A DNA stretch of 64,000 nucleotides from Kineococcus sp. NBC_00420 (GTDB taxonomy: Bacteria; Actinomycetota; Actinomycetes; Actinomycetales; Kineococcaceae): contig NZ_CP107930.1 of NCBI RefSeq assembly GCF_036021035.1, forward strand, positions 2,170,001 to 2,234,000. Direction: 5' to 3'. A program made the position numbers and the translations under genes. Positions within the stretch are counted from its first letter, which is position 1. Each line of letters opens with the position of its first letter. Shown here one piece after another: positions 1-64,000 of this stretch. The notes under the pieces are model-generated. The model worked only from the letters and a program-made list of their open reading frames with translations, searched no databases and had not been told where the DNA came from.

Positions 1-100
1 GCAGGACGGGCAGGCGCCACAGCGGTGACGACCGCCGGCCCGACGTCGGGAGGTCGGAGGTGGGATCGGGGGCCACGGTGTCCTGCTGCGGATCCGTCAT
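1..100 (-). CDS. ABC transporter permease, DppC/OppC-type (N-terminal fragment)
   Basis: Only the first 33 codons are inside the window; the gene runs off the left edge. It starts with ATG at 100, one base after the TGA of the upstream DppB-type permease, so the two are almost certainly co-transcribed and translationally coupled. The visible part is a polar N-terminal tail ending in RSSPLWRLPVL, typical of the segment just before the first membrane helix of DppC permeases. The assignment rests mainly on position after a binding protein and a DppB homologue; no membrane domain is visible here. Confidence 0.6.
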   Translation of the reverse strand, partial: MTDPQQDTVAPDPTSDLPTSGRRSSPLWRLPVL

Positions 101-101
101 G

Positions 102-1199
102 TCAGTACCTCACTCGAGGGTCGATCAGGGCGGCGATGACGTCCACCACGAAGTTCGTGACGGCGACGATCACGGCGAGCAGGACGACGATGCCCTGCAC
201 GGCGACGAAGTCGCGGGCGGTGAGGTACTGCGCGAGCTGGTTCCCCAGCCCACCCCACTCGAACGTCGTCTCGGTGAGGACGGCTCCGCCGAGGAGCATG
301 GCGATCTGCAGGCCCATGGCGGTGATGATCGGGATCAGGGCCGGTCGCAGCGCGTGCCGGGTCACGAGGCGGAACTCGCTGACCCCGCGGGAGCGCCCGG
401 ACTCCACGTACTGGGCGTCGAGGGTGCCGATGAGGTTCGTCCGAGTCAGGCGCAGGAACGTGCTGCCGGTGATGACCCCGAGGCAGACGGCCGGCAGGAC
501 CGCGTGCGAGAGCACGTCGCCCAGCGCGCCGAGGTCACCGATGCGCAGGGCGTCCAGGGTGTAGATCCCGGTGGGGTTCACGACCCCGCCCATGACGAGC
601 TGCACGTTCGAACTCGCCCGGCCGGCGACCGGGAGGACCGGCCAGAACGACCCGAACACCAGTTTCAGGAGCAGACCGGCGAAGAACACCGGGGTCGCGT
701 AGCCCAGGACCGCGAGGATGCGCAGGGTCGCGTCGGGCCAGCGGTCCCGCACCCGGGCCGCCACCATCCCGAGCGGGATGCCCAGCACGACGGCGACGAT
801 CACGGCGTAGAACGCGAGTTCGAGCGTCGCGGCGCCGTACTCGAGCAGCACGTCGGTGACCGCACGGCCGTCGGAGATGGAGGTCCCGAAGTCACCGTGC
901 AGCAGGTTCCCCATGTACTCGACGTACTGGACGAGGATCGGCCGGTCGTAACCGGCCTGGTGGACGCGTTCGGCCAGCTGCGCCGACGTGAGCCGCCCGC
1001 CGAGGGCCGCGGTGATGGGGTCGCCGGTGATCCGCATCAGGAAGAACACGAGCGTGGTGAGGATCCACACGGTCGGGATGATCAGCAGGAACCGGACCAC
1101 CAGGTAACGCAGGAGGCCGGAACCACCGCCTCGTCGGGGCGCCGCGACCGGGTCGGGTGCGCCGTCGGTGGTACCGGGGACAGCGGTCGTCGATGACAT
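102..1199 (-). CDS. ABC transporter permease, DppB/OppB type
   Basis: 365-residue inner-membrane permease of the peptide/nickel importer class (BPD_transp_1). After a ~25-residue polar tail, the first helix begins near residue 30 (YLVVRFLLIIPTVWILTTL). The N-terminal MRITGDP segment and the C-terminal DPRVRY end are typical of DppB. The coupling loop that docks the ATPase is seen as GRSRGVSEFRLVTRHALRPAL. Start chosen at ATG 1199, preceded by GGAG at a 6-nt spacing; an in-frame upstream extension of 22 residues is Pro/Arg-rich and unlikely. It follows the binding-protein gene after a hairpin and is directly followed by a second permease. The substrate is unknown; oligopeptides are most likely. 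Confidence 0.9.
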   Translation of the reverse strand: MSSTTAVPGTTDGAPDPVAAPRRGGGSGLLRYLVVRFLLIIPTVWILTTLVFFLMRITGDPITAALGGRLTSAQLAERVHQAGYDRPILVQYVEYMGNLLHGDFGTSISDGRAVTDVLLEYGAATLELAFYAVIVAVVLGIPLGMVAARVRDRWPDATLRILAVLGYATPVFFAGLLLKLVFGSFWPVLPVAGRASSNVQLVMGGVVNPTGIYTLDALRIGDLGALGDVLSHAVLPAVCLGVITGSTFLRLTRTNLIGTLDAQYVESGRSRGVSEFRLVTRHALRPALIPIITAMGLQIAMLLGGAVLTETTFEWGGLGNQLAQYLTARDFVAVQGIVVLLAVIVAVTNFVVDVIAALIDPRVRY

Positions 1200-1260
1200 G
1201 GGTTGCTCCGGGGGTGGGCAGCGCCTGCAGGGTCGTGGCGCCGGGGCGACGGGGACCGCA

Positions 1261-1305
1261 CGCACGACGAGGCGCCCACCGCGCGGGCGAGCGCCTCGTC
1301 GTGCG
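1261..1305 (-). terminator. Stem-loop between binding-protein and permease genes
   Basis: Perfect 15-bp inverted repeat, arms 1261-1275 and 1291-1305 around a 15-nt loop, starting just after the binding-protein stop (1315). There is no clear T-run. In ABC operons such a hairpin usually stabilises the binding-protein mRNA and reduces read-through into the permease genes; that role is inferred. Confidence 0.7.
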
Positions 1306-1314
1306 GCCGGAGGC

Positions 1315-2940
1315 CTACTTGCTCAGCGACGACAACCGGAACCGGAAGGAGGCGTCGAGCGTGTCGTCGACCCCCTTGACGTCGGTGCCGGAGATCGCGA
1401 CCTGCGAACCCTGCAGCAGCGGCAGCGTCGGCAGCTGCGCGGCGACGTCGTCCTGGATCTTCCCGATCAGCGCCTTGCGCTGGTCGGCGTCGGTCATCCC
1501 GACCTGCTCCGCGATCTCGGCGTTGATCGCCTGGTCGCGGAAGTGGTTGGCGAGGAAGCTCGCCGACTCGTCGGTGTCGTAGAAGAACGGCGTGAGGTAG
1601 TTGTCCCCGTCGGAGTAGTCGGGGAACCAGCCCAGCTGGTACATCGGGTACACGTCGGAGGAACGGTCCTTGGAGTACTGGACCCACTCCGTCGACTGCA
1701 GGTCGACCGTGAACAGCCCGGTGTCCTCGAGCTGCTGCTTCACCTGCGCGTACTCGTCACCCGAGGACGCACCGTAGTGGTCGGGGTTGTACTGCAGCTT
1801 GATGTCGATCGGGGTGGTCACCCCGGCCGCGGCGAGGACCTGCTTGGCCTTGTCGACGTCCGGCCCACCGGAACCGTCGCCGTAGGCGCTCTTGAGGGAC
1901 TCGTTGGCCCCGGCGAGACCCTCGGGGAGGTAGGAGTAGAGCGGGGTGTAGGTGCCCTTGTAGACCTGGTTGGCGATCGCCTCGCGGTCGACGGAGTCGG
2001 CCATCGCCTGGCGGACGGCGAGCGCCTTGGCCGGGTCGGGACTGTCGGACTTGGCCCCGAACGGCATGGTGTCGAAGTTGAAGACGATGTAGCGGATCTC
2101 CCCGCCGGGGCCCTTGTGGACCTTGACCTTGTCGTTCTTCTCCAGGTCGGCGATGTCGGTGGCGGACAGCGAGCGCCACGCCACGTCGATCTTGCCGTTG
2201 GAGATGTCGAGCTTCATGTTGTTCGCGTCGGTGTAGTACGTCATGTTCACGGTGCTCGACGCGGGTTTGCCCAGCAGCCCCTGGTAGCCGTCGAACGCCT
2301 TGTACGAGACCAGCTTGTTGAACTGGTAGCTCGCGATCGTGTACGGGCCGGCGAACGCCTTCGCGGCCACGATGTCGGCGTCCGCGGTGAGCGAGTTCGG
2401 GGAGAACACCTGCTCGTCCACGATGGGCCCGGCGGCGCTGGCGAGGATCTGCGGGAACGTCTGGTCGGCCCGGTTCAGGGTGAAGACGACGGTGCTGGCG
2501 TCGGGCGTCGCGACGGAGTCGAGGGATCCCAGCAGGGAGGCCGGTCCGTTGGGGTCGGCGATCGCCTTCTGGCGGTCGAAGCTGAACTTCACGTCCGAGG
2601 AGGTGAGTTCGTGACCGTTGGCGAACTTCAGACCCGACTTGAGCTTCACGGTGTAGGTCGTGGGGTCGGTGAACTCGGCGGACTCGGCGATGCTGGGTTC
2701 CACCTCGGAGCTGCCCGGCTTCTGCTCCACGAGGTAGGGGTAGACCTGGTTCTCGACGAACGTCGAGCCCGTGTCGTAGGACCCGGCCGGGTCGATCTTG
2801 GTGACCTTGTCGGTCGTGCCGACCGTGAGGGCGTCACTCCCGCCGGCGGCGTTGTCGTCGTTCTGGGCCGTGGAGGTCGAGCAGGCGCTCAACGCCAGCA
2901 GACCCAGTGCGGCGATGGAGGCGGACAAACGTCGTTTCAT
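1315..2940 (-). CDS. Extracellular peptide-binding lipoprotein (SBP_bac_5)
   Basis: 541-residue solute-binding protein of the DppA/OppA class. A lipoprotein signal is clear: positively charged MKRR, a hydrophobic stretch, and lipobox LSAC with Cys20. Family features include ALTVGTTDKVTKIDPAGSYD near the mature start, EPSIAESAEFTDPTTYTVKLKSGLKFANG, DVKFSFDR, and AVRQAMADSVDREAI. Length is normal for the family. It would be anchored outside the membrane and deliver ligand to the permeases encoded downstream (102-1199 and 1-100). No ATPase gene is in view; it may lie beyond the left edge. Confidence 0.93.
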   Translation of the reverse strand: MKRRLSASIAALGLLALSACSTSTAQNDDNAAGGSDALTVGTTDKVTKIDPAGSYDTGSTFVENQVYPYLVEQKPGSSEVEPSIAESAEFTDPTTYTVKLKSGLKFANGHELTSSDVKFSFDRQKAIADPNGPASLLGSLDSVATPDASTVVFTLNRADQTFPQILASAAGPIVDEQVFSPNSLTADADIVAAKAFAGPYTIASYQFNKLVSYKAFDGYQGLLGKPASSTVNMTYYTDANNMKLDISNGKIDVAWRSLSATDIADLEKNDKVKVHKGPGGEIRYIVFNFDTMPFGAKSDSPDPAKALAVRQAMADSVDREAIANQVYKGTYTPLYSYLPEGLAGANESLKSAYGDGSGGPDVDKAKQVLAAAGVTTPIDIKLQYNPDHYGASSGDEYAQVKQQLEDTGLFTVDLQSTEWVQYSKDRSSDVYPMYQLGWFPDYSDGDNYLTPFFYDTDESASFLANHFRDQAINAEIAEQVGMTDADQRKALIGKIQDDVAAQLPTLPLLQGSQVAISGTDVKGVDDTLDASFRFRLSSLSK

Positions 2941-3124
2941 GGTCCCGCTTCGTTCGTGGTGGGAGACGGACTGGACTCACCCCGTTGTAGTCCTCACGTG
3001 CATCCTGTCCGAGGCTGGACGATTTGACCACATCTCCGACGATGCACCAAACAATCCGCCCAGCCCGTAGCGCAATGGAAACACGAGCTTGACCTGCGCG
3101 AAACGTGGCGCGCCGACCGCGCCC

Positions 3125-3148
3125 GCACCCCGCCACGTCGCGGGGTGC
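3125..3148 (-). terminator. Probable terminator hairpin after elaA
   Basis: Perfect 9-bp stem (3125-3133 and 3140-3148, GCACCCCGC/GCGGGGTGC) with a 6-nt loop, about 18 nt after the elaA stop codon in the transcribed direction. A second 8-bp inverted repeat (ACGTGGCG at 3103-3110 with 3131-3138) overlaps it. Both lie upstream of the binding-protein promoter region, which is where the purA-elaA transcript should end. Confidence 0.65.
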
Positions 3149-3166
3149 GTCCGGTCGCTGCGGAGA

Positions 3167-5019
<1,853 letters not shown>

Positions 5020-5045
5020 TTACCGGGTGGTGAACGCGCGGGCGG

Positions 5046-6086
5046 TCAGCCGGCGAAGCGCTCCGCGAGATCGCGACCGATCGCGGTGCCCGACTCCCAG
5101 GCCGTCTGCACCTTGGGCCGTCCACCCCACGCGTCGCTGCAGACGCCCATCCGACTGCCCTCGTCCCAGCCGAAGGCCGCGTCGGCGTGCGGACGCAACG
5201 GTTCCGCCAGGGACCAGCGGTGGGCGCGGGCCCAGGTCGGCGCGGGCGTCGCCGCCGACGTCAGCAAGGGTCCGAGCTCGGCGAGGACCTCGGGGACGAT
5301 GGCCGCGGGGGCGTCGAGGTGGTCGCTGGAGACGTCCGGGGCCGTGTGCGCGACGAGGACGGGGGCCCCGTCGCCCCGGCGGGACCCGTCGTCGACGAGG
5401 AAGACGAGCAGGTCGGAGTCGTTGACGAAGGCTCCGTGGAAGTCCGGCCACCAGCGCTGGTCCCAGGCCGCGTAGACGGCGATGCAGGGACGCCAGTTCC
5501 AGCGCGCGGACACGTCCAGACGCGTCGCGACCATGCGCGGCAACAGGTCCGCGGCCTGCGGGTCCGGCATCGCGAGCACGACCGCGGCGGCGGGACGCCC
5601 GTCGACGACCGGGCCGTCGAGGGTGCCGTCCACGGCCTCCACGTCGATGCCGCTCACGACGTCGAGCGGGTCCCGTCCCGGCGGGGCGACGAGGTCGTCG
5701 AGCAGGCTCCGCAACCCGCCGGGGGTCCCCCAGCGCACGGGGCCGGTCGAGGACCCCGCGAGCCCGCCGCCCGCGGCGGCGCGGCCGGAGATCTTGGCGA
5801 ACGTGTCGGTCCAGGGCCGGGCCAGTTCCCGGCGTTCCCAGTCGGCCACGACCTCGGAGAACCCCCCGGACCCCTCGGCGGTGAAGTAGGCCGCACCGAG
5901 GTCGACCACGCGGGTCCCCACGCTCGTCTCGACCCGGCGCCCGCTCATGCGGCCCCCGACGCGACGCCCGCGGTCCAGGACCCGCACGGGCACGCCGGCG
6001 TCGGCCAGCACGCGGGCGCAGGCCAGACCGGAGATGCCGGCCCCGACGACGAGGACGGGACGCTCGGGCGTCGCGGGGGTGGTCAC
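5046..6086 (-). CDS. Renalase-like NAD(P)/FAD-dependent oxidoreductase
   Basis: 346-residue flavoprotein (COG3380-like). The N terminus has the dinucleotide-binding fold VLVVGAGISGLACARVLADAGVPVRVLDRGRRVGGRM, followed by the RVVDLGAAYFTAEG segment typical of this branch of amine-oxidase-like proteins. MPDPQAADLL and AHRWSLAEPL are family motifs nearer the C terminus. Start GTG 6086 overlaps the DUF3151 stop by 4 bp. Bacterial renalases oxidise isomeric dihydro-NAD(P) species; whether this protein does is not shown by sequence alone. It sits between DUF3151 and purA on one strand. Confidence 0.8.
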   Translation of the reverse strand: MTTPATPERPVLVVGAGISGLACARVLADAGVPVRVLDRGRRVGGRMSGRRVETSVGTRVVDLGAAYFTAEGSGGFSEVVADWERRELARPWTDTFAKISGRAAAGGGLAGSSTGPVRWGTPGGLRSLLDDLVAPPGRDPLDVVSGIDVEAVDGTLDGPVVDGRPAAAVVLAMPDPQAADLLPRMVATRLDVSARWNWRPCIAVYAAWDQRWWPDFHGAFVNDSDLLVFLVDDGSRRGDGAPVLVAHTAPDVSSDHLDAPAAIVPEVLAELGPLLTSAATPAPTWARAHRWSLAEPLRPHADAAFGWDEGSRMGVCSDAWGGRPKVQTAWESGTAIGRDLAERFAG

Positions 6087-6502
6087 GAGGGGATCAGCTC
6101 CCGGGCGGCGATCGGGTCGCAGTCCTCGAGCAACGTGGTGCAGCGCACGGCTTCCTCTGTCTCCTCGATGCGGGCCGCGGCCTGCTGCAGGACGGCGAGC
6201 GCCCGCAGGAAACCCCGGTTCGGTTCGTGCGCCCACGGCACGGGACCGTGTCCGCGCCAGCCGGCACGACGCAACGCGTCCAGCCCGCGGTGGTACCCGG
6301 TGCGCGCGAACGCGTACGCGGTCATGGTCTCCCCCGCCGCGAGTGCGCGCTCGGCGAGCAGGGCCCAGGGCAACGACGCCGAGGGGTGCCCCGCGGCGAC
6401 GGCGTCGGGGTCCGTCCCGGCGGCGAGCTCCGCGTCGACCTCCGGGACGGCGGGCAGGTGGGTGGGCGGGGGTCCGCCGAGCAGGTTGGTTCCGGTGGTC
6501 AC
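6083..6502 (-). CDS. DUF3151 family protein
   Basis: 139-residue protein of a family restricted largely to actinobacteria and of unknown function. The N-terminal TNLLGGPPPTHLP and the core PSASLPWALLAERALAAGETMTAYAFARTGYHRGLDALRRAGWRGHGPVPW are characteristic. In Mycobacterium a DUF3151 gene lies in the purA-fba neighbourhood, and the same grouping is seen here. Start GTG 6502; AGGAG lies somewhat far upstream. The helical, TPR-like look suggests a scaffold, but no function should be assigned. Confidence 0.85.
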   Translation of the reverse strand: MTTGTNLLGGPPPTHLPAVPEVDAELAAGTDPDAVAAGHPSASLPWALLAERALAAGETMTAYAFARTGYHRGLDALRRAGWRGHGPVPWAHEPNRGFLRALAVLQQAAARIEETEEAVRCTTLLEDCDPIAARELIPS

Positions 6503-6515
6503 GGGAGGTCCTCTC

Positions 6516-8936
6516 CTAGTTCTTCGGGGCGGTCGGGATCTCGACCCAGACGATCTTGCCCCGCCGGGTGCGGGTGGTCCCCCACCGGCCCAGCGAGGCG
6601 ACGAGGCGCATGCCGTGCCCACCCCCGCCGTCGGGACGGGCCTCGACGACCTGGGGTTCCTCGGGACTGTCGTCCTCCACCTCCAGGCGCAGGGCACCCG
6701 GCAGGTCGAAGAGGCGCAGTCCGATGGTCCCCCAGCCGTGCAGGACGGCGTTGGCGACGAGCTCGGAGACGACGATCTCGGCCTGCGGGCCGCACCGCAG
6801 GCCCCAGACGGCGCAGGCGCGCAGGGTGGCGTGCCGCGCCTTGCCGATGGAGGACGGCTCCGCGGGCAGCTGCCAGCGGCGACGGCGTGGGGTGTCGGCC
6901 GTGGGCAGCGCTCCGCCGTCGGCCTCGGACTCCTCCGGCACGCGGACGACGACGATGGCGGTGTCGTCCTCGGGGGTGTCGCCGAGTCCGCTGAGCAGCT
7001 CCTCCCCGATGCCGGCGGCGTCGCGCGCCCGGGAGGCGGCGAGGACCTCGACGAGGACCTCGAGCCCGTCGTGCACGGGCCGGGCGCGGGTCTCGATGAG
7101 GCCGTCGGTGTAGAAGACGAGGACGTCGCCGGGCGCGAGGGCGCGCTCGCGGGTGGGCCGGGGTCGTTCGCCGAGCCCGACGAGGGTTCCGGTCGCCTCG
7201 CTCAGGACCTCCACCGCCGGGGGGTCGGCGTTCCCGCGGCGCAGCAGCGGCGGCAGGTGCCCGGCGCTGGACCAGGCCATCTCCCAGCCGCCGTCGTCGA
7301 GGCGCTGCAGGGTCGCGTAGACGAGGCTCGCCATCCGCGGGATGCGCATGCCGCCGGTGAGCTGGTCGACACGCATCAGGACGCTGGCGGGGTCGTCGAG
7401 CTCGTGGGCGGCGGAGCGGACGACGGAACGGATCTGGCCCATCGCGGCTGCGGCCTCGACGTCGTGGCCGACGACGTCGCCGACGACGATCCCGGCGACG
7501 TGCTGGCCGCCACCGTCGACCGCCGGCGGCAGGACGTCGTACCAGTCACCGCCGACCTGGGCGTGCTCGACGTTGGAGGCGTAGAACGTCCAGACGTCGA
7601 GGCCCTCGATCCCGTCGAGGCCCGTCGCGTCCGGCAGCATGCTGCGCTGCAGCGTCTCGGCCAGGGCGTGCTCGCGGGCGTGCAGTCGTTCGTTCTCCAC
7701 CAGCAACCCCGCGCGCCGCGCTGCCCCGGCGAGCACGGTGCGGTCCTCGGGCCCGGTCCCCCCGGGGTGCGGGACGACCACGAGGACGCCGATGACGTTC
7801 TCCCGACCCCGCAGGGGCAGGGCCAGGGCAGGGGTTCCGGCCGTGAGCTCGGCGAGCCACGCGGTCGCGGTCCCGGCAGGCGCGTCGAGCGCCGCGATCT
7901 CCAGGGGTTCCCCCGTGTCGGGCGCGGCGGGGTCGAGCAGCGGGTCCGGGCCGGCCTGGCGCGAACGGCGCAGCCGGTGGCCGACGAGCCCGTGCAGGCG
8001 CGGGCCGTGGGCGGCGACGACTTCGACCTCGGTGGCGGCGCCCCCGGGTCCCTCGCGCAGCAGCGCCACCATCGCGGCGGAGACGAGGTGGTCGCCCAGC
8101 ACCCGCACGACCGAGCGGATCCCGTGGGTCACGTCCTCGTCGAGCACGACGGCGTCGAGGCGGCCGAGGACCTCGAGGCGGGTGGCGGCCCGCCGTTCGG
8201 CGGTGCGATCGGTGGTGTGGTCGGTGGCGCTCGCCTCGGCGGTGCGACGGGTCACGTCGGAGTGCCAGGAGACGACGTGGCAGACGGCGCCGGTGCGGTC
8301 CAGCAGCGGGACGGCTCGGACCTCGTGCAGGAAGGCGGTGCCGTCGCCGCGGTGGTCCAGGACCGTGACGGTCGTGGACCGGGCCAGGGAGACGCCGCGG
8401 GTCAGTTCCGCCAGCGCGGCCTCGTCACGGGTGCTCAGCAGCTCCTCCCAGGAGCGGCCCAGCACGTCGTGCGCGGTGGCCCCGGTGGTGCGGGTGAAGG
8501 CGCCGTCGATCCAGTCCACGACGAGGTGGCCCTCGCGCAGGGCGGACAGCGCCGTCCCGGGGCCGGCGGCGACGACGCCGCGGGTGTCGTCGTGGCCCAC
8601 GTGCTCGACGGCGTGGGTGCGCACCACGACGACGAGGAGCTGGTCGTGGTCGGGGACCCGGCCGGCGCTGACCCAGAGGTCACCGGGCAGTCGGGCACCC
8701 GCGACCACCTCACCCCGCTCGAGGCGGTCCCAGACGGGGTCGTCCACCATCCCGGCGCGGCGCAGGAAGTCCCGCAGGTCGCGCGGCGGGGACCCGCCCT
8801 CGGCCACCCCGGCGGCAGCACGGGCGCTCGCGTCGAGGGCCAGCAGCTCACCGCTCGCACGGGCCGGGACGGACACCAGCAGCAGCACGGCGGCCGGCTC
8901 GCGCAGCGCGAGCGCCTGCGGGCTGCTGCGGGACAT
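6516..8936 (-). CDS. Multi-domain stress phosphatase: PAS-GAF-SpoIIE(PP2C)-HATPase_c
   Basis: 806-residue cytosolic signalling protein. Order: an N-terminal sensor-like region (1-130); a PAS domain around 130-240 (VDWIDGAFTRTTGATAHDVLGRSWEELL); a GAF-like region around 265-425; a SpoIIE-type PP2C phosphatase around 435-650 with QRSMLP, HAQVGGDWYDV, VGDVVGHD, GHLPPLL and DDTAIVVVRV; then an RsbW-like HATPase_c kinase at the C terminus with ELVANAVLHG and GGHGMRLV. Such fusions combine a phosphatase acting on a STAS anti-anti-sigma factor with a putative anti-sigma kinase. A STAS gene (9158-9568) is divergently transcribed from it, so they may form one partner-switching unit. ATG 8936 is the only good start. 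Confidence 0.93.
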   Translation of the reverse strand: MSRSSPQALALREPAAVLLLVSVPARASGELLALDASARAAAGVAEGGSPPRDLRDFLRRAGMVDDPVWDRLERGEVVAGARLPGDLWVSAGRVPDHDQLLVVVVRTHAVEHVGHDDTRGVVAAGPGTALSALREGHLVVDWIDGAFTRTTGATAHDVLGRSWEELLSTRDEAALAELTRGVSLARSTTVTVLDHRGDGTAFLHEVRAVPLLDRTGAVCHVVSWHSDVTRRTAEASATDHTTDRTAERRAATRLEVLGRLDAVVLDEDVTHGIRSVVRVLGDHLVSAAMVALLREGPGGAATEVEVVAAHGPRLHGLVGHRLRRSRQAGPDPLLDPAAPDTGEPLEIAALDAPAGTATAWLAELTAGTPALALPLRGRENVIGVLVVVPHPGGTGPEDRTVLAGAARRAGLLVENERLHAREHALAETLQRSMLPDATGLDGIEGLDVWTFYASNVEHAQVGGDWYDVLPPAVDGGGQHVAGIVVGDVVGHDVEAAAAMGQIRSVVRSAAHELDDPASVLMRVDQLTGGMRIPRMASLVYATLQRLDDGGWEMAWSSAGHLPPLLRRGNADPPAVEVLSEATGTLVGLGERPRPTRERALAPGDVLVFYTDGLIETRARPVHDGLEVLVEVLAASRARDAAGIGEELLSGLGDTPEDDTAIVVVRVPEESEADGGALPTADTPRRRRWQLPAEPSSIGKARHATLRACAVWGLRCGPQAEIVVSELVANAVLHGWGTIGLRLFDLPGALRLEVEDDSPEEPQVVEARPDGGGGHGMRLVASLGRWGTTRTRRGKIVWVEIPTAPKN

Positions 8937-9157
8937 CGGGGTGGAGCTCCTCGTGGTCTGGGACGCGATGGGTCGTCACAGGTGCGCGACAACGGCGCGA
9001 GCCTCGGTCGATAGCATGCAGGGGGCTCGAACGGAGCGCGCGTCGAGGGTGGCGGGCACGACGTCGGGTCCACCGTCCGGTTCGAGACCGGGCGGAAGGA
9101 CATCCGCTGCCTGTAGAAGCCGGGCACGGCACACAGCGGTCGGACCACGGAGGACCC

Positions 9158-9568
9158 ATGACGAACGACGCGACACCGCCGGGCGAGGCCCCCCGGGTGC
9201 CCCAGGTGCGCTCGGTGGACCCCGGCTCGGTGCACGTCCTCTACGAACCGCGGGCCACCCGGGTGGTGCTCACGGGCGAGATCGACGCCGAACTCGGCCC
9301 GGACCTGCTCGAGGCGGCCGAGGACGCGCTGACCTCGGGCCGGCCGTTGCAGGTCGACGCCCACCACGTGACCTTCATGGACTCGACGGGGCTCGCGTTC
9401 CTCGCGCGCCTCGCCTCGCGGTCCAAGGGGCGCCGGGTGACGCTGATCCGCCCGCCCGCGGTCGTGAAGTTCCTCATCGAGACGACGAACATCGTCCAGC
9501 TCCTGGACGTCGTCGACGAGGAACCGGGGTTGACCGCGCCGGACGACGACGGGCCGCAGCCCGCCTGA
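9158..9568 (+). CDS. STAS-domain anti-sigma factor antagonist
   Basis: 136-residue STAS protein with a disordered, acidic C-terminal tail. The core is VVLTGEIDAELGPDLLEAAEDAL followed by VTFMDSTGLAFLARL. Ser76 in MDSTGL is the expected phosphorylation site, whose state decides whether the protein binds its anti-sigma kinase. Divergent from a protein carrying both a SpoIIE phosphatase and an HATPase domain, the natural partners for this residue. GAGG-like sequence precedes ATG 9158. The controlled sigma factor is not in the window. Confidence 0.92.
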   Translation: MTNDATPPGEAPRVPQVRSVDPGSVHVLYEPRATRVVLTGEIDAELGPDLLEAAEDALTSGRPLQVDAHHVTFMDSTGLAFLARLASRSKGRRVTLIRPPAVVKFLIETTNIVQLLDVVDEEPGLTAPDDDGPQPA

Positions 9569-9582
9569 GAACCGCGCAGCAC

Positions 9583-9615
9583 GAAGGCCCGGCCCCGCGA
9601 GGGGACCGGGCCTTC
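9583..9615. terminator. Bidirectional terminator between STAS gene and fba
   Basis: Perfect 10-bp inverted repeat GAAGGCCCGG/CCGGGCCTTC (9583-9592, 9606-9615) with a further inner CCCC/GGGG pairing. It lies in the 61-bp gap between the convergent STAS (+) and fba (-) genes, so it can end both transcripts. Confidence 0.85.
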
Positions 9616-9629
9616 TCGCGTTCAGCGCG

Positions 9630-10652
9630 TCACTTCACGCTCTTGCCCGCGCTGCGCAGCGCCTGGGCGGCCTCGACGACGCGGGCGGCCATGCCCGTCT
9701 CGCCGGCCTTGCCCCAGACCCGCGGGTCGTAGGTCTTCTTGTTGCCGACCTCGCCGTCGACCTTCAGCACACCGTCGTAGTTGCGGAGCATGTGGTCCGC
9801 GATCGGGCGGGTGAAGGCGTACTGGGTGTCGGTGTCGACGTTCATCTTGATGACGCCGTAGTCGACGGCGTCGCTGATCTCCTGGTCGGAGGACCCGGAG
9901 CCGCCGTGGAAGACCAGGTCGAACGGCTTGTCCTTGCCGACCTGCGCGCCGACCTTCTCCTGGATCTCCTTGAGGATCTCCGGGCGCAGCTTGACCCCGC
10001 CGGGCTTGTAGACGCCGTGGACGTTGCCGAAGGTGAGGGCCGTCAGGTAGCGGCCCTTCTCCCCCGAGCCGAGCGCGTTCACGGTCGCCAGCGCGTCGTC
10101 GACGGTCGTGTAGAGCTTGTCGTTGATCTCGTGGGCGACACCGTCCTCCTCGCCCCCCACGACGCCGATCTCGACCTCGAGGATGATCTTGGCGGCGACG
10201 GCCCGGGCCAGGAGCTCCTCCGCGATCGAGAGGTTCTCGTCGAGCGGCACGGCCGAGCCGTCCCACATGTGCGACTGGAACAGCGGGTCGCGGCCCGACT
10301 TCACGCGCTCGGCCGAGATGTCGAGCAGCGGACGCACGAAGCCGTCCAGCTTGTCCTTCGGGCAGTGGTCGGTGTGCAGGGCGATGTTCACGCCGTAGCC
10401 CTTGGCCACGTGGTGGGCGTACTCGGCGAGCGCCTGCGACCCCAGGACCATGTCCTTGACGGTCGTGCCCGACAGGAACTCCGCACCGCCGGTGGAGACC
10501 TGGACGATGCCGTCGCTCTCGGCCTCGGCGAAACCACGGATGGCGGCGTTCAGCGTGATGCTCGAGGAGATGTTGATGGCCGGGTAGGCGAAGGAACCGG
10601 CCTTCGCGCGGTCGAGCATCTCGGCGTAGACGTCCGGGGTGGCGATGGGCAT
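9630..10652 (-). CDS. fba: Class II fructose-bisphosphate aldolase
   Basis: 340-residue zinc-dependent aldolase of glycolysis/gluconeogenesis that cleaves fructose-1,6-bisphosphate to DHAP and glyceraldehyde-3-phosphate. Motifs include NIALHTDHCPKDKLDG (catalytic Asp and zinc His), EVEIGVVGGEEDGV, LTFGNVHGVYKPG, VFHGGSGSS, and KMNVDTDTQYAFTRP. Length and the longer type A loop pattern match FbaA. Start ATG 10652 with GGAG upstream. Lies near DUF3151 and purA as in other actinobacteria. Confidence 0.98.
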   Translation of the reverse strand: MPIATPDVYAEMLDRAKAGSFAYPAINISSSITLNAAIRGFAEAESDGIVQVSTGGAEFLSGTTVKDMVLGSQALAEYAHHVAKGYGVNIALHTDHCPKDKLDGFVRPLLDISAERVKSGRDPLFQSHMWDGSAVPLDENLSIAEELLARAVAAKIILEVEIGVVGGEEDGVAHEINDKLYTTVDDALATVNALGSGEKGRYLTALTFGNVHGVYKPGGVKLRPEILKEIQEKVGAQVGKDKPFDLVFHGGSGSSDQEISDAVDYGVIKMNVDTDTQYAFTRPIADHMLRNYDGVLKVDGEVGNKKTYDPRVWGKAGETGMAARVVEAAQALRSAGKSVK

Positions 10653-10716
10653 GGAGACTCCTCCGTCTGGCGACTCTGGCAGGGCGATCCTTCCACGCCC
10701 CCCTCAGGCAGCGCAG

Positions 10717-10752
10717 TGTGCCCTTCACGGTGCCCTTCCCGGTGCCCTTCCC
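10717..10752. repeat. Three tandem 12-bp repeats upstream of the PfpI gene
   Basis: The unit GGTGCCCTTCCC occurs at 10729-10740 and 10741-10752, with a slightly changed copy (TGTGCCCTTCAC) at 10717-10728. It lies in the divergent promoter region between fba (-) and the PfpI gene (+). Function unknown; it could be a slippage tract or a regulator site. Confidence 0.8.
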
Positions 10753-10789
10753 GGATGCCGACCGCCCGTCGTGGTGTCAGCGTGGGGCC

Positions 10790-11344
10790 ATGACGGACAC
10801 CAGCTTGCAGGGCAAGAAGGTCGCGTTCCTCGTGGCCACCGAGGGCATCGAGCAGGTCGAGCTGACCGCACCGTGGAAGGCCGTGCAGGAGGCGGGCGGG
10901 CAGCCCGTGCTGATCTCGACGAAGGCCGGTCAGGTGCAGGCCTTCGACCACCTCGACAAGGGCGACACCTTCGACGTCGACGTCGTCGTGGACGACGCCA
11001 GCCCGAGCGAGTACGCCGCGCTCGTCCTGCCGGGCGGGGTCGCGAACCCCGACGCGCTGCGGACGAGCCTGTCGGCCGTGAAGTTCGTCGGGCAGTTCGC
11101 CGCGTCGACGCGCCCCATCGCCGCCATCTGCCACGCCCCGTGGACCCTCGTCGAGGCCGACGTGCTCAAGGGCCGACGGATGACGTCGTGGCCCTCGCTG
11201 CGGACGGACCTGCGCAACGCCGGGGCCGAGTGGGTCGACGAGGAGGTCGTCGTGGACCTCTCCGGTCCCGGCCCGCTCATCACCAGCCGCAACCCCGACG
11301 ACCTGCCGGCGTTCACCAAGGCCCTCGTGGAGGCGATCGCGTGA
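10790..11344 (+). CDS. DJ-1/PfpI family protein (type 1 glutamine amidotransferase-like)
   Basis: 184-residue protein of the PfpI/YhbO/Gsp18 subgroup. The nucleophile elbow IAAICHAPWTL gives Cys114-His115, and Glu18 in ATEGIEQVEL is the conserved acidic partner. Members are proposed stress-protective deglycases, glyoxalases or peptidases; which activity applies is unresolved. ATG 10790 was chosen because the protein core begins right after it; the upstream in-frame stretch is translated repeat. Its stop overlaps the next gene by 4 bp, so the two are coupled. Confidence 0.9.
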   Translation: MTDTSLQGKKVAFLVATEGIEQVELTAPWKAVQEAGGQPVLISTKAGQVQAFDHLDKGDTFDVDVVVDDASPSEYAALVLPGGVANPDALRTSLSAVKFVGQFAASTRPIAAICHAPWTLVEADVLKGRRMTSWPSLRTDLRNAGAEWVDEEVVVDLSGPGPLITSRNPDDLPAFTKALVEAIA

Positions 11345-12342
11345 ACACGGGCATCGGCTACACCTGCATGAGCGAGCAGTCCGACCCGCGCTGGTTGGTG
11401 CGGGACGCGATGGCGGCCGAGGAGGCCGGTTTCGACACGATCGTCTTCTCCGACCACGCCTCGCCGTGGCTGACCTCGCAGGGGCACGCGCCCTACGCCT
11501 GGTCGGTGCTCGGGGCGGTCGCGGCGACGACGTCGCGGGTGGAACTCATGACGTACGTGACCTGCCCCACGATCCGCTACCACCCCGCGATCGTGGCCCA
11601 GAAGGCCGCGACGGTTCAGATCCTCTCCGAAGGACGCTTCGTCCTCGGCCTGGGTTCCGGGGAGAACCTCAACGAGCACGTCGTCGGCCAGGGCTGGCCG
11701 GCGGTCGAGGAACGTCAGGACATGCTCGTCGAGGCCTGCGAGATCATCTCGAACCTCTTCGACGGGGAACTCCTCACCTACGTCGGCGACCACTTCCGGG
11801 TCGACTCCCACCGCCTGTGGGACGTTCCCGAGCACCGGGTCCCGATCGCCGTCGCGGTCAGCGGTGAGAAGTCGGCGACGAGGTTCTCTCCGTTGGCCGA
11901 CCACCTCGTCGCGGTGGAACCGGAGGCCGCCCTGGCCGCCTGGGACGCCGCCCGCGAACCCGGCCAGCGGCCCAGCCGCAAGATCGGGCAGATGCCGGTC
12001 AGCTGGGACGCCGACCAGGACGCCGCGACCGCGCGGGCGCACGAGCAGTTCCGCTGGTTCGCCGGTGGCTGGAAGGTGAACGCCGACCTGCCGACGACCG
12101 CCGGTTTCGCGGGGGCCACGCAGTTCGTGCGTCCCGAGGACGTCGCCGGGACGATCCCCTGCGGGAACTCCGTCGACGCGATCGTCGAAGCCGCGTCCGC
12201 CTACTTCGAGGCGGGTTTCACCGACCTCTCGCTCGTCCAGATCGGCGGGGAGCACCAGTCGGAGTTCCTGAAGGTGGCGCAGAGCGAGATCATCCCCGCC
12301 CTGCGCGAGGCGGCGCAGGGGTCTGACCCCTCCCCCAGCTGA
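11341..12342 (+). CDS. F420-dependent LLM-class oxidoreductase (FGD-like, TIGR03557 type)
   Basis: 333-residue luciferase-like monooxygenase fold. The sequence follows the F420-dependent glucose-6-phosphate dehydrogenase family closely: IGYTCMSEQ at the start, FDTIVFSDHASPWL, APYAWSVLGAVAATTSRVEL, TCPTIRYHPAIVAQKAAT, FVLGLGSGENLNEHV. It would use coenzyme F420 rather than FMN. The substrate is uncertain, since many family members are not true FGDs. GTG 11341 overlaps the PfpI stop (GTGA), suggesting a two-gene redox/stress operon ended by the hairpin at 12366. Confidence 0.9.
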   Translation: MNTGIGYTCMSEQSDPRWLVRDAMAAEEAGFDTIVFSDHASPWLTSQGHAPYAWSVLGAVAATTSRVELMTYVTCPTIRYHPAIVAQKAATVQILSEGRFVLGLGSGENLNEHVVGQGWPAVEERQDMLVEACEIISNLFDGELLTYVGDHFRVDSHRLWDVPEHRVPIAVAVSGEKSATRFSPLADHLVAVEPEAALAAWDAAREPGQRPSRKIGQMPVSWDADQDAATARAHEQFRWFAGGWKVNADLPTTAGFAGATQFVRPEDVAGTIPCGNSVDAIVEAASAYFEAGFTDLSLVQIGGEHQSEFLKVAQSEIIPALREAAQGSDPSPS

Positions 12343-12365
12343 ACCGGGCTGATCGTTCCCGACCC

Positions 12366-12400
12366 GCCGGCGCCCGGGCACGACCTGCCCGGGCACCGGC
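12366..12400 (+). terminator. Strong terminator hairpin after the F420 oxidoreductase gene
   Basis: GCCCGGGCA/TGCCCGGGC (12372-12380, 12386-12394) with a 5-nt loop, extended by an outer GCCGG/CCGGC pairing with one-base bulges. It lies 24 nt after the stop codon. No long T-run, as usual in high-GC actinobacteria. Confidence 0.75.
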
Positions 12401-12497
12401 GTACGCCGTCGCGGCGGCGCCGCCTGAACCTTTCCCGAGTGTCACCGGAGCGCTACGCTGCGTGGAGACATCGGGGTCTCGGGCGAAGAAGGTCTTC

Positions 12498-13379
12498 ATG
12501 CGTCAGCGCACGGCAGTTCTCGCGATCACTCCTCTCACCGCAGCGCTCCTGACCCTCGCTCCCGGGGCGTCGGCGGCGGCTGCGCCGCGGGCCGTGGTCG
12601 TCCCCTGCGGGACGACCCTCACGACCAGCGTGCGACTGGCCGCCGACGTCGTCTGCCCCCAGGGCGGCGGGCTGCAGCTCGCGCGCGACGGCATCGAACT
12701 CAACCTGAACGGGCACTCGGTCACCGGCCCGGGTGCCGGGACGGACAGCAGCGGCGTCTTCTTCGCCGCCCGCGACGTGACCGTCCGCAACGGCACGATC
12801 TCGGGGTGGGGCACGGGGGTCACCGCCAACTACTCCAACGACGACGGGCCGGTGAGCGTGGGCGGCACCGTGCGCGAGGCTCGACTGCAGGGCAACGGGG
12901 TCGGGGTCGACAGCGAGCAGGGTGGCGACGTCGTCGTGCGGAACTCCCTCCTCAGCGGGAACTCCCGGGGCGGCGTCGCGGTCTTCGACGGGCGACTGCG
13001 GGTGGAGCGGTCCACGGCCGAGGCCAACCAGACGGGATTCTTCACCTTCTCCATCGATCCCGGAGCCTTCGTCGTGCGCGACTCCCTCATCCGGGGGAAC
13101 CGGGGCGCCGGGATCTCCTGCAGCCAGGACGGGCGCTACGACGTCGACCGCACCACGTTGCAGCGCAACGGTACCGGGCTCGACGTGTTCGAGTGCGGCG
13201 GGATCGTCCAGAACTCGAAGTTCATCTGGAACCGGCAGCACGTCGGCGGGTTCCTCGTGGAGGGCGACCGGATCGACCTGGTCTGCAACAGCTACACCCG
13301 CGACGGCGGACCGGTGGAGTTCCCCGTCCAACCGTGTCCCGCCGGGGTCAGCGCTCCCGTCATCGCCGAGGAGTCCTGA
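12498..13379 (+). CDS. Secreted right-handed parallel beta-helix protein
   Basis: 293 residues with a Sec signal peptide (MRQR, hydrophobic core, cleavage near ASA-AA at about 26). The mature part has repeating short beta rungs typical of pectate-lyase-like folds (LNLNGHSVTGPG, VTVRNGTISGWGTGV, VVVRNSLLSGN, FVVRDSLIRGNRGAGI, IVQNSKFIWN). Four or more cysteines near the ends could form disulphides outside the cell. No catalytic site can be named; it may bind or process a polysaccharide. ATG 12498 has AGAAGG upstream. Stands alone between two terminated units. Confidence 0.85.
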   Translation: MRQRTAVLAITPLTAALLTLAPGASAAAAPRAVVVPCGTTLTTSVRLAADVVCPQGGGLQLARDGIELNLNGHSVTGPGAGTDSSGVFFAARDVTVRNGTISGWGTGVTANYSNDDGPVSVGGTVREARLQGNGVGVDSEQGGDVVVRNSLLSGNSRGGVAVFDGRLRVERSTAEANQTGFFTFSIDPGAFVVRDSLIRGNRGAGISCSQDGRYDVDRTTLQRNGTGLDVFECGGIVQNSKFIWNRQHVGGFLVEGDRIDLVCNSYTRDGGPVEFPVQPCPAGVSAPVIAEES

Positions 13380-13382
13380 GTC

Positions 13383-14594
13383 TCAGACCAGCAGGTCCGC
13401 CAGGACGTCGACGAGGGCGGTCGAACCGAGTTCGGCGTCCTCGTCGGTGCACGCCTCCTCGGGCGAGTGCGAGACCCCGGTCGGGTTGCGGGTGAAGAGC
13501 ATCGCCGTCGGGACCACCGCGGCGAGGATCCCCGCGTCGTGCCCGGCCCCGGTCGAGAGGTTCGGGGCGCCGTCGAGCACGCCCGTGATGCGGCGGGCCA
13601 GGGCGGGGTCGAAGTCCACGGTGGCGCCGAAGGACTCCTCGCGGACCTCGACGGAACACCCCTCCCCCGCGGCGATCTCCTGCGCGCGCCGCGTGATCTC
13701 GGCGACCACGGCCACCGTCACCACGTCCTCCGGGTGACGCACGTCCAGCCACAGGTCGACGCGGGAGGCGATGACGTTCGTCCCGCCGGGGACCGGGTGC
13801 AACCGCCCGACGGTGGCCCGGGTCCCGGGGTTCGCGGCGGCGACCTCGCGCACCGCGACGACCAGTCGGGACGCCGCGAGCAACGGGTCGCGGCGGTCCT
13901 CGAGCAGGGTCGTCCCCGCGTGGTTGCCCTGGCCGTGGACGCTGAACCGCCAGCGTCCGTGACCGATGACGGAACTCGCCACGGCGACGGGGGCGTCGAG
14001 GTCGATCAACCCGCGGCCCTGCTCGACGTGGAGTTCGACGAAGGTCCCGATGCGGGCGAGCGTCTCCTCGTCCCGGCCGAAACCCCGGGGGTCGAACCCG
14101 GAGCGGGCGGCGACGTCGGCGAAGGTGTTCCCCTCCGGATCGGTGAGGGCCAGCGCCTTCTCGGCGGTGATGGCGCCGGTCAGCAACCGGGAACCGAGGC
14201 AGGCCACCCCGAACCGGGACCCCTCCTCCTCGGGGAACACCGCGAGACCCAGCGGTCTCGAGGGGACGACACCGCGTTGGCGCAGCAGGTCGAGCGACCG
14301 CAACGCCGAGGCGACCCCCAGCGGTCCGTCGAACGCGCCACCCCCGGGGACGGAGTCGAGGTGGCTACCGGTGACGACGGCCCCCTCCAGCGGGAGACCG
14401 GCGGGGTTCCACCACGCCCAGACGATCCCGTTGCGGTCGGTCTCGGCCTCCAGCCCGCGCGCCGCGAGTTCCGCCGTGTACCAGGACACGAGATCGCGTT
14501 CGGCGGTGGAGAAGACCGGGCGCGAGTACCCGCCCCGGGTGGCGTCCCGGCCGGTGTCGGCGATGGCGGCCAGCAGGTCAGAGGTCTCGGACAC
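13383..14594 (-). CDS. M20-family Zn amidohydrolase (allantoate / N-carbamoyl-amino-acid hydrolase type)
   Basis: 403-residue metallo-amidohydrolase. Metal ligands and catalytic motifs are visible: GSHLDSVPGGGAFDGPLGV (His/Asp), FPEEEGSRFGVACLGSRLL (catalytic Glu pair), FVELHVEQGRGL (His) and GAGHDAGILA. The dimerisation lid segment begins at VIGHGRWRFSVHGQGNHAGTT. The family cleaves N-carbamoyl or N-formimino groups from amino acids or allantoate. It follows hutD and an MTOX-like gene, overlapping the latter by 17 bp, so a role in degrading an N-substituted amino acid is likely, but the substrate is inferred. Confidence 0.88.
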   Translation of the reverse strand: MSETSDLLAAIADTGRDATRGGYSRPVFSTAERDLVSWYTAELAARGLEAETDRNGIVWAWWNPAGLPLEGAVVTGSHLDSVPGGGAFDGPLGVASALRSLDLLRQRGVVPSRPLGLAVFPEEEGSRFGVACLGSRLLTGAITAEKALALTDPEGNTFADVAARSGFDPRGFGRDEETLARIGTFVELHVEQGRGLIDLDAPVAVASSVIGHGRWRFSVHGQGNHAGTTLLEDRRDPLLAASRLVVAVREVAAANPGTRATVGRLHPVPGGTNVIASRVDLWLDVRHPEDVVTVAVVAEITRRAQEIAAGEGCSVEVREESFGATVDFDPALARRITGVLDGAPNLSTGAGHDAGILAAVVPTAMLFTRNPTGVSHSPEEACTDEDAELGSTALVDVLADLLV

Positions 14595-15708
14595 CCGCCG
14601 AACCTACCCGGAACCGCTCGGGAACGGTCCCGGTGCCGAGCGCGACGTCCGCGGCGACCTCACCGAGCAGCGGTGCGAACTTCGCGCCGTGCCCGGAGCA
14701 GGGCGACAGGACGGTCACCCCGTCCACCCCGTCGACGACGAAGTCCTCGGTGGGGGTGTTGGTGAACAGGCAGGTCGTCTCCGCGTAGGGCTCCGGATCG
14801 AGGCCGGGGAGGAACCGGCTCACGTGCTCCACGACCCGCGCGCGGTTCGCGGGGTCGATCGCACCGGTGCGGGCCGCGGCGGAGGGCAGGACCCGGCCAC
14901 CGTTGAACTCGGCCACCTTCTGCCCGCGGAACTGCGCGTCGCGACCCCCGGGCAGGGAGTAGACGGAGGTGCCGTCCTGCTCGTGGATGGTGGTCGGCCA
15001 GGACGCACCAGGGTCGCGGTAGCGGAAGTGGAAGGCGTTCTCCTCGCGCACCTGCAGCGGAGGGAACGCGGCCAGGAACTCCGCCGGCAACGAGAGGTTC
15101 CCGAGCAGGTCCGGCAGCCATCCGCCGGCACTGACGACGACGCGTTCCGCCGCGAGCGTGCGCCCGTCGACGGCATGGGCGGTGAACCCCGTCGCGGTGC
15201 GTTCGAGGTGCTGCAGCGGCCAGCCGGTGAGCACCTCCGCACCACCGGCCCGGGCGGCCGCGACCATCGCCGCCACGGTCCGCTCCGCGTCCAGGACACC
15301 GCCCGCCGGGTGCAGCAGGACGTCGCTGTCGGCGGCGACGTGCGGCCACCGTTCCCGGGCCGCGCGCCGGGGGACGAGTTCGTGCTCGACGCCCGCCGCG
15401 GCGAGGACCCGCGCCAACCCGGCCACGTCGTGGTCGGGACCGAAGTCGAGGGCCCCGCACCGGGTGATGAGCGGGGCTCCGTGCCGCCGCTCCAGCTCGG
15501 ACCACAGCGGTACCGACGCCGCGAGGAGGTCGACGTAGTCCCGCTCCCGGTAGGCGAACCGGAAGATCCGCGCCGACCCGTGCGAGCTGCCCCGCGCCGA
15601 GGCCGGCACGTCGCGTTCGACCAGGGTGACGGAGAAGCCCCGCTCAGTCAGTCGCCAGGCGGTGGACGCTCCCGCGAGACCGGCTCCGACCACGAGGAAC
15701 TGCGACAT
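14578..15708 (-). CDS. FAD-dependent N-methyl-amino-acid oxidase (MTOX/sarcosine oxidase-like)
   Basis: 376-residue DAO-family flavoprotein. FLVVGAGLAGASTAWRLTERGFSVTLVER binds FAD. TTCLFTNTPTEDFVVD carries the Cys that in monomeric sarcosine oxidase and MTOX attaches FAD covalently, and SPCSGHGAKFAPLLG is the following flavin-contact motif. SHGSARIFRFAY near residue 45 is also typical. It would oxidatively demethylate an N-methyl amino acid, releasing formaldehyde and hydrogen peroxide. Start overlaps hutD by 65 bp; its end overlaps the M20 gene by 17 bp. Confidence 0.9.
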   Translation of the reverse strand: MSQFLVVGAGLAGASTAWRLTERGFSVTLVERDVPASARGSSHGSARIFRFAYRERDYVDLLAASVPLWSELERRHGAPLITRCGALDFGPDHDVAGLARVLAAAGVEHELVPRRAARERWPHVAADSDVLLHPAGGVLDAERTVAAMVAAARAGGAEVLTGWPLQHLERTATGFTAHAVDGRTLAAERVVVSAGGWLPDLLGNLSLPAEFLAAFPPLQVREENAFHFRYRDPGASWPTTIHEQDGTSVYSLPGGRDAQFRGQKVAEFNGGRVLPSAAARTGAIDPANRARVVEHVSRFLPGLDPEPYAETTCLFTNTPTEDFVVDGVDGVTVLSPCSGHGAKFAPLLGEVAADVALGTGTVPERFRVGSAGVRDL

Positions 15709-16162
15709 CCGACGCCTCCAGGATCACGACGGCCCGTTCGAGGGCGGGGAGGTCCCCGCGGGCCACCTCGAAGTGTGCCTGCAGGGTGTCCAGGTCGACG
15801 ACCGCCACTGCGCTCCCGCCCGCGTAGCGGCCGCCCACGACGGTGATCCCCGGGGGTGACGTCGCCATCACGTTGACCGCCAGCACCTCCCCCTCGGGGT
15901 GGGCCACGACGGGGAGCTCACCGTCGAACACCAGCACCGCCCGCGGCCCGACGTCCTGGGGTGCGCCGTCCAGGTCCAGCACAAGCTCACCCCGAGCCAC
16001 GGCGAACCAGCGGGTCACCCCGGGGAACGTCGAGAACGGGCCGTCGGCGCTGATGGTCGCGACGCTGAGGCGCCACCGCTCGTCGCGGTGGAGTTCCCGC
16101 GTCGTCCCGCCCCCGTTGCGCCAGGGCTGGTCGGGGACGTCGTCGTGACGGACGGTGCGCAC
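15644..16162 (-). CDS. HutD/Ves family protein
   Basis: 172-residue cupin-like protein of the HutD family. The signature QPWRNGGGTTRELHRD is near the N terminus, followed by WRLSVATISADGPFSTFPGVTRWF. HutD is linked to histidine utilisation, possibly binding a formylated intermediate and limiting pathway flux. GTG 16162 chosen because the conserved block begins about 12 residues later. The last 21 codons overlap the next gene. Context with an amidohydrolase and an oxidase, but no hutHUI genes, is unusual. Confidence 0.85.
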   Translation of the reverse strand: MRTVRHDDVPDQPWRNGGGTTRELHRDERWRLSVATISADGPFSTFPGVTRWFAVARGELVLDLDGAPQDVGPRAVLVFDGELPVVAHPEGEVLAVNVMATSPPGITVVGGRYAGGSAVAVVDLDTLQAHFEVARGDLPALERAVVILEASDVAVPRGRSRSRGSVHRLATD

Positions 16163-16239
16163 GCCCCCAGCATGCCCGCCTCCGACCGGGTGCCGGTGGG
16201 TGGCGCCCGACCCGCGCGAGGAGGTACGGTCCGCGGACG

Positions 16240-16737
16240 GTGAACCCGTGCCCGGGGGCTTCGCACCCCGGACCTGTCGAGTGCACGGGTCGTTCATTGC
16301 ATCGCCACACGCCGCTGACCCCGGTCAGCCTGCGCCTCTTCCAGCTCGTCCCCGTCGTCCTGCACGTGCGGGAACTCACCGGCGGCCGGCCACGCCCCAC
16401 CGTCGGTGACGACATCACCTGGTTCCTCACGCACCGCCCCGACGACCGGGTTCCCTGGCCGTCCGGGTCCACCCGCCTGCACGCCTCGTACGAACCGCGG
16501 GGTTCCACCTCCGCCACGACGGGGTTCCCCGTCCGGGTCCAGGTGGTGAACTGGGCGGTCCGGGGGCCGGCCGACGACCGGCGCCCCGTCGGCGGCACGG
16601 AGGAACTGCGCGACGTCCACCGGCCCGGGAAGCTCCTCGCCGGTCGTGATCGCCGTGACGTGCACGTGCTCGTGGACCTCGCCGTGCGGCGCGCCTCAGC
16701 GACCGACGCGGTAGCGGACGTGGGTCGCGAGCGGTGA
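16240..16737 (+). CDS. Hypothetical protein
   Basis: 165 codons, no family recognised. Support for coding: third codon positions are almost all G or C while first and second positions are mixed, the pattern of real genes in this genome, and not seen in the opposite reading. The middle part (GDDITWFLTHRPDDRVPW, RLHASYEPRGSTSATTGFPVRVQVVNWAVRG) looks like a globular domain. GTG 16240 is preceded by TACGGT (16225-16230), consistent with a leaderless transcript. Its 3' end overlaps the convergent RibD-like gene by 42 bp. The start is uncertain; a TTG at 16297 is an alternative. Confidence 0.5.
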   Translation: MNPCPGASHPGPVECTGRSLHRHTPLTPVSLRLFQLVPVVLHVRELTGGRPRPTVGDDITWFLTHRPDDRVPWPSGSTRLHASYEPRGSTSATTGFPVRVQVVNWAVRGPADDRRPVGGTEELRDVHRPGKLLAGRDRRDVHVLVDLAVRRASATDAVADVGRER

Positions 16738-17304
16738 GTGGACGACCTCGACGGGGACGAGACCGGGATCGGTCACCCCGTCGAGGAGTCGCTCCCCCGC
16801 CCCGATCAGGATCGGGACGACGTCGAGGGCGAGTTCCTCGACCACGCCCGCGGCCAGCGCCTGCCGGACGGTGGAGGCACCGCCGGCGATGCGCACGTCG
16901 CCGGCCCCGGCCGCCTCCCGGGCGCGGGCGAAGGCGGCGTCGAAACCTTCGGTGACGAAGTGGAAGGTCGTCCCGGTCAGTTCCAGGGGGGCCCGCTCGT
17001 GGTGGGTGAGGACGAAGACCGGCGCGTGGTAGGGCGGTTCCTCGCCCCACCACCCGCGCCAGGTCTCGTCCGGCCACTCACCCCGGACCGGACCGAACAT
17101 GTTGCGGCCCATGACCACTGCCCCCAGCGGGGCCAGCAGACCCGCGCGCCAGGCCGCGTCGGCCTCGTGGCCGGGCTCCCCGGAGCGGAACTGCCACTGG
17201 TGCAGCAGTTCGGTCCCGACCCCCATGGGGTGCTCGAGGCTCTGGTCCGGACCGGCGGTGAAGCCGTCGAGGGACACGGTCTGGTGGCAGACGACACGAC
17301 TCAT
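16696..17304 (-). CDS. RibD C-terminal / dihydrofolate-reductase-like protein
   Basis: 202-residue protein of the RibD_C family (DHFR fold). Readable motifs: VVCHQTVSLDGFTAGPDQS at the N terminus, VVMGRNMFGPVRGEWP, PVFVLTHHERAPLELTG, VRIAGGASTVRQALAAGVVEELALDVVPILIGAGERLLDG. These proteins are widespread stand-alone NADPH reductases of unknown substrate in actinobacteria, not true FolA. ATG 17304 start. Divergent from the HSL-type hydrolase gene. Confidence 0.9.
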   Translation of the reverse strand: MSRVVCHQTVSLDGFTAGPDQSLEHPMGVGTELLHQWQFRSGEPGHEADAAWRAGLLAPLGAVVMGRNMFGPVRGEWPDETWRGWWGEEPPYHAPVFVLTHHERAPLELTGTTFHFVTEGFDAAFARAREAAGAGDVRIAGGASTVRQALAAGVVEELALDVVPILIGAGERLLDGVTDPGLVPVEVVHSPLATHVRYRVGR

Positions 17305-17369
17305 GCGGGTGGGACCTCCGTCGAGGGTGGCGCTCGGGATCGGTCAGGACTCAGCGGCCGGCGGGACGA

Positions 17370-17391
17370 CCGTCCGCCACCTGGCGGACGG
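17370..17391. other. Perfect 9-bp stem-loop in the divergent promoter region
   Basis: CCGTCCGCC/GGCGGACGG with a 4-nt loop, between two divergently transcribed genes, 98 nt before the hydrolase start. It cannot end either neighbour's transcript; it may be a regulator site or a 5'-leader structure for the hydrolase. Confidence 0.6.
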
Positions 17392-17488
17392 CGCCCGCCG
17401 CCTCGCACGCTCGGCGGGCCGGCCCCGGGTGCAGTCTGGGGGGCGACCGGTCGGCCGTCGACCGGAACACACCGTCGAGAGGTCAACG

Positions 17489-18475
17489 ATGACCACCACC
17501 ACCAACATCACGAGCACCACGGGCTCCGTCACCCCCTTCGACCCCGAAGCGGCGGCCGCGCTGGCCGCCCTCGGGGGTTTCCCGCCCATCACCCCCGACC
17601 TCATCCCGGTCGTGCGCCAGGGCCTGCCCGGTCAGCTGCCCCCGAGCGACGAGGAACTCGCCCGCGACGGCGCCTTCACCGTCGAGGAACGCAGCGTCCC
17701 CGGTCCCGACGGCGCCCCCGACGTCAGCCTGCTGATCTGCCGTCCCACGACGACCGTGACGGGAGCGGTCTACTGGATCCACGGGGGCGGGATGGTCCTC
17801 GGCGACAACCGCGGCGGCATCGCCGAGGCCCTGGACTGGGCCCAGGAGTTCGGCCTGGTCGTCGTGTCGGTGGAGTACCGCCTCGCACCCGAGACCCCAC
17901 ACCCCGGACCGGTCGAGGACTGCTACGCCGGGCTGGTCTGGACCGCGGAGCACGCGGGCGAACTGGGTTTCGACCCGGCGCGCATCGTCGTCGCGGGGGC
18001 CAGCGCCGGCGGCGGGCTGGCCGCCGCGGTCGCCCTGCTGGCCCGTGACCGCCGCGGTCCCGGACTGCTGGGCCAGCTGCTGATCTACCCGATGCTGGAC
18101 GACCGCAACGACTCCCCGTCCGCGGTGCAGATGGCCGACACCGGGACCTGGGGCCGCACGGCCAACGACACCGGCTGGAGCGCGTTGCTGGGCGCGGCCA
18201 GGGGAGGCCCGGACGTCTCGCCCTACGCCGCGCCGGCCCGGGCTCAGGACCTGACGGGGTTGCCGCCGACGTTCGTCGACGTGGCCTCGGCGGAGAACTT
18301 CCGCGACGAGGACATCGCCTACGCGAGCCGCATCTGGCAGGCCGGCGGGCGGGCGGAACTGCACGTCTGGCCCGGCGGGTTCCACGGTTTCGACGTGTTC
18401 GCCCCGCAGGCGGCGATCTCCCAGGCAGCCCGGGCCGCACGACGAGCGTGGCTGTCCCGCCTCGTGCAGGCCTGA
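17489..18475 (+). CDS. Alpha/beta hydrolase, hormone-sensitive-lipase (HSL) type
   Basis: 328 residues. The oxyanion motif YWIHGGGMVLGD and the nucleophile elbow VAGASAGGGLAAAVAL define the HSL/arylesterase family (catalytic Ser in GASAGG). SVEYRLAPETPHPGPVEDCYAGL is also typical; the acid and base fall in the C-terminal FVDVASAENFRDEDI and WPGGFHGFDVFAP segments. Cytosolic esterase acting on short acyl esters is expected. ATG 17489 has GAGAGG just upstream. A PucR-type regulator follows 40 bp downstream. Confidence 0.93.
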   Translation: MTTTTNITSTTGSVTPFDPEAAAALAALGGFPPITPDLIPVVRQGLPGQLPPSDEELARDGAFTVEERSVPGPDGAPDVSLLICRPTTTVTGAVYWIHGGGMVLGDNRGGIAEALDWAQEFGLVVVSVEYRLAPETPHPGPVEDCYAGLVWTAEHAGELGFDPARIVVAGASAGGGLAAAVALLARDRRGPGLLGQLLIYPMLDDRNDSPSAVQMADTGTWGRTANDTGWSALLGAARGGPDVSPYAAPARAQDLTGLPPTFVDVASAENFRDEDIAYASRIWQAGGRAELHVWPGGFHGFDVFAPQAAISQAARAARRAWLSRLVQA

Positions 18476-18515
18476 ACCGCTTCCCGTCGGGCCCCCGCGA
18501 GCGCAGGATGGGCTC

Positions 18516-19532
18516 GTGAGGGACCTGACGGTGCGACTCTCGGCGCTCGACCCCGACGCGGGGGCCGCGCTGCGCGTCGTGTCGTACTTCGACGAACTCG
18601 CCGCGGGGCACGCGGGTCTGCACGCGATCGTCCGCGGGGCGACGTCGCTCACCGGCAGTCCCGCCAGGTTCCTCGACGCGCGTCGGCACCTGCGGTTGCG
18701 GGTGAACTCCGCGGGCGAGAACGAGCCCGGCGAGGACGACGTCGCGGACGGGTCGTCGGGACCGGACCCGGCGTGGTTGAGCGCGGCCGTCGACGACGTG
18801 GCGGTCCTGTGGCTGGAACGGTCGGGTCCGCCCCGCGTCGTGGACGCGGTCGTGCTGGAACGCGCCTGCGCCCTGGCCCGCAGCGTCCTGGAACGCACCC
18901 GCCCGCTCGCGGCGTCGGCATCGCGACGTCAGGACGCGGACCTCCTGGAGGTCGTGCTCGACCCGCGGACGCCGCGCGACGACCGTCGTCGTGCGGCACG
19001 GAGCCTCGGCCTCGCACCGGAGACCCCCTGCCGCGCCGTCGCGGTGGTCGACGGCACCGCCCTGGTCCTCACCGGCCCGGTGGAACCCCCGCTCGGGTCG
19101 CGGCGGGCCGGGGTGGGACCGGTCGTGACGGTGGACGAGCTCCCGGGTTCCTGGGTCGCCGCCCGTCGCGCGCTGCGCCTCACCGCCGAGGGCACCGCGA
19201 CCGACCCGGGGCCACGGATCGTCCACGCGGAGGCGGTGCAGGGGTTGCTGCTGCTGGCCGCGGCCGTGCCGGCCGGTGCGCCCCCGGTTCCCGACGTCGG
19301 GGCCGTGGAACGCGCCGCCGTCCTCGCGCCCTGGATGCTGCGCACCCTGGACGTCCTGGCCACGACGTCCAGCCGGCGCGCGGCCGCGACGGAACTCGCG
19401 GTCCACCACTCGACGGTGCAGGCCCGGGTGCTCACCGCCCAGCGCGCGCTGGGCTGGGAACTGCAGGACGTGGCCGGGTTGCAGCGCCTGCAGCTGGCGC
19501 TCGTCCTGCGCCGGCTGCACCGGAACTCCTAG
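18516..19532 (+). CDS. PucR/CdaR-type helix-turn-helix regulator
   Basis: 338 residues. The C terminus (about 275-336) is a PucR HTH_30 domain: WMLRTLDVLATTSSRRAAATELAVHHSTVQARVLTAQRALGW, with a LQRLQLALVLRRL end. The middle is a GGDEF-like degenerate domain common in this family, and the N terminus has no recognised sensor. Located just after the HSL hydrolase on the same strand, which it may control. GTG 18516 follows CAGGAT at a 6-nt spacing, so it may be leaderless. Confidence 0.82.
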   Translation: MRDLTVRLSALDPDAGAALRVVSYFDELAAGHAGLHAIVRGATSLTGSPARFLDARRHLRLRVNSAGENEPGEDDVADGSSGPDPAWLSAAVDDVAVLWLERSGPPRVVDAVVLERACALARSVLERTRPLAASASRRQDADLLEVVLDPRTPRDDRRRAARSLGLAPETPCRAVAVVDGTALVLTGPVEPPLGSRRAGVGPVVTVDELPGSWVAARRALRLTAEGTATDPGPRIVHAEAVQGLLLLAAAVPAGAPPVPDVGAVERAAVLAPWMLRTLDVLATTSSRRAAATELAVHHSTVQARVLTAQRALGWELQDVAGLQRLQLALVLRRLHRNS

Positions 19533-19533
19533 T

Positions 19534-19930
19534 GGTCTGGCGTGAAGTTCGTGATCGAGCCGGGGTGGTCTGCCAGGTGGGAGTGACCGGCCGAAGCGAT
19601 CTGTTCCGGTGTCCAGTCCAGGCCTGAACCGTCGCGTCGCAGTCGTCGGGGCCCTCGAAGACTCCGTGACGCAGGACCTGGCGGACACAGATCCCCGAAC
19701 ACCGACTCGACCCACGAGGCGTGCACGGGAGTGTCGACGACCGTCACCCCCGGATGCTCGGAGAGCCACTGTCGGACGTGTTCGGGGGTTGTGGGCGGAC
19801 CCGTTGTCCATGGCCAGGGTGAAGACCGGAGCGCGTTCGGACCGGAGGTTCCCGAGCAGGTCGGTGAACGCTGCGGAGTCCCTCCGCGTGGTGACGCACT
19901 GCATCGAGGCAGCCGCGGTGGCGACGGGCT
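19534..19930 (-). pseudogene. Decayed DDE transposase (IS630-like remnant)
   Basis: Fragments of one transposase read on the minus strand in successive frames. First CVTTRRDSAAFTDLLGNL and VFTLAMDNGSAH (catalytic Asp region); then, after a frameshift near 19795, EHVRQWLSEHPGVTVVDT and TPVHASWVESVFGDLC; then, after another shift, VLRHGVFEGPDDCDATVQAW. The order and the DNGSAH...TPVHASW motifs match IS630-type DDE transposases. The N-terminal DNA-binding part is absent, at least two frameshifts are present, and no terminal repeats were found. The element is dead. Confidence 0.72.
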
Positions 19931-20042
19931 GGTCCCAGTCCGGTGGCCCCGTCCTCGGTGTGCAGCTGCACGATGCTGCGCAGGGCGAACGGTGGGTGGA
20001 CGCGACCGGGGTGATGCCGGTCGCGGCGACGCGACTGCTCAC
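19926..20042 (-). pseudogene. N-terminal remnant of an enolase-superfamily sugar-acid dehydratase
   Basis: From GTG 20042 the minus strand reads SSRVAATGITPVA and then, after a deletion and frame change, VHPPFALRSIVQLHTEDGATGLG. This resembles the N terminus of glucarate/galactarate-dehydratase-like enolases, where a short DPPLLN segment normally lies between the two blocks. It then runs into the transposase debris. It looks like the last gene of the sugar operon, destroyed by the insertion. Assignment is from about 36 residues only. Confidence 0.5.
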
Positions 20043-20321
20043 GACAGGAGTTCCGCAGTCGTCGTTGACGACCTGCGGACCGGCGTCCAGGGCCACGGCC
20101 CGACGGGAACTTCGCCCCTCCGCTCATCAGCCGGCGCCACAGCGCACGTCTTCCCGAGGAGGTCGTACCCCGATCGCCGTGCTGACCGTGGCGACAGCCA
20201 CGTCGGCGACGGCCGCAACCACCCGTCACCGCGAGTCTGTCCACGCTCTTCTCACCCTCAAGAGCAGATCGGCTCGACTGGGGAGAAGACTGCCCTGCCT
20301 CGAGGTTCCCGTCCGGAGCAG
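20043..20321. other. Non-coding stretch between pseudogene debris and the permease gene
   Basis: 279 bp without a convincing gene, promoter or terminator. The open frames here are out of register with any recognisable protein. Probably decayed remains of the operon's 3' end. Confidence 0.5.
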
Positions 20322-21167
20322 CTACTTCTCGGCGCCGGCCAACGCACCCTTGACGAAGTACTTCTGGAGGAAGAGGTACACGACCAGGATCGGAGCCAGA
20401 CCGATGAGCGCAGCTCCCGCTGCAGCGCCGATGTTGTTGCCTTGCGCCGAGAAGAAGGAGGCGACAGCGGGAGCGAGCATCCGCATCTCGGTCTTGCTGT
20501 TGATGTAGGAACTGAGGGCGTACTCGTTCCAGACGCTCGTCGAGGTGAGGATGACCACGGTAGCCATCACCGGACGCAGCGAGGGCAGAACGATGCGGAA
20601 GAACGTCGTGAGCAACCCCGCGCCGTCGATCGCGGCCGCCTCCTCCAGCGAGACGGGCAAGCTGCGGGTGAACTGGGTGAACAGGAAGATCGCCAGCGGC
20701 AGGTGCGTCGACGTGACCACCAGGATCAAACCGCCGAAAGTGTTGAGGACACCCCAGGACGAGAGCATCGAGTACAGGGGGACGAGGATGCTCAGCGGCG
20801 GAACCATCAACATTCCCAGGACCGCCAGGATCACCAAGCGGTTCCCCGTCGTGTTCCTCCGAGCCAGCGGGTAGGCCGCGAAGGAGGCGACGAGACACAC
20901 CAGGGCCGTGCTGGCCACGGTGACGAGCAGGGTGTTCTGCAGAGCCCAGTCGAGCTTGCCGACGGAGACTGCTGTGGAGAAGTTGTCGAAGGTGACGCCC
21001 GACAGGGGGGGCAACCAGAGCGAGGACCCGTCGGTCGCCGGTTTCAGGGCGGTCGTCACCCCGAGGTAGAAGGGCGTCAGCTGCGCCAGCACGGCGACCA
21101 CGATGAAGACCACCTTGACCACCTGCCCCGCTCGACCCTGTCGACGGTTGATGTCGGCGCTGCTCAC
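20322..21167 (-). CDS. Sugar ABC transporter permease, MalG type (CUT1)
   Basis: 281-residue inner-membrane permease. About six hydrophobic helices, with the ATPase-coupling EAA loop LEEAAAIDGAGLLTTFFRIVLP. The end AGAEK after KYFVKGALAG is typical of MalG/AraQ proteins. GTG 21167 overlaps the stop of the MalF-type gene by 4 bp. Second permease of the alpha-galactoside importer. The last intact gene of the operon. Confidence 0.93.
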   Translation of the reverse strand: MSSADINRRQGRAGQVVKVVFIVVAVLAQLTPFYLGVTTALKPATDGSSLWLPPLSGVTFDNFSTAVSVGKLDWALQNTLLVTVASTALVCLVASFAAYPLARRNTTGNRLVILAVLGMLMVPPLSILVPLYSMLSSWGVLNTFGGLILVVTSTHLPLAIFLFTQFTRSLPVSLEEAAAIDGAGLLTTFFRIVLPSLRPVMATVVILTSTSVWNEYALSSYINSKTEMRMLAPAVASFFSAQGNNIGAAAGAALIGLAPILVVYLFLQKYFVKGALAGAEK

Positions 21168-22105
21168 GACGTCCTCCCCGAACGTTCCATCCGCATGATC
21201 AGGACCACGGAGACGGCCGCGATCAGAACGAACAGCGCCACCCCCATGGCCGAGGCGTATCCGGCCGCCTGCTGGCCGAAGTACGTGCGACCGATCAAGG
21301 TCGACACGCTCTGCGTGGCGTACCCCGGGCCGCCGCCGGTGAGGACCTGGATGACGTCGAACAGTTTGAGTCCGCCGATGAGGTTGATGATGACGCTGGA
21401 GACGATCGCCGGTTTGAGCAACGGGATGGTGACCAGCCGCAGGAGCTTCCACCCACGGGCGCCGTCGATCTCGGCCGCCTCGTTGATCTCTGTCCCGATC
21501 GACTGCAGCCCGGCGAGGTAGATGATCATCGAGGTACCGACGAACTGCAGGGTGTTCACGGCCACGATGATGACGACGGCACCGGTACTGCTGCTGAGCC
21601 ACGCGACCCGGTCGAATCCGAGCCCGGTCACGACATCGTTCAGGGCACCGCGATCGTACTGGACGAGGAAGTAGTACATCATCCCCATGACGACCGGGGA
21701 GACCAGGACGGGAAGGTAGATGACCGCCCGCGCCACTGACTTGGCGCGGCCTCCGCCGTCGAGCGCGATGGCCAAGGCGAGGCCGATGACCTGCTGGAGC
21801 AACGTGCACCCGAACCCGTAGACCAGGGTGTTCCGCAACGCCGTGTGGAACACGGAGTCGGTCAACAACTGGCGGAAGTTGGCCCACCCCACGAAGGACT
21901 CGTTGTCGGTGTACCCGTCCCAGTTGGTGAAGGCGATGCCCACCCCCCGCACCAGGGGATACACGATGAAGACGCCGAAGAGCAGCAGCGCCGGGACGTA
22001 CATCAGGTTCACCAGCGGTAGGCGACCACGCCGACGCATCGGGGCCGGCGCTGGAGCCGGTGCGGGCCGGCCGGCGACAGCGACGGCAGGACCAACGCTA
22101 CTCAC
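21164..22105 (-). CDS. Sugar ABC transporter permease, MalF type (CUT1)
   Basis: 313 residues. An N-terminal Ala/Pro-rich tail precedes the first helix (VNLMYVPALLLFGVFIVYPLVRGVGIAF). NWDGYTDNESFVGWANFRQLL is the usual periplasmic loop after helix 1, and NEAAEIDGARGWKLLRLVTIP is the EAA coupling loop. GTG 22105 overlaps the binding-protein TGA by 4 bp, which fixes the start. Forms the translocation pore with the MalG-type partner encoded next. Confidence 0.93.
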   Translation of the reverse strand: MSSVGPAVAVAGRPAPAPAPAPMRRRGRLPLVNLMYVPALLLFGVFIVYPLVRGVGIAFTNWDGYTDNESFVGWANFRQLLTDSVFHTALRNTLVYGFGCTLLQQVIGLALAIALDGGGRAKSVARAVIYLPVLVSPVVMGMMYYFLVQYDRGALNDVVTGLGFDRVAWLSSSTGAVVIIVAVNTLQFVGTSMIIYLAGLQSIGTEINEAAEIDGARGWKLLRLVTIPLLKPAIVSSVIINLIGGLKLFDVIQVLTGGGPGYATQSVSTLIGRTYFGQQAAGYASAMGVALFVLIAAVSVVLIMRMERSGRTS

Positions 22106-23379
22106 TGCTGCCCGTACAGGGTCTCGTACTGGCGCTGCATCTGGGTCACTGCGTCCTCGACACTGCCCTGACCGGAGATGACGGAGTCCGTGGTGGCCAC
22201 GACGGTGTCCCAGGCGCCGTTGGGGAGGTAGACCCGGTCGAAGTAGGGCTTGACCGGAACCTTTCCCGGCGTGACGTACGCCTCGTAGCTGCTGGCGAGG
22301 CTGCCGAAGTCGACCTGCACGCTGCTCAGACCAGGTGCCGACCCCGTCGACTCCGCGAGAGCTGCGGCGTTCTCGGGTTTGGCCAGGTGGTCCAGGAAGG
22401 CGAGTGCGGCCTCCTTCTGGGTACTGGTCTTGGAGACGCCGAAGGCCAGGTTTCCTTCGCCACCGACGAGGTAGGGCTCGGTCCCGTGGGTCGGAGGCAA
22501 CGGGCAGAAACCCAGGGCGGCGGCGGGTGCGTAGGTCAGGGCCTGACTGAGCAGGGACGTTCCCAGGAAGGCGAAGCCTGCCGTCCCGTCGGCGAGTGCG
22601 TGCGCCATGTCGTCCTGGGAGGCGGAGGCGTAGTCGGGGTTGAACCAGCGACCGTCGCGCCACTGCGCGACCCGCGTGAGCACCTCGTCGTAGGCGTCAG
22701 CCTGGAACGTACCGTCTTTCATCGCCTGCAGCTGCTCGTCCGTGAACGTGTCGATGGCCAGGTGGTCAGCGATGTGTCCAGCTGGCCCCTGATCCTTTCC
22801 ACTGCAGGAGATCGGTGTGATTCCAGCGGCGAGCAGGGCATCGGCAGCCGTACCGAAGGCCTCCCAGGACGTCAGCTGCGCCGCATCGACGCCGGCCGCG
22901 GCGAGCGCCTTCTGGCTGTACAGCACGCCCGCGACGTTGGTCTCGCCGGGGAAGGCGTAGATGTCACCGTTCGCGTCGCGCATCGAGGAGTCCAGCTGTG
23001 GGTTGACGTCAGCTGCCCACGACCTGTCCGTGAGTCGTTCCAGGAAGCTGGAGTAGCGCAGCAGCGACCAGCCGTGGGTCGAGAACAGGTCCGGGATGTC
23101 CTTGGAGGCCAACCGAACCTTCATCTGGTTCTCGAAACCCGTCGACACCGCCGTGACCTGAATGGCCTGACCGGTCTCCTGCTGGTAGCTCGCGACGATC
23201 TTGTTCATCGCCGCTGCCTGCGGGGTGTCGGCCCCCATGTTCACGAACATCTGCAGCGCCTTGCCCCCGGCGCTGTCACCGGCGGTGCTGCGACTGCACG
23301 CAGCCGATGCCATGAGGGAGGTGGTTGCCGCCGTGGCCAGGATCGCTCGGCGCGAGATGGTGGAAGGTGAGAGCTTCAT
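22102..23379 (-). CDS. Extracellular sugar-binding lipoprotein (SBP_bac_1)
   Basis: 425 residues with a twin-arginine-like SRRAIL start and lipobox SAAC (Cys28), so it is exported and lipid-anchored. The mature domain begins KALQMFVNMGADTPQAAAMNKIVASYQQETG, as in CUT1 binding proteins, with DGTAGFAFLGTSLL and AFLDHLAKPENAAAL in the C-terminal lobe. ATG 23379 is preceded by GAGGAC. It follows the GH36 gene and precedes the two permeases, so alpha-galactosides such as melibiose or raffinose are the likely ligand. Confidence 0.92.
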   Translation of the reverse strand: MKLSPSTISRRAILATAATTSLMASAACSRSTAGDSAGGKALQMFVNMGADTPQAAAMNKIVASYQQETGQAIQVTAVSTGFENQMKVRLASKDIPDLFSTHGWSLLRYSSFLERLTDRSWAADVNPQLDSSMRDANGDIYAFPGETNVAGVLYSQKALAAAGVDAAQLTSWEAFGTAADALLAAGITPISCSGKDQGPAGHIADHLAIDTFTDEQLQAMKDGTFQADAYDEVLTRVAQWRDGRWFNPDYASASQDDMAHALADGTAGFAFLGTSLLSQALTYAPAAALGFCPLPPTHGTEPYLVGGEGNLAFGVSKTSTQKEAALAFLDHLAKPENAAALAESTGSAPGLSSVQVDFGSLASSYEAYVTPGKVPVKPYFDRVYLPNGAWDTVVATTDSVISGQGSVEDAVTQMQRQYETLYGQQ

Positions 23380-23422
23380 CGCTGTCGTCCTCAGGTCGTG
23401 ATCGGGCACCGCCCGCTCGGTC

Positions 23423-23449
23423 GGTGCTGGTGCTGGTGCTGGTGCTGGT
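23423..23449. repeat. GGTGCT hexanucleotide tandem repeat
   Basis: About 4.5 perfect copies of GGTGCT in the 111-bp gap between the GH36 gene and the binding-protein gene, just before the latter's ribosome-binding region in the transcribed direction. Length changes by slippage could alter the leader but not the reading frames. Confidence 0.85.
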
Positions 23450-23490
23450 TTGATGCTGTGGAACGTTCTGGAGTGGCTCGACCGCAGCGA

Positions 23491-25689
23491 TCACGCCGGA
23501 GTGAACTGGTAGACCCTGGCCGACGGACCAGCCATGCCCGGGCGCAAGACGATGCGGCCTTCCACGTCGTCGCGTCCCCAAGGCTGGAGAACACGGGGGT
23601 ACACCTCCACGAGATCACCCGCGGTGGTTCCGGCGCCGAGGTCGAGCTGGATCTCCTGGCCCTCGTCATCCCCGCGGAACCAGCAGAAGAGCAAGGCTCG
23701 ATCCGGGGTGTTCAACGTCAGGGTGACCGAGTCGCCGTACCACTGGGGGTAACCGGAGGGCCACCCTGGGACGGAGCGTGCGATGCCGTCCCGTAGATCC
23801 TTGGCGACCTGGACGGCGTCGCGCACGAGCGCGAACTGCGGTCCGTCCATCTGGTTGATGAACCCTGACAGGTAGAGTCGGCCGCTGAGTCCGGTCGTCA
23901 TGCAGTAGGCGATCTCCTCCAGGCTCATCGTCGGTTGGGCGTAAGCCCAGTTCCCCGCCATCTCTGGCGGCATCTGCAAGGGCGCTCCCGCCGCGATCGC
24001 CGGGTACAGACGGAAGTCCTGCTGGTCGGAGGTCGACTGCAGGTCGAACAGCTCGAGCATCCCGAAGTCGGCCCGCATGGCACCCGAACTGCAGTTCTCG
24101 AAGACGACGGCGGGATGCCGTCGGCGCAGCCTGGAGAACCAGGCCAGGTGGGCCCGGTTGTGTCCCAGCAGGCCGGCACCGACGGACGTGGCCTCGTGAT
24201 CAGTGCCCGGGCCCGGCGTGACGTTGTAGTCGAGCTTGAAGAACCCGACCTCGAAGTCCGCTACCAATCGATCGATCGTGTCGTCGAGGTGCTGCTGGGC
24301 AGCCGGGTGCCGAAGATCCAGGAAGAACCGCCGGTCCTCGCGGACCCGACGTCCGTGACGGCGCAGGAACGCCTCCTCCGGAAGTGTCCGGGCCAACGGG
24401 CTGTCCTGTCCGATGACCTCAGGTTCGAGCCACAGGCCGACCGTCATCCCCAGGTCCCTGATGCGCCGGGTGACGACCCCCATGCCTCCCCCGGGGAATC
24501 GTCGCGACGACGGTTCCCACGCACCTACGGTCCCCCACCAGCCCCCGTCGTCAGTGTCGTCGTACCAGCCGGCGTCGATGCAGAAGCATTCCGCCCCAGC
24601 GGCAGCGGCCGCTTCGACCAGCGGGAGCAGCGCCGCGGTGGTGGGGTCCCCACGGATGGTGTTCATGAAGTCGTTGTAGACCAGCAGCGACCCTGCGTCC
24701 GCCGTGTGACCCCGGCGCAGCCACCGGCGGTGAGCGGTGAGCTGAGCCAGCGCGGCAGTCGCTCCCCGCTCGGAAACTGCGAAGGATGCAGGGACCGACA
24801 CGAAGGTCTCACCTGCCAGGAGCTCCTGCGACCAGTGGTGGTCCAGGTCTTCAGGACCGAGGAGGATCAGCGCGGTGGAGTCCTCCCCGACCCGACGGTC
24901 GACGACGTCCCAGCGCCATCCACCGTTGTGCTCGATCTGCCACGCCAGCGCTCGGCCCGTCACCCGGTTCTCCACCATGCCGGTGGGCAAGTGGCGCACC
25001 GTGGTCCAGGTGGACGTTCCCACGGCGCGGGCCGAGGATCGACCCGGCTGGTTCTGGATGCCCGAGTTGAAGTCGGCCAGTCCCATCTGCGACCAGAGAG
25101 GTTCTGCAGACCAACGGTTCTCGGCCAGCTGTTCACCGGTTCCGCGGTGAAGGAGCAGGTCACGCGGATCTTCATCCGGGGCGGTGAGAGTACCTGTGGC
25201 GAAGGACGTCACGGCTTCCAGGACCACGGACGCTGACTTCGTGTTCTCGACCGTCGTGGTCACCCGAGCGGCTGCGACGTCGGGCGAGCATCGAAACGTC
25301 GAGGTGACGCGCAGACCCGTCCGAGGGTCGAACTGGGTGATGGCGAGAACTGCCTCGTCCTGCAGGTTGCTCGTCTCGTGCTCGAGGTAGCGCAGCCGCG
25401 CCCCGACCCCCGTGTGGGTGTGCCGGGTGGTGTTCCGGATGCGCCCGTCACCGGTGACCATGATTTCGACCAGGGGCTGGAGGGCCGAGGTGACCTCTGC
25501 CGTCCCGCCACCCCCGAGTCCGGCGACGCGGACCGGTTCGTCGACCCCCCAACGCAGCACGATCGCGAGTTCTCCGGGGCTCCACGTCAGACCGGAGTCG
25601 TCGGTGTGCATGCTCAGGTGGGGACGGCTCGGGTCGCGTTCGGCCGGCGAAGCGTGGGGGATGGTGACGAGCGTCGTGTCGAAGGGCAA
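23491..25689 (-). CDS. Alpha-galactosidase, GH36 family
   Basis: 732 residues. GH36 features: an N-terminal beta-supersandwich, then a TIM barrel with VYNDFMNT, CFCIDAGWY, GLWLEPEVI, FFKLDYN (nucleophile Asp near 487) and TSDQQDFR (acid/base Asp near 555), and a C-terminal beta-domain. No signal peptide, so it is cytosolic and cleaves imported alpha-galactosides. Start chosen at TTG 25689 because AGGAG lies 7 nt upstream; an in-frame ATG at 25743 lies inside the operator and has no ribosome site. First gene of the LacI-controlled operon. G+C is lower than in flanking genes. Confidence 0.92.
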   Translation of the reverse strand: MPFDTTLVTIPHASPAERDPSRPHLSMHTDDSGLTWSPGELAIVLRWGVDEPVRVAGLGGGGTAEVTSALQPLVEIMVTGDGRIRNTTRHTHTGVGARLRYLEHETSNLQDEAVLAITQFDPRTGLRVTSTFRCSPDVAAARVTTTVENTKSASVVLEAVTSFATGTLTAPDEDPRDLLLHRGTGEQLAENRWSAEPLWSQMGLADFNSGIQNQPGRSSARAVGTSTWTTVRHLPTGMVENRVTGRALAWQIEHNGGWRWDVVDRRVGEDSTALILLGPEDLDHHWSQELLAGETFVSVPASFAVSERGATAALAQLTAHRRWLRRGHTADAGSLLVYNDFMNTIRGDPTTAALLPLVEAAAAAGAECFCIDAGWYDDTDDGGWWGTVGAWEPSSRRFPGGGMGVVTRRIRDLGMTVGLWLEPEVIGQDSPLARTLPEEAFLRRHGRRVREDRRFFLDLRHPAAQQHLDDTIDRLVADFEVGFFKLDYNVTPGPGTDHEATSVGAGLLGHNRAHLAWFSRLRRRHPAVVFENCSSGAMRADFGMLELFDLQSTSDQQDFRLYPAIAAGAPLQMPPEMAGNWAYAQPTMSLEEIAYCMTTGLSGRLYLSGFINQMDGPQFALVRDAVQVAKDLRDGIARSVPGWPSGYPQWYGDSVTLTLNTPDRALLFCWFRGDDEGQEIQLDLGAGTTAGDLVEVYPRVLQPWGRDDVEGRIVLRPGMAGPSARVYQFTPA

Positions 25690-25727
25690 CTGAGGCTCCT
25701 GTGCTCCAGATAGCGTCTGACGTCCGA

Positions 25728-25788
25728 TGTAAACGTTAATCATGAAAACGTTGATCAGGACTGTAGGGGGCTCTCACGCCAGATGCAA
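25728..25788 (-). promoter_or_regulatory. Promoter and tandem LacI-type operators of the alpha-galactosidase operon
   Basis: On the minus strand: -35 TTGCAT (25783-25788), 17-bp spacer, -10 TACAGT (25760-25765). Directly downstream, over the expected start point, are two adjacent 15-bp copies: TGAAAACGTTGATCA (25743-25757) and TGTAAACGTTAATCA (25728-25742) as read on the plus strand. They differ at 2 of 15 positions and each has an AACGTT core, typical of LacI-family operators. The LacI gene lies directly upstream. Confidence 0.8.
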
Positions 25789-25905
25789 GGGAGCAGCACG
25801 ATCAACTGCTGACGGATACACCACGACTCGGGACCGCAGCACGCGTGCGTGAGTGCGTGACGCGGGCCAGCCTGTCCCGCAGCACTTCTGAGACTTCGGG
25901 CCCCG

Positions 25906-26919
25906 TCAGGGCCTCGGCTGCGAGCAGCTCTCGCGGACGATGATCCCCGACGTCGGTCGTCCAGCTCGATCAGCCCCGTGCAGGGGGTCCAGCAGCAACT
26001 CGAAGGCCGCGGCCCCCGCCCAGTCGAAGTCCATGCGGTAGGTGGTCAACGCAGGCACCCAGCACTGCGCCAGCGGTTGATCGTCGATCCCGGCCACGCT
26101 CACGTCTCCGGGCACCTCGCGTCCTGCTTCGTGCAACCCACGCATGACTCCGAGCGCGATCTCGTCATTGGTGCAGAAGACCGCAGTGAGGGAGGGGTCT
26201 CCAGCCAGCCGCAAGCCCGCCAGTCGAGCCGACGCGGGCGTCCAGTCGCACATCACGGGCTCCGGGACGGGCACGCCTGCCTCCAGCAGCGCGTCGCGCC
26301 AACCCAGCTCCCGCGAGTGGACATCGCTGCCGAAGCCCGGGACCGCGACGTGGTGGACCGTGTGGTGGCCCAGGCCGAGCAGGTGGCGGGTCATGTCAGC
26401 GGCGGCGAGGCGGTCATCCACCATGACGTGCGGCACGTCGATGGTCAGTCCCAACCCGTTGGTCACGGTTGCCCACGGCACATCACCCAGCCTGGCCTGC
26501 AACGCCGGCGCGTCGTAGGTGTTCAGGTCCAACACGACCACCCCGACGACGGACTGGCCCAGGAGCACGTCCAGGGCCGAGCTCGCCTTCCCCACCACGT
26601 CCGGCTCGACGTAGGTCACCGCAACCAGGTACTCCCGGCTTCGCGCCCGCTCCTCGATCTGAGCCAGCATGCGTGCCCGTCCGTAGGACACCGTGTCCGG
26701 CGCGATGACCCCGACGATCGACTGCTGCCCCGACTTCAAGGTCCGGGCGGCGCTGTTGGGCCGGTAGGACAACTCCTCCATCGCGGCCAGCACGCGTGCC
26801 CTGGTGGCCGGACGAACGGGCACGGTGTCGTTCAGCACGCGGGAGACGGTCGGAAGCGAAACACCGGCGACGCGGGCCACGTCGACGATCGTGGACGCCT
26901 TGCGACGCGGACCCGGCAT
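25906..26919 (-). CDS. LacI-family repressor of the alpha-galactoside operon
   Basis: 337 residues. The LacI HTH is at about 9-31 (STIVDVARVAGVSLPTVSRVLND), followed by the hinge helix region SYRPNSAARTLKSGQQSIVGV and a periplasmic-binding-like effector domain with FCTNDEIALGVMRGL and VPGDVSVAGIDDQPLAQ. ATG 26919 precedes the HTH; a 26-residue upstream extension is not LacI-like. Same strand as, and upstream of, the GH36 operon; it probably binds the tandem AACGTT operators and is released by an alpha-galactoside. Confidence 0.92.
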   Translation of the reverse strand: MPGPRRKASTIVDVARVAGVSLPTVSRVLNDTVPVRPATRARVLAAMEELSYRPNSAARTLKSGQQSIVGVIAPDTVSYGRARMLAQIEERARSREYLVAVTYVEPDVVGKASSALDVLLGQSVVGVVVLDLNTYDAPALQARLGDVPWATVTNGLGLTIDVPHVMVDDRLAAADMTRHLLGLGHHTVHHVAVPGFGSDVHSRELGWRDALLEAGVPVPEPVMCDWTPASARLAGLRLAGDPSLTAVFCTNDEIALGVMRGLHEAGREVPGDVSVAGIDDQPLAQCWVPALTTYRMDFDWAGAAAFELLLDPLHGADRAGRPTSGIIVRESCSQPRP

Positions 26920-27030
26920 GAGCTGAATGCTAGTGGGTGAACGTCCGTGCCGAAGCCTCCAAGGCCACGCAGGGCCTGCTGCGCGGATCGCTGACAACCG
27001 AGCCAGCCAGCTCTGGATCGTGCCGACCGG

Positions 27031-29901
27031 CTAGGCGCGGGAATCGTCCTCCGGCAGCGCGTCGGCCAGCAGTTCCGCGAGGTGCTTGGGCTTGATCCCC
27101 GTGAGGTTGTCCGACTGGGTCCGGCAGGAGTACCCGTCGGCCACGACGACCGCGTCCCCGCGCTCGCGCAGCGCGGGCAGGAACGCGTGCTCGGCGACCT
27201 TCACCGACACGTCGTAGTGGCCCTTCTCGGCCCCGAAGTTCCCGGCCAGTCCGCAGCAGCCGTTCAGGACCTTCGCCTCGACCCCGGCCTTGGCCAGCAG
27301 GCGTTCGTCGGGCGAGAAACCCATGACCGCGTGCTGGTGGCAGTGCGGCTGGACGACGGCCTTCTGGTCCACCCGCGGCGGGATCCAGTCCGGACGCCGT
27401 TCCGCGATGAGTTCCGCCAGGGTCTTCACCCGACGTTCCAGCGCGTGGGCGCGGGGGTCGTCGGGCAGCAGTTCCGCGGCGTCCTCGCGCAGCAGCGCGG
27501 TGCACGACGGTTCCAGCCCGACCACGGGGATCTCGGAGTTCCCCAGCGCGTCGAGCGACGAGCGCAGCTGCCGCTTCGCTCCGTCGAGCTGCCCGGTGGA
27601 GACCCAGGTGAGACCGCAGCAGACCTGCTGCTCGGTGAGTCGCACCTGGAAACCGAGGTGTTCGAGGAGCTTCACGGCGGCCTGGCCGACCTCGGGGGAG
27701 AAGTTCTCGGTGAAGGAGTCCACCCACAGCAGGACGGGTTCGCCCGCACGTTCGGGGCGCTGGCGGAACCACGCCCGGAACGTCTCCTCCGCGAACGCCG
27801 GCAGCGGCCGGTGCTGGTCCACCCCACCCAGCGCCCGCGCCGTCCACGCCAGCGCCGGCACCGACGTCAGGGCGTTCACGACCTTCGGCGCGTAGGAGGC
27901 GAGCTTCGACCAGCGCGGCAACCAGCCCAGGAGGTAGTGGTTCATCGGCCGCAACCGGCCCGCGTAGAACTTGTCGAGGAACTCCGCCTTGTAGGTCGGC
28001 ATGTCGACCCCGGCGGGGCAGTCCGCGCTGCACCCCTTGCAGGACAGGCAGAGGTCGAGGACGTCCTTGACCTCCTGCGAGCGCCAGCCGTCGGTGACGA
28101 GGGTGCCGTTGGCCATCTCCTGCAACAGCCGGGCCCGCCCACGGGTGGAGTCCTTCTCGTCACCGGTCGCCAGGTAGCTCGGGCACATGACGCCGCCGGA
28201 GTCGGCGCGGCACTTGCCGACCCCGACGCAGCGGTGGACGGCGCGGGTGAGGTCGCCCTGGTCCTGGGAGTAGGCGAACTTCAGTCCCGAACGACCAGGC
28301 ATGCCCAGCGCGTGCGCCGGCCGGGCCGAGGGGACGCGGAGGTCCGCGGCGACGTCGGCGGGTCGGACGATGATCCCCGGGTTCAGCAGGTCATCGGGAT
28401 CGAAGGCGCGCTTGACCTCCTCGAAGGCGGAGATCGCCTCGGCGTCGTACATCAGCGGCAGCAACCCACCGCGGGCCCGGCCGTCACCGTGCTCTCCCGA
28501 GAGGGAACCGCCGTGCTTCGCGACGAGCCGGGCGGCGTCCTCGAGGAACGCCTTCGCCACGGCGCCGCCGCCGTTCTCGTAGAGCGGGAAGTCGATGCGG
28601 ACGTGGATGCAGCCGTCCCCGAAGTGCCCGTAGGCCAGCCCGTCGACACCGTGGGTCGCCATCAGCGCGTCGAACTCGCGCAGGTAGGCCCCCAGCCGTG
28701 CGGGCGGGACGGCGGCGTCCTCCCAGCCCGGCCACGCCGGCAACCCCTCGGGGGAACGCCCGGCCAGTCCGGCGCCGTCCTCGCGGATGCGCCACAACTT
28801 CCGCGCGGCGGCGGCGGTCGGGATGACGACGGAGTCCAGCGCCCGGGAGTCGCGCACCATCGCCTCCGCAGCAGCGAGGGACTCCTCCGGGGTCTCCCCG
28901 CCCATCTCGACGAACAGCCAGCCGTCACCGCCGGGGAGGCCGTCGACGGAACCTCCGCGGCGCACGACGATGTCGGCGAGGCGACGGTCGATGCCCTCGA
29001 CGGCGAGCGGGGCGTGTTCCAGCAGGGCGGGGGTGGCGTCGGCGGCCTCGTGCATCGAGGCGTAGCCGAGGACGACGAACGTCGTCGACGGGGACTGGCG
29101 CACGAGGCGGACCCGGGCCCGCAGGATCGTCACCAGCGTCCCCTCCGACCCGGTCAGCAGCCGGGCGAGGGCGGTCCCGGTGGGCCCGCCGGTCTCGGGC
29201 AGCAGGTGTTCCAGGGCGTACCCGGACACCTGACGACCGAACGTGGCGAAGGAGGTCCGGATGGTCCCGAGGTGGCGGGAGGCCACGGCCTGCAGCTCGG
29301 CGAGGAGGTCCGCGGGCGGGGCGTCGGTCCAGTAGCGGCGGCCGTGACCGTCGAGGACCTCGAGGGCGACGACGTTGTGCGAGGTCCGGCCGTAGGCCAG
29401 CGCGTGCGATCCGCAGGCGTCGTTGCCGATCATCCCTCCGACGGTGCAGCGGGCGTGGGTCGAGGGGTCCGGCCCGAACCGCAGGCCGAGTGGCGCGGCC
29501 TGGCGCTGCAGGTCGTCGAGGATGACGCCGGGTTCGATGAGCGCGGTCATGGTCTCGGGGTCGATCTCGAGGACGCGGTGGAGGTGACGGGAGAAGTCGA
29601 GGACGACCCCCTCCCCGATCGCGTTCCCCGCGACCGAGGTGCCGGCGCCGCGGGAGGTGAACGGGACCCCGAGACGGCGGCAGACCGCCCAGACGGCTTC
29701 GACGTCCTCGACCGTGCGCGGGAAGACGACGACCTGCGGGACGACGCGGTAGTTCGACGCGTCGGTCGTGTACTCCGCGCGGCGCCGGCTCGAGGCGTCC
29801 ACGACGCCGGACCCGGTGGTGGTGCCGAGGGCGGCGTTCAGGCTGGTCAGCAGGTCCGCACCGGCAGCGGCCTCGGCGCGGGTCTCGTCGATCAGGGTCA
29901 C
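27031..29901 (-). CDS. FAD / Fe-S D-2-hydroxyacid dehydrogenase (YdiJ-like GlcD-GlcF fusion)
   Basis: 956 residues. The N-terminal half is a PCMH flavin domain (VVVFPRTVEDVEAVW, TSRGAGTSVAGNAIG, PDPSTHARCTVGGMIGNDACG) with the FAD-oxidase C domain (SLSGEHGDGRARG). The C-terminal half has two 4Fe-4S clusters (CVGVGKCRADSGGVMCPSY and CLSCKGCSADCPAG) and two CCG domains (CCGLTW, CCGLAGNFG). This is the architecture of YdiJ, a D-2-hydroxyglutarate/D-lactate-type dehydrogenase feeding the quinone pool. GTG 29901 chosen after a non-conserved upstream stretch. Single-gene unit. Confidence 0.93.
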   Translation of the reverse strand: MTLIDETRAEAAAGADLLTSLNAALGTTTGSGVVDASSRRRAEYTTDASNYRVVPQVVVFPRTVEDVEAVWAVCRRLGVPFTSRGAGTSVAGNAIGEGVVLDFSRHLHRVLEIDPETMTALIEPGVILDDLQRQAAPLGLRFGPDPSTHARCTVGGMIGNDACGSHALAYGRTSHNVVALEVLDGHGRRYWTDAPPADLLAELQAVASRHLGTIRTSFATFGRQVSGYALEHLLPETGGPTGTALARLLTGSEGTLVTILRARVRLVRQSPSTTFVVLGYASMHEAADATPALLEHAPLAVEGIDRRLADIVVRRGGSVDGLPGGDGWLFVEMGGETPEESLAAAEAMVRDSRALDSVVIPTAAAARKLWRIREDGAGLAGRSPEGLPAWPGWEDAAVPPARLGAYLREFDALMATHGVDGLAYGHFGDGCIHVRIDFPLYENGGGAVAKAFLEDAARLVAKHGGSLSGEHGDGRARGGLLPLMYDAEAISAFEEVKRAFDPDDLLNPGIIVRPADVAADLRVPSARPAHALGMPGRSGLKFAYSQDQGDLTRAVHRCVGVGKCRADSGGVMCPSYLATGDEKDSTRGRARLLQEMANGTLVTDGWRSQEVKDVLDLCLSCKGCSADCPAGVDMPTYKAEFLDKFYAGRLRPMNHYLLGWLPRWSKLASYAPKVVNALTSVPALAWTARALGGVDQHRPLPAFAEETFRAWFRQRPERAGEPVLLWVDSFTENFSPEVGQAAVKLLEHLGFQVRLTEQQVCCGLTWVSTGQLDGAKRQLRSSLDALGNSEIPVVGLEPSCTALLREDAAELLPDDPRAHALERRVKTLAELIAERRPDWIPPRVDQKAVVQPHCHQHAVMGFSPDERLLAKAGVEAKVLNGCCGLAGNFGAEKGHYDVSVKVAEHAFLPALRERGDAVVVADGYSCRTQSDNLTGIKPKHLAELLADALPEDDSRA

Positions 29902-29942
29902 GTGCCCAGTGTGCCGCCGCGCGGGCCGTGCTCCGCACCCAG

Positions 29943-29999
29943 CCACCCCCACCCGATCCGTGATCTTGCCGGGTCCCCCAGCGGGATCACGGGTGGGGG
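29943..29999 (-). terminator. Terminator of the SPFH / NAD-kinase-like operon
   Basis: CCGTGATC (29958-29965) pairs with GATCACGG (29985-29992), extended by CCCCCAC/GTGGGGG after a bulge. The right arm overlaps the stop codon of the NAD-kinase-like gene (29987). It separates that operon from the YdiJ-like gene. Confidence 0.7.
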
Positions 30000-30877
30000 G
30001 TGAGGAGGGCGAGGTGGCGGGGGCTGACGTCGATCGTCAGCCGCTGGCCGCGGGTCAGGAGCAGCCGGTCCGCCTCGAGGCCGTCGCCGAAGACGACGAG
30101 CTCGTCGGAGAGCACGTCGAGGGTCAGGGGCTCGGCCCCGACCGACCCGGCGACGAGGTCGGCACCGGTGGCCCGCGAGGGCCACGCCTCGCGCACGAAC
30201 CAGGCCAGGGTCGGATCGGTGGGCCCGGGCAGGGCGGCTCCCCCACGGGCGCGGGCGAGGGAGGCGAGCCAGCCGGTGGCGCCCGTCCCGGTCCCGCAGA
30301 CGACCCCGCTGGAGGCCTGTTCCTCGCGCCGGTCCCCGCAGCCCAGCACGTAGCGGGCGGTCTGGTGGCTGTGGTGACCGACGAAGACCTCGTTGAGGGC
30401 GTGCAGCTCCTTGCCGTCGTCAGTGCGCGCACGGACCATCGTCCGCTGCTCGCAGACGGGGCGGGATATGCTGCGGTGCAGCAGGTCTCGGGCATGCGCG
30501 GCGGGGTGGCGGACCAGGACACCGGCGTTGCGACCGGGGTCGGGGTCGATGCCCACGACGACCTGGCCGTCGAGGTACTTGGCGACGTTGGCCACCAGCC
30601 CGTCCTGCCCCACGACCACGACGACGTCCTCGGGGGCGAAGAGGAACCGGGAGAGGTCGGCGCGCTCGACCGTTCCCGTCCGCCAGTCCAGGGGGACGGC
30701 CGCGGCCACCGCGACCAGGGCGGCGCGCTGACGTGCGTCGCCCGCTTCGAGGTCGTCGAGCGTGCGGCCGCGGGTCCGGAGGAAGAACTCGGCGGCCCCG
30801 CGGGTCCCGTGCCGGGCGATCGCGTCGGCGAAGGGGGTGCGGCGGTGGACCAGGACCGCGCGCGGGGCGAGGCTCAC
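29987..30877 (-). CDS. NAD-kinase-like protein with altered GGDGT motif
   Basis: 296 residues. The fold of NAD/diacylglycerol kinases is suggested by VVVVVGQDGLVANVAKYL (residues 86-102), HALNEVFVG (the conserved NE motif near 162-163) and GVVCGTGTGATGWLASL (residues 191-207, in the place of the usual TGSTAY). The signature GGDGT is here GQDGL: the Asp-Gly pair is kept but the flanking residues differ, so catalysis or substrate may have changed. GTG 30877 overlaps the SPFH stop by 4 bp. With an NrtR-like regulator across the promoter, a link to NAD(P) pools is the best inference. Confidence 0.75.
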   Translation of the reverse strand: MSLAPRAVLVHRRTPFADAIARHGTRGAAEFFLRTRGRTLDDLEAGDARQRAALVAVAAAVPLDWRTGTVERADLSRFLFAPEDVVVVVGQDGLVANVAKYLDGQVVVGIDPDPGRNAGVLVRHPAAHARDLLHRSISRPVCEQRTMVRARTDDGKELHALNEVFVGHHSHQTARYVLGCGDRREEQASSGVVCGTGTGATGWLASLARARGGAALPGPTDPTLAWFVREAWPSRATGADLVAGSVGAEPLTLDVLSDELVVFGDGLEADRLLLTRGQRLTIDVSPRHLALLTPHP

Positions 30878-31872
30878 CGGGTACCGGCCAGCTGGGCGAG
30901 GGCCCCGGTGATGACGTCCGGGGTGAGGACGAGGGTCCCGATCTCGGGCAGCTGACCGGCGAACTCCCGCAGCGCCAGAGCGAGCAGGACCTCCGGTGGC
31001 GTACCGGCGACGGCGGCCATCCGGGCGGCCTCGGCGCCGGCGTCGGCCTCGCCCTGCAACCGGGTCGCGGTGGCGTGCGCCTGCGCCAGGCGCTCCTCGC
31101 GCTCCGCCTCGGCGGTGGCCTGGACGGTGTCCGCGGCGGCGGCCTCCTCGACGGTCCGGCGCTGGTTGGCTCCGCGCTGGGCGACGAGCTGTTCCTCGCG
31201 CCGGGCGAGCTCGATCTCGTTCTGCAGCTCGTTCTCGCTGATGGCCCGTTCCCGTTCGACGGCGAGCGCCCGGCGCTGGGAGGTGGCGTGGTCGGCCTCG
31301 GTCTGCAACGCCTCCCGGGTCGGGGTGCCCAGCGCCTTCTCGACGTCGGGATCGGGGCGGACGGCGACGACGCGGGCGTCGACGAGGGCGAGGCCCGTCC
31401 TGGCGAGGCGGCTGTCGGCGGTGAGGCCCGCGGTGATGCGTTCCCGGGTCAGCGTCACCCCCCTGACCAGCACCTCGCGCAGCGGCAGCCGGGCGAGGAC
31501 GTCGAGGACGTGCTGCTGGGCGGTCTCGGTGAGCAGCCCGGCCAGTTGCTGCAGCGGGGCGTTCCGCCACCGGCCGGTCACGGGGTCGAGGGAGAAGTCG
31601 ACGCGGGTGGCGGCGAGCTCGGGGTCCTCGACGCGGAAGGTGACGGTGGCCTGGACGGTGACGTCGACGAAGTCGGCGGTGCGGGCGTGCAGGACGAGCG
31701 GGAGTTCGCGGTCGTCGACGGGCACCTCGGACAGGGCCGCGGAGAGCGGGCGGAACCAGAACGCCTGGCCGGTGCCGGAGTGCACGAGCTTCCCGCCGCG
31801 GTGGTGCACGACGTGGGTGGTCGGGGTGCTGCGCAGGTGCCGGGCGAAGGGGTAGCGGGTGATGTCGGCCAT
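30874..31872 (-). CDS. SPFH/Band-7 domain protein
   Basis: 332 residues. An SPFH domain fills about 20-200 (KLVHSGTGQAFWFRPLSAALSEVPVDDRE, DFVDVTVQATVTFRVEDP, EVLVRGVTLTRERITAGL), followed by a long charged, Ala/Glu-rich coiled-coil (about 205-290, with AVERERAISENELQNEIELARREEQ), and a C-terminal tail. There is no N-terminal membrane helix, unlike classical stomatins, so it may be cytosolic or peripheral. SPFH proteins form large ring-like oligomers. ATG 31872 has GAGGAGG upstream. First gene of the operon facing the NrtR-like regulator. Confidence 0.88.
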   Translation of the reverse strand: MADITRYPFARHLRSTPTTHVVHHRGGKLVHSGTGQAFWFRPLSAALSEVPVDDRELPLVLHARTADFVDVTVQATVTFRVEDPELAATRVDFSLDPVTGRWRNAPLQQLAGLLTETAQQHVLDVLARLPLREVLVRGVTLTRERITAGLTADSRLARTGLALVDARVVAVRPDPDVEKALGTPTREALQTEADHATSQRRALAVERERAISENELQNEIELARREEQLVAQRGANQRRTVEEAAAADTVQATAEAEREERLAQAHATATRLQGEADAGAEAARMAAVAGTPPEVLLALALREFAGQLPEIGTLVLTPDVITGALAQLAGTR

Positions 31873-31894
31873 GTCGTCCTCCTCGGGACAGTTG

Positions 31895-31949
31895 TTGTCG
31901 TCGGATTGACGATAAGCCTGCACCTCACTAATCGTCAATCCGACGACAA
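31895..31949. promoter_or_regulatory. Twin NrtR-type operators in the divergent promoter
   Basis: TTGTCGTCGGATTGACGAT at 31895-31913 is repeated perfectly as its reverse complement at 31931-31949, separated by 17 bp. Each copy is itself a palindrome: TTGTCGTC, 5-bp centre, then GACGAT(A/T)A, with 7 of 8 positions pairing in the left copy. TTGACG hexamers inside each copy point outward, with TAnnnT-like sequences 17-18 bp on in the other copy, so one site covers the -35 of one promoter and the -10 of the other. The regulator gene and the SPFH operon would both be controlled. Confidence 0.85.
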
Positions 31950-31966
31950 GCCGGTACGCTGACCAG

Positions 31967-32638
31967 GTGACCTACCCCACCGTCGCCGTCACCGTGGACC
32001 TCGTCGTGCTCACCGTCCGGTCCGAGGGACTGTCCGTCCTGCTCGTCGAACGCGGCGAGGAGCCGTTCCTCGGAGACTGGGCGCTGCCCGGGGGTTTCGT
32101 CCGACCAGACGAGGACCTGCTCGGCGCCGCCGAACGGGAACTCGCCGAGGAGACGGGGCTCCCCCGCGGTTCGGTGCACCTGGAACAGCTCGCCAGCTAC
32201 GGCGCGCCCGACCGCGATCCCCGCCAGCGCGTCGTGACGGTCTGCTACCTGGCCCTGGCCCCCGACCTGCCCACCCCGCACGCGGGCACGGACGCCGCCG
32301 ACGCGCGGTGGGTACCCGTGCGCGAGGCCCGGGACCTCGCCTTCGACCACGACCGCCTGCTCGCCGACGCCGTGGAGCGCGCCCGGGCGAAACTGGAGTA
32401 CTCACCGCTCGCGACGGCCTTCTGCGCCGAGGAGTTCACCGTCGCCGAACTGCGCCGGGTCTACGAGCAGGTCTGGGGGCACCCCCTGGACGCCCGGAAC
32501 TTCCACCGCAAGGTCACCGGGGCCGAGGGTTTCCTCGAACCCGCCGGGGCGACCACGACGCGCGACGGCGGCCGACCGGCGCAGCTGTTCCGACGCGGGA
32601 GCGCCACCACGCTGCAACCACCCCTGGTACGCACCTGA
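31967..32638 (+). CDS. NrtR-like transcriptional regulator (Nudix domain plus winged helix)
   Basis: 223 residues. The N-terminal Nudix domain (1-140) has a complete Nudix box, GFVRPDEDLLGAAERELAEE then TGL, so hydrolysis is possible. The C-terminal part (about 145-223, SPLATAFCAEEFTVAELRRVYEQVWG, NFHRKV, LFRRG) is the winged-helix domain of NrtR-type regulators, which sense NAD-derived nucleotides such as ADP-ribose. GTG 31967 follows TACGCT by 6 nt with no ribosome site, suggesting a leaderless transcript. Divergent from the SPFH / NAD-kinase-like operon across a duplicated palindromic operator, which it most likely binds. Confidence 0.88.
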   Translation: MTYPTVAVTVDLVVLTVRSEGLSVLLVERGEEPFLGDWALPGGFVRPDEDLLGAAERELAEETGLPRGSVHLEQLASYGAPDRDPRQRVVTVCYLALAPDLPTPHAGTDAADARWVPVREARDLAFDHDRLLADAVERARAKLEYSPLATAFCAEEFTVAELRRVYEQVWGHPLDARNFHRKVTGAEGFLEPAGATTTRDGGRPAQLFRRGSATTLQPPLVRT

Positions 32639-32663
32639 CAGCGACGGGGAACCCGACTAGGGT
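32635..32663 (+). promoter_or_regulatory. Predicted promoter of the ABC-2 exporter operon
   Basis: CTGACA (32635-32640), 17-bp spacer, TAGGGT (32658-32663), then 8 nt to the GTG start of the first permease gene. The -35 overlaps the stop codon of the upstream regulator gene. The short distance implies a nearly leaderless mRNA. Confidence 0.6.
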
Positions 32664-32671
32664 CGAACGTC

Positions 32672-33466
32672 GTGTCCGCCTACCCCGCCCTCGTCGCGGC
32701 GGGGTTCCGGCGGTTCTCCACCTACCGGGCCGCCACCGCGGCCGGCGCTCTCACGAACTCGGTGTTCGGCGCCATCAAGGCCGCCGTCCTCGTCGGCACG
32801 GTCTCCGGGGCCGGGAGTGCGGTCGCCGGCTACGACGTCGAGCAGGCCGCCACCTTCGCCTGGGTGACGCAGGCCCTGCTCGCCCCGGTCAACGTCTTCG
32901 CCGGCGACGAGGTCGCGCAGCGCGTGCGCACGGGGGACATCGCGGTCGACCTGGCCCGCCCGATCGACCCGCAGCTGGCCGCGTGGGCCACCGACCTCGG
33001 CCGCGCGGCGTTCATGTTCCTGCCCCGCGGCGTCCCACCCCTCGTGCTGGGGATCCTGCTCACCGGACTCGCGCTGCCGAGCGATCCGCGCAGCTACCTC
33101 CTCGGGTTCGTCAGCCTCGTCCTCGGCGTCTCGATCTCGTTCTCCGCGCGCTGGCTGGTCAGCCTGACCGCGTTCTGGCTCACCGAGATCCGCGGGATCC
33201 TCATGCTCTACACCGTCGTCGCGACGGTCCTCACCGGACTGGCGATCCCGGTCCGCTGGTTCCCGGACTGGCTCGGGACCCTCGCCCACGCGACCCCGTT
33301 CCCCTCGATGCTGCAGTCGCCCATCGACGTCCTGACCGGCACCGCGACGGGTGGCGCCGCGCTGGAACTCGTCGTGGTGCAGCTGGCCTGGCTGGCGGTC
33401 CTCGTGCTCGCCGGTCGGGTCCTGCTGGCGCTGGGGTCCCGACGACTGGTGGTGCAGGGTGGCTGA
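32672..33466 (+). CDS. ABC-2 type exporter permease (COG4587-like)
   Basis: 264-residue membrane protein with about six helices. RRFSTYRAATAAGALTNSVFG near the N terminus and DEVAQRVRTGDIAVDLARPIDPQ after helix 2 are typical of the DUF990-like permease subfamily that comes in pairs. AIPVRWFPDWLGTLAHATPFPSMLQSPIDVLTG is the conserved C-terminal loop. First gene of a three-gene exporter operon (two permeases and an ATPase); overlaps the next gene by 8 bp. Substrate unknown; drug or lipid-like compounds are candidates. Confidence 0.85.
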   Translation: MSAYPALVAAGFRRFSTYRAATAAGALTNSVFGAIKAAVLVGTVSGAGSAVAGYDVEQAATFAWVTQALLAPVNVFAGDEVAQRVRTGDIAVDLARPIDPQLAAWATDLGRAAFMFLPRGVPPLVLGILLTGLALPSDPRSYLLGFVSLVLGVSISFSARWLVSLTAFWLTEIRGILMLYTVVATVLTGLAIPVRWFPDWLGTLAHATPFPSMLQSPIDVLTGTATGGAALELVVVQLAWLAVLVLAGRVLLALGSRRLVVQGG

Positions 33467-34268
33467 GGGCTCGACGGTCGCCGCCTACCGGGCCGTCCTG
33501 GGCAGCCGGGTGCGGGCCCAGCTGAGCTACCGGACGTCCTTCGTCGCCGACCTGCTCTCCAACCTGGGCATCGGGATCAGCGAGTTCGCCACGATCTACG
33601 TCGTCTTCTCGCGGACCTCCACCCTGGGCGGGCTGGACGTGTGGCAGGCGTCGCTGGTGTTCGCGCTGGCGAACGTGGCCTTCGCCCTCGCGGACCTCCT
33701 CGCCGGTCACCTCGACAACCTGCCCACCCACGTCCGCAGCGGAACCCTCGACGCGTTCCTGCTGCGTCCCCTCCCGGTCCTCGCCCAGCTGGCGACCTCC
33801 GACGTCTCGTTGCGCCGGATCGGTCGGGTGCTGGTCGGTGTCGTGGTGCTGTGCGTCGCGTGGCCGCACACCGGCATCGCGCTCGACCTGCGCGCCGTGG
33901 CCCTGCTCGCCACCGCGGTCGTCGGCGGGACCGCGATCTTCTCGGCGTTGTTCGTCATCGCGGGTGCCTGCCAGTTCTGGTTGCTCGACGGGAAGGAAGC
34001 GGTGAACTCCCTCACCTACGGCGGTTCCAACGCGGCGCAGTACCCCGCCTCGCTCTACGGGACACCGCTGCGGTGGTTGTTCTGCTACGTCGTCCCGGCG
34101 GCGTTCGTCGCCTACCTCCCCGTCCTGGCTCTGCTGGGGAACGACGGGCCCGCCGGCCTGCCCTCCTGGCTCGGGTGGTTCTCGCCGGTCGCGGCCGCCG
34201 CGCTCTGGAGCGTCGCCCTGCTGCTGTGGCGCCAGGGGATCCGGCACTACACGGGGAGCGGATCGTGA
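33459..34268 (+). CDS. ABC-2 type exporter permease (COG3694-like)
   Basis: 269 residues, second permease of the pair. SRVRAQLSYRTSFVADLLSNLGIGISEFATIYVVFSR is typical of this family, as are GHLDNLPTHVRSGTLDAFLLRPLP and NSLTYGGSNAAQYPASLYG. GTG 33459 lies inside the end of the first permease gene; the stop overlaps the ATPase gene by 4 bp. Tight overlaps indicate a stoichiometric membrane complex. Confidence 0.85.
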   Translation: MAEGSTVAAYRAVLGSRVRAQLSYRTSFVADLLSNLGIGISEFATIYVVFSRTSTLGGLDVWQASLVFALANVAFALADLLAGHLDNLPTHVRSGTLDAFLLRPLPVLAQLATSDVSLRRIGRVLVGVVVLCVAWPHTGIALDLRAVALLATAVVGGTAIFSALFVIAGACQFWLLDGKEAVNSLTYGGSNAAQYPASLYGTPLRWLFCYVVPAAFVAYLPVLALLGNDGPAGLPSWLGWFSPVAAAALWSVALLLWRQGIRHYTGSGS

Positions 34269-35272
34269 ATCCGGCGCTGGAGGTCACCGACCTCGTCCGC
34301 GAGTACGTCGTCCGCGAGAAGGCCGAGGGGAGGTTCCGTCGGCAGCGTCGCGTCGTCCGCGCCGTCGACGGGTTGTCCCTGCGGGTGGACCCCGGGGAGT
34401 CGGTGGGGTTCATCGGCGCCAACGGCGCCGGGAAGTCGACGACCATCAAACTCCTCACCGGCATCCTCGTCCCCTCCGCCGGCAGCGTGCGGACGTGCGG
34501 GCTGGACCCGGTGGCCCGGCGTCGCGACCTGGCCCGCCGCATCGGGGTGGTGTTCGGGCAACGCAGCCAGCTCTGGTGGGACCTGCCGCTGAGCGAGTCC
34601 TTCCGCCTCCTCGCCGCGATCCACCACCTCCCCGCGGGGGTCTGGCGGCCACGACTGCGCGACCTCGACGACCGGCTGGGGCTGGGCGAGTTCCTCACCA
34701 CCCCCGTGCGGCAGCTGTCCCTGGGCCAGCGGATGCGCGGGGAGGTCGCGGCCGCGCTGCTGCACTCCCCCGAACTGCTGCTGCTGGACGAACCGACGAT
34801 CGGCCTCGACGTCCTGTCCAGCGAACGGCTGCGCCAGTTCCTACGGGCCGAACGCGCCGAACGCGGGACGACGTTGCTGCTGACGACGCACGACATGGGT
34901 GACGTGCAGCGTCTCTGCGACCGGGTGCTCGTCGTCGACCACGGTCGCGCCGCCTACGACGGCGACCTGCCCGGGCTGGTGCGCCGCGTCGGCGCTCGGC
35001 GCGTCCTCGTCGTGGACCTCACCGCACCCACCGGGCCGATCCACGTCGAGGGAGCCCAGCTCCTCGGCGTCGAGGCGGAGGGTCTGCGCCATCGGTTCGC
35101 CTTCTCGGCGGAGGAGACGACCGCCGCCGCGGTGCTGGCGGGAGTCTCCGCCCACGCCGAGGTGCGGGACCTGTCGGTGGAGGAACCCGACATCGCCGAC
35201 GTGCTGCGCCAGCTGTACGCCAGTTCGGGGACCCCTCAGGCCGGGGTACCGCCGGAGAGCGCCAGGAGCTGA
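34265..35272 (+). CDS. ABC exporter ATP-binding protein (COG4586-like)
   Basis: 335 residues. Walker A GANGAGKSTT (about 54-63), signature LSLGQRMRGEVAAALL, Walker B LLLLDEPTIGLD, and H-loop TTHDMGD are all intact. RVVFGQRSQLWWDLPLSESFRLLAAIHHLP-like sequence (VVFGQRSQLWWDLP) and a C-terminal regulatory extension are typical of this exporter ATPase branch. GTG 34265 overlaps the permease stop by 4 bp. The 3' end overlaps the convergent alarmone synthetase gene by 37 bp. Confidence 0.92.
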   Translation: MNPALEVTDLVREYVVREKAEGRFRRQRRVVRAVDGLSLRVDPGESVGFIGANGAGKSTTIKLLTGILVPSAGSVRTCGLDPVARRRDLARRIGVVFGQRSQLWWDLPLSESFRLLAAIHHLPAGVWRPRLRDLDDRLGLGEFLTTPVRQLSLGQRMRGEVAAALLHSPELLLLDEPTIGLDVLSSERLRQFLRAERAERGTTLLLTTHDMGDVQRLCDRVLVVDHGRAAYDGDLPGLVRRVGARRVLVVDLTAPTGPIHVEGAQLLGVEAEGLRHRFAFSAEETTAAAVLAGVSAHAEVRDLSVEEPDIADVLRQLYASSGTPQAGVPPESARS

Positions 35273-35994
35273 CGGAGCACCCGGTCGTCGATCCCGAGTT
35301 CGGGTGCGGCCTCCCCGACGTCCGGGGCGAGGGAACGCACCTCGGTGTGCAGTTCCTCCATCCGGCGGTCCATCTGCTCGGCGACCGCCGCGGCCTCGGT
35401 GAGGCTCGCGGCCAGGTGACCGGGGACCTCGCCGTCGTACTTGTAGTAGATCTTGTGCTCCAGGCTGGCCCAGAAGTCCATGGCGATCGTCCGGATCTGG
35501 ACCTCCACCGTCACCGGGACGGGGCCGTCGGAGAGGAACACCGGGATCTCGACGATGGCGTGCAGGCTCTTGTAGCCGTTGGGTTTCGGGTGCGCGATGT
35601 AGTCCTTGACGGCCAGGACGCGGATGTCCGCCTGTCCCGTGAGGATCTCGAGCATCCGGTACGTGTCGGCGATGAAGCTGCAGGTGATGCGGACCCCCGC
35701 GATGTCGGTGATGTGTTCGCGGATGGTCTCGAACGACGGGTCCAGCCCACGGCGGACGACCTTCTCGAGGATGCTCGTCGGGGACTTCACCCGGGACGTC
35801 ACGTGCTCGATGGGGTTGTAGCGGTGCAGGTGGGTGAACTCCTCGCGCAGGATCGAGACCTTCGTCAGCACCTCGTCGACGGCGAAGCGGTAGGCCATCA
35901 TGAACCGGACGAAGTCCTCACGGACGCGACGGAACGCCTCGAGATCGGCTGCACCGTAGGAGTTCTCTCCCGTCTCCACGGACACCACGCCCAT
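35236..35994 (-). CDS. Small alarmone synthetase (RelA/SpoT synthetase domain only)
   Basis: 252 residues with a synthetase domain but no hydrolase or TGS/ACT domain, as in RelQ/RelP proteins. Motifs: HVTSRVKSPTSILEKVVRRG, ITDIAGVRITCSFIADTYR, VKDYIAHPKPNGYKSLHAIVE, and TVEVQIRTIAMDFWASLEHKIYYKY with the catalytic Glu. It would make (p)ppGpp from GTP/GDP and ATP. ATG 35994 lies a short way after a G-rich ribosome site. Convergent with the exporter ATPase. Confidence 0.93.
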   Translation of the reverse strand: MGVVSVETGENSYGAADLEAFRRVREDFVRFMMAYRFAVDEVLTKVSILREEFTHLHRYNPIEHVTSRVKSPTSILEKVVRRGLDPSFETIREHITDIAGVRITCSFIADTYRMLEILTGQADIRVLAVKDYIAHPKPNGYKSLHAIVEIPVFLSDGPVPVTVEVQIRTIAMDFWASLEHKIYYKYDGEVPGHLAASLTEAAAVAEQMDRRMEELHTEVRSLAPDVGEAAPELGIDDRVLRQLLALSGGTPA

Positions 35995-36062
35995 CGCGCA
36001 CCTCACCTCTCCACCGTCGGGGCCTGCCCTGTGAACGCGCTGCGGCACGTCGTGGTTCCGGA

Positions 36063-36383
36063 TCAGGTGGGCAGGTCGGCCGCCAGGGCCACAGCGCCCG
36101 CCGCGATCCCCTGCAGGGCGGCGAGGTGCGCGGCGAGCTTCGCGCGCCCTTCTCCCGTCAACGAGACCCAGGTGCGCGGTCGTTTGCCGACGAAGCCCTT
36201 GCGGACCGTGACGTGGCCGGTCTCCTCCAGACCGGACAGGGTCCGGGACAGCGCGGAGTCGGTGAGTTCCAGCCGGTCGCGGACGGTCTTGAAGTCCGCC
36301 TCGACGCAGCCGGAGAGGAAGGCGACGACGGCGAGCTTCGTCGGGTGCTGGACCGCGGGGTCGAGGGCCGGTTCGACGCTCAC
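36063..36383 (-). CDS. Winged-helix transcriptional regulator (MarR/HTH_27-like)
   Basis: 106 residues, single winged helix: HPTKLAVVAFLSGCVEADFKTVRDRLELTDSALSRTLSGLEETGHVTVRKGFVGKRPRTWVSLTGEGR. Such small regulators are commonly paired with a membrane protein, as here: GTG 36383 overlaps the stop of the upstream membrane-protein gene by 4 bp. Likely autoregulates that two-gene unit. Start chosen by the overlap. Confidence 0.85.
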   Translation of the reverse strand: MSVEPALDPAVQHPTKLAVVAFLSGCVEADFKTVRDRLELTDSALSRTLSGLEETGHVTVRKGFVGKRPRTWVSLTGEGRAKLAAHLAALQGIAAGAVALAADLPT

Positions 36384-36784
36384 GCCCGCCCCGTCCGGGA
36401 GAACTGCCACCAGGCGGTCGCGCCGAACCCCAGTCCCAGCAGGAGCAGACCGGAGCCCTGGTCGACCGCGAAGACGACCATCGACACCAGCAGGACCACC
36501 CCGCTGACCAGGTGCTGGCGGGGTCCCTGGCGGACCCGGGGGCGCAGGCCACCACGGGAGGCCGTGAACCCCACCGCGACCAGGAACGCCACGATCAGGA
36601 CGAACCCGGGGACGGCCCAGCGCCAGTCCGTCGTCCAGGCGGTGACGGCCAGCAGGGCGAAGCCGGCGCTGTAGGCGAGGGCCATCGCCGGCGGCAGCCA
36701 GCGCGGCAGCGGGGCCGGTCGGGCGGCGGCGAGGGCGGTGGAGACGGTCTGCAGGTCGGCCTGGGCACGGTCGGCGGAGGTCAT
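36380..36784 (-). CDS. Small membrane protein, unknown function
   Basis: 134 residues with four predicted helices (about 32-50, 55-75, 92-108, 111-127) after a polar N terminus. No conserved catalytic motif. Located directly upstream of and overlapping a winged-helix regulator gene, a pairing common in actinobacteria. ATG 36784. Confidence 0.75.
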   Translation of the reverse strand: MTSADRAQADLQTVSTALAAARPAPLPRWLPPAMALAYSAGFALLAVTAWTTDWRWAVPGFVLIVAFLVAVGFTASRGGLRPRVRQGPRQHLVSGVVLLVSMVVFAVDQGSGLLLLGLGFGATAWWQFSRTGRA

Positions 36785-36848
36785 GCCTCAGTTCTACCGG
36801 AGTACTTTCCAGACGCGCAAGTACTCCTGCGTCGCGAGGTACTTCGCG

Positions 36849-37130
36849 TCAGAGCCGGTCCTTGGCCCGTCCGAGCACGGGGGTCCAGCCGGCCACGGTC
36901 CGGCCCGCCACGATCCGCCCGTCCACGAAGAACGGATCGGCGTCCAGGGTCGCCTCGACGTCCGCGGCGGTCGCGGCCTCGAACACGAGGAACGCGCCCT
37001 CGGCGTCGGTCGGACCGGACAGGACGAGGGCGTCGCCCAGCGAGGCGAGCCACTCGCGGTGGGTGGGGCGGACGGCGTCGCGGGCGGCGACGTCCGGGGA
37101 GTAGGCGTAGGTCACGACGAAGAAGGACAT
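36849..37130 (-). CDS. YciI-family protein
   Basis: 93 residues. MSFFVVTYAYSPD, RPTHREWLASLGDALVLSGPTDAEGAFLVFEAATAADVEATLDADPFFVDGRI is the YciI (ferredoxin-like alpha+beta) pattern, including the conserved His and the DPF motif. Function unknown. ATG 37130 lies 7 nt after TAGCGT inside the end of the upstream gene, so it may have its own leaderless promoter. Overlaps that gene by 19 bp. Confidence 0.88.
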   Translation of the reverse strand: MSFFVVTYAYSPDVAARDAVRPTHREWLASLGDALVLSGPTDAEGAFLVFEAATAADVEATLDADPFFVDGRIVAGRTVAGWTPVLGRAKDRL

Positions 37131-37756
37131 GGCCCGGACGCTACCGGGACGATCCTCGCCGGCGTCGCGGCGACGGTGGTCAGCCGCGGCACGAAGAACC
37201 CCACGAGCGGTCCGACCCCCAGCGCGAACGCCACCGTGCCGACCCCGACGTTGCCGCCCAGGACCCAGCCGACCACCAGGACCGACACCTCGACGATCGC
37301 CCGGGCCAGCCAGAGGGGCAGACCGGTCCGCCGGTGCAGGCCGGTCATCAGCCCGTCCCGCGGCCCCGGCCCGAAACCCGCCCCGAGGTAGAGCCCGCTC
37401 GCGACCGCCAGCAGCGCCAGACCGACCGCGAACAACGGGATCCGGACGAGCAGCGCGTGCGGCGCGGGGAGCAGGTCGACCGTCGCCTCGATCGCCGTCC
37501 CCACGAGCAGGACGTTCAGCACGGTCCCCACTCCTGGTCTCTGCCGCAACGGGATCCACAGCACCAGGACGGCGAGCCCGATGAGGTTCGCGAGCCAGCC
37601 CAGGCCAATCCCGGTGTGTCGCGAGACCCCCTGCGCGAAGACCGTCCACGGCCCGACCCCGATCCCGGCGAGGACCATCAGCCCCTCGGCCACGCCGTAG
37701 AGGCCGAGGCCGACGAGGAGACGGGCGATGCGGGCACCGAGCACTGGACTTCTCAC
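37112..37756 (-). CDS. YczE/YitT-type membrane protein
   Basis: 214 residues, about five helices. GLYGVAEGLMVLAGIGVGPWTVFAQGVSRHTGIGLG and GAGFGPGPRDGLMTGLHRRTGLP are the paired repeats of the YczE family. Divergently transcribed from a MocR-type regulator, an arrangement known for ycxD-yczE. The role is unknown; transport of a ligand sensed by MocR is one idea. Start GTG 37756, with a second GTG four codons in. Confidence 0.85.
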   Translation of the reverse strand: MRSPVLGARIARLLVGLGLYGVAEGLMVLAGIGVGPWTVFAQGVSRHTGIGLGWLANLIGLAVLVLWIPLRQRPGVGTVLNVLLVGTAIEATVDLLPAPHALLVRIPLFAVGLALLAVASGLYLGAGFGPGPRDGLMTGLHRRTGLPLWLARAIVEVSVLVVGWVLGGNVGVGTVAFALGVGPLVGFFVPRLTTVAATPARIVPVASGPCPSSS

Positions 37757-37760
37757 AGCA

Positions 37761-37804
37761 CGGATTGGACCGTACTCAACTCTCGCCCCGACAGTGCCAA
37801 TCCG
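37761..37804. promoter_or_regulatory. Candidate MocR operator
   Basis: Perfect 8-bp inverted repeat CGGATTGG/CCAATCCG (37761-37768, 37797-37804) with a 28-bp spacer, in the 62-bp gap between the divergent yczE-like and mocR-like genes. It includes TACGGT (minus) and lies just before TACCGT (37807-37812), which is 6 nt before the mocR GTG. Confidence 0.6.
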
Positions 37805-37818
37805 GCTACCGTGGACTG

Positions 37819-39234
37819 GTGCCCAGCCTGTCCGCGTCCACCCTCGGCCACCTCCTCGGCGACTGGCGCGACACCGGCTCGGCCCTGCGGGCGCTCGCCG
37901 AGCGGATCCGGTTGCTGCTGCTGGACGGGCGCATCACCTCGGGCACCCGGTTGCCCGCCGAGCGTGAGCTCGCCGCCGTCCTCGCGCTCAGCCGGACGAC
38001 CGTCGCCGCGGCCTACGCGCACCTGCGCGAGACCGGGTACGTCACCAGCGTGCGAGGTTCCGGCAGCGTGATCGCCCTCCCCGCCGTCACACCCCCGGGG
38101 GACGCCCGACCCGCCCACGTCGAGATCGACCTGACCCGGGCGGCCCTGCCCGCCGCCACCACCGTCCTCGACCTCTCCCGGCAAGCGGTCGAGGACCTGC
38201 CCCGCTACCTCTCCGGAGTCGGCTACGACCTCGTCGGCCTCCCGGAACTACGCACGCAGCTCGCCCTGCGCTACACCGCGCGAGGTCTGGCGACGCGGCC
38301 GGACGAGGTCCTCGTGACCCTCGGCGCCCAGCACGCCGTCGGCCTGCTGGCCCGGGCCCTGACCTCCCCCGGGGACCGGGTGCTGGTCGAGTCCCCGGGG
38401 TACCCCCACGCCCTGGACGCCGTCCGCGCCGTGGGGGGTCGTCCGGTCGCCGTCCCCGTGGCACCGACGACCGCCACGTCGCCGGGAGGCTGGGACCAGG
38501 AGTCGCTCGAGGAGGCCTTCGCCCGCACCCGCCCCGCGCTCGGGTACCTGATGCCGGGGTTCCACAACCCCACCGGCTCGGTGATGCCCGCCGCGCAGCG
38601 CCGGCGGGTCTGCGAACTCGCCCGCCGCTACGGGACCCGGCTCGTCGTCGACGAGACCACCAACGACCTCGCGATCGACGGGGAGGTCCCGCCCCCGTTC
38701 CCCTCCGACGTGATCCACGTCGGCTCGGCGGCCAAGACCCTCTGGGGTGGCCTGCGGATCGGCTGGATCCGGGCCGACGCCGCCACCGTCCGCCGCCTCG
38801 CCGAACGTCGCTCCCCGTGGGAACTCGGGACCCCGGTCCTCGACCAGCTCGTCGTCGCCCGGGCCCTGCCGGACCTCGACGCGGTCCTGGCCGCACGGGG
38901 CGTCGAACTCCGGGCCCGCCGCGACGCCCTCCTCTCGGAGGTCGGCGACCGGTTGCCCGAGTGGGAACTCCCCGTCGTGCCGGGTGGCCTGGCGTTGTGG
39001 GTGCACCTCGGCCGCGCGCTCAGCTCGCCGTTGGCGGTCGCCGCGCGCCGCTACGGCGTGCACGTCACCGCGGGCCCGCGCTTCGGGGTGGACGGCGCGT
39101 TCGAGCGCTACCTGCGGCTGCCGTTCGGGGCCGACCCGGAGACCCTGCGCGAGGCGGTGGCCAGGCTCGCGCACGCCTGGAACGACGTCCGGGCGACGGC
39201 CCCCTCGCCGTCGCCCTTCGCCGTCCTCGTCTGA
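37819..39234 (+). CDS. MocR/GabR-type regulator (GntR HTH fused to aminotransferase domain)
   Basis: 471 residues. An N-terminal GntR winged helix (about 18-85: LAERIRLLLLDGRITSGTRLPAERELAAVLALSRTTVAAAYAHLRETG) is joined to a class I aminotransferase-like domain with LMPGFHNPTG, VDETTNDLAI and the PLP-lysine region GSAAKTLWGGLRIGW. MocR proteins use bound PLP as a sensor. GTG 37819 follows TACCGT by 6 nt, so it is probably leaderless. Divergent from a YczE-like gene, the likely target. Confidence 0.92.
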   Translation: MPSLSASTLGHLLGDWRDTGSALRALAERIRLLLLDGRITSGTRLPAERELAAVLALSRTTVAAAYAHLRETGYVTSVRGSGSVIALPAVTPPGDARPAHVEIDLTRAALPAATTVLDLSRQAVEDLPRYLSGVGYDLVGLPELRTQLALRYTARGLATRPDEVLVTLGAQHAVGLLARALTSPGDRVLVESPGYPHALDAVRAVGGRPVAVPVAPTTATSPGGWDQESLEEAFARTRPALGYLMPGFHNPTGSVMPAAQRRRVCELARRYGTRLVVDETTNDLAIDGEVPPPFPSDVIHVGSAAKTLWGGLRIGWIRADAATVRRLAERRSPWELGTPVLDQLVVARALPDLDAVLAARGVELRARRDALLSEVGDRLPEWELPVVPGGLALWVHLGRALSSPLAVAARRYGVHVTAGPRFGVDGAFERYLRLPFGADPETLREAVARLAHAWNDVRATAPSPSPFAVLV

Positions 39235-39240
39235 CGCCTC

Positions 39241-39264
39241 TCAGCCCTTGACTCAGCCCTTGAC
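39241..39264. repeat. 12-bp tandem duplication covering the permease stop
   Basis: TCAGCCCTTGAC occurs twice head to tail. On the minus strand this reads GTC AAG GGC TGA twice, so the last three codons and stop of the permease gene are duplicated, leaving a second VKG-stop just after the true end. Confidence 0.9.
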
Positions 39265-40170
39265 CGCCCCCGAGGCGAGGCCGGCGACGTAGAACCGTTG
39301 CAGGGCGACGTAGAGGATCACGCACGGAACCATCGCGACCACCGCACCCGCGACGAGGTACCCGAAGTTCACCGCGCCGTAGGCCCCGGCCTGCAGGTTC
39401 ACCAGCGACAGCGGCAGCGTGTAGAGCTTGTCGTCGGTGAGGAACGTCAGGGCCCCGAGGAACTCCGTCCAACTGGCCAGGAACGCGAAGAGCGCACTCG
39501 TCGCCATCCCGGGGACGAGCATGGGGCGCAGCACCGACACCAGCGCGCGCATGGTCCCGGCGCCGTCGACGCGGGCGGAGTCCTCGATCTCGGCCGGGAT
39601 GTTCTCGAACGCGTTCCGCATCACGAACACCCCGAACGGCAGGTTGACCGTCGAGTAGAACAGCACCAGCCCCAGGCGGGAGTCCGTGAGACCCATGGCG
39701 TTCATCTGCAGGTAGAGCGGGGTGATGATGGCCTGGAAGGGCACCATCATCGTCACCACGATCAACCCGAACAGGACGTTGCGACCACGGAAGTGGAACC
39801 GGCCGAACCCGTAGCCGGCCAGCGTGGCCAGGACCGCGGTCAGCACCGCCGTGCAGACCGAGACGACCAGGCTGTTGGCGACGGCGCGGACGATGTCGGC
39901 GTCGCCGGTGAACAGCGCCTTGAAGTTCTCGGTCGTGAACTGCGTCAGGGCGGACAGCGTCGGGGTGGCCGAGACGATCGCGTCGTTGCTCTGGAACGAC
40001 CGCAGGATCGACCACAGCAACGGCACCAGGAACACCAGGGCCGCAAGGGTTCCGCCGAGCCAGTACAGGGTGAGCTTCGTACGGGTCTCGGCCCGCCCGT
40101 TCACCGGGGCCCGACCGGTCGAGCGGACCTTCAGCTCCCCACCGGGTTTCGTCGTGGTCAGGGTCGCCAT
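39253..40170 (-). CDS. Sugar ABC transporter permease, MalG type (CUT1)
   Basis: 305 residues. After a polar tail, helix 1 is TLYWLGGTLAALVFLVPLLWSILRSF. The EAA loop is IEDSARVDGAGTMRALVSVLRP and the C terminus is FYVAGLASGAVKG, typical of MalG. ATG 40170 starts 3 bp after the MalF-type stop. Last gene of the GH127-linked importer operon; ends against the convergent mocR gene. Confidence 0.93.
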   Translation of the reverse strand: MATLTTTKPGGELKVRSTGRAPVNGRAETRTKLTLYWLGGTLAALVFLVPLLWSILRSFQSNDAIVSATPTLSALTQFTTENFKALFTGDADIVRAVANSLVVSVCTAVLTAVLATLAGYGFGRFHFRGRNVLFGLIVVTMMVPFQAIITPLYLQMNAMGLTDSRLGLVLFYSTVNLPFGVFVMRNAFENIPAEIEDSARVDGAGTMRALVSVLRPMLVPGMATSALFAFLASWTEFLGALTFLTDDKLYTLPLSLVNLQAGAYGAVNFGYLVAGAVVAMVPCVILYVALQRFYVAGLASGAVKG

Positions 40171-40172
40171 CG

Positions 40173-41081
40173 TCAGGCCTTCTCTCGCAACAGGCGGAAC
40201 TGGGCCGCGGTGACCAGGCCGATGACCACGACGAGGACGATCGACAACGCCGACGCCGCGCCGAGCTGCAGCTGGACGAAACCGCGCTGGTAGACGTACA
40301 TGACGACGCTCTGGGTGTCCGTCCCCGGACCACCACGGGTGAGGATGTAGAACTGGGTGAACGCCAGCAGGGAGCCGATGACGGAGATGACCAGGCTCAT
40401 CGCGATGGTGCGGCGGAGCATCGGGATGGTGATGTCCCGTTCCCGTTGCCACCAGCTCGCCCCGTCCATCTCGGCCGACTCGTAGACGTCGCGCGGGATC
40501 CCCTGCATGCCGCCCATGAGCAGGACCATGGTGAGACCGGAGACGGCCCACACGATCATCACGCAGATCAGGCCCGTCGCGAGCGGGCCGTCGGCCAGCC
40601 ACGCCGTCGTCCCGTCGGTGACCCCGAGGGCCTTGAGGACGATGTTCACCGCCCCCGAGCTCGGCTGCGCCTCGAGCACCATGAGGAAGCTCAGGGTCGT
40701 CAGGCCGATGACGTAGGGGATGAAGAAGACGGTGCGGAACACCGTCGAGAACCGGCGGTTGCTGCGCACCACGACGGCCAGGACGTAGCCCAGCACGAGG
40801 ATCGGGATCGTGACGATCGCGGTGTACAGGACGGTGTACCCGACGGACTTCCAGAACACCGGGTCCGAGGCCACGGCCGCGTAGTTGCCGAGACCGATGA
40901 AGTGGTAGGACCCGATCAGCGGCCAGTTCGTCAACGACATGTAGACCGCGAAGACGAGCGGCACCAGCACGAAGACGACGACGAAGGCCAGCGCCGGGAG
41001 GGTCAGCAGCACCCCGGTCAGGGGCGGGTGGGTGAGGGACTTCGGACGACGGTCGATCGGGGGTCTGGTCAGCGTGCTCAC
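40173..41081 (-). CDS. Sugar ABC transporter permease, MalF type (CUT1)
   Basis: 302 residues. Helix 1 LTGVLLTLPALAFVVVFVLVPLVFAVY, periplasmic loop NWPLIGSYHFIGLGNY, EAA loop YESAEMDGASWWQRERDITIP, and TRGGPGTDTQSVVMYVYQ all fit MalF/UgpA permeases. GTG 41081 overlaps the binding-protein stop by 4 bp (GTGA), which sets the start. Confidence 0.93.
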   Translation of the reverse strand: MSTLTRPPIDRRPKSLTHPPLTGVLLTLPALAFVVVFVLVPLVFAVYMSLTNWPLIGSYHFIGLGNYAAVASDPVFWKSVGYTVLYTAIVTIPILVLGYVLAVVVRSNRRFSTVFRTVFFIPYVIGLTTLSFLMVLEAQPSSGAVNIVLKALGVTDGTTAWLADGPLATGLICVMIVWAVSGLTMVLLMGGMQGIPRDVYESAEMDGASWWQRERDITIPMLRRTIAMSLVISVIGSLLAFTQFYILTRGGPGTDTQSVVMYVYQRGFVQLQLGAASALSIVLVVVIGLVTAAQFRLLREKA

Positions 41082-42391
41082 AATTGGGCCTGTTCCAGGA
41101 TGCGGTCGAAGTCCTTCTGCCCCTGCGCCAGCGCTCCGTCGAGGTCGTCGTCGAAGACGGCCCGGCGGAAGGCGGCGATCCAGGGCGAGTCCTGCTGGTT
41201 GAAGAGCAGGTTGTAGGCGAGCGTCGTCGGCGCGTAGGCGCCGGCGATCCCGTCGAGCGGGGCGACGGCCAACGGGAACTTCTCCCGGTACTCCGGCGTC
41301 GCGGCGTCGGAACGCACCGGGATGTAGCCCCCGGCCGGCAGGTTCTGCTGCTGCGGCACGTCGAGGGCGAACTTGGCGAACTCCCACGCCCCCGACGCGT
41401 TGGGCGCACCGCGGGGGATGCAGAGGTTGTCCCCGCCGGCGAACGTCGCCCGGCCCCCGTCCGGGCCGGGCAGCAGCACGACCCCGGTCTTGGCCTGCAT
41501 CTCGGGTGTGGCGTTCAGGACCGCCAAGGAGAAGTTCGACGGGAACATGCCGACCTTCCCGTCCCGGAAGTCGGCCCCCCAGCGGGAACCGTCGCCGGAG
41601 AAGTTCGCCTGCGGCATGAGCTTCTCCTTCCACATCGTCCGGTAGAAGTCGAAGGTCCGCCGGATCGCGTCGTTGCCCTCGATCGCCCCCTTCTGCGCCC
41701 CCACGTCGCCGACGATGTTCGGTTCGTCCGCGGCCCAGATGTGCGGCTGGACGACGAAACCGAGGATCCCCGCGGAGTTCCCCTCGACGGACCAGCCGTA
41801 GGTGCCGTCACCGAGATCGCCGATCGCACGGGCGGCCTCGAGCATCCCGTCGATGTCCTGGGTGTGCTCCAGCGGGTCGAGGCCGACCTTCTCGAACAGT
41901 TCGGTGTTGTAGAACACCGCGGAGTTGTCCGCGATGTAGGGGATCCCGTAGTTCTTGTCGTTCCGAACGGCCAACCGGAGCTGACCGGGGTTGAGCTGGT
42001 CCGCGAAGCCGAGCTGCTGCACCAGCGGGGTCAGGTCGGTGAACGAGTCGCGGTAGATGAACAACATCGAGTTGATGTCGTCGATGTCGACGATGTCCGG
42101 CACGTTCCCGCCCCGGATGGCCGTGGCGAGCTTGGTGACGTACTGCCCGTCCAGGACCGGGGTGACCTCGACGGTCACCCGGTCCTGGGAGGCGTTGAAG
42201 GCATCGACGGTCTGCCGGACACCGACGACCGTCGCCGCCCGGCACCACAACCGCACGGTCCCGGTGGCGTTCTCACCGAAACCCGCGGCGGTGACGTCGG
42301 TTTCGGGCAGAGCGGACGCACAGGCCGGTAGCAAGGTTGCCAGCGCTGCGAGTCCGCCCAGTCCGAGCACGTTCCTGCGGTGGAGCTCCAT
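41078..42391 (-). CDS. Extracellular sugar-binding lipoprotein (SBP_bac_1)
   Basis: 437 residues. MELHRRNVLG start, hydrophobic stretch and lipobox LPAC with Cys24. Family features: VRLWCRAATVVGVRQTVDAFNASQDRVTVEV, GNVPDIVDID, FREKFP-type C-terminal lobe and GAWEFAKFALDVPQQQ. ATG 42391 has a near-perfect GGAGGTG site. Placed between the GH127 gene and its two permease genes, so arabinofuranosides are the probable ligand. Confidence 0.92.
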   Translation of the reverse strand: MELHRRNVLGLGGLAALATLLPACASALPETDVTAAGFGENATGTVRLWCRAATVVGVRQTVDAFNASQDRVTVEVTPVLDGQYVTKLATAIRGGNVPDIVDIDDINSMLFIYRDSFTDLTPLVQQLGFADQLNPGQLRLAVRNDKNYGIPYIADNSAVFYNTELFEKVGLDPLEHTQDIDGMLEAARAIGDLGDGTYGWSVEGNSAGILGFVVQPHIWAADEPNIVGDVGAQKGAIEGNDAIRRTFDFYRTMWKEKLMPQANFSGDGSRWGADFRDGKVGMFPSNFSLAVLNATPEMQAKTGVVLLPGPDGGRATFAGGDNLCIPRGAPNASGAWEFAKFALDVPQQQNLPAGGYIPVRSDAATPEYREKFPLAVAPLDGIAGAYAPTTLAYNLLFNQQDSPWIAAFRRAVFDDDLDGALAQGQKDFDRILEQAQL

Positions 42392-42417
42392 CGCACCTCC
42401 TCCAGGGTTCACGGGGA

Positions 42418-44364
42418 TCAGGCCCGTGGGAACCAGACCCGCATGGCACCGAGTTCACGGTTGGCCCACGCGTAGTACGGGATGGCCGGCACGAGGAGGG
42501 TCTCCTCGGCGGCTTCGGGGGCCGGGTCGTCCCCGGCCGGACGGTAGAGCGGGCCGCTGGCCGCGGCGAGGGCCACGTGCACGGGCAGCTGAAGGACGGT
42601 GACGCCCTCCAGCAGGTCGGCGCGGTGTTCCGACACCGCTCCGCGCAGCTCGGAGACGCGGACCCGCAGGTCGTCGGCGGGCAGGTCGGCCGGGAGGTCG
42701 GCCTGCTCGACCGCGTAGACGAGGGGGCCGCGTTCGACGACGACGGAACCACGGACGGAGTCGACCCGGGTGTCGGCCTCGACGACGCGGACCGTCATCG
42801 GCAGCACGAGTTCCACGACGTCACCGACGGCGAACTCGCGCTGGACGCGCAGGTACTCCCCCACCGTCACGGCGACGTCGGCACCGTTGACGGTCGCGGT
42901 GGCACCCTCGGCCCAGGCCGGCACGCGCAGGGCGAGTTCGAACTCGCCCGGGGTCGCGGTGACCTCGACGCGTACGGTGCCGTCCCAGGGGTAGTCGGTG
43001 GTGACGGCGAGCGTGGCTCCGGCCGCCTCGATCGTGCCGGTCGTGAACTGGTGGACCTGCACGCCCTGGGCCGAGCTGGTGGCCACGTAGGCGTCGAGGC
43101 TGGACAGCGTCCGCATGATGTTGGGCGGGCAGCAGGCGCAGTCGAACCACGCGCGTCGACCGTGGGTCGCGCTGCGTTCCTCCTCGGCGTGCGCACCGTG
43201 GCGCAACTGCAGCGCGTTGACGTAGAAGTACTCCGTCCCGGTGAGCGAGACCCCGGGCAGGAACGCGTTGTAGAGGGTGCGTTCGACGAGGTCGGCGTAG
43301 CGGGAGTCCCCCGTCGCCAGCAGCATCCGCCAGGTCCACTGGACGCTGCCGATCGCGGCGCAGGTCTCGGCGTAGGCCCGGTCCGGGCCGAGTTCGTAGT
43401 GGTCGCCGAACTGTTCGAAGTCCCAACGGGACCCGATGCCGCCGGTCACGTAGGTCTTCGAGGCGACCATCCCCTCCCACTGCGTGGTGAGGGCGGCGAG
43501 CAACCCGGCGTCGGAGGTCTCGGCCGCGACGTCGGCGGCACCGGCGGTGAAGTACACGGCGCGGACCGAGTGGCCCTCGGGCGAGGTCTGCTCGCGCACG
43601 GGGACGCGGTCGGAGAAGTACGTGGGTTCCTTGCCGTGCAGCCGCTCGATGATCCCCGTGCCGCGGGCGTCGACGAACCAGGTGGCGAGGTCGAGGTACT
43701 CCCGCTTCCCCGTCTCGCGGAAGAGTTCGACCAGGCCCATCTCGACGACGGGGTGGCCGTCGACCTCCTCCGTCTTGCCGGCGCCGAAGGTGGCGACGAG
43801 GTGGTCGGCCAGCTTCACGGCGACGTCGAGCAGGCGGGTCTCGCCGGTGCCGCGGTGGACGGCGACGGCGGCCTGGAAGAGGTGCCCGGCGCAGTAGTGC
43901 TCGTGGCTCCAGGGCAGGTCGACGTAGCGCTCGCCCTTCCCACGGACCTGCTGGACGGAGTCGAGGTAGCCGTCCTCGGCCTGCGCGGCGGCGGCGACGT
44001 CGCTGACCTCGCGGATCCAGGCGAGGATCTGCTCGTCCGCGCCGCGCCCGTACTCCCAGCCGGCGGCCTCGAGCCACTTGTAGACGTCGGAGTCCATGAA
44101 GATCGGACCCTTGACCTCGCCCTGCTCCGTTCCCGCGGCGATCCGCAGGTTGCGCAGGTTGCCGGCCGTCTCGAGCTTCTCGTAGCCCGTTCGGATGGCC
44201 TGGCGGCGGTTGGCCTCCTGGCGTTCGAACCAGAAGCCGCTGGTGATGCGCGAGGCGCCGAGCGGGACGGGGTGCAGGACGACGGCGGCGTCGGCCGTCG
44301 GCGCCGCGGGGGCGCCGGCGGTGCTGTTCACGGTCAGGTCGGGCCCAGCGGTCGTGCTGGTCAT
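42418..44364 (-). CDS. Beta-L-arabinofuranosidase, GH127 family
   Basis: 648 residues. The GH127 catalytic set known from HypBA1 is visible: YAETCAAIG (Glu and zinc-ligand Cys) and FDCACCPPNIMRTL (zinc-binding and nucleophile cysteines). The N-terminal region SRITSGFWFERQEANRR is typical, followed by an (alpha/alpha)6 barrel (DLPWSHEHYCAGHLFQAAVA) and two beta-sandwich domains. No signal peptide, so it acts on imported sugars. ATG 44364 with GGAGAG upstream. First gene of the operon with binding protein and two permeases; a LacI gene is divergent. Confidence 0.93.
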   Translation of the reverse strand: MTSTTAGPDLTVNSTAGAPAAPTADAAVVLHPVPLGASRITSGFWFERQEANRRQAIRTGYEKLETAGNLRNLRIAAGTEQGEVKGPIFMDSDVYKWLEAAGWEYGRGADEQILAWIREVSDVAAAAQAEDGYLDSVQQVRGKGERYVDLPWSHEHYCAGHLFQAAVAVHRGTGETRLLDVAVKLADHLVATFGAGKTEEVDGHPVVEMGLVELFRETGKREYLDLATWFVDARGTGIIERLHGKEPTYFSDRVPVREQTSPEGHSVRAVYFTAGAADVAAETSDAGLLAALTTQWEGMVASKTYVTGGIGSRWDFEQFGDHYELGPDRAYAETCAAIGSVQWTWRMLLATGDSRYADLVERTLYNAFLPGVSLTGTEYFYVNALQLRHGAHAEEERSATHGRRAWFDCACCPPNIMRTLSSLDAYVATSSAQGVQVHQFTTGTIEAAGATLAVTTDYPWDGTVRVEVTATPGEFELALRVPAWAEGATATVNGADVAVTVGEYLRVQREFAVGDVVELVLPMTVRVVEADTRVDSVRGSVVVERGPLVYAVEQADLPADLPADDLRVRVSELRGAVSEHRADLLEGVTVLQLPVHVALAAASGPLYRPAGDDPAPEAAEETLLVPAIPYYAWANRELGAMRVWFPRA

Positions 44365-44383
44365 CAGCTCTCCATCGAGTCTC

Positions 44384-44441
44384 GGAAACGCCGGAACACG
44401 TTTTCTGCGGTCACCGTAGAACGCCGCTCTGGCGTCGTCAA
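44384..44441 (-). promoter_or_regulatory. Promoter and candidate operator of the GH127 operon
   Basis: On the minus strand: TTGACG (44436-44441), 17-bp spacer, TACGGT (44413-44418). Starting about 8 bp downstream, 44384-44405 contains GGAAACG and CGTTTTC as an imperfect inverted repeat with an 8-bp centre, at the expected transcription start. This is a plausible site for the LacI-family protein encoded divergently. Confidence 0.7.
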
Positions 44442-44486
44442 GGGACCTGTAGTCTGCTGCGACTCACAGGGATCGGAGAGCGCGCG

Positions 44487-45488
44487 ATGACGGAAAGCAC
44501 TGTTCCGGCTCGGATCGTCGACGTCGCCGCGCTCGCCGGTGTCTCCGCGGGGACGGCGTCCAAGGCCCTCAACGGCACAGGGCAACTGCGGGCCGAGACG
44601 CGCGAACGGGTCCGCCGGGCCGCCGAGCAGCTCGGCTTCACTCCCGACTCCCTCGGGCGCGGCCTGTCCTCCGGGCGCAGCTACACGGTGGGGCTGATCA
44701 CCACGGACAGCTTCGGCCGCTTCTCCATCCCCATCCTGCTGGGTGCGGAGAACGCCCTCGGGGCGGGCGAGATGAGCGTGCTGCTCTGCGACAGCCGGGA
44801 CGACCCGGTGCGCGAGCAGCACTACCTGCGGACGCTGCTGGCCCGTCGCGTCGACGGGATCATCGTCACCGGCCGCCGCACCGAGTCCCGGGCCCCCATC
44901 GCGATCCCCGGTCACGTCCCGGTCGTCTACGCCTTCACCCCCTCCCAGGACCCCCGGGACACCTCGCTGACCATCGACCAGAGCGGCGGGGCCGCCGCCG
45001 CCGTCCGCCACGTCCTCGACCTCGGCCGGCGCCGCATCGCCCACGTCACCGGTCCCGAGGACCACCACGCGGCCCGGGTCCGGCGCGCGGCCGCGGAGGA
45101 GACCGCCGGGGACGCCCTCGTCGGCCCGACCCTGCACGGCGACTGGAGCGAACGCTGGGGTCGCCTCGCCGCGGACCTGCTGCTGCGCAAGCACCCCGAG
45201 CTCGACGCCATCACCTGCGGCAGCGACCAGATCGCCCGCGGGATTTGCGACGGCCTGCGCGACGCGGGCCGGACGGTGCCCGGGGACGTCGCCGTCGTGG
45301 GCTTCGACGACTGGGACGTCATCGCCCTGGCCGCCCGTCCCCCGCTGACGACGGTCAACCTGGGGCTGGAGGCGCTGGGCCGCCGTGCGGGCGAACTGCT
45401 GCTCGACGCCGTCGCCGGCACCACCTCCCCGGGCTCGACGACGATGCCCACCCGCCTCGTCGTCCGCCAGTCCACCGTCCCCGCCTGA
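44487..45488 (+). CDS. LacI-family repressor of the GH127 operon
   Basis: 333 residues. HTH at about 8-30 (ARIVDVAALAGVSAGTASKALNG), linker GLSSGRSYTVGLI, and effector domain with GSDQIARGICDGL and VPGDVAVVGFDDWDVIALAARPPLTTVNLG. ATG 44487 has GGAGAG upstream. Divergent from the GH127 operon; likely senses an arabinose-containing sugar. TAGTCT at 44450-44455 is a candidate -10. Confidence 0.93.
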   Translation: MTESTVPARIVDVAALAGVSAGTASKALNGTGQLRAETRERVRRAAEQLGFTPDSLGRGLSSGRSYTVGLITTDSFGRFSIPILLGAENALGAGEMSVLLCDSRDDPVREQHYLRTLLARRVDGIIVTGRRTESRAPIAIPGHVPVVYAFTPSQDPRDTSLTIDQSGGAAAAVRHVLDLGRRRIAHVTGPEDHHAARVRRAAAEETAGDALVGPTLHGDWSERWGRLAADLLLRKHPELDAITCGSDQIARGICDGLRDAGRTVPGDVAVVGFDDWDVIALAARPPLTTVNLGLEALGRRAGELLLDAVAGTTSPGSTTMPTRLVVRQSTVPA

Positions 45489-45587
45489 GGGCCGTCCGGG
45501 GCGCGCCGGGAATGCGCAGCCCCTACGTTGTCGCTGCACCGTCGGGTGCTCACGGTGGGTGCCCGTTCTCAGGAGGACAGCTCAGCC

Positions 45588-46370
45588 ATGCGACGCAGGA
45601 CCCTCGGCACCATCAGCGCACTCGCCCTCGCGGGCCTCCTGGCCGCGTGCGGAGGCGGCGACACCGCGGGCTCCACCGACGACTCGCTGAGCTTCGGCAC
45701 GGAAGGCACCTACGCCCCGTTCAGCTACCACGACCCGAAGACCAACAAGCTCACCGGCTACGACGTCGACGTCGCCGAGGCCGTCGGGAAGCAACTGGGC
45801 CGCAAGGTCGAGTTCTCGGAGAACACCTTCGACTCCCTCTTCGCCGGCATGGAGGCCAAGCGCTACGACGGCGTGGCCAACCAGGTGTCCATCACCGACG
45901 CGCGCAAGGCGAAGTACGTCTTCTCCACCCCCTACACGGTGTCCACGGGCGTCGTGGTGACCCGCGCGGACGACACCTCGGTGACCTCGCTGGCCGACAT
46001 CAAGGGCAAGACGTCCGCGCAGTCGACGACGAGCAACTGGGCCCAGACCGCGACCGACGCCGGCGCGAAGGTCGAGGCCGTCGAGGGCCTGACCCAGGCC
46101 ATGACCCTGCTCAAGCAGGGCCGCGTCGACGTCACCGTCAACGACCAGCTCGCCGTCCTCGACTACCTCAAGACCTCCGGGGACACCGGGGTGAAGATCG
46201 CCGCGAAGACCGACGACCAGACCGAGCAGGCCTTCGTCTTCCGCAAGGACGAGGCCGACACCGCCCAGCAGGTCAGCGACGCACTGGCCAAGCTGAAGGC
46301 GGACGGCACCCTGGCCACCATCTCGCAGAAGTGGTTCGGCCAGGACGTCTCCGGCCCGGCCGCCGGCTGA
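45588..46370 (+). CDS. Amino-acid-binding lipoprotein (SBP_bac_3)
   Basis: 260 residues, lipobox LAAC with Cys21. The family-3 pattern is clear: LSFGTEGTYAPFSYHDPKTNKLTGYDVDVAEAVGKQLGRKVEF, FDSLFAGMEAKRYDGVANQVSITDARKAKYVFSTPY, and KGKTSAQSTTSNWAQTA. FliY/cystine- or polar-amino-acid-type ligand is likely. ATG 45588 has AGGAGG 12 nt upstream. First gene of a complete importer with permease and ATPase. Confidence 0.93.
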   Translation: MRRRTLGTISALALAGLLAACGGGDTAGSTDDSLSFGTEGTYAPFSYHDPKTNKLTGYDVDVAEAVGKQLGRKVEFSENTFDSLFAGMEAKRYDGVANQVSITDARKAKYVFSTPYTVSTGVVVTRADDTSVTSLADIKGKTSAQSTTSNWAQTATDAGAKVEAVEGLTQAMTLLKQGRVDVTVNDQLAVLDYLKTSGDTGVKIAAKTDDQTEQAFVFRKDEADTAQQVSDALAKLKADGTLATISQKWFGQDVSGPAAG

Positions 46371-46398
46371 GACCGGACGGGACGAGGGAGGGCACCAC

Positions 46399-47067
46399 GT
46401 GGACCAGAGCACCCTGGACCTGTTGAAGGACTCCCTCGTCCCCTTCGCGAGCGGTCTGGTCAGGGGGACCATCCCCCTCACCCTCGCCAGCTTCCCGATC
46501 GGACTCGTCCTCGCCCTGCTGCTGGCCCTGATGCGGCTCTCCAGCGTGCGTGTCCTGCAGGGAATCTCACGGCTCTACGTCTCGATCATCCGCGGAACCC
46601 CACTCCTGGTGCAGCTGCTCATCATCTACTACGCCCTGCCGGAGTTCGGGATCACGTGGGACCCCTTCCCCAGCGCCGTCGTCGCCTTCAGCCTCAACGT
46701 CGGCGGCTACGCCTCGGAGGTCATCCGCTCGGCGATCCTGTCGGTGCCCAAGGGCCAGACCGAGGCGGCGCTGACCATCGGGATGAGCTATCCGACGACG
46801 ATGCGGCGGATCGTCCTGCCGCAGGCAGCGCGGGTCGCGGTGCCTCCGTTGTCGAACACCCTCATCTCGCTCGTCAAGGACACCTCCCTGGCCTCGACCA
46901 TCCAGGTGGCCGACATCATGCGCAAGGCGGCCGAGATCGCGGGGCCCACGTACCAGTTCTTCACGCTGTACGCCCTGGCGGCCGCCTACTACTGGGTGGT
47001 CTGCCTGGTGTTGTCCTTCGGTCAGTCCCGCGTCGAGACGCGGCTGAACAGGTTCGTGGCGAGGTGA
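46399..47067 (+). CDS. Amino-acid ABC transporter permease (HisM/GlnP type)
   Basis: 222 residues. [53 protein letters not shown], and the EAA loop [35 protein letters not shown] define the polar amino-acid permease family. GTG 46399, 28 bp after the binding-protein gene. The stop overlaps the ATPase start by 4 bp. Confidence 0.95.
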
Positions 47068-47837
47068 GCGACGTGAGTCCCCTGTTGGAGGTCCGCGGAC
47101 TGCACAAGTCCTTCGGCGACCACCACGTGCTGCGCGGGATCGACGCCCACGTCGCCCCGGGTTCCGTGACCGTTCTCATCGGCCCCTCGGGTTCGGGCAA
47201 GACCACCGTGCTGCGTTCCCTCAACGCGCTCGAGGTGCCCGACGCGGGGACCGTGCGCATCGGCGACGTCAGCGTGGAGTTCTCCCCCGCGCTGCGCGGG
47301 CGGGCGTTGCAGCGGGCCACCACGCGGTTGCGCGCCCAGAGCGGCATGGTCTTCCAGAGCCACAACCTGTTCCCGCACCTGTCCGTGCTGCAGAACGTCA
47401 TCGAGGGCCCGGTCCTGGTCCAGCGTCGCCCGCCGGAGGAGGCCCGGGCCGAGGGTCTCGCCCTGCTGGAACGCGTCGGCCTGTCCGAGAAGGCCGACCA
47501 GCACCCCTACCAGCTGTCGGGTGGTCAGCAGCAGCGCGTCGGGATCGCCCGGGCCCTGGCGATCCGGCCACAGGTCGTGCTCTTCGACGAACCCACGTCC
47601 GCGCTCGACCCGGAACTCGTCGGGGAGGTGCTGGCCGTCATGAAGGACCTCGCCGGTGAGGGCTGGACGATGGTCGTCGTCACCCACGAGATGCGGTTCG
47701 CGTCCCAGGTGGCCGACCAGGTGCTGTTCCTCGACGGTGGCGTCATCGTCGAACAGGGTCCCCCGTCGGCGGTCCTGGAGAACCCTCGCGAGGACCGCAC
47801 CCGCCGGTTCCTGCAACGCCTGATCAACCCGATCTGA
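47064..47837 (+). CDS. Amino-acid ABC transporter ATP-binding protein
   Basis: 257 residues. Walker [11 protein letters not shown]-loop [11 protein letters not shown], signature [15 protein letters not shown], Walker [17 protein letters not shown], and H-loop VTHEMRFA are intact; the pattern is that of GlnQ/ArtP. GTG 47064 chosen for the 4-bp overlap with the permease; a GTG at 47073 with GAGG upstream is an alternative. Only ATP-binding subunit of an importer fully inside this window. Confidence 0.95.
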
Positions 47838-47840
47838 GGA

Positions 47841-48368
47841 TCAGGCCCAGCCCAGCAGGCCCCTGATGTCGGCGGCGCTCAGGTCGAAGGCGTCGCTCCT
47901 CGGGCGGGGACCACCGCTACCGACGACCTCGACCGTCTCGGCGGCCGGGGTGATCTTCCAGACCTCGCGAACGGCCCGCCCCAGGTACCAGGGAATCTTC
48001 TCTTCCGTCGCACCGCTGTCACTGTCGCCTGGAGAGACCATCTCGACGACGACGTCGACGGTGGGGACGTACAAGCCCAGCTGATCAGCGGAGAACCCAG
48101 TCGCGATCCACCCCATGTCCGGAATGCGGTAGTCGCCTTCGGTCCCCAGGTTGAACTCGCCTAGCGTGACCAGTCCCCGGGCCTCAGCGCGGTCATGAAG
48201 ACGCGCACCGAGGCGGTGAGACAGCGCGCCGCGGGAGGCGCGAGCGCGCGGTACCACGTGGTGGACCCCGTTCCAGACCTCGTCGCGTGCGTCCAGGCCG
48301 AGACGGCGGCGTTCGGCGATCCACAGGTCCAGCGCGTCGCCGTGGACGACGTACGTGGTGGTGCTCAC
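47841..48368 (-). CDS. Uma2-family (DUF820) putative endonuclease
   Basis: 175 residues. The PD-(D/E)XK-like Uma2 core is visible: GEFNLGTEGDYRIPDMGWIA, VDVVVEMVSPGDSDSGATEEKIPWYLGRAVREVWKI (Glu and Lys of the nuclease motif). Family members are scattered widely and their role is not established. GTG 48368 with AGGAGG upstream. Stops 4 bp from the convergent ABC ATPase gene. Confidence 0.88.
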   Translation of the reverse strand: MSTTTYVVHGDALDLWIAERRRLGLDARDEVWNGVHHVVPRARASRGALSHRLGARLHDRAEARGLVTLGEFNLGTEGDYRIPDMGWIATGFSADQLGLYVPTVDVVVEMVSPGDSDSGATEEKIPWYLGRAVREVWKITPAAETVEVVGSGGPRPRSDAFDLSAADIRGLLGWA

Positions 48369-48430
48369 GGTCTGCCTCCTCCGCCCCCTGCTGCCTGTCC
48401 TCAGGATGCCACGGACACTAGGGTCGGAAC

Positions 48431-49657
48431 GTGGCGTCCCCGCAGATCGTCCTCGAACTCGCCGGCCGCGAGGTCACGGTCACGAACCCGGACAAGGTGG
48501 TCTTCCCGCAGACCGGGACGACGAAGCTCGACCTGATCCGCTACTACCTCTCCGTCGCCGACGGCGCGCTGCGGGGCGTGCGCGGACGGCCGATGGTCCT
48601 CAAGCGGTTCGTGAAGGGCATCGAGGCCGAGGCGGTGTTCCAGAAGCGGGCGCCGGAGAAACGCCCCGACTGGATCGAAGTCGCGGAACTGCACTACGCG
48701 CGGGGGACCTCCGCGGCCGAGACGGTCGTGCGCGACGAGGCCTCCCTGGCCTGGGTCGTCAACCTCGGTTGTCTGGACCTCAACCCGCACCCCGTGCTCG
48801 CCGAGGACCTCGACCACCCGGTGGAACTGCGCATCGACCTCGACCCGATGCCCGGCGTGGACTGGCACCAGATCGTCGACGTCGCGTTCGTGGCACGCGA
48901 GGTGCTGGCCGACCACGGGTTGAGCGCGTGGCCCAAGACGTCGGGGTCCCGGGGTTTCCACGTCTACGCCCCGATCGATCCCGTGTGGTCCTACCCGCAG
49001 GTGCGGCTCGCGGCCGAGACCGTGGCCCGCGAGGTCGAGAACCGGGCCGGCGGGTTGGCGACGAGCCGGTGGTGGAAGGAGGAACGCGGTGAGGGCGTCT
49101 TCGTCGACTTCAACCAGAACGCCAAGGACCGCACGGTCGCCTCGGCGTACTCCGTCCGCGCCCTCCCCGACGGCCGGGTGTCGACCCCGCTGACCTGGGA
49201 CGAGGTGCGCGACGTGCGCCCCGAGGACCACACCGTCCTCACGGTGCCGCGGCGCGTCGCGGACCTCGGCGGTGATCCGTGGGCCGGCACGGACGGGGTC
49301 GGGGGTTCCCTGGAGGGGCTGCTCGACCTCGCCGACCGGCTGGGTCCGGCGGAGAAGGCCCCCAAGGGCACGGGGTCCCGGACGAAGACGATGCCGCTCA
49401 TCGAGATCGCCCGCGCGCGGACGAGACCCGAGGTCCTCGCCGGGCTGGAGGCGTGGAAGGCCAGGCACCCCGACGTCGTGCCGATGCTCACCGAGTCCGA
49501 CGTCCTGCTCGACGGGATGCGCGGCAGCAGTTCGCTCTGGTACCGGATCCGGGTGAACCTGCAGCACGTCCCCGAGGCGGACCGTCCGGAACAGGCCGAG
49601 CTCGAGGTCGACTACGACCCGTGGGAGAAGTACCGCGGCGGGCAGTCCCGCCGCTGA
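48431..49657 (+). CDS. LigD-type polymerase/primase domain protein
   Basis: 408 residues: a stand-alone LigD polymerase domain (archaeo-eukaryotic primase fold). ELAGREVTVTNPDKVVFPQTGTTKLDLIRYYLSVAD is the typical start; LRIDLDPMPG carries the metal-binding Asp pair, and SGSRGFHVYAPI and VFVDFNQNAKDRTVASAYSVR are conserved motifs. No ligase or phosphoesterase domain, so partners for end joining would be elsewhere. GTG 48431 follows TAGGGT by 6 nt, so it is probably leaderless. The C terminus beyond ~300 is an extension. Confidence 0.93.
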   Translation: MASPQIVLELAGREVTVTNPDKVVFPQTGTTKLDLIRYYLSVADGALRGVRGRPMVLKRFVKGIEAEAVFQKRAPEKRPDWIEVAELHYARGTSAAETVVRDEASLAWVVNLGCLDLNPHPVLAEDLDHPVELRIDLDPMPGVDWHQIVDVAFVAREVLADHGLSAWPKTSGSRGFHVYAPIDPVWSYPQVRLAAETVAREVENRAGGLATSRWWKEERGEGVFVDFNQNAKDRTVASAYSVRALPDGRVSTPLTWDEVRDVRPEDHTVLTVPRRVADLGGDPWAGTDGVGGSLEGLLDLADRLGPAEKAPKGTGSRTKTMPLIEIARARTRPEVLAGLEAWKARHPDVVPMLTESDVLLDGMRGSSSLWYRIRVNLQHVPEADRPEQAELEVDYDPWEKYRGGQSRR

Positions 49658-50677
49658 TCAGGCGGACCCGCGCGGGGTGAAGACGTGCTCCACCCAGCGG
49701 ACCTCGGGTTCCGCGGGGTGCACGGGGTCGAGGGCGGCGACGGCGAGGTCGACGGCGAGCCGCGCGACCTCGGCCATGTCGACGGCGAGCGTCGTGAGCT
49801 GCGGGGTCATGAACGTGCCCAGGGACAGCCCGTCGATCCCCACGACCCGGACCTCGTCCGGCACCGAGATGCCCTGCTCGGTGAACGTCGCCAGCGCACC
49901 GACGGCGAGGATGTCGTTCCACGCGAACACCGCGTCGGGCAACCCACCGGCGATGAGCTCACGCGCCGCCCACCGGCCGGCCTCCACGTCCTGGGCCCCG
50001 GCGAAGACGAACCGCACGTCCATCCCCTCGGCCCCCAACGCGGAGGCGATGATCGCGGCGCGGGTGCTGACCTCGCGCTCGCGGTCACCGTCGACGATGG
50101 CGACGTCGCGGACGCCGACCGAGGCGAGGTGGGCCGCGGCCTCCCGCAGCGCCGGTCGCGGGTCGAGCGAGACACCGCTGGTGGTGGGCAGCAGACCAGC
50201 GGCCGGCGGGTCGATGCTCACGACGGTCATCCCGGCGAGGGCGTCGGCCCACACGTCACTGTCCCCCAGGTAGCCGAGGACGGCGTCGACCTGGCTGGCC
50301 AGGTCCCGCAGGACGCGGTCCCGGTCCGTGGCGTGGACGGTGTCGACGAGCACGACGTTCCAGCCCAGCTCCCCCGCGTAGCGGACGGTTGCCGCGGCGA
50401 ACTCGGGGTAGTAGGGGTTGGCCAGGTCGGAGACGACGAGACCGAGCGTGTCGTGGGTGGCCCGGGCCAGACCGCGCCCGAACCGCGAGGGCCGGTAGTG
50501 CAGTTCCTTGGCCGCAGCCAGGACGCGGGCCTTGGTGGCCTGGCTGATCCCGTCCATGGCGTTCATGGCCCGGGTGACGGTCTGACGCGACACCCCCGCC
50601 GCCTGCGCGACGTCCTCGATCGTGGCCGAGGCCCGCCGGGCACGGCGCACGACGCGTTCGTCCTGTCCAGCGCTCAC
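49658..50677 (-). CDS. LacI-family regulator of the third sugar importer
   Basis: 339 residues. HTH SATIEDVAQAAGVSRQTVTRAMNAMDGIS at about 17-45, then RFGRGLARATHDTLGLVVSDLANPYYPEFA and an effector domain ending VPDEVRVVGIDGLSLGTFMTPQLTT. GTG 50677 with GGGAG upstream. Divergent from the binding protein-permease operon. Its stop directly abuts the convergent LigD gene. Confidence 0.92.
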   Translation of the reverse strand: MSAGQDERVVRRARRASATIEDVAQAAGVSRQTVTRAMNAMDGISQATKARVLAAAKELHYRPSRFGRGLARATHDTLGLVVSDLANPYYPEFAAATVRYAGELGWNVVLVDTVHATDRDRVLRDLASQVDAVLGYLGDSDVWADALAGMTVVSIDPPAAGLLPTTSGVSLDPRPALREAAAHLASVGVRDVAIVDGDREREVSTRAAIIASALGAEGMDVRFVFAGAQDVEAGRWAARELIAGGLPDAVFAWNDILAVGALATFTEQGISVPDEVRVVGIDGLSLGTFMTPQLTTLAVDMAEVARLAVDLAVAALDPVHPAEPEVRWVEHVFTPRGSA

Positions 50678-50727
50678 AGAAACTCCCCAGTCCGGTCCCG
50701 GATGTCCGGCACGCATCATCGCGTGCC

Positions 50728-50780
50728 TTGACAGTCACCACCCGCGGTGGCACCGTCCTATCACTCCGTGAGCGCTCACG
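50728..50780 (+). promoter_or_regulatory. Promoter and palindromic operator of the third sugar importer
   Basis: TTGACA (50728-50733), 17-bp spacer, CACCGT (50751-50756) as a weak -10, then a perfect 14-bp palindrome CGTGAGCGCTCACG (50767-50780), a classic LacI-family operator placed just downstream of the expected start point. Confidence 0.7.
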
Positions 50781-50837
50781 ACAGCGTCCGCGGAGTTCAC
50801 GGCCGAAGGTCTCGACGAAGAGAGTGGGCTGGTTGGA

Positions 50838-52175
50838 TTGTCGTTGTCGTCATCCGCTCCGGGCGCGGTTCCCGGACGGCACAGCGGCCCGGGGTTGTCC
50901 CGACGCCGCGTGCTGCAGGGCGGCCTGGCCGCCGCCGCGGGGATCCCGCTGACCGCATCCCTCGCGGGGTGCGGATCGGGGACCTCCATCTCCAGCAACC
51001 CGAACGAACTGGTGCTCTGGTACTGGAACCGCTCGATCGCCCCCACCCTCCTCGCGACGGCGGCGAAGGGGATCCCGGGGACGGACCGGAAGCTGCGGGC
51101 CGACGTCCTGGGCGGGGCGTTCGACACCAAGCTGCGGACCAGCTTCGCCGCCCAGGCCTACATCCCGGACCTCACGGCCGTGAACTCCAACGCCGCGCTG
51201 TACTTCCCCAGCGAGGACCAGTTCTTCAACCTCGACGACTACGGGGCCCAGGACTACAAGGACGACTACTACGACTGGAAGTGGAACCTCGGCCGCACCC
51301 CCTCGGGCCGCTTCCTCTTCTTCCCGATGGACACCGGTCCGACCGGGTTCTTCTACCGGGCCGACCTCTTCGCCGCCGCCGGGCTGCCCTCGGAACCGGC
51401 CGACGTGAGTGCGGCGGTCCGGACCTGGGAGGAGTGGATCGCCCTGGGGGCGAAACTGCGCGAGACCAGCGACGTCGCCCTCGCCACCAACGCGGTCATG
51501 GTCTTCAACCAGTACGTCAACGCCTCACCGCAACGGTACTTCGACTCCGACGACAAACCCCTCTTCCACTCCTCCGACTCCGCGATCAAGAAGGCGTGGG
51601 ACACCGCCGTCGCCGCCATCGCCGCGAAGGTGACGCGCAACCTGCAGCTGGACACCGAGCAGAACGCCGCCTGGAACAGCGGCAAGCTCGGTGCGAACAT
51701 CGAGGGCGCCTGGTGGATGAAGGTCCTCACCGACACCGCCCCCCAGACCTCGGGGAAGTGGCGCATCGCGCAGCAGCCCGGCGACCCCGGCAACAGCGGC
51801 GGATCCTTCCTGGCCGTCCCCAAGTCCTGCAAGGACCCCGCGGCCGCCCTCGACTTCGCCCGCTGGCTGACGACCCCGGAGAACCAGGCGCAGTCCTACA
51901 ACGAGATCCAGCTGTTCCCCTCCGCGCCCGCGGCGTTCGACCTGGGCACCATGGCGGACGCCGGTGGTTTCTACGGCGACCAGGACCCGCTGGAGTTCTT
52001 CAGCACCGCCGCGCAGAAGGTGCCGACCACGTTCATCAGCACCTACGAGAACCTCACGACGTCCTTCACCGACCAGCTGCGCGTGGTCGAGTCCGCCGGG
52101 AAGAACCCCGACGACGCCTGGGGCGACGCCGTGGCCGCCATCGACAAGCTGCTCAAGAAGCGAGGTGTCCTCTGA
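50838..52175 (+). CDS. Extracellular sugar-binding lipoprotein (SBP_bac_1)
   Basis: 445 residues. A twin-arginine motif SRRRVLQGG precedes the hydrophobic stretch and lipobox LAGC (Cys45), suggesting Tat export of a folded lipoprotein. The mature part includes ELVLWYWNRSIAPTLL, YIPDLTAVNS, GPTGFFYRADLFAAAGLP and AALDFARWLTTPENQ, all CUT1-like. Start is a TTG at 50838, with a purine-rich GAGTGGG upstream; another TTG follows at 50844. Ligand unknown; no glycosidase is nearby. Confidence 0.9.
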   Translation: MSLSSSAPGAVPGRHSGPGLSRRRVLQGGLAAAAGIPLTASLAGCGSGTSISSNPNELVLWYWNRSIAPTLLATAAKGIPGTDRKLRADVLGGAFDTKLRTSFAAQAYIPDLTAVNSNAALYFPSEDQFFNLDDYGAQDYKDDYYDWKWNLGRTPSGRFLFFPMDTGPTGFFYRADLFAAAGLPSEPADVSAAVRTWEEWIALGAKLRETSDVALATNAVMVFNQYVNASPQRYFDSDDKPLFHSSDSAIKKAWDTAVAAIAAKVTRNLQLDTEQNAAWNSGKLGANIEGAWWMKVLTDTAPQTSGKWRIAQQPGDPGNSGGSFLAVPKSCKDPAAALDFARWLTTPENQAQSYNEIQLFPSAPAAFDLGTMADAGGFYGDQDPLEFFSTAAQKVPTTFISTYENLTTSFTDQLRVVESAGKNPDDAWGDAVAAIDKLLKKRGVL

Positions 52176-53170
52176 TGGCCGTCACCCTGCCGACCGGCAC
52201 GTCGACCGGTTCCCGGAACCGTCCCGACGGCGTCACCGTCGCCCGTCGCGGGCTGCGCTCCTGGTGGCCGCAGTACCTCGCGATCACCCCGTTCTACGTG
52301 ATCTTCCTGGTCTTCGGCCTGCTGCCGATCCTGTTCTCGATCTACCTGTCGTTCACCGACTGGGACGGGATCAGCCAGATCAAGTTCGTCGGCCTCCAGC
52401 AGTACAACTACCTGATCCACGACACCCGGTTCTGGAACGCGGTGGGCAACACCCTGATCATCTGGGTCATCTCCACCGTCCCGATGCTGTTCATCGCGCT
52501 GGTGATGGCGTTCCTGCTGCACCAGAACATCCGCCTCAAGGGCTTCTACCGGGTGGCGTTCTTCGTCCCCAACGTCACGAGCATGGTCGCCATGGCGATC
52601 GTCTTCGGGTCGGTTTTCTCCGACAGCTTCGGCATCGTCAACTCGGCCCTCACGGCCCTGGGCCTGCCGACGGTGGCCTGGTTGTCCACCGGGTGGGGCA
52701 TCAAGGTGACGCTGGCGATGCTCGTCATCTGGCGCTGGACCGGGTACAACGCGATCCTCTACCTGGCTGCGCTGCAGGCCGTCCCCAGCGACCTCTACGA
52801 CGCCGCGAAGGTCGACGGCGCCGGGTTCTGGCGCACGTTCTTCTCGGTGACGATCCCGATGCTGCGACCGGTGATCCTCTTCACCGTCATCACCTCGACC
52901 ATCGGCGGGCTGGGACTGTTCACCGAACCACAGATCCTCTTCGGCGCGGCCAACGGCAACGGCACCGTCGGCGGGGTCAACGAGGCCGGCATGACCATCG
53001 TCCTCTACCAGTACAACCAGGCGTTCTCCCAGCTCGACTTCGGCTACGGGTCGGCCATCGCGTGGGCGCTGTTCATCCTCGCGGCCGTGTTCGCGATCAT
53101 CAACTGGCGACTGCTGCGGGACCGGGACACCATCCCCGCCCCCAAGCGCACGAGGAAGGCGGGACGATGA
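52175..53170 (+). CDS. Sugar ABC transporter permease, MalF type (CUT1)
   Basis: 331 residues. Helix 1 QYLAITPFYVIFLVFGLLPILFSIYLSF, loop TDWDGISQIKFVGLQQYNYL, EAA loop YDAAKVDGAGFWRTFFSVTIP. GTEPQ-type C-terminal loop is seen as LGLFTEPQILFG. ATG 52175 shares one base with the binding-protein stop (TGATG). Coupled to the next permease by a 4-bp overlap. Confidence 0.94.
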   Translation: MAVTLPTGTSTGSRNRPDGVTVARRGLRSWWPQYLAITPFYVIFLVFGLLPILFSIYLSFTDWDGISQIKFVGLQQYNYLIHDTRFWNAVGNTLIIWVISTVPMLFIALVMAFLLHQNIRLKGFYRVAFFVPNVTSMVAMAIVFGSVFSDSFGIVNSALTALGLPTVAWLSTGWGIKVTLAMLVIWRWTGYNAILYLAALQAVPSDLYDAAKVDGAGFWRTFFSVTIPMLRPVILFTVITSTIGGLGLFTEPQILFGAANGNGTVGGVNEAGMTIVLYQYNQAFSQLDFGYGSAIAWALFILAAVFAIINWRLLRDRDTIPAPKRTRKAGR

Positions 53171-54081
53171 GCGCACCCGAACTGGTCCGGTCCGGCTCCA
53201 CGCGCGGGCGTGGCCGCCACGGCGACACCCTCGTCGTCCAGAAACCGCGTCGAAGCCGTCAGTGGGTCCTGGGTCGCGTCGTCACCCACGGCTGCATCAT
53301 CATCGGGGTCGTCTTCGCCCTGTTCCCGTTCTACTGGCTGCTCGTCATGTCGACCAGCACCACGGCGCAGATCTTCGGGTACCCGCCCCGGCTCATCCCC
53401 AGCACGCACCTGCTGGAGAACCTGCGCAACGTCGTCACGAGCGTGGACCTGCCGAGCTCGCTGCTGAACTCGTTCGTCGTCTCCGGGTCGCTCGCGGTCC
53501 TCGTCGTGCTCTTCGACTCCCTCGCCGCGTTCGCCTTCGCGAAGTTCCGCTTCCCCGGTCGCAACGTGCTGTTCACGGTCCTGCTGGCGACCTTCCTCGT
53601 CCCGGGCAACCTCTCCCTCGTCCCGAGCTTCATCCTGATGTCGAAGCTCGGCTGGGTCGGTGACCTCCAGGCCCTCATCGTCCCCGGCATCGCCAACGCC
53701 TTCGGGATCTTCCTGCTGCGCCAGTTCGCCACCGCCTCGATCCCGGACGAGCTCGTCGAGGCGGCGACCCTCGACGGCGCCGGGTTCTTCCGCACCTGGT
53801 GGTCGGTCGCCATCCCGATGCTGCGTGGTGGTCTCGCGTTCCTCGGGATCTTCACCTTCGTGACGGCCTGGAACGACTACGTCTGGCCACTGGTCGTCCT
53901 GGTGAACCCGCAACGACAGACCCTGCAGACGGCGCTGGCCCAGTTGAACTCGGTCTACACGACCGACTACGGGATGATCATGGCCGGCGCCGTGGTCAGC
54001 GTCGTCCCCCTCATCGGGATCTTCCTCATCGGCTCGCGGCACTTCATCGCCAACATCGCGGCCGGAGCGCTCAAGGGCTGA
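53167..54081 (+). CDS. Sugar ABC transporter permease, MalG type (CUT1)
   Basis: 304 residues. Helix 1 THGCIIIGVVFALFPFYWLLVMS, then FRFPGRNVLFTVLLATFLVPGNL, EAA loop LVEAATLDGAGFFRTWWSVAIP, and the usual NIAAGALKG C terminus. ATG 53167 overlaps the previous stop (ATGA). No ATPase gene follows; the next gene is an unrelated PhzF protein behind a hairpin. Confidence 0.94.
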   Translation: MSAPELVRSGSTRGRGRHGDTLVVQKPRRSRQWVLGRVVTHGCIIIGVVFALFPFYWLLVMSTSTTAQIFGYPPRLIPSTHLLENLRNVVTSVDLPSSLLNSFVVSGSLAVLVVLFDSLAAFAFAKFRFPGRNVLFTVLLATFLVPGNLSLVPSFILMSKLGWVGDLQALIVPGIANAFGIFLLRQFATASIPDELVEAATLDGAGFFRTWWSVAIPMLRGGLAFLGIFTFVTAWNDYVWPLVVLVNPQRQTLQTALAQLNSVYTTDYGMIMAGAVVSVVPLIGIFLIGSRHFIANIAAGALKG

Positions 54082-54094
54082 GCCGCTCCCACCG

Positions 54095-54135
54095 CAGGAC
54101 GTCCACGTCGTAGAGTCCGCGACGTGGACGTCCTG
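54095..54135. promoter_or_regulatory. 16-bp perfect inverted repeat covering the phzF start
   Basis: Arms 54095-54110 (CAGGACGTCCACGTCG) and 54120-54135 are exact reverse complements with a 9-nt loop. The right arm contains the GTG start and next three codons of phzF; the loop contains TAGAGT, a good -10 box 7 nt before the GTG. In read-through mRNA from the ABC operon the hairpin would bury the start and may stop transcription; a transcript starting at the GTG would lack the left arm. Confidence 0.8.
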
Positions 54136-54966
54136 CGTTACGCCGCCTTCACCACGGACCCGGCGGGGGGGAACCCCGCGGGCATCGTCCTCGACGCCGT
54201 CGACGCGACCGCCGGGGAGATGCTCGCCGTCGCCGCGGACGTGGGCTACGCCGAGACCGCCTTCGTCGTCGACGTCGCGCACGGCGTGGAACGGCGGTTC
54301 GGGTTGCGCTACTTCTCCCCGCACGCGGAGGTCCCCTTCTGCGGGCACGCGACCGTGGCGACGGCCGTCGCCCTCGCCGAACGCCACGGGGCGGGACCCT
54401 TCACCTTCCAGACCCCGGTCGGGCTCGTGGCCCTGGAGACCCACCTCACCGACGGCGTGGCCACCGCGTCGTTCACCAGCGTCGAACCCGCGGTCGAGGA
54501 GCTGCCGGACGCGACGCTCAGCGAGGTCCTCGACCTGCTGGGGCTGCGGCGGGCGGACCTCGACGCGGACCACCCGCCGCGCCTCGCGGCCGCCGGGAAC
54601 CCGCACCCGGTCCTGGTGCTGCGGGACGGTCCGACGTTCGACGGGTTCCGGTTCGACCCCGTGCGGGCCCGGCAGGTGCTGGACGCGCACGGCTGGCCGG
54701 CCACCGTCAGCGTCCTGCACCGCCGCGAACCCGGGGTGTTCGAGGCCCGGAACCTCTTCCCCGTCGGCGGCATCGCCGAGGATCCCGCGACGGGGTCGGC
54801 CGCGGCGGCGTTCGGGGGCTACCTGCGGGCACTGGGTCTGGTGCACCCGCCGGAACGCGTCACGATCCACCAGGGCCGGCACGTCGGACGTCCCGGCGTG
54901 CTCACCGTCGACGTCCCCGCCACCGGCGGCATCGTCGTCACGGGGTCCGCGGTGCCCATCGCGTGA
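54124..54966 (+). CDS. PhzF-family isomerase/epimerase-like protein
   Basis: 280 residues. YAAFTTDPAGGNPAGIVLDA at the start, YAETAFV (with the catalytic Glu seen in PhzF), RYFSPHAEVPFCGHATVATAVAL, and AEDPATGSAAAAFGGYL are the family landmarks. PhzF-fold proteins isomerise small metabolites; the substrate is unknown outside phenazine clusters. No ribosome site; GTG 54124 lies 7 nt after TAGAGT and inside an inverted-repeat arm. Confidence 0.9.
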   Translation: MDVLRYAAFTTDPAGGNPAGIVLDAVDATAGEMLAVAADVGYAETAFVVDVAHGVERRFGLRYFSPHAEVPFCGHATVATAVALAERHGAGPFTFQTPVGLVALETHLTDGVATASFTSVEPAVEELPDATLSEVLDLLGLRRADLDADHPPRLAAAGNPHPVLVLRDGPTFDGFRFDPVRARQVLDAHGWPATVSVLHRREPGVFEARNLFPVGGIAEDPATGSAAAAFGGYLRALGLVHPPERVTIHQGRHVGRPGVLTVDVPATGGIVVTGSAVPIA

Positions 54967-55004
54967 CGCGGGTGCGCCACGGTTCCGACCGGAGGGTGGG
55001 GACG

Positions 55005-55059
55005 GAGTGGAACGTTCAGCGGCTCCCCGGCACCCGAAGACCCGCAGAACGTTCCACTC
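55005..55059. repeat. 13-bp perfect inverted repeat between convergent genes
   Basis: GAGTGGAACGTTC (55005-55017) and GAACGTTCCACTC (55047-55059), 29-bp spacer, in the 127-bp gap between phzF (+) and the GGDEF gene (-). It can serve as a terminator, but each arm also holds the palindromic core GGAACGTTC, so a protein-binding role is possible. Confidence 0.75.
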
Positions 55060-55093
55060 GCGGGTCCATCGCCCTCGAGCACGAGATCGGCGC

Positions 55094-56677
55094 CTAGCGG
55101 GTCACGACGCAGTTGCGCCCCGCCGCCTTCGCGGCGTAGAGACGCGCGTCGGCCGCGGACAGCAGCGACGCCTTGTCCCCCGCGGGGTCCAGGGTGGCGA
55201 CCCCGGCGCTGACGGTGATGCCCCGCCGGGGGGTGACCGCGGACCAGTCGTGCCCCGCGACCGTCCGCCGGACCCACTCGGCCGCACGGGCCGCGTACCC
55301 CTCGTCGTCGCTCGCCAGGACGAGCACGAACTCCTCGCCCCCCAGGCGCGCCGCGAAGGAGTCCGGGAACCGCACCACGGCGTCGGCCAGGATGCCGGCG
55401 AAGATGCAGAGGACCTGGTCCCCCACCTCGTGGGAGAACGTGTCGTTGACCGTCTTGAAGTGGTCGAGGTCGAGCAGGACCGCGCTCACGAGCCGTCCGC
55501 CCACCTGGAACCCCGTGATGAGTTCCGGGAGCCGTTCGTCGACGAAGAGCCGGTTGCCCAGCCCCGTCAGCGGATCGCGACGGGCCTCCTCGCGGTAGCG
55601 GGCGGCCTCCTCCCGGGCGACGTCGGTCTCGAACATGGCCTGCCGGGCCCGGGCCTGCGCCTCGCGCTGCTCCGACAGCAACTCCTTGTCGGCCGCGTGG
55701 AAGGCCTTGTGGGTCTCGAAGGCCGCCCGCAGGTCGCCGAGGGCGGCGAACACCTCGGCCTGTTCCTCCAGGATCTGGGTGCGGACGTCGGCGAACCCCA
55801 CCCCGGTGCAGGCGGCCCGGGCCTCCTGGAGGGTCGCCGAGGCTGCGGCGGCGTCCCCGAGGACCCGCTGGGCGACCGCGAGGGTCAGCAGGTAGACGGG
55901 GAGGTCGTCGGCGTTCTTGATCTCCATCGCGGAGCTCGTCCGGACCGCGACCCGGGCGACCTCCTGGGCCGCGGCCGCGTCTCCGCAGAGCAGGTGGATG
56001 CGCGCGACGGTGTCGAGGGTGTTCGCGTTCAGGGGGCGGTCGTAGCGCCGGCTGAGCTCCTGGAGCAGGGCGAGTTCCCGTCGGGCGGCCGTGACGTCGC
56101 CGCGTTCGAGTTCGCAGTAGGCGCGGTTGTTGACGACCAGCAGGTGGAGCTGAGCGTCACCGAGGGCGAGTTCCTCGGCGCGTCGGTACCAGGACCGGGA
56201 GTCCTCGTGCGCTCCGAGTTCGTCCAGGAGGTCCGCGACCTTGATGAGGACCCGTGTCCGGACGCGTTGCGGGACGTCGTCGTCGAAGGCCGCCGCCGCG
56301 TCCAGGGCGTGCTCGAGCGCCGTCGGCCGGTCGCCGATGTCGGTGAAGGAGCGGGCGAGGACCCAGCTGGCCCGCACCCGGAGCTCGCTCGTGAGGTCGG
56401 GGTGCTCACGCCGCACCGCGGCGATGGCGGCCGCCGCAGCCGCACCGTCACCGTCGCGCTGCAGGGCCTCGGCCTCCCAGACGCGGGCACAGGCCAGGGC
56501 CCCGCGCGCGCCCAGGTCCCAGGCCCGCCCGGCGAGGGAGCGGGCCACCCGGGCGCCCTCCGCGGGGTCCATGCCGACCAGGTCGTCGAGCTCGTCGAGC
56601 TCGTGGCGCAACTGCTGCACGGGGTCGAGCGAGACGTCGCGCACCGCCACGCCCACACCACCCGTCCTTCGACTCAC
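55094..56677 (-). CDS. Diguanylate cyclase: TPR-like sensor region plus GGDEF domain
   Basis: 527 residues. Residues ~20-330 are alpha-helical repeats resembling TPRs (ALEHALDAAAAFDDDVPQRVRTRVLIKVADLL, SWYRRAEELALGDAQLHLLVVNNRAYCELERGD). A short coiled linker (QREAQARARQAMFETDVAREEAARYREE) leads to GGDEF at ~360-527: DPLTGLGNRLFVDERL, LLDLDHFKTVNDTFSHEVGD, and the intact A-site RLGGEEFVLVL. It should make cyclic di-GMP. RFPD lies six residues before GGEEF, one more than a standard I-site. No membrane segment. The start may be one of several GTGs between 56677 and 56647. Confidence 0.9.
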   Translation of the reverse strand: MSRRTGGVGVAVRDVSLDPVQQLRHELDELDDLVGMDPAEGARVARSLAGRAWDLGARGALACARVWEAEALQRDGDGAAAAAAIAAVRREHPDLTSELRVRASWVLARSFTDIGDRPTALEHALDAAAAFDDDVPQRVRTRVLIKVADLLDELGAHEDSRSWYRRAEELALGDAQLHLLVVNNRAYCELERGDVTAARRELALLQELSRRYDRPLNANTLDTVARIHLLCGDAAAAQEVARVAVRTSSAMEIKNADDLPVYLLTLAVAQRVLGDAAAASATLQEARAACTGVGFADVRTQILEEQAEVFAALGDLRAAFETHKAFHAADKELLSEQREAQARARQAMFETDVAREEAARYREEARRDPLTGLGNRLFVDERLPELITGFQVGGRLVSAVLLDLDHFKTVNDTFSHEVGDQVLCIFAGILADAVVRFPDSFAARLGGEEFVLVLASDDEGYAARAAEWVRRTVAGHDWSAVTPRRGITVSAGVATLDPAGDKASLLSAADARLYAAKAAGRNCVVTR

Positions 56678-56734
56678 CGGGTCCCGTCGCGACCCTTCCG
56701 TGAGGGATCGGTACCGGGCGGCCGCGACTTGAGC

Positions 56735-58147
56735 TCAGTCGCGGACGAGCTGCAGACGTCGCGCCTGGTCCGAGGAGAACTTCCGCTCCGGGTCGACCTG
56801 GTCACGGACCGTCCGCCAGGCCGGCAGCTCCGGGTACATGCGTGCGAAGCGGTCGGCCGTGGTGCGGGAGTCCTTGGCCAGGTAGAGGCGGCCACCGGCG
56901 TCGAGGACCATCTCGTCGAGCAGGTCGCACAGCTGGTCCAGGCCCTTGCGGACGGGCAGGTCCACGGCGAGGGTCCAGCCGCGGGTCGGGAACGACAGCG
57001 GGGCGTCGTTGGCGTCCCCGAAGCGCTTGAGGACGTTCAGCGCCGAGATGTGACCGGACTCGACGATGGCCTCCATGCTGGCCTTCAGGACGTCGGTCCG
57101 GTCCAGGGGCACGACGAACTGGTACTGCAGGAAGCCGTTCGGACCGTAGGCCCGGTTCCAGTCCGCGAACAGGTCGAGCAGGTGGTAGAACTGCGTGATG
57201 TTCTGCACCACACCGGACTTGGTCTTCGACTTCCGGTAGTAGAACTCGTTCAGGGCTTTCGCTGACAGCCGGTTGAGCATCCCCGAGGGGAAGAGGTCGG
57301 GGAAGCTCGCGAGCTGCGGGGCGTCGAACTTCAGCGGGTCCTTGCGCAGTTCCGGAGGCAGGTCGGACAGCTTCGCCGAGGAGCCGCGCAGCAGGAACCC
57401 GCGACCCATGTGCGGGCCCGTCGTGACGGAGTCGAACCACGTCTTGGAGTACGTGTAGTTCTCGTCGTTCTTCTGCAGCCGCTCGAGCATGTCGTCGAAG
57501 TCGGGGGTCTGCTCGACGTCGGCGATGAAGTACGACGTCTCCACGCGGTCCAGGCGGATCTTCGCGCGGAGCACGATGCCGGTCAGACCCATGCCGCCCG
57601 TGGTGGCCAGGAACAGGTCGCGGTCCGGGCCGTCGGGGGTGAGGGTGCGCACCTGTCCGTCCGCCGTCAGCAGGTCCAGCGACAGCACGTGGCGGGTGAA
57701 GGTGCCCTGGGTGTGGTGGTTGCCGCCGTGGATGTCGGCGCCGATCGCGCCGCCGACGGTCACCTGCCGGGTCCCCGGCAGGACCGGCACCCACAGGCCG
57801 TGCGGCACGACGGCGCGCAGCAGCTGGTCCAGGGAGCAGCCGGCGTCGACGTCGGCGGTCGCGGCGTCCACGTCGATGTCGTGGATGCGGTCCAACGCGG
57901 TCATGTCGACGACGAGACCCCCCGCGTTCTGCGCCGGGTCGCCGTAGGAGCGGCCGAGGCCCCGGGCGATGACGCCGCGGGGACCGGCGGTGCGCACGGC
58001 TTCCGCGATGACGTCGAGGTCCTGGGTGTGCAGGACGGTGGCCGTCGTCGGCGCGGTGCGCCCCCATCCCGTGAGGCGCTGCGTCGTGCGCAGAGCTCCG
58101 TCGACGTCGGGGACGGGACCACTCTTGCGACCGGGGAAGCTCACCAC
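56735..58147 (-). CDS. dprE1: Decaprenylphosphoryl-beta-D-ribose oxidase
   Basis: 470 residues. FAD-binding (PCMH) region RGVIARGLGRSYGDPAQNAGG and PGTRQVTVGGAIGADIHGGNHH; C-terminal GGRLYLAKDSRTTADRFARMYP, which holds the essential Lys (Lys425, equivalent to Lys418 of the tuberculosis enzyme). It oxidises decaprenylphosphoryl-ribose on the way to arabinose donors for cell-wall arabinan. At the position of Cys387, target of benzothiazinones, there is Ala394 (GWTLAVDLP). GTG 58147 lies 7 nt after TAGGCT, suggesting a leaderless mRNA. dprE2 is not adjacent. Confidence 0.95.
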   Translation of the reverse strand: MVSFPGRKSGPVPDVDGALRTTQRLTGWGRTAPTTATVLHTQDLDVIAEAVRTAGPRGVIARGLGRSYGDPAQNAGGLVVDMTALDRIHDIDVDAATADVDAGCSLDQLLRAVVPHGLWVPVLPGTRQVTVGGAIGADIHGGNHHTQGTFTRHVLSLDLLTADGQVRTLTPDGPDRDLFLATTGGMGLTGIVLRAKIRLDRVETSYFIADVEQTPDFDDMLERLQKNDENYTYSKTWFDSVTTGPHMGRGFLLRGSSAKLSDLPPELRKDPLKFDAPQLASFPDLFPSGMLNRLSAKALNEFYYRKSKTKSGVVQNITQFYHLLDLFADWNRAYGPNGFLQYQFVVPLDRTDVLKASMEAIVESGHISALNVLKRFGDANDAPLSFPTRGWTLAVDLPVRKGLDQLCDLLDEMVLDAGGRLYLAKDSRTTADRFARMYPELPAWRTVRDQVDPERKFSSDQARRLQLVRD

Positions 58148-58398
58148 GGACGCGAGCCTAACCGCCGGGCCGCGGATCCCACGGACGGCGGCTGCAGTCG
58201 GGCCCCGAACCGCCGATCCCCGACCGACCCCGCGCTCCACCTGCTGCCGTCGTTCGTGAGCACTGTCCTGAGGGCGTTCGTGGTGGCGAGACGTGGTTGC
58301 CCCGAACCGCACGAAGGGGGCGGGACGGGACCGGCTGGTCGCCGATCCCCCCGGACGTCGGAGCGGCGCGGCGCCGGGTCGGTGGCAGACTCGGCGCC

Positions 58399-59058
58399 GT
58401 GAGCCAACGCACCCGCACCGAGGTCGCCCGACTGGTCGACCACACCCTGCTGAAGCCCGAGGCGACCGCCGCCGACGTCGCGGCGCTGTGCGAGGAGGCT
58501 CGGTCGCTGGGCGTCCTCGCCGTCTGCGTCTCGCCGAACATGCTCCCCGTCCGGGGCGAGGGTCTCGTCGTCGCCACGGTGTGCGGTTTCCCGTCCGGCA
58601 AGCACACCAGCGCGGTGAAGGCGGCGGAGGCCACCCTCGCCGCGCGGGCCGGGGCGGACGAGGTCGACATGGTCATCGACGTCGGCGCGGCCCTGGCCGG
58701 TGACTACGACGCCGTCCGCGACGACATCGCAACCGTGCGGGCGGCTATCCCGTCCCCGACCGTCCTCAAGGTCATCGTCGAGTCCGCCGCGCTGCCCGAC
58801 GAGGCGCTGGTCGCGGTGTGCCGGGCGGCCGAGGCTGCCAGCGCCGACTTCGTGAAGACGTCGACTGGTTTCCACCCCAGCGGCGGTGCGAGCGTGCACG
58901 CCGTCGAGATCATGCACGCGACCGTCGGAGGTCGGCTCGGCATCAAGGCCAGCGGCGGGATCCGTTCGACGGAGGCCGCGCTCGCGCTGCTCGACGCCGG
59001 CGCGACCCGCCTGGGCCTGTCGGGGACGGCCGCGGTGCTGGCCGGGTTGGCGGAGTGA
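58399..59058 (+). CDS. deoC: Deoxyribose-phosphate aldolase
   Basis: 219 residues, normal for Deo[78 protein letters not shown] (Schiff-base Lys in VLKVI), [14 protein letters not shown] and [15 protein letters not shown] are all present. Cleaves deoxyribose-5-phosphate to acetaldehyde and glyceraldehyde-3-phosphate. GTG 58399 follows CAGACT by 7 nt. 20 bp upstream of the HAD phosphatase gene, likely one operon. Confidence 0.97.
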
Positions 59059-59078
59059 GAGCCGTGGAGGGGAACGAG

Positions 59079-59858
59079 ATGGGCGACACCCGGGCCATCG
59101 AGTGCTGGCTGACCGACATGGACGGCGTGCTGGTCCACGAGGACCACGCGCTGCCCGGTGCGGCGGAGTTCCTGCAGCGGCTGGCGGACTCGAGCCGCCG
59201 GTTCCTGGTGCTCACGAACAACTCGATCTTCACTCCACGCGACCTCGCCGCCCGCCTCTCCCGCAGCGGGATCGAGGTCCCCGAGGAGAACATCTGGACC
59301 TCGGCGCTCGCGACGGCGGACTTCCTGGCCCGGCAGATGCCCGGCGGTTCGGCCTACGTCATCGGCGAGTCCGGGCTGACGACGGCGCTCTACGAGGCCG
59401 GGTACACGATGACCGACACCGACCCCGACTACGTCGTCCTCGGCGAGACGCGGACGTACTCGTTCGAGGCCATCACGAAGGCGATCCGCCTCGTCGAGGC
59501 CGGGGCGCGGTTCATCGCCACGAACCCCGACGCCACCGGCCCCTCGAAGGAGGGATCGTTGCCGGCGACGGGGTCCGTGGCGGCGCTCATCACCCGCGCG
59601 ACCGGGGCGGAGCCCTACTTCGTGGGGAAACCCAACCCCATGATGTTCCGGTCGGCGATGAACCGGATCGAGGCGCACTCCGAGACGACCGCGATGATCG
59701 GCGACCGGATGGACACCGACGTCGTCGCCGGAATCGAGGCCGGCCTGCGCACGTTCCTCGTCCTCACCGGGTCGACGAAGCGCGAACAGGTCCGGCGGTT
59801 CCCGTTCCAGCCCCACCGGATCGTGGACGGCATCGGGGACCTGATCGACCTGATCTGA
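59079..59858 (+). CDS. HAD-IIA phosphatase, NagD-like
   Basis: 259 residues. Motif I ECWLTDMDGVLVHED, motif II FLVLTNNSIFTPRDLA, the C2-cap PDYVVLGETRTYSFE, motif III KPNPMMF and motif IV AMIGDRMDTDVVAGIEAGLRTFLVLTG. NagD-type enzymes dephosphorylate nucleotides or sugar phosphates. ATG 59079 has GGAGGGG upstream. Follows deoC on the same strand, suggesting a joint role in nucleoside/sugar-phosphate turnover. Confidence 0.94.
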   Translation: MGDTRAIECWLTDMDGVLVHEDHALPGAAEFLQRLADSSRRFLVLTNNSIFTPRDLAARLSRSGIEVPEENIWTSALATADFLARQMPGGSAYVIGESGLTTALYEAGYTMTDTDPDYVVLGETRTYSFEAITKAIRLVEAGARFIATNPDATGPSKEGSLPATGSVAALITRATGAEPYFVGKPNPMMFRSAMNRIEAHSETTAMIGDRMDTDVVAGIEAGLRTFLVLTGSTKREQVRRFPFQPHRIVDGIGDLIDLI

Positions 59859-59873
59859 GGTCGGGGCTGCGGG

Positions 59874-60191
59874 TCAGACCTCGGCGCCGAGGACGTGCGC
59901 CATCACGCGGTGGCCCCGGGCCTCGTCGTGCCGGCTCTGCCGTTCGAGGGTGCGCGACAGCAGCAGGTGCGCGAACGCGTCGGACGGCGTGCGGCGCACC
60001 AGGTCCCGCGCCTGCTCCTCCGCCTTGGACAGCATGGCGGCACCGAAGTAGGTGCGGGCCAGGAGTTCGCGCAGGGAGCGGTCGTCGGGGTTCTTCTCGA
60101 CCAGGGGTTCGAGCAGCCGCACGCCCTCGGTGAAGCGGCGGTCGTCGAACGCCTCGCGGGCGAGTTCGAAGCTCAGGAGGTCGATGTTCAC
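59874..60191 (-). CDS. Small tetratricopeptide-repeat protein
   Basis: 105 residues, about two to three TPR motifs: SFELAREAFDDRRFTEGVRLLEPLVEKNPDDRSLRELLARTYFGAAMLSKAEEQARDLVRRTPSDAFAHLLLSRTL. No membrane or catalytic features; likely a protein-binding adaptor. Start GTG 60191. It is downstream of the nuclease-like gene and a PIN-toxin remnant on the same strand. Confidence 0.85.
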   Translation of the reverse strand: MNIDLLSFELAREAFDDRRFTEGVRLLEPLVEKNPDDRSLRELLARTYFGAAMLSKAEEQARDLVRRTPSDAFAHLLLSRTLERQSRHDEARGHRVMAHVLGAEV

Positions 60192-60202
60192 GAGGGTCTC
60201 AA

Positions 60203-60277
60203 CTAAGCCGTGAGAGCGGGCATTCCCTCAACGCGCCTGAACCCCTTATCGAGGGTGACCAGCACCCTCCTAGCTAT
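60203..60277 (-). pseudogene. C-terminal remnant of a PIN-domain (VapC-like) toxin
   Basis: On the minus strand one frame reads RRVLVTLDKGFRRVEGMPAL then TA and a TAG stop at 60203-60205. LVTLDKGF followed by a short Gly-rich turn is how many VapC toxins end. There is no start codon or upstream toxin body; the frame runs into the 3' end of the nuclease-like gene. It looks like the surviving 3' tip of a vapC replaced by the insert. Identification is from about 20 residues. Confidence 0.5.
60251..60269 (-). terminator. Hairpin directly after the nuclease-like gene
   Basis: GAGGGTG/CACCCTC (60251-60257, 60263-60269) with a 5-nt loop, abutting the TAG stop (60270-60272). May end the nuclease transcript, though it also falls inside the PIN remnant. 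Confidence 0.5.
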
Positions 60278-61376
60278 CGAGCAGACCGATCAGGAAGTCG
60301 CGCGAACTACTGACGTCCACAATTGAGGAGAACCCGGCGTCAAGGACGACCTTGAAGCGACCGTCAAGTTGAGTGACCCCCCGTGACGCACGGCCGGCCC
60401 AATGGTGTGTGACGTGAGTTGCGTCGAGGACGGTCCGGTCAAAGATGGGCACGAGTCGCGTGGCGATGCGCCCCGCAGATGAGTCAACGCCGATGAAATA
60501 GAACGCTGCGGCGTGCTCCACACTCGCAAGCCAGGCCAACATCTTGTCTACGTTGTAGCCTTTGGGCGCGGATGACTTGCCAATTGTTGTTGTCTTGACA
60601 TCAACTCCCAGAACCCCGCCGGGGTGTCGGAGGCCAATGTCTTCCAGACGGTGCTGGGGCGTCAGGTGCGTAATCAGCTCTTCTATAGCGTTCCCGCGGA
60701 GATTGACATTCTCGACCCGGGCGATGCGAAGAACGTCTTCACTGGCAGTCTGGACGATGCGGTCCAGGCGATCCTGTAGTTCGGAGAATAGACCTGCACT
60801 CAACATATTCGCGGTGCGCTGGGGAGCGTTCAGAATGCTCTCCCGGTCCGCAATCGAGACACGGAACGGGCTCCCCGCAGGAAGAATGGCGCTCGTTGCC
60901 TCGACGAGGCGCCCCAGATTCTCCTCCCATGTGAAAGCCGCGTGGTGTGCGAACAAGTCGGGAAAGTTCCGCCGTTCGTTGCTGAGACCATCGAGGCTGC
61001 TCAAGATGTCCGTCCCGTTGAAGCTCCCCCTCAGTCGGTCTAAAGTCAGGTCCCGCGAGCTATGACTGATTTTGCGCAGTAGGCTGGTGTTACTCAGGCG
61101 AAATTCGACCCCTCCCGGTCTCACGATCACCACAATGAAGGGTTCACGGTCGTGCCTTTGTAGAGCAGAGAGCGACAGTACAGTATTTGAAAACGTGGGG
61201 CCGTTTGCTTCGGTGAACCGAAGAGCGTACCCGTCTGCAACGTAGACGCTACGCATCCGATGGTTAGAGAATGCGTCGACGAAAGCCTTCTCCACGTCAG
61301 CCTTGCGCGCCTGAGGATCACTCTGCTTGTATGCCGACAGGAAATCGAGCGCCGCCCCCCACGGCTCGGAGATCAT
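60270..61376 (-). CDS. Putative PD-(D/E)XK nuclease of foreign origin
   Basis: 368 residues, family not recognised. A nuclease-like core is visible: GNAIEELITHL (Glu232/Glu233) followed by GGVLGVDVKTTTIGKS with Asp259-x-Lys261, the spacing and context of restriction-endonuclease-type sites. The N-terminal half (ADGYALRFTEANG, FIVVIVRPGGVEFRL) could be recognition or regulatory. No methyltransferase or partner gene is nearby. G+C is clearly lower, and A/T-ending codons commoner, than in all neighbours, pointing to recent transfer. ATG 61376 overlaps the upstream metallopeptidase stop by 4 bp, so translation is coupled. Confidence 0.72.
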   Translation of the reverse strand: MISEPWGAALDFLSAYKQSDPQARKADVEKAFVDAFSNHRMRSVYVADGYALRFTEANGPTFSNTVLSLSALQRHDREPFIVVIVRPGGVEFRLSNTSLLRKISHSSRDLTLDRLRGSFNGTDILSSLDGLSNERRNFPDLFAHHAAFTWEENLGRLVEATSAILPAGSPFRVSIADRESILNAPQRTANMLSAGLFSELQDRLDRIVQTASEDVLRIARVENVNLRGNAIEELITHLTPQHRLEDIGLRHPGGVLGVDVKTTTIGKSSAPKGYNVDKMLAWLASVEHAAAFYFIGVDSSAGRIATRLVPIFDRTVLDATHVTHHWAGRASRGVTQLDGRFKVVLDAGFSSIVDVSSSRDFLIGLLDS

Positions 61377-61729
61377 GCCCAGCCCAGCTCGTGCAGCCGG
61401 GCGTCGTCGAGACCGAAGTGGTGGGCGATCTCGTGGACGACGGTGATCCGCACCTCGGCGACGACCTCCGCCCGGTCGGCGCAGACCGCGAGGGTCGGAC
61501 GGCGGAAGATCGTGATCCGGTCGGGCAGGGCGCCGGCGGCCCACCAGGAGTCCCGTTCCGTCAGCGGGGTCCCCTCGTAGAGTCCGAGCAGGTCGGGCGG
61601 GAACTCCGGGCCGGGCTCGTCCTCGACGAGGACGACGACGTTGTCCATCGCGCGCGCCAGTTCCCCGGGGATCGAGTCCAGCGCGTCGCCGACGGCGATC
61701 TCGAACTCCTCGAGGCTCAGTTCCACCAC
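61373..61729 (-). CDS. Zincin-like metallopeptidase family protein
   Basis: 118 residues. The C-terminal VVHEIAHHFGLDDARLHELGWA carries the HExxHH zinc motif typical of this small actinobacterial family (DUF1025-like). N-terminal FEIAVGDALDSIPGELARAMDNVVVLVEDEP also fits. Peptidase activity is unproven in the family. Start GTG 61729 or the next codon 61726. Its complete C terminus and stop are followed at once by the acquired nuclease-like gene. Confidence 0.88.
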   Translation of the reverse strand: MVELSLEEFEIAVGDALDSIPGELARAMDNVVVLVEDEPGPEFPPDLLGLYEGTPLTERDSWWAAGALPDRITIFRRPTLAVCADRAEVVAEVRITVVHEIAHHFGLDDARLHELGWA

Positions 61730-61736
61730 GGCCCGG

Positions 61737-62006
61737 TCAGCGGGCGGCGACGACGCGACGCCGGTCGAACTCGCGCACGGGGGGACGACCCCAGCGCAGC
61801 CGCTCCACGAGGACGGCGTCGACCCCGACGGCCGCGCTGCTGACCAGCGCCGACTCCGCGTGGACCCGGACGAGGACGAGGTCGCGGGCGAACCCGGCGT
61901 CGTCGGCGCGGACCGTCTCGACGTGCACGACGCCGGACCCGGCGTCGCCGTCCGTCCGCACCGCCGAACGGCGGTGGGCGATGACGGTCACCCGGAAGCG
62001 CTTCAT
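61737..62006 (-). CDS. Hypothetical protein
   Basis: 89 residues, mixed alpha/beta, no recognised family: MKRFRVTVIAHRRSAVRTD, GVVHVETVRADDAGFARDLVLVRVHAESALVSSAAVGVDAVLVERLRWGRPPV. ATG 62006 is followed by a typical folded-domain composition, and the gene is 7 bp upstream of the metallopeptidase gene on the same strand, so co-transcribed. Confidence 0.6.
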   Translation of the reverse strand: MKRFRVTVIAHRRSAVRTDGDAGSGVVHVETVRADDAGFARDLVLVRVHAESALVSSAAVGVDAVLVERLRWGRPPVREFDRRRVVAAR

Positions 62007-62119
62007 GGCTCGATCCTGTCTGCGGGTGCGCCGGCTGTCGAGCACGAGGTCTCAGCTCCGTCTCAGGTCGTCCGTCGTCGATCCCCCCGACCTCTCCACG
62101 AGGTGGGTGACCCGTCGGT

Positions 62120-62296
62120 TCAGCAGCAGCGCGCCCCGGGCCGCGCGGCCTTCGCGTCCGCCCGTCGGCGTTCGAACACCCCGCGGCTCACCGGCGGGTG
62201 ACCGTGGGCCGCGCAGGACCGGAGGTAGGCCTCCCAGCGGTCGGTCCCGTCGACCTGGCGACGCCACCACCCCAGCGCCCCGAGCAGCGCCCTCAC
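62120..62296 (-). CDS. YbdD/YjiX family small protein
   Basis: 58 residues, starting with MRALLGALGWWRRQVDGTDR and ending with VSRGVFERRRADAKAARPG then ARCC. The WEAYL segment, the HGHPPVSRGVFERRR motif and the CC end are the YbdD/YjiX (DUF466) signature. These genes almost always follow cstA, and this one overlaps the cstA stop by 4 bp (GTG 62296). Proposed to assist CstA-type pyruvate/peptide transporters. It is too short to stand out among longer spurious frames. Confidence 0.9.
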   Translation of the reverse strand: MRALLGALGWWRRQVDGTDRWEAYLRSCAAHGHPPVSRGVFERRRADAKAARPGARCC

Positions 62297-64000
62297 CGTT
62301 CCAGCTCCGCCCGCGCGAGCGTCAGTTCGCGCTGCTCCTGCGCGGTCACGACGAGCCCGGCCGGTTCGACGAGCTTCGAGGGCACCGCGGGTTCCTCCGT
62401 CGTCGGCAGTCCGCCGGCGCGCAGGGCCCGCACCACGACGACGGCCGCGTTGAGCGCGATGACGACGACCAGGACGGCGAACAACGACTGCAGGACCCCG
62501 TTGACGGTGGAGTTCGTCACGACCTGCTGCATCTGCGCCGCGTCCTTCGCCGGGGCCAGGACGTCCCCGGCGGCGAGGGCGTCGGAGTACTTCGCGCGCT
62601 GGGCGAAGAACCCGATCGTCGGGTCGTCGGAGAACACCTTCTGCCAGCTCGCCGTCATCGTCGTGACGAGGTCCCAGACCAGCGGGACCGCCGTCACCCA
62701 GGCGTAGCGGGCCCGGCCGTGCTTGACCAGCAGCGTCGTCACCAGCGTCAGCGCGATCGCCGCCAGCAACTGGTTCGCGATCCCGAACAACGGGAACAAC
62801 TGGTTGATGCCGCCCAGCGGGTCGGTCACGCCGGTGTAGAGGAAGTAGCCCCAGGCCGCGACGACGACGGCGCTGGCGATGAGGTTCCCCGGCCGCCAGG
62901 ACAGGTCACCCATCTTCTTCCAGACGTTGCCGAGGGTCTCCTGCAGCATGAACCGCCCGACCCGGGTCCCGGCGTCGACGGCGGTCAGGATGAACAACGC
63001 CTCGAACATGATGGCGAAGTGGTACCAGAACGCCTGCAACCCACCGCCGAAGGCCTGGTGGAACACCTGGGAGATCCCGAGCGCCAGCGCCGGGGCGCCA
63101 CCCGTGCGGGAGACGACGCTGTCCTCGCCCACGGCCCGCGCGGCGGCGTCGAGCGCGTCCGGGGTCGCCGTGAACCCCAGTCCGCTGACGAACTGCGCCG
63201 CCGTCCCCACGGTGCCGCCGGTGACCCCGGCCGGGGAGTTCACGGCGTAGTAGAGACCCTGGTCGATGACGGAGGCGGCGATGAGGGCGCTGATCGCGAC
63301 GAAGCTCTCCACGAGCATCCCGCCGTAGCCGATGAAACGCACCTGTCGTTCCTTGGCGACCATCTTCGGCGTGGTCCCCGACGCGATGAGGGCGTGGAAA
63401 CCCGACAACGCCCCGCAGGCGATGGTGATGAACACGAACGGGAACAGCGAGCCGGCGAACACGGGGCCGTCGCCCTCGCGGGCGAACGACGTCACGGCGT
63501 CGTTGGCCAGCACCGGCCGCGCCACCAGCAGGCTCACCGCGAGCAGCAGGATGACGCCGATCTTCATGAACGTCGAGAGGTAGTCGCGGGGGGTCAGCAA
63601 CAGCCAGACCGGCAGCACCGAGGCGATGAACCCGTACGCCACGAGGGCGATGACGAGGGTCTCCGGGGTGAGGGTGAGGGTGTCGGCCAGACCCCAGGTC
63701 TCGACGTAGCCGCCGCCGACGATGGCCGCGAGCAGCAGCACGACGCCGATCGCGGTGGCCTCCAGCACCTTCCCGGGCCGCAGGAACCGCAGGTAGACCC
63801 CCATGAACAACGCGATGGGGATGGTCAGCGCGATGGAGAACACCCCCCACGGCGAGGCGGCGAGGGCGTTCACCACGATCAGCGCGAGGACCGCCAGGAT
63901 GATGATCATGATGGCGAACACGGCGATCAGCGCCGCGATCCCGCCGACCAGCCCGATCTCCTCCCGCACCATCTGCCCGAGGCTCTTCCCCCCGCGGCGC
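62293..64000 (-). CDS. cstA: Carbon starvation protein CstA (5' end beyond window)
   Basis: 569 codons are visible; the frame stays open to the right edge, where GKSLGQMVREEIG shows the gene continues upstream, so the N terminus is missing. A polytopic membrane protein: WGVFSIALTIPIALFMGVYLRFLRPGK, FVFITIACGALSGFHALIASGTTPKM, VRFIGYGGMLVESFVAISALIAAS, DAGTRVGRFMLQE and GGINQLFPLFGIANQLLAAIAL are CstA hallmarks. CstA proteins take up pyruvate or peptides during starvation. Coupled to the YbdD gene. Confidence 0.95.
   Translation of the reverse strand, partial: RRGGKSLGQMVREEIGLVGGIAALIAVFAIMIIILAVLALIVVNALAASPWGVFSIALTIPIALFMGVYLRFLRPGKVLEATAIGVVLLLAAIVGGGYVETWGLADTLTLTPETLVIALVAYGFIASVLPVWLLLTPRDYLSTFMKIGVILLLAVSLLVARPVLANDAVTSFAREGDGPVFAGSLFPFVFITIACGALSGFHALIASGTTPKMVAKERQVRFIGYGGMLVESFVAISALIAASVIDQGLYYAVNSPAGVTGGTVGTAAQFVSGLGFTATPDALDAAARAVGEDSVVSRTGGAPALALGISQVFHQAFGGGLQAFWYHFAIMFEALFILTAVDAGTRVGRFMLQETLGNVWKKMGDLSWRPGNLIASAVVVAAWGYFLYTGVTDPLGGINQLFPLFGIANQLLAAIALTLVTTLLVKHGRARYAWVTAVPLVWDLVTTMTASWQKVFSDDPTIGFFAQRAKYSDALAAGDVLAPAKDAAQMQQVVTNSTVNGVLQSLFAVLVVVIALNAAVVVVRALRAGGLPTTEEPAVPSKLVEPAGLVVTAQEQRELTLARAELER

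What the first reader, a model, noticed from the sequence alone, without database searches (positions are those of the whole stretch)
29987..32638. NrtR-like regulator, SPFH protein and NAD-kinase-like protein as one regulated module
Seen: a Nudix plus winged-helix regulator faces a two-gene operon (SPFH protein, then an NAD-kinase-like protein, 4-bp overlap) ending in a strong terminator. Between them a 19-bp sequence is repeated perfectly in inverted orientation (31895-31913 and 31931-31949), and each copy is itself palindromic. Known: NrtR proteins sense NAD-derived nucleotides and repress NAD genes. Inference: an NAD(P)-responsive system in which an SPFH oligomer and a divergent kinase act together, perhaps on nucleotide stress. 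I know of no described function for this trio.
Basis: partly seen in the sequence, partly recalled or inferred. Interest (0 to 1): 0.8.

Follow-up and report, generated by a model that had tools for sequence, protein, structure and literature searches.

The report
NAD-sensor-controlled SPFH and kinase pair
A bacterial gene switch of a family that senses NAD breakdown products sits on, and very probably turns off, a widely conserved two-gene operon that makes a ring- or cage-type protein and an enzyme shaped like the human mitochondrial NAD kinase; what the pair does is still untested.

Summary
The trio is real and is a conserved module. A Nudix/winged-helix NrtR-type regulator faces a soluble SPFH (Band 7) protein and a NAD-kinase-fold protein. 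In 296 genomes of the class the last two occur in the same 51, side by side. The regulator gene is divergent and adjacent in 70 of 80 named loci. The trio also occurs in Rhizobium, Methylomonas, Providencia and Moraxella.

The two palindromes are operators of the SPFH-kinase promoter: the distal one holds the -35, the proximal one the -10. The pair is kept in 76 of 82 loci, against 2 of 15,314 background segments. In 8 of 8 Streptomyces-like genomes the regulator lies far away, yet its own promoter carries the box.

The kinase is closest to human mitochondrial NADK2. It keeps the catalytic Asp, but its GGDG loop is altered (usually GQDG). The genome has two ordinary NAD kinases besides.

Effector, kinase substrate and SPFH assembly are inferred, not shown. 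The "strong terminator" is not supported. I recall, but could not check, that the SEED database already names the pair as NrtR-regulated OrfX/OrfY.

The parts
31967..32638 (+). NrtR-type regulator, 223 aa: N-terminal Nudix domain with complete Nudix box (G43..E49..R57E58..E61E62..G64) and C-terminal NrtR winged helix
   Evidence: Pfam NUDIX 3.6e-24 and NrtR_WHD 1.7e-14; PDB: BtAraR 1e-34, Shewanella-type NrtR 3gz5 9.9e-32; Nudix box and Arg29/Arg83/Arg86/His128 counts
30874..31872 (-). SPFH (Band 7) protein, 332 aa, no strongly hydrophobic segment, SPFH domain followed by a ~114-residue helix
   Evidence: Band_7 E 1e-13; AF2 model pLDDT 86.9, pTM 0.52; Foldseek HflK/C, erlin, stomatin, flotillin, prohibitin, major vault protein; hydropathy
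29987..30877 (-). NAD-kinase-fold protein (NADKL), 296 aa, nearest to mitochondrial NADK2; GQDGLVAN loop with Asp92, Asn162-Glu163, SSG...TGTGATGW
   Evidence: AF2 model pLDDT 93.7, pTM 0.89; Foldseek human NADK2 E 7.3e-19; profile vs PDB NADK2 2.5e-15; motif conservation in 91 rows
30874..30877 (-). 4-bp overlap of SPFH stop and NADKL start (GTGA)
   Evidence: a 4-bp overlap in 42 of 90 loci
31929..31949 (-). Distal operator (box 1), TTGTCGTCGGATTGACGATTA read on the - strand; contains the -35
31895..31915 (-). Proximal operator (box 2), TTATCGTCAATCCGACGACAA read on the - strand; contains the -10
31933..31938 (-). -35 hexamer TTGACG of the SPFH-NADKL promoter, inside box 1
   Evidence: only promoter-like match in 29800-32800, 0.0 expected from shuffles; TTGAC at the same offset of box 1 in 76 of 76 loci with a pair
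31909..31914 (-). -10 hexamer TATCGT of the SPFH-NADKL promoter, inside box 2, 18-nt spacer
   Evidence: TATCGT in box 2 in 48 of 49 short-spaced loci
31878..31884 (-). Ribosome binding site GAGGAGG of the SPFH gene
   Evidence: read from the sequence
29946..29999 (-). GC-rich hairpin at the operon's 3' end; not a recognisable intrinsic terminator

Best explanation
This is a locally regulated NAD-metabolism module. An NrtR dimer, acting as a repressor, occupies two palindromic operators that cover the -35 and -10 of the SPFH-NADKL promoter and lie just before the divergent nrtR gene, so it shuts off the operon and probably itself (promoter geometry shown; binding inferred). When NAD is being broken down, an NAD-derived nucleotide, most likely ADP-ribose, binds the Nudix domain and releases the repressor (inferred from the family and from invariant ligand-contact residues). 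The complete Nudix box of most actinobacterial members suggests that the regulator also hydrolyses its inducer and so resets itself (inferred). The operon then makes a soluble SPFH protein that assembles as a ring or cage, and with it an NADK2-type kinase that acts in association with it on NAD(H) or an NAD-derived compound, supplementing the two ordinary NAD kinases under conditions that consume NAD (inferred).
For: Coupling:
- SPFH (profile, E up to 1e-40) and NADKL (E up to 1e-5) are found in the same 51 of 296 genomes; by the coordinates they are neighbours on one strand in all 51.
- They are adjacent in 30 of 30 class loci; in 88 of 88 further loci the aligned stretches are at most 400 bp apart, at most 100 in 85.
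- NrtR is divergent within 250 bp in 70 of 80 named loci.
- The same order is annotated in Rhizobium, Methylomonas, Providencia and Moraxella.
- No other gene family recurs in more than 6 of 42 chosen loci (a rough ORF picker).

Regulation:
- The box pair is present in 76 of 82 loci against 2 of 15,314 background segments; TTGAC lies at offset 8 of box 1 in 76 of 76; spacings are 33-34 or 44-45, about one helical turn apart.
- This promoter is the only sigma-70-like match in the region.
- Of 27 NrtR genes in 15 genomes, the 11 with 65-72% identity to the window's have a perfect-core box upstream; the 16 with 41-62% have none.
- 25 of 32 box matches in 11 genomes that have the operon lie at these two promoters, with 1 match for the reversed control (tally by coordinates).
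- G026 has the operon, no NrtR above 48% identity, and no boxes.

Signal: Arg29, Arg83, Arg86 and His128 in 77 of 77 rows; intact Nudix box in 68 of 77.

Kinase: NADK2 is the best match by fold and by profile. The Asp of GxDG and the N-E/D motif are in 91 of 91 rows. Two canonical NAD kinases are present as well.
Against: - No binding, enzyme or expression data exist for any of the three proteins in these calls.
- The kinase motif is altered: GGDG reads GQDG in 87 of 91 rows. Of the residues listed as vital in M. tuberculosis Ppnk (PMC8553519, passages read), Asp189 and Tyr202 of region II align, by my reading, with Ser and Trp here, as in NADK2.
- Characterised NAD-pathway NrtRs have impaired Nudix boxes (PMC4666351, passages read), so this regulator may behave differently. 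All six proteobacterial trio regulators do have degenerate boxes.
- C. glutamicum NdnR responds to NAD rather than ADP-ribose.
- The loci were found through the kinase, and many are close relatives (a large Arthrobacter group), so the counts are not independent.
- 7 of 32 box matches lie elsewhere, and in the own genome weaker matches exceed the control (39 against 9).
- In the NrtR tree four box-less genes (L147, L150, L158, L162), three of them on long branches, fall in the same open cluster as the trio regulators, so the box-bearing set is not a resolved clade. One of them, L147, belongs to G246, which has the operon without boxes; only G026 is a clean case of joint absence.
- NrtR is not in 9 of 80 loci; L098 has neither adjacent regulator nor boxes.
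- Physical association of SPFH and kinase rests on linkage alone.
Confidence: 0.55

Rival explanations
1. The NADK-like protein is not a kinase any more, or acts on a quite different substrate. It is a nucleotide-binding sensor or regulatory subunit that controls the SPFH assembly.
For: GGDG is replaced by GQDG in 87 of 91 rows and by another GxDG in the rest; Asp189- and Tyr202-equivalents of Ppnk align, by my reading, with Ser and Trp; an invariant GxDGLVAN loop unlike both NAD kinases of the same genome.
Against: The catalytic Asp and the N-E/D motif are kept in 91 of 91 rows, 8 of them from proteobacteria and Treponema. The Ser and Trp also occur in NADK2, an active enzyme. Such conservation argues for catalysis.
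Confidence: 0.3
2. The palindromes are operators of some other regulator. The Nudix protein is merely a neighbour that acts as an enzyme.
For: No binding experiment; the motif differs from the mycobacterial NrtR box GTTTTCGA-N7-TCGAAAAC (PMC6800001, passages read); seven box matches lie away from the two promoters in three genomes.
Against: In 8 of 8 Streptomyces-like genomes the closest NrtR homologue lies far from the operon and has a perfect-core box 43-46 bp before the aligned start. None of 16 less similar NrtR genes has one. NrtR-family motifs are known to vary between groups.
Confidence: 0.06
3. The module is a conflict or defence system: an ADP-ribose-sensing repressor releases effectors when phage or toxin activity consumes NAD or ADP-ribosylates host molecules.
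For: Nudix-HTH repressors regulate predicted ADP-ribose-centred conflict systems (PMC9503650, section 31 read in full); patchy distribution (13 of 115 genera of the class) and presence on plasmids.
Against: No PADLOC match for SPFH or NADKL and only a weak one for the regulator. No recurrent variable effector gene seen. No relatives found in the phage records or viral contigs.
Confidence: 0.1
4. The SPFH protein is a membrane-microdomain or protease-adaptor scaffold of the HflK/C or stomatin kind, and the kinase-like protein is a client or modulator with no particular role in NAD metabolism.
For: Best fold matches are HflK/C, erlin, stomatin and flotillin. Roseomonas NADKL carries a C-terminal hydrophobic tail.
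Against: Maximum 19-residue hydropathy in the window protein is 1.39, and no row has a hydrophobic N-terminal segment. No partner gene besides the kinase recurs widely. The regulator belongs to a family whose studied members mostly sense NAD-derived ligands.
Confidence: 0.15

Closest known systems
NrtR (ADP-ribose-dependent Nudix-related repressors of NAD genes; S. oneidensis NrtR, M. smegmatis NrtR)
   Same: Nudix plus NrtR_WHD domains; divergent arrangement; palindromic operators between regulator and target; Arg equivalents of the ADP-ribose-contacting Arg41 and Arg98 (my mapping)
   Different: Target is an SPFH-kinase operon, not NAD synthesis; operator TTRTCGTC-N5-GACGAYAA; Nudix box complete in most actinobacterial members; the same genome has a second NrtR beside nadA
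Human mitochondrial NAD kinase NADK2 (ATP/polyphosphate NAD kinase)
   Same: Best fold and profile match; shares the SSG...TGTG...W segment, ALNEVF.G and the G-N/D-x-x-P-x-R-x-x-G loop
   Different: 17-18% identity in the structural alignments; GQDGL instead of GGDGT; encoded with an SPFH protein
SPFH proteins (HflK/C, stomatin, flotillin, prohibitin, erlin) and the major vault protein
   Same: SPFH domain followed by a long helix
   Different: No N-terminal hydrophobic segment; the neighbour is an NADK-fold protein. SPFH8 and SPFH9 are the soluble subfamilies of the 2009 survey (PMC2636767, passages read), but no sequences were at hand to test membership
SEED/RAST role names 'NrtR-regulated hypothetical OrfX, Band 7 protein domain' and 'OrfY, PpnK-type ATP-NAD kinase domain' (recalled; not from any call)
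   Same: If the recollection is right, the same trio was noticed by comparative genomics, probably in Rodionov et al. 2008 (not held)
   Different: No function, promoter architecture, regulator-operator tracking or NADK2 relation is known to me from there

Membership tests
NrtR family | N-terminal Nudix domain fused to NrtR winged helix | tested here: met
   PF00293 and PF21906 above cut-off; the NCBIfam NrtR equivalog model matches at 143.8 bits, below its cut-off of 400
NrtR family | Binds a palindrome between itself and its target genes | tested here: inconclusive
   Boxes present, conserved and tracking the regulator; no binding assay possible
NrtR family | DNA binding relieved by an NAD-derived ligand | not testable with these tools
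   Only ligand-contact residues checked: Arg29, Arg83, Arg86, His128 in 77 of 77 rows
NrtR family | Regulates NAD biosynthesis or salvage genes (usual, not universal) | tested here: inconclusive
   Sites with up to 2 mismatches in the own genome lie only at this operon; 39 weaker ones were not examined; nadA lies beside a different NrtR
NAD kinase | NAD-kinase fold | tested here: met
   AF2 model, Foldseek E 7.3e-19 to NADK2, then other NAD kinases
NAD kinase | GGDG motif | tested here: not met
   GQDG in 87 of 91 rows; GxDG with the catalytic Asp in 91 of 91
NAD kinase | N-E/D short motif | tested here: met
   91 of 91 rows
NAD kinase | Conserved region II (Asp189, Thr200, Tyr202 of Ppnk) | tested here: inconclusive
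   By my alignment Ser, Thr, Trp in the window protein; Ser and Trp are shared with NADK2
NAD kinase | Phosphorylates NAD | not testable with these tools
   no assay
SPFH superfamily | SPFH domain and following long helix | tested here: met
   PF01145 E 1e-13; model and Foldseek
p-stomatin or flotillin subfamilies | N-terminal transmembrane segment | tested here: not met
   hydropathy of 89 rows
p-stomatin or flotillin subfamilies | NfeD-family partner gene | tested here: inconclusive
   no gene family besides the trio recurs in more than 6 of 42 loci; NfeD was not sought by profile
Major vault protein | SPFH-type shoulder plus cap helix | tested here: inconclusive
   Foldseek matches from E 1.2e-8 with TMq about 0.45, after HflK/C and others
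Known anti-phage defence systems | Match to defence protein models | tested here: not met
   PADLOC: none for SPFH and NADKL at E up to 1; weak PDC-S07 for the regulator, 4.9e-5

The most novel reading that the evidence does not exclude
The module is an ADP-ribose-triggered cytoplasmic SPFH cage that houses an NADK2-type kinase. It would be a bacterial, vault-like compartment for converting or repairing NAD(P) or ADP-ribose derivatives when NAD is being destroyed, switched on by a repressor that also degrades its own inducer. The evidence does not exclude that the kinase has a new substrate, such as ADP-ribose or a damaged NAD(H).
Probability: 0.15. Interest if true: 0.87.

Novelty: new variant of a known kind. 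Interest (0 to 1): 0.6.

Why it matters
A soluble SPFH protein that goes with one particular enzyme in all 51 genomes of the sample that have it gives a direct test of what such SPFH assemblies are for. The enzyme's nearest solved relative is human mitochondrial NADK2, so it offers a bacterial counterpart for that branch. The proposed operators are mapped to single bases and follow the regulator from genome to genome. The inducing signal could therefore be found with one reporter or gel shift, and the physiological trigger with it.

Tried and rejected
Terminator after the kinase gene: hairpin only, no T-run, z -1.73.

Fourth module member: none seen. The next most frequent groups among 42 chosen loci are an ABC ATPase group and an antisense-like ORF group, 6 loci each. 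The simple ORF picker found SPFH in only 37, NADKL in 26 and NrtR in 23 of the 42, so a partner could have been missed.

Phage or viral carriage: no match in the phage records; in viral contigs 16 pattern matches, 0 confirmed.

Defence models.

NADKL as one of the genome's ordinary NAD kinases: rejected. Two canonical ones exist elsewhere.

Trio-type NrtR as the genome's nad regulator: unlikely. Another NrtR lies beside nadA.

Extra box matches outside the two promoters: 7 of 32. The surroundings of 6 were looked at as ORF translations by eye, without profile search, and nothing related was recognised; G073:C23 was not examined. The 39 three-mismatch sites of the own genome were not examined.

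Tree of 55 NrtR rows: Streptomyces-like box-bearing regulators fall in an open cluster with the trio regulators; their box-less paralogues form a supported separate set. Four other box-less genes also fall in the open cluster, and the deep position of the proteobacterial ones is unsure (long branches).

Joint loss of regulator and boxes: family f34 was tested in G026 and G246, not in G115. G246 has a 55%-identical NrtR on a long branch, so only G026 is clean.

Literature: ten searches listed no paper on the trio; the lists were capped (for instance 20 of 48, 20 of 203, 8 of 183), and I saw titles and starts of abstracts only, except for passages or sections of PMC6800001, PMC2636767, PMC9503650, PMC5045206, PMC8553519, PMC4666351 and PMC3634020. 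Rodionov 2008 is not held.

Membership in SPFH8/9: not testable, no sequences at hand.
Full report
WHAT IS THERE. The window lies at 2,170,001-2,234,000 of a 5.43-Mb single-contig genome. The nearest named relatives of the kinase-like protein are Kineococcus species (71-76% identity), so the host is very probably a Kineococcus (inference). Three genes form the finding: an NrtR-type regulator at 31967-32638 on the + strand; an SPFH protein at 30874-31872; and a 296-residue protein (NADKL) at 29987-30877, the last two on the - strand and overlapping by 4 bp. Pfam gives NUDIX and NrtR_WHD for the first, Band_7 for the second and nothing for the third. NCBIfam gives NAD-kinase models for the third only far below cut-off. 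The 19-bp inverted repeat is exact, and each copy is a palindrome with core TCGTC-N5-GACGA.

LINKAGE. In an even draw of 296 genomes of the class, NADKL is found in 51 at E up to 1e-5 (13 of 115 genera). The SPFH profile is found in 51 at E up to 1e-40, and the two sets are identical; by the printed coordinates the two are neighbours on one strand in all 51. In the 30 loci held from the first search they are adjacent in 30. The start of NADKL overlaps the SPFH stop by exactly 4 bp in 42 of 90 loci, and lies between -14 and +73 in 89 of 90; the exception, L070, has aligned stretches 99 bp apart, and in 88 of 88 loci checked they are at most 400 bp apart. Plasmid records hold 57 relatives. The annotated order NUDIX / SPFH / kinase-like recurs in Rhizobium etli, Methylomonas, Providencia and Moraxella. 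In Cupriavidus and Proteus, whose records list no genes there, sequence comparison shows the same layout. In Treponema the SPFH-kinase pair is intact, but a NUDIX gene lies about 4 kb away. Roseomonas, Streptomyces and Kitasatospora plasmid loci have the pair without an annotated adjacent NUDIX regulator. Among 42 chosen loci no other gene family recurs in more than 6 (rough ORF picker).

OPERATORS. Upstream of the SPFH gene, 76 of 82 loci (window, 79 of the 80 named loci, two plasmid loci; L112 left out because its SPFH is cut) have two boxes with at least 8 of 10 core matches at spacing 33-34 (49 loci) or 44-45 (27 loci). The same test finds 2 of 15,314 random segments of the same loci and 3 of 16,400 shuffled upstreams. 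The six without such a pair are L050, L091, L098, L099, L105 and L109. In one search, L091 and L105 have two good boxes at spacings 42 and 39, L050, L099 and L109 keep only the proximal box at that threshold, and L098 has none. These loci were all found through the kinase and include many close relatives, so the counts are not independent events. In the 30 class loci, two boxes are seen in 28 and none in the two of family f34. In the own genome the only sites with up to 2 mismatches to the extended box are these two; with 3 mismatches there are 39 more, against 9 for the reversed pattern.

PROMOTER. The only sigma-70-like match in 29800-32800 is on the - strand: TTGACG at 31938-31933, an 18-nt spacer, TATCGT at 31914-31909, with 0.0 expected from shuffles. 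The -35 lies in box 1 and the -10 in box 2. TTGAC lies at the same offset of box 1 in 76 of 76 loci. Taking the best -10 at spacer 16-19, 48 of 49 short-spaced loci have TATCGT inside box 2 at a 17-18-nt spacer. In the long-spaced group the listed cases (24 of 27) have a TANNNT hexamer at 17-18 nt that lies upstream of box 2, which has moved about one helical turn downstream. A protein bound to both boxes would therefore block RNA polymerase in both layouts (inference).

WHOSE OPERATORS. Streptomyces-like genomes (unnamed family f26; identity inferred from size and from the named Streptomyces loci L100, L113, L116) have no NrtR beside the operon but keep both boxes. They have NrtR homologues elsewhere, 89 kb to 2 Mb from the operon or on another contig (coordinates). 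In one search, 27 NrtR genes of 15 genomes were examined (the own trio gene and two fragments left out). The 11 with 65-72% identity to the window's have a perfect-core box upstream, 8 of them in the Streptomyces-like genomes. The 16 with 41-62% have none: the own nadA-linked NrtR, 8 Streptomyces-like paralogues and 7 more. Against a clean picture: four of these box-less genes fall in the same unresolved cluster of the tree as the trio regulators. Family f34 has the operon without boxes in both genomes tested; G026 has no NrtR above 48% identity, but G246 has one of 55% on a long branch, and G115 was not checked. A scan of 11 genomes that have the operon, with up to 1 mismatch, gives 32 sites against 1 for the reversed pattern; by coordinates 25 of the 32 are at the SPFH or nrtR promoter, and 7 are elsewhere. 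This is strong comparative evidence that the boxes belong to this regulator. It is not a binding assay.

SIGNAL. The Nudix signature is complete in 68 of 77 trio regulators, the window's included; all six proteobacterial ones and three actinobacterial ones deviate. [quoted passage not shown] Arg41 and Arg98 of Shewanella NrtR contact ADP-ribose, and the second is Gly in the arabinose sensor AraR. From the alignments I map these to Arg29 and Arg86 of the window protein; both are Arg in 77 of 77 rows. ADP-ribose is therefore the most likely ligand, but NAD (as for C. glutamicum NdnR) or another nucleotide is possible.

THE KINASE-LIKE PROTEIN. The model is confident (pLDDT 93.7, pTM 0.89, 63 sequences). 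Foldseek's top hits are human NADK2, E 7.3e-19, then bacterial NAD kinases. A profile search of PDB sequences gives NADK2 at 2.5e-15 and the next kinase at 5.6e-8. In 91 rows, 8 of them from outside the actinobacteria, GxDGLVAN is in 91, GQDGL in 87, and the N-E/D motif in 91. PMC8553519 (passages read) lists GGDG, N-E/D and region II as the NAD-kinase motifs and names Asp of GGDG as the residue that activates the 2'-hydroxyl. So the catalytic Asp is kept while the loop around it is changed. The same genome has two ordinary NAD kinases, so this is a third, specialised NADK-fold protein.

THE SPFH PROTEIN. The model (pLDDT 86.9, pTM 0.52) shows an SPFH domain and one helix of about 114 residues. 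Matches are HflK/C, erlin, stomatin, flotillin, prohibitin and, later, the major vault protein. The best 19-residue hydropathy is 1.39 in the window protein; 6 of 89 rows reach 1.6 to 1.77, at residues 122-156 and not at the N-terminus. A soluble ring or cage is therefore likely but not shown.

HOW IT LIKELY WORKS. Shown by comparison: one module, one promoter, two operators tied to this NrtR type. Inferred: repression, release by an NAD-derived nucleotide, reset by hydrolysis, and joint action of the SPFH assembly and the NADK2-type enzyme on the NAD(P) pool.

NOVELTY. The regulator and fold families are known. The combination was not seen in the listings of ten searches of the held papers (lists capped). 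From memory, the SEED database calls the two genes NrtR-regulated OrfX (Band 7) and OrfY (PpnK-type), which would make the trio a known but uncharacterised prediction. The source paper is not held. I therefore rate it a new variant of a known kind.

On re-reading the calls I replaced a grouping of NrtR genes that leaned on the boxes themselves by one on identity, added the tree rows and the G246 case that speak against it, and set the NAD-gene row of the membership test to inconclusive.

Noticed in passing
G000:C1:4392468-4394936 (L165:4469-6937): A second NrtR of the same genome lies beside nadA (PF02445 E 1.5e-94); it is probably the regulator of NAD synthesis.
   Followed up: partly
L119 (Roseomonas haemaphysalidis plasmid): The kinase-like protein has a C-terminal extension with a hydrophobic stretch, as if anchored to a membrane.
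   Followed up: no
L126 (Moraxella osloensis plasmid) and L125 (Proteus mirabilis record): The trio lies next to tetracycline genes tet(H) and tet(J). Noted only.
   Followed up: no
L121, L122, L124, L125, L126, upstream of SPFH: Outside actinobacteria other repeats stand in the same place: GTC-N5-GAC in several copies (Providencia, Proteus, Moraxella), GTTGTAC/GTACAAC palindromes (Cupriavidus), GTAGT-N5-ACTAC (Treponema). Seen by eye, not tested against chance.
   Followed up: no
L146, L151-L157: Streptomyces-like genomes carry a second NrtR paralogue (58-61% identity) without the box; its targets are unknown.
   Followed up: partly
G018:C1:439069 and 445508 (L199): Two perfect boxes 6.4 kb apart lie near unidentified genes, possible extra regulon members.
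   Followed up: partly
L122 (Treponema saccharophilum plasmid): The SPFH-kinase pair is intact, but a NUDIX gene lies about 4 kb away in the same direction.
   Followed up: no
G269:C2:1398734-1399597 (L159, L164): The closest NrtR homologue of this genome matches in two pieces, as if interrupted or with an insertion.
   Followed up: no
window 27031-29952 and 32672-34268: Neighbours: a 973-aa FAD-linked oxidase with iron-sulphur and cysteine-rich domains, and two ABC-2 membrane proteins. Not seen to recur with the module.
   Followed up: partly
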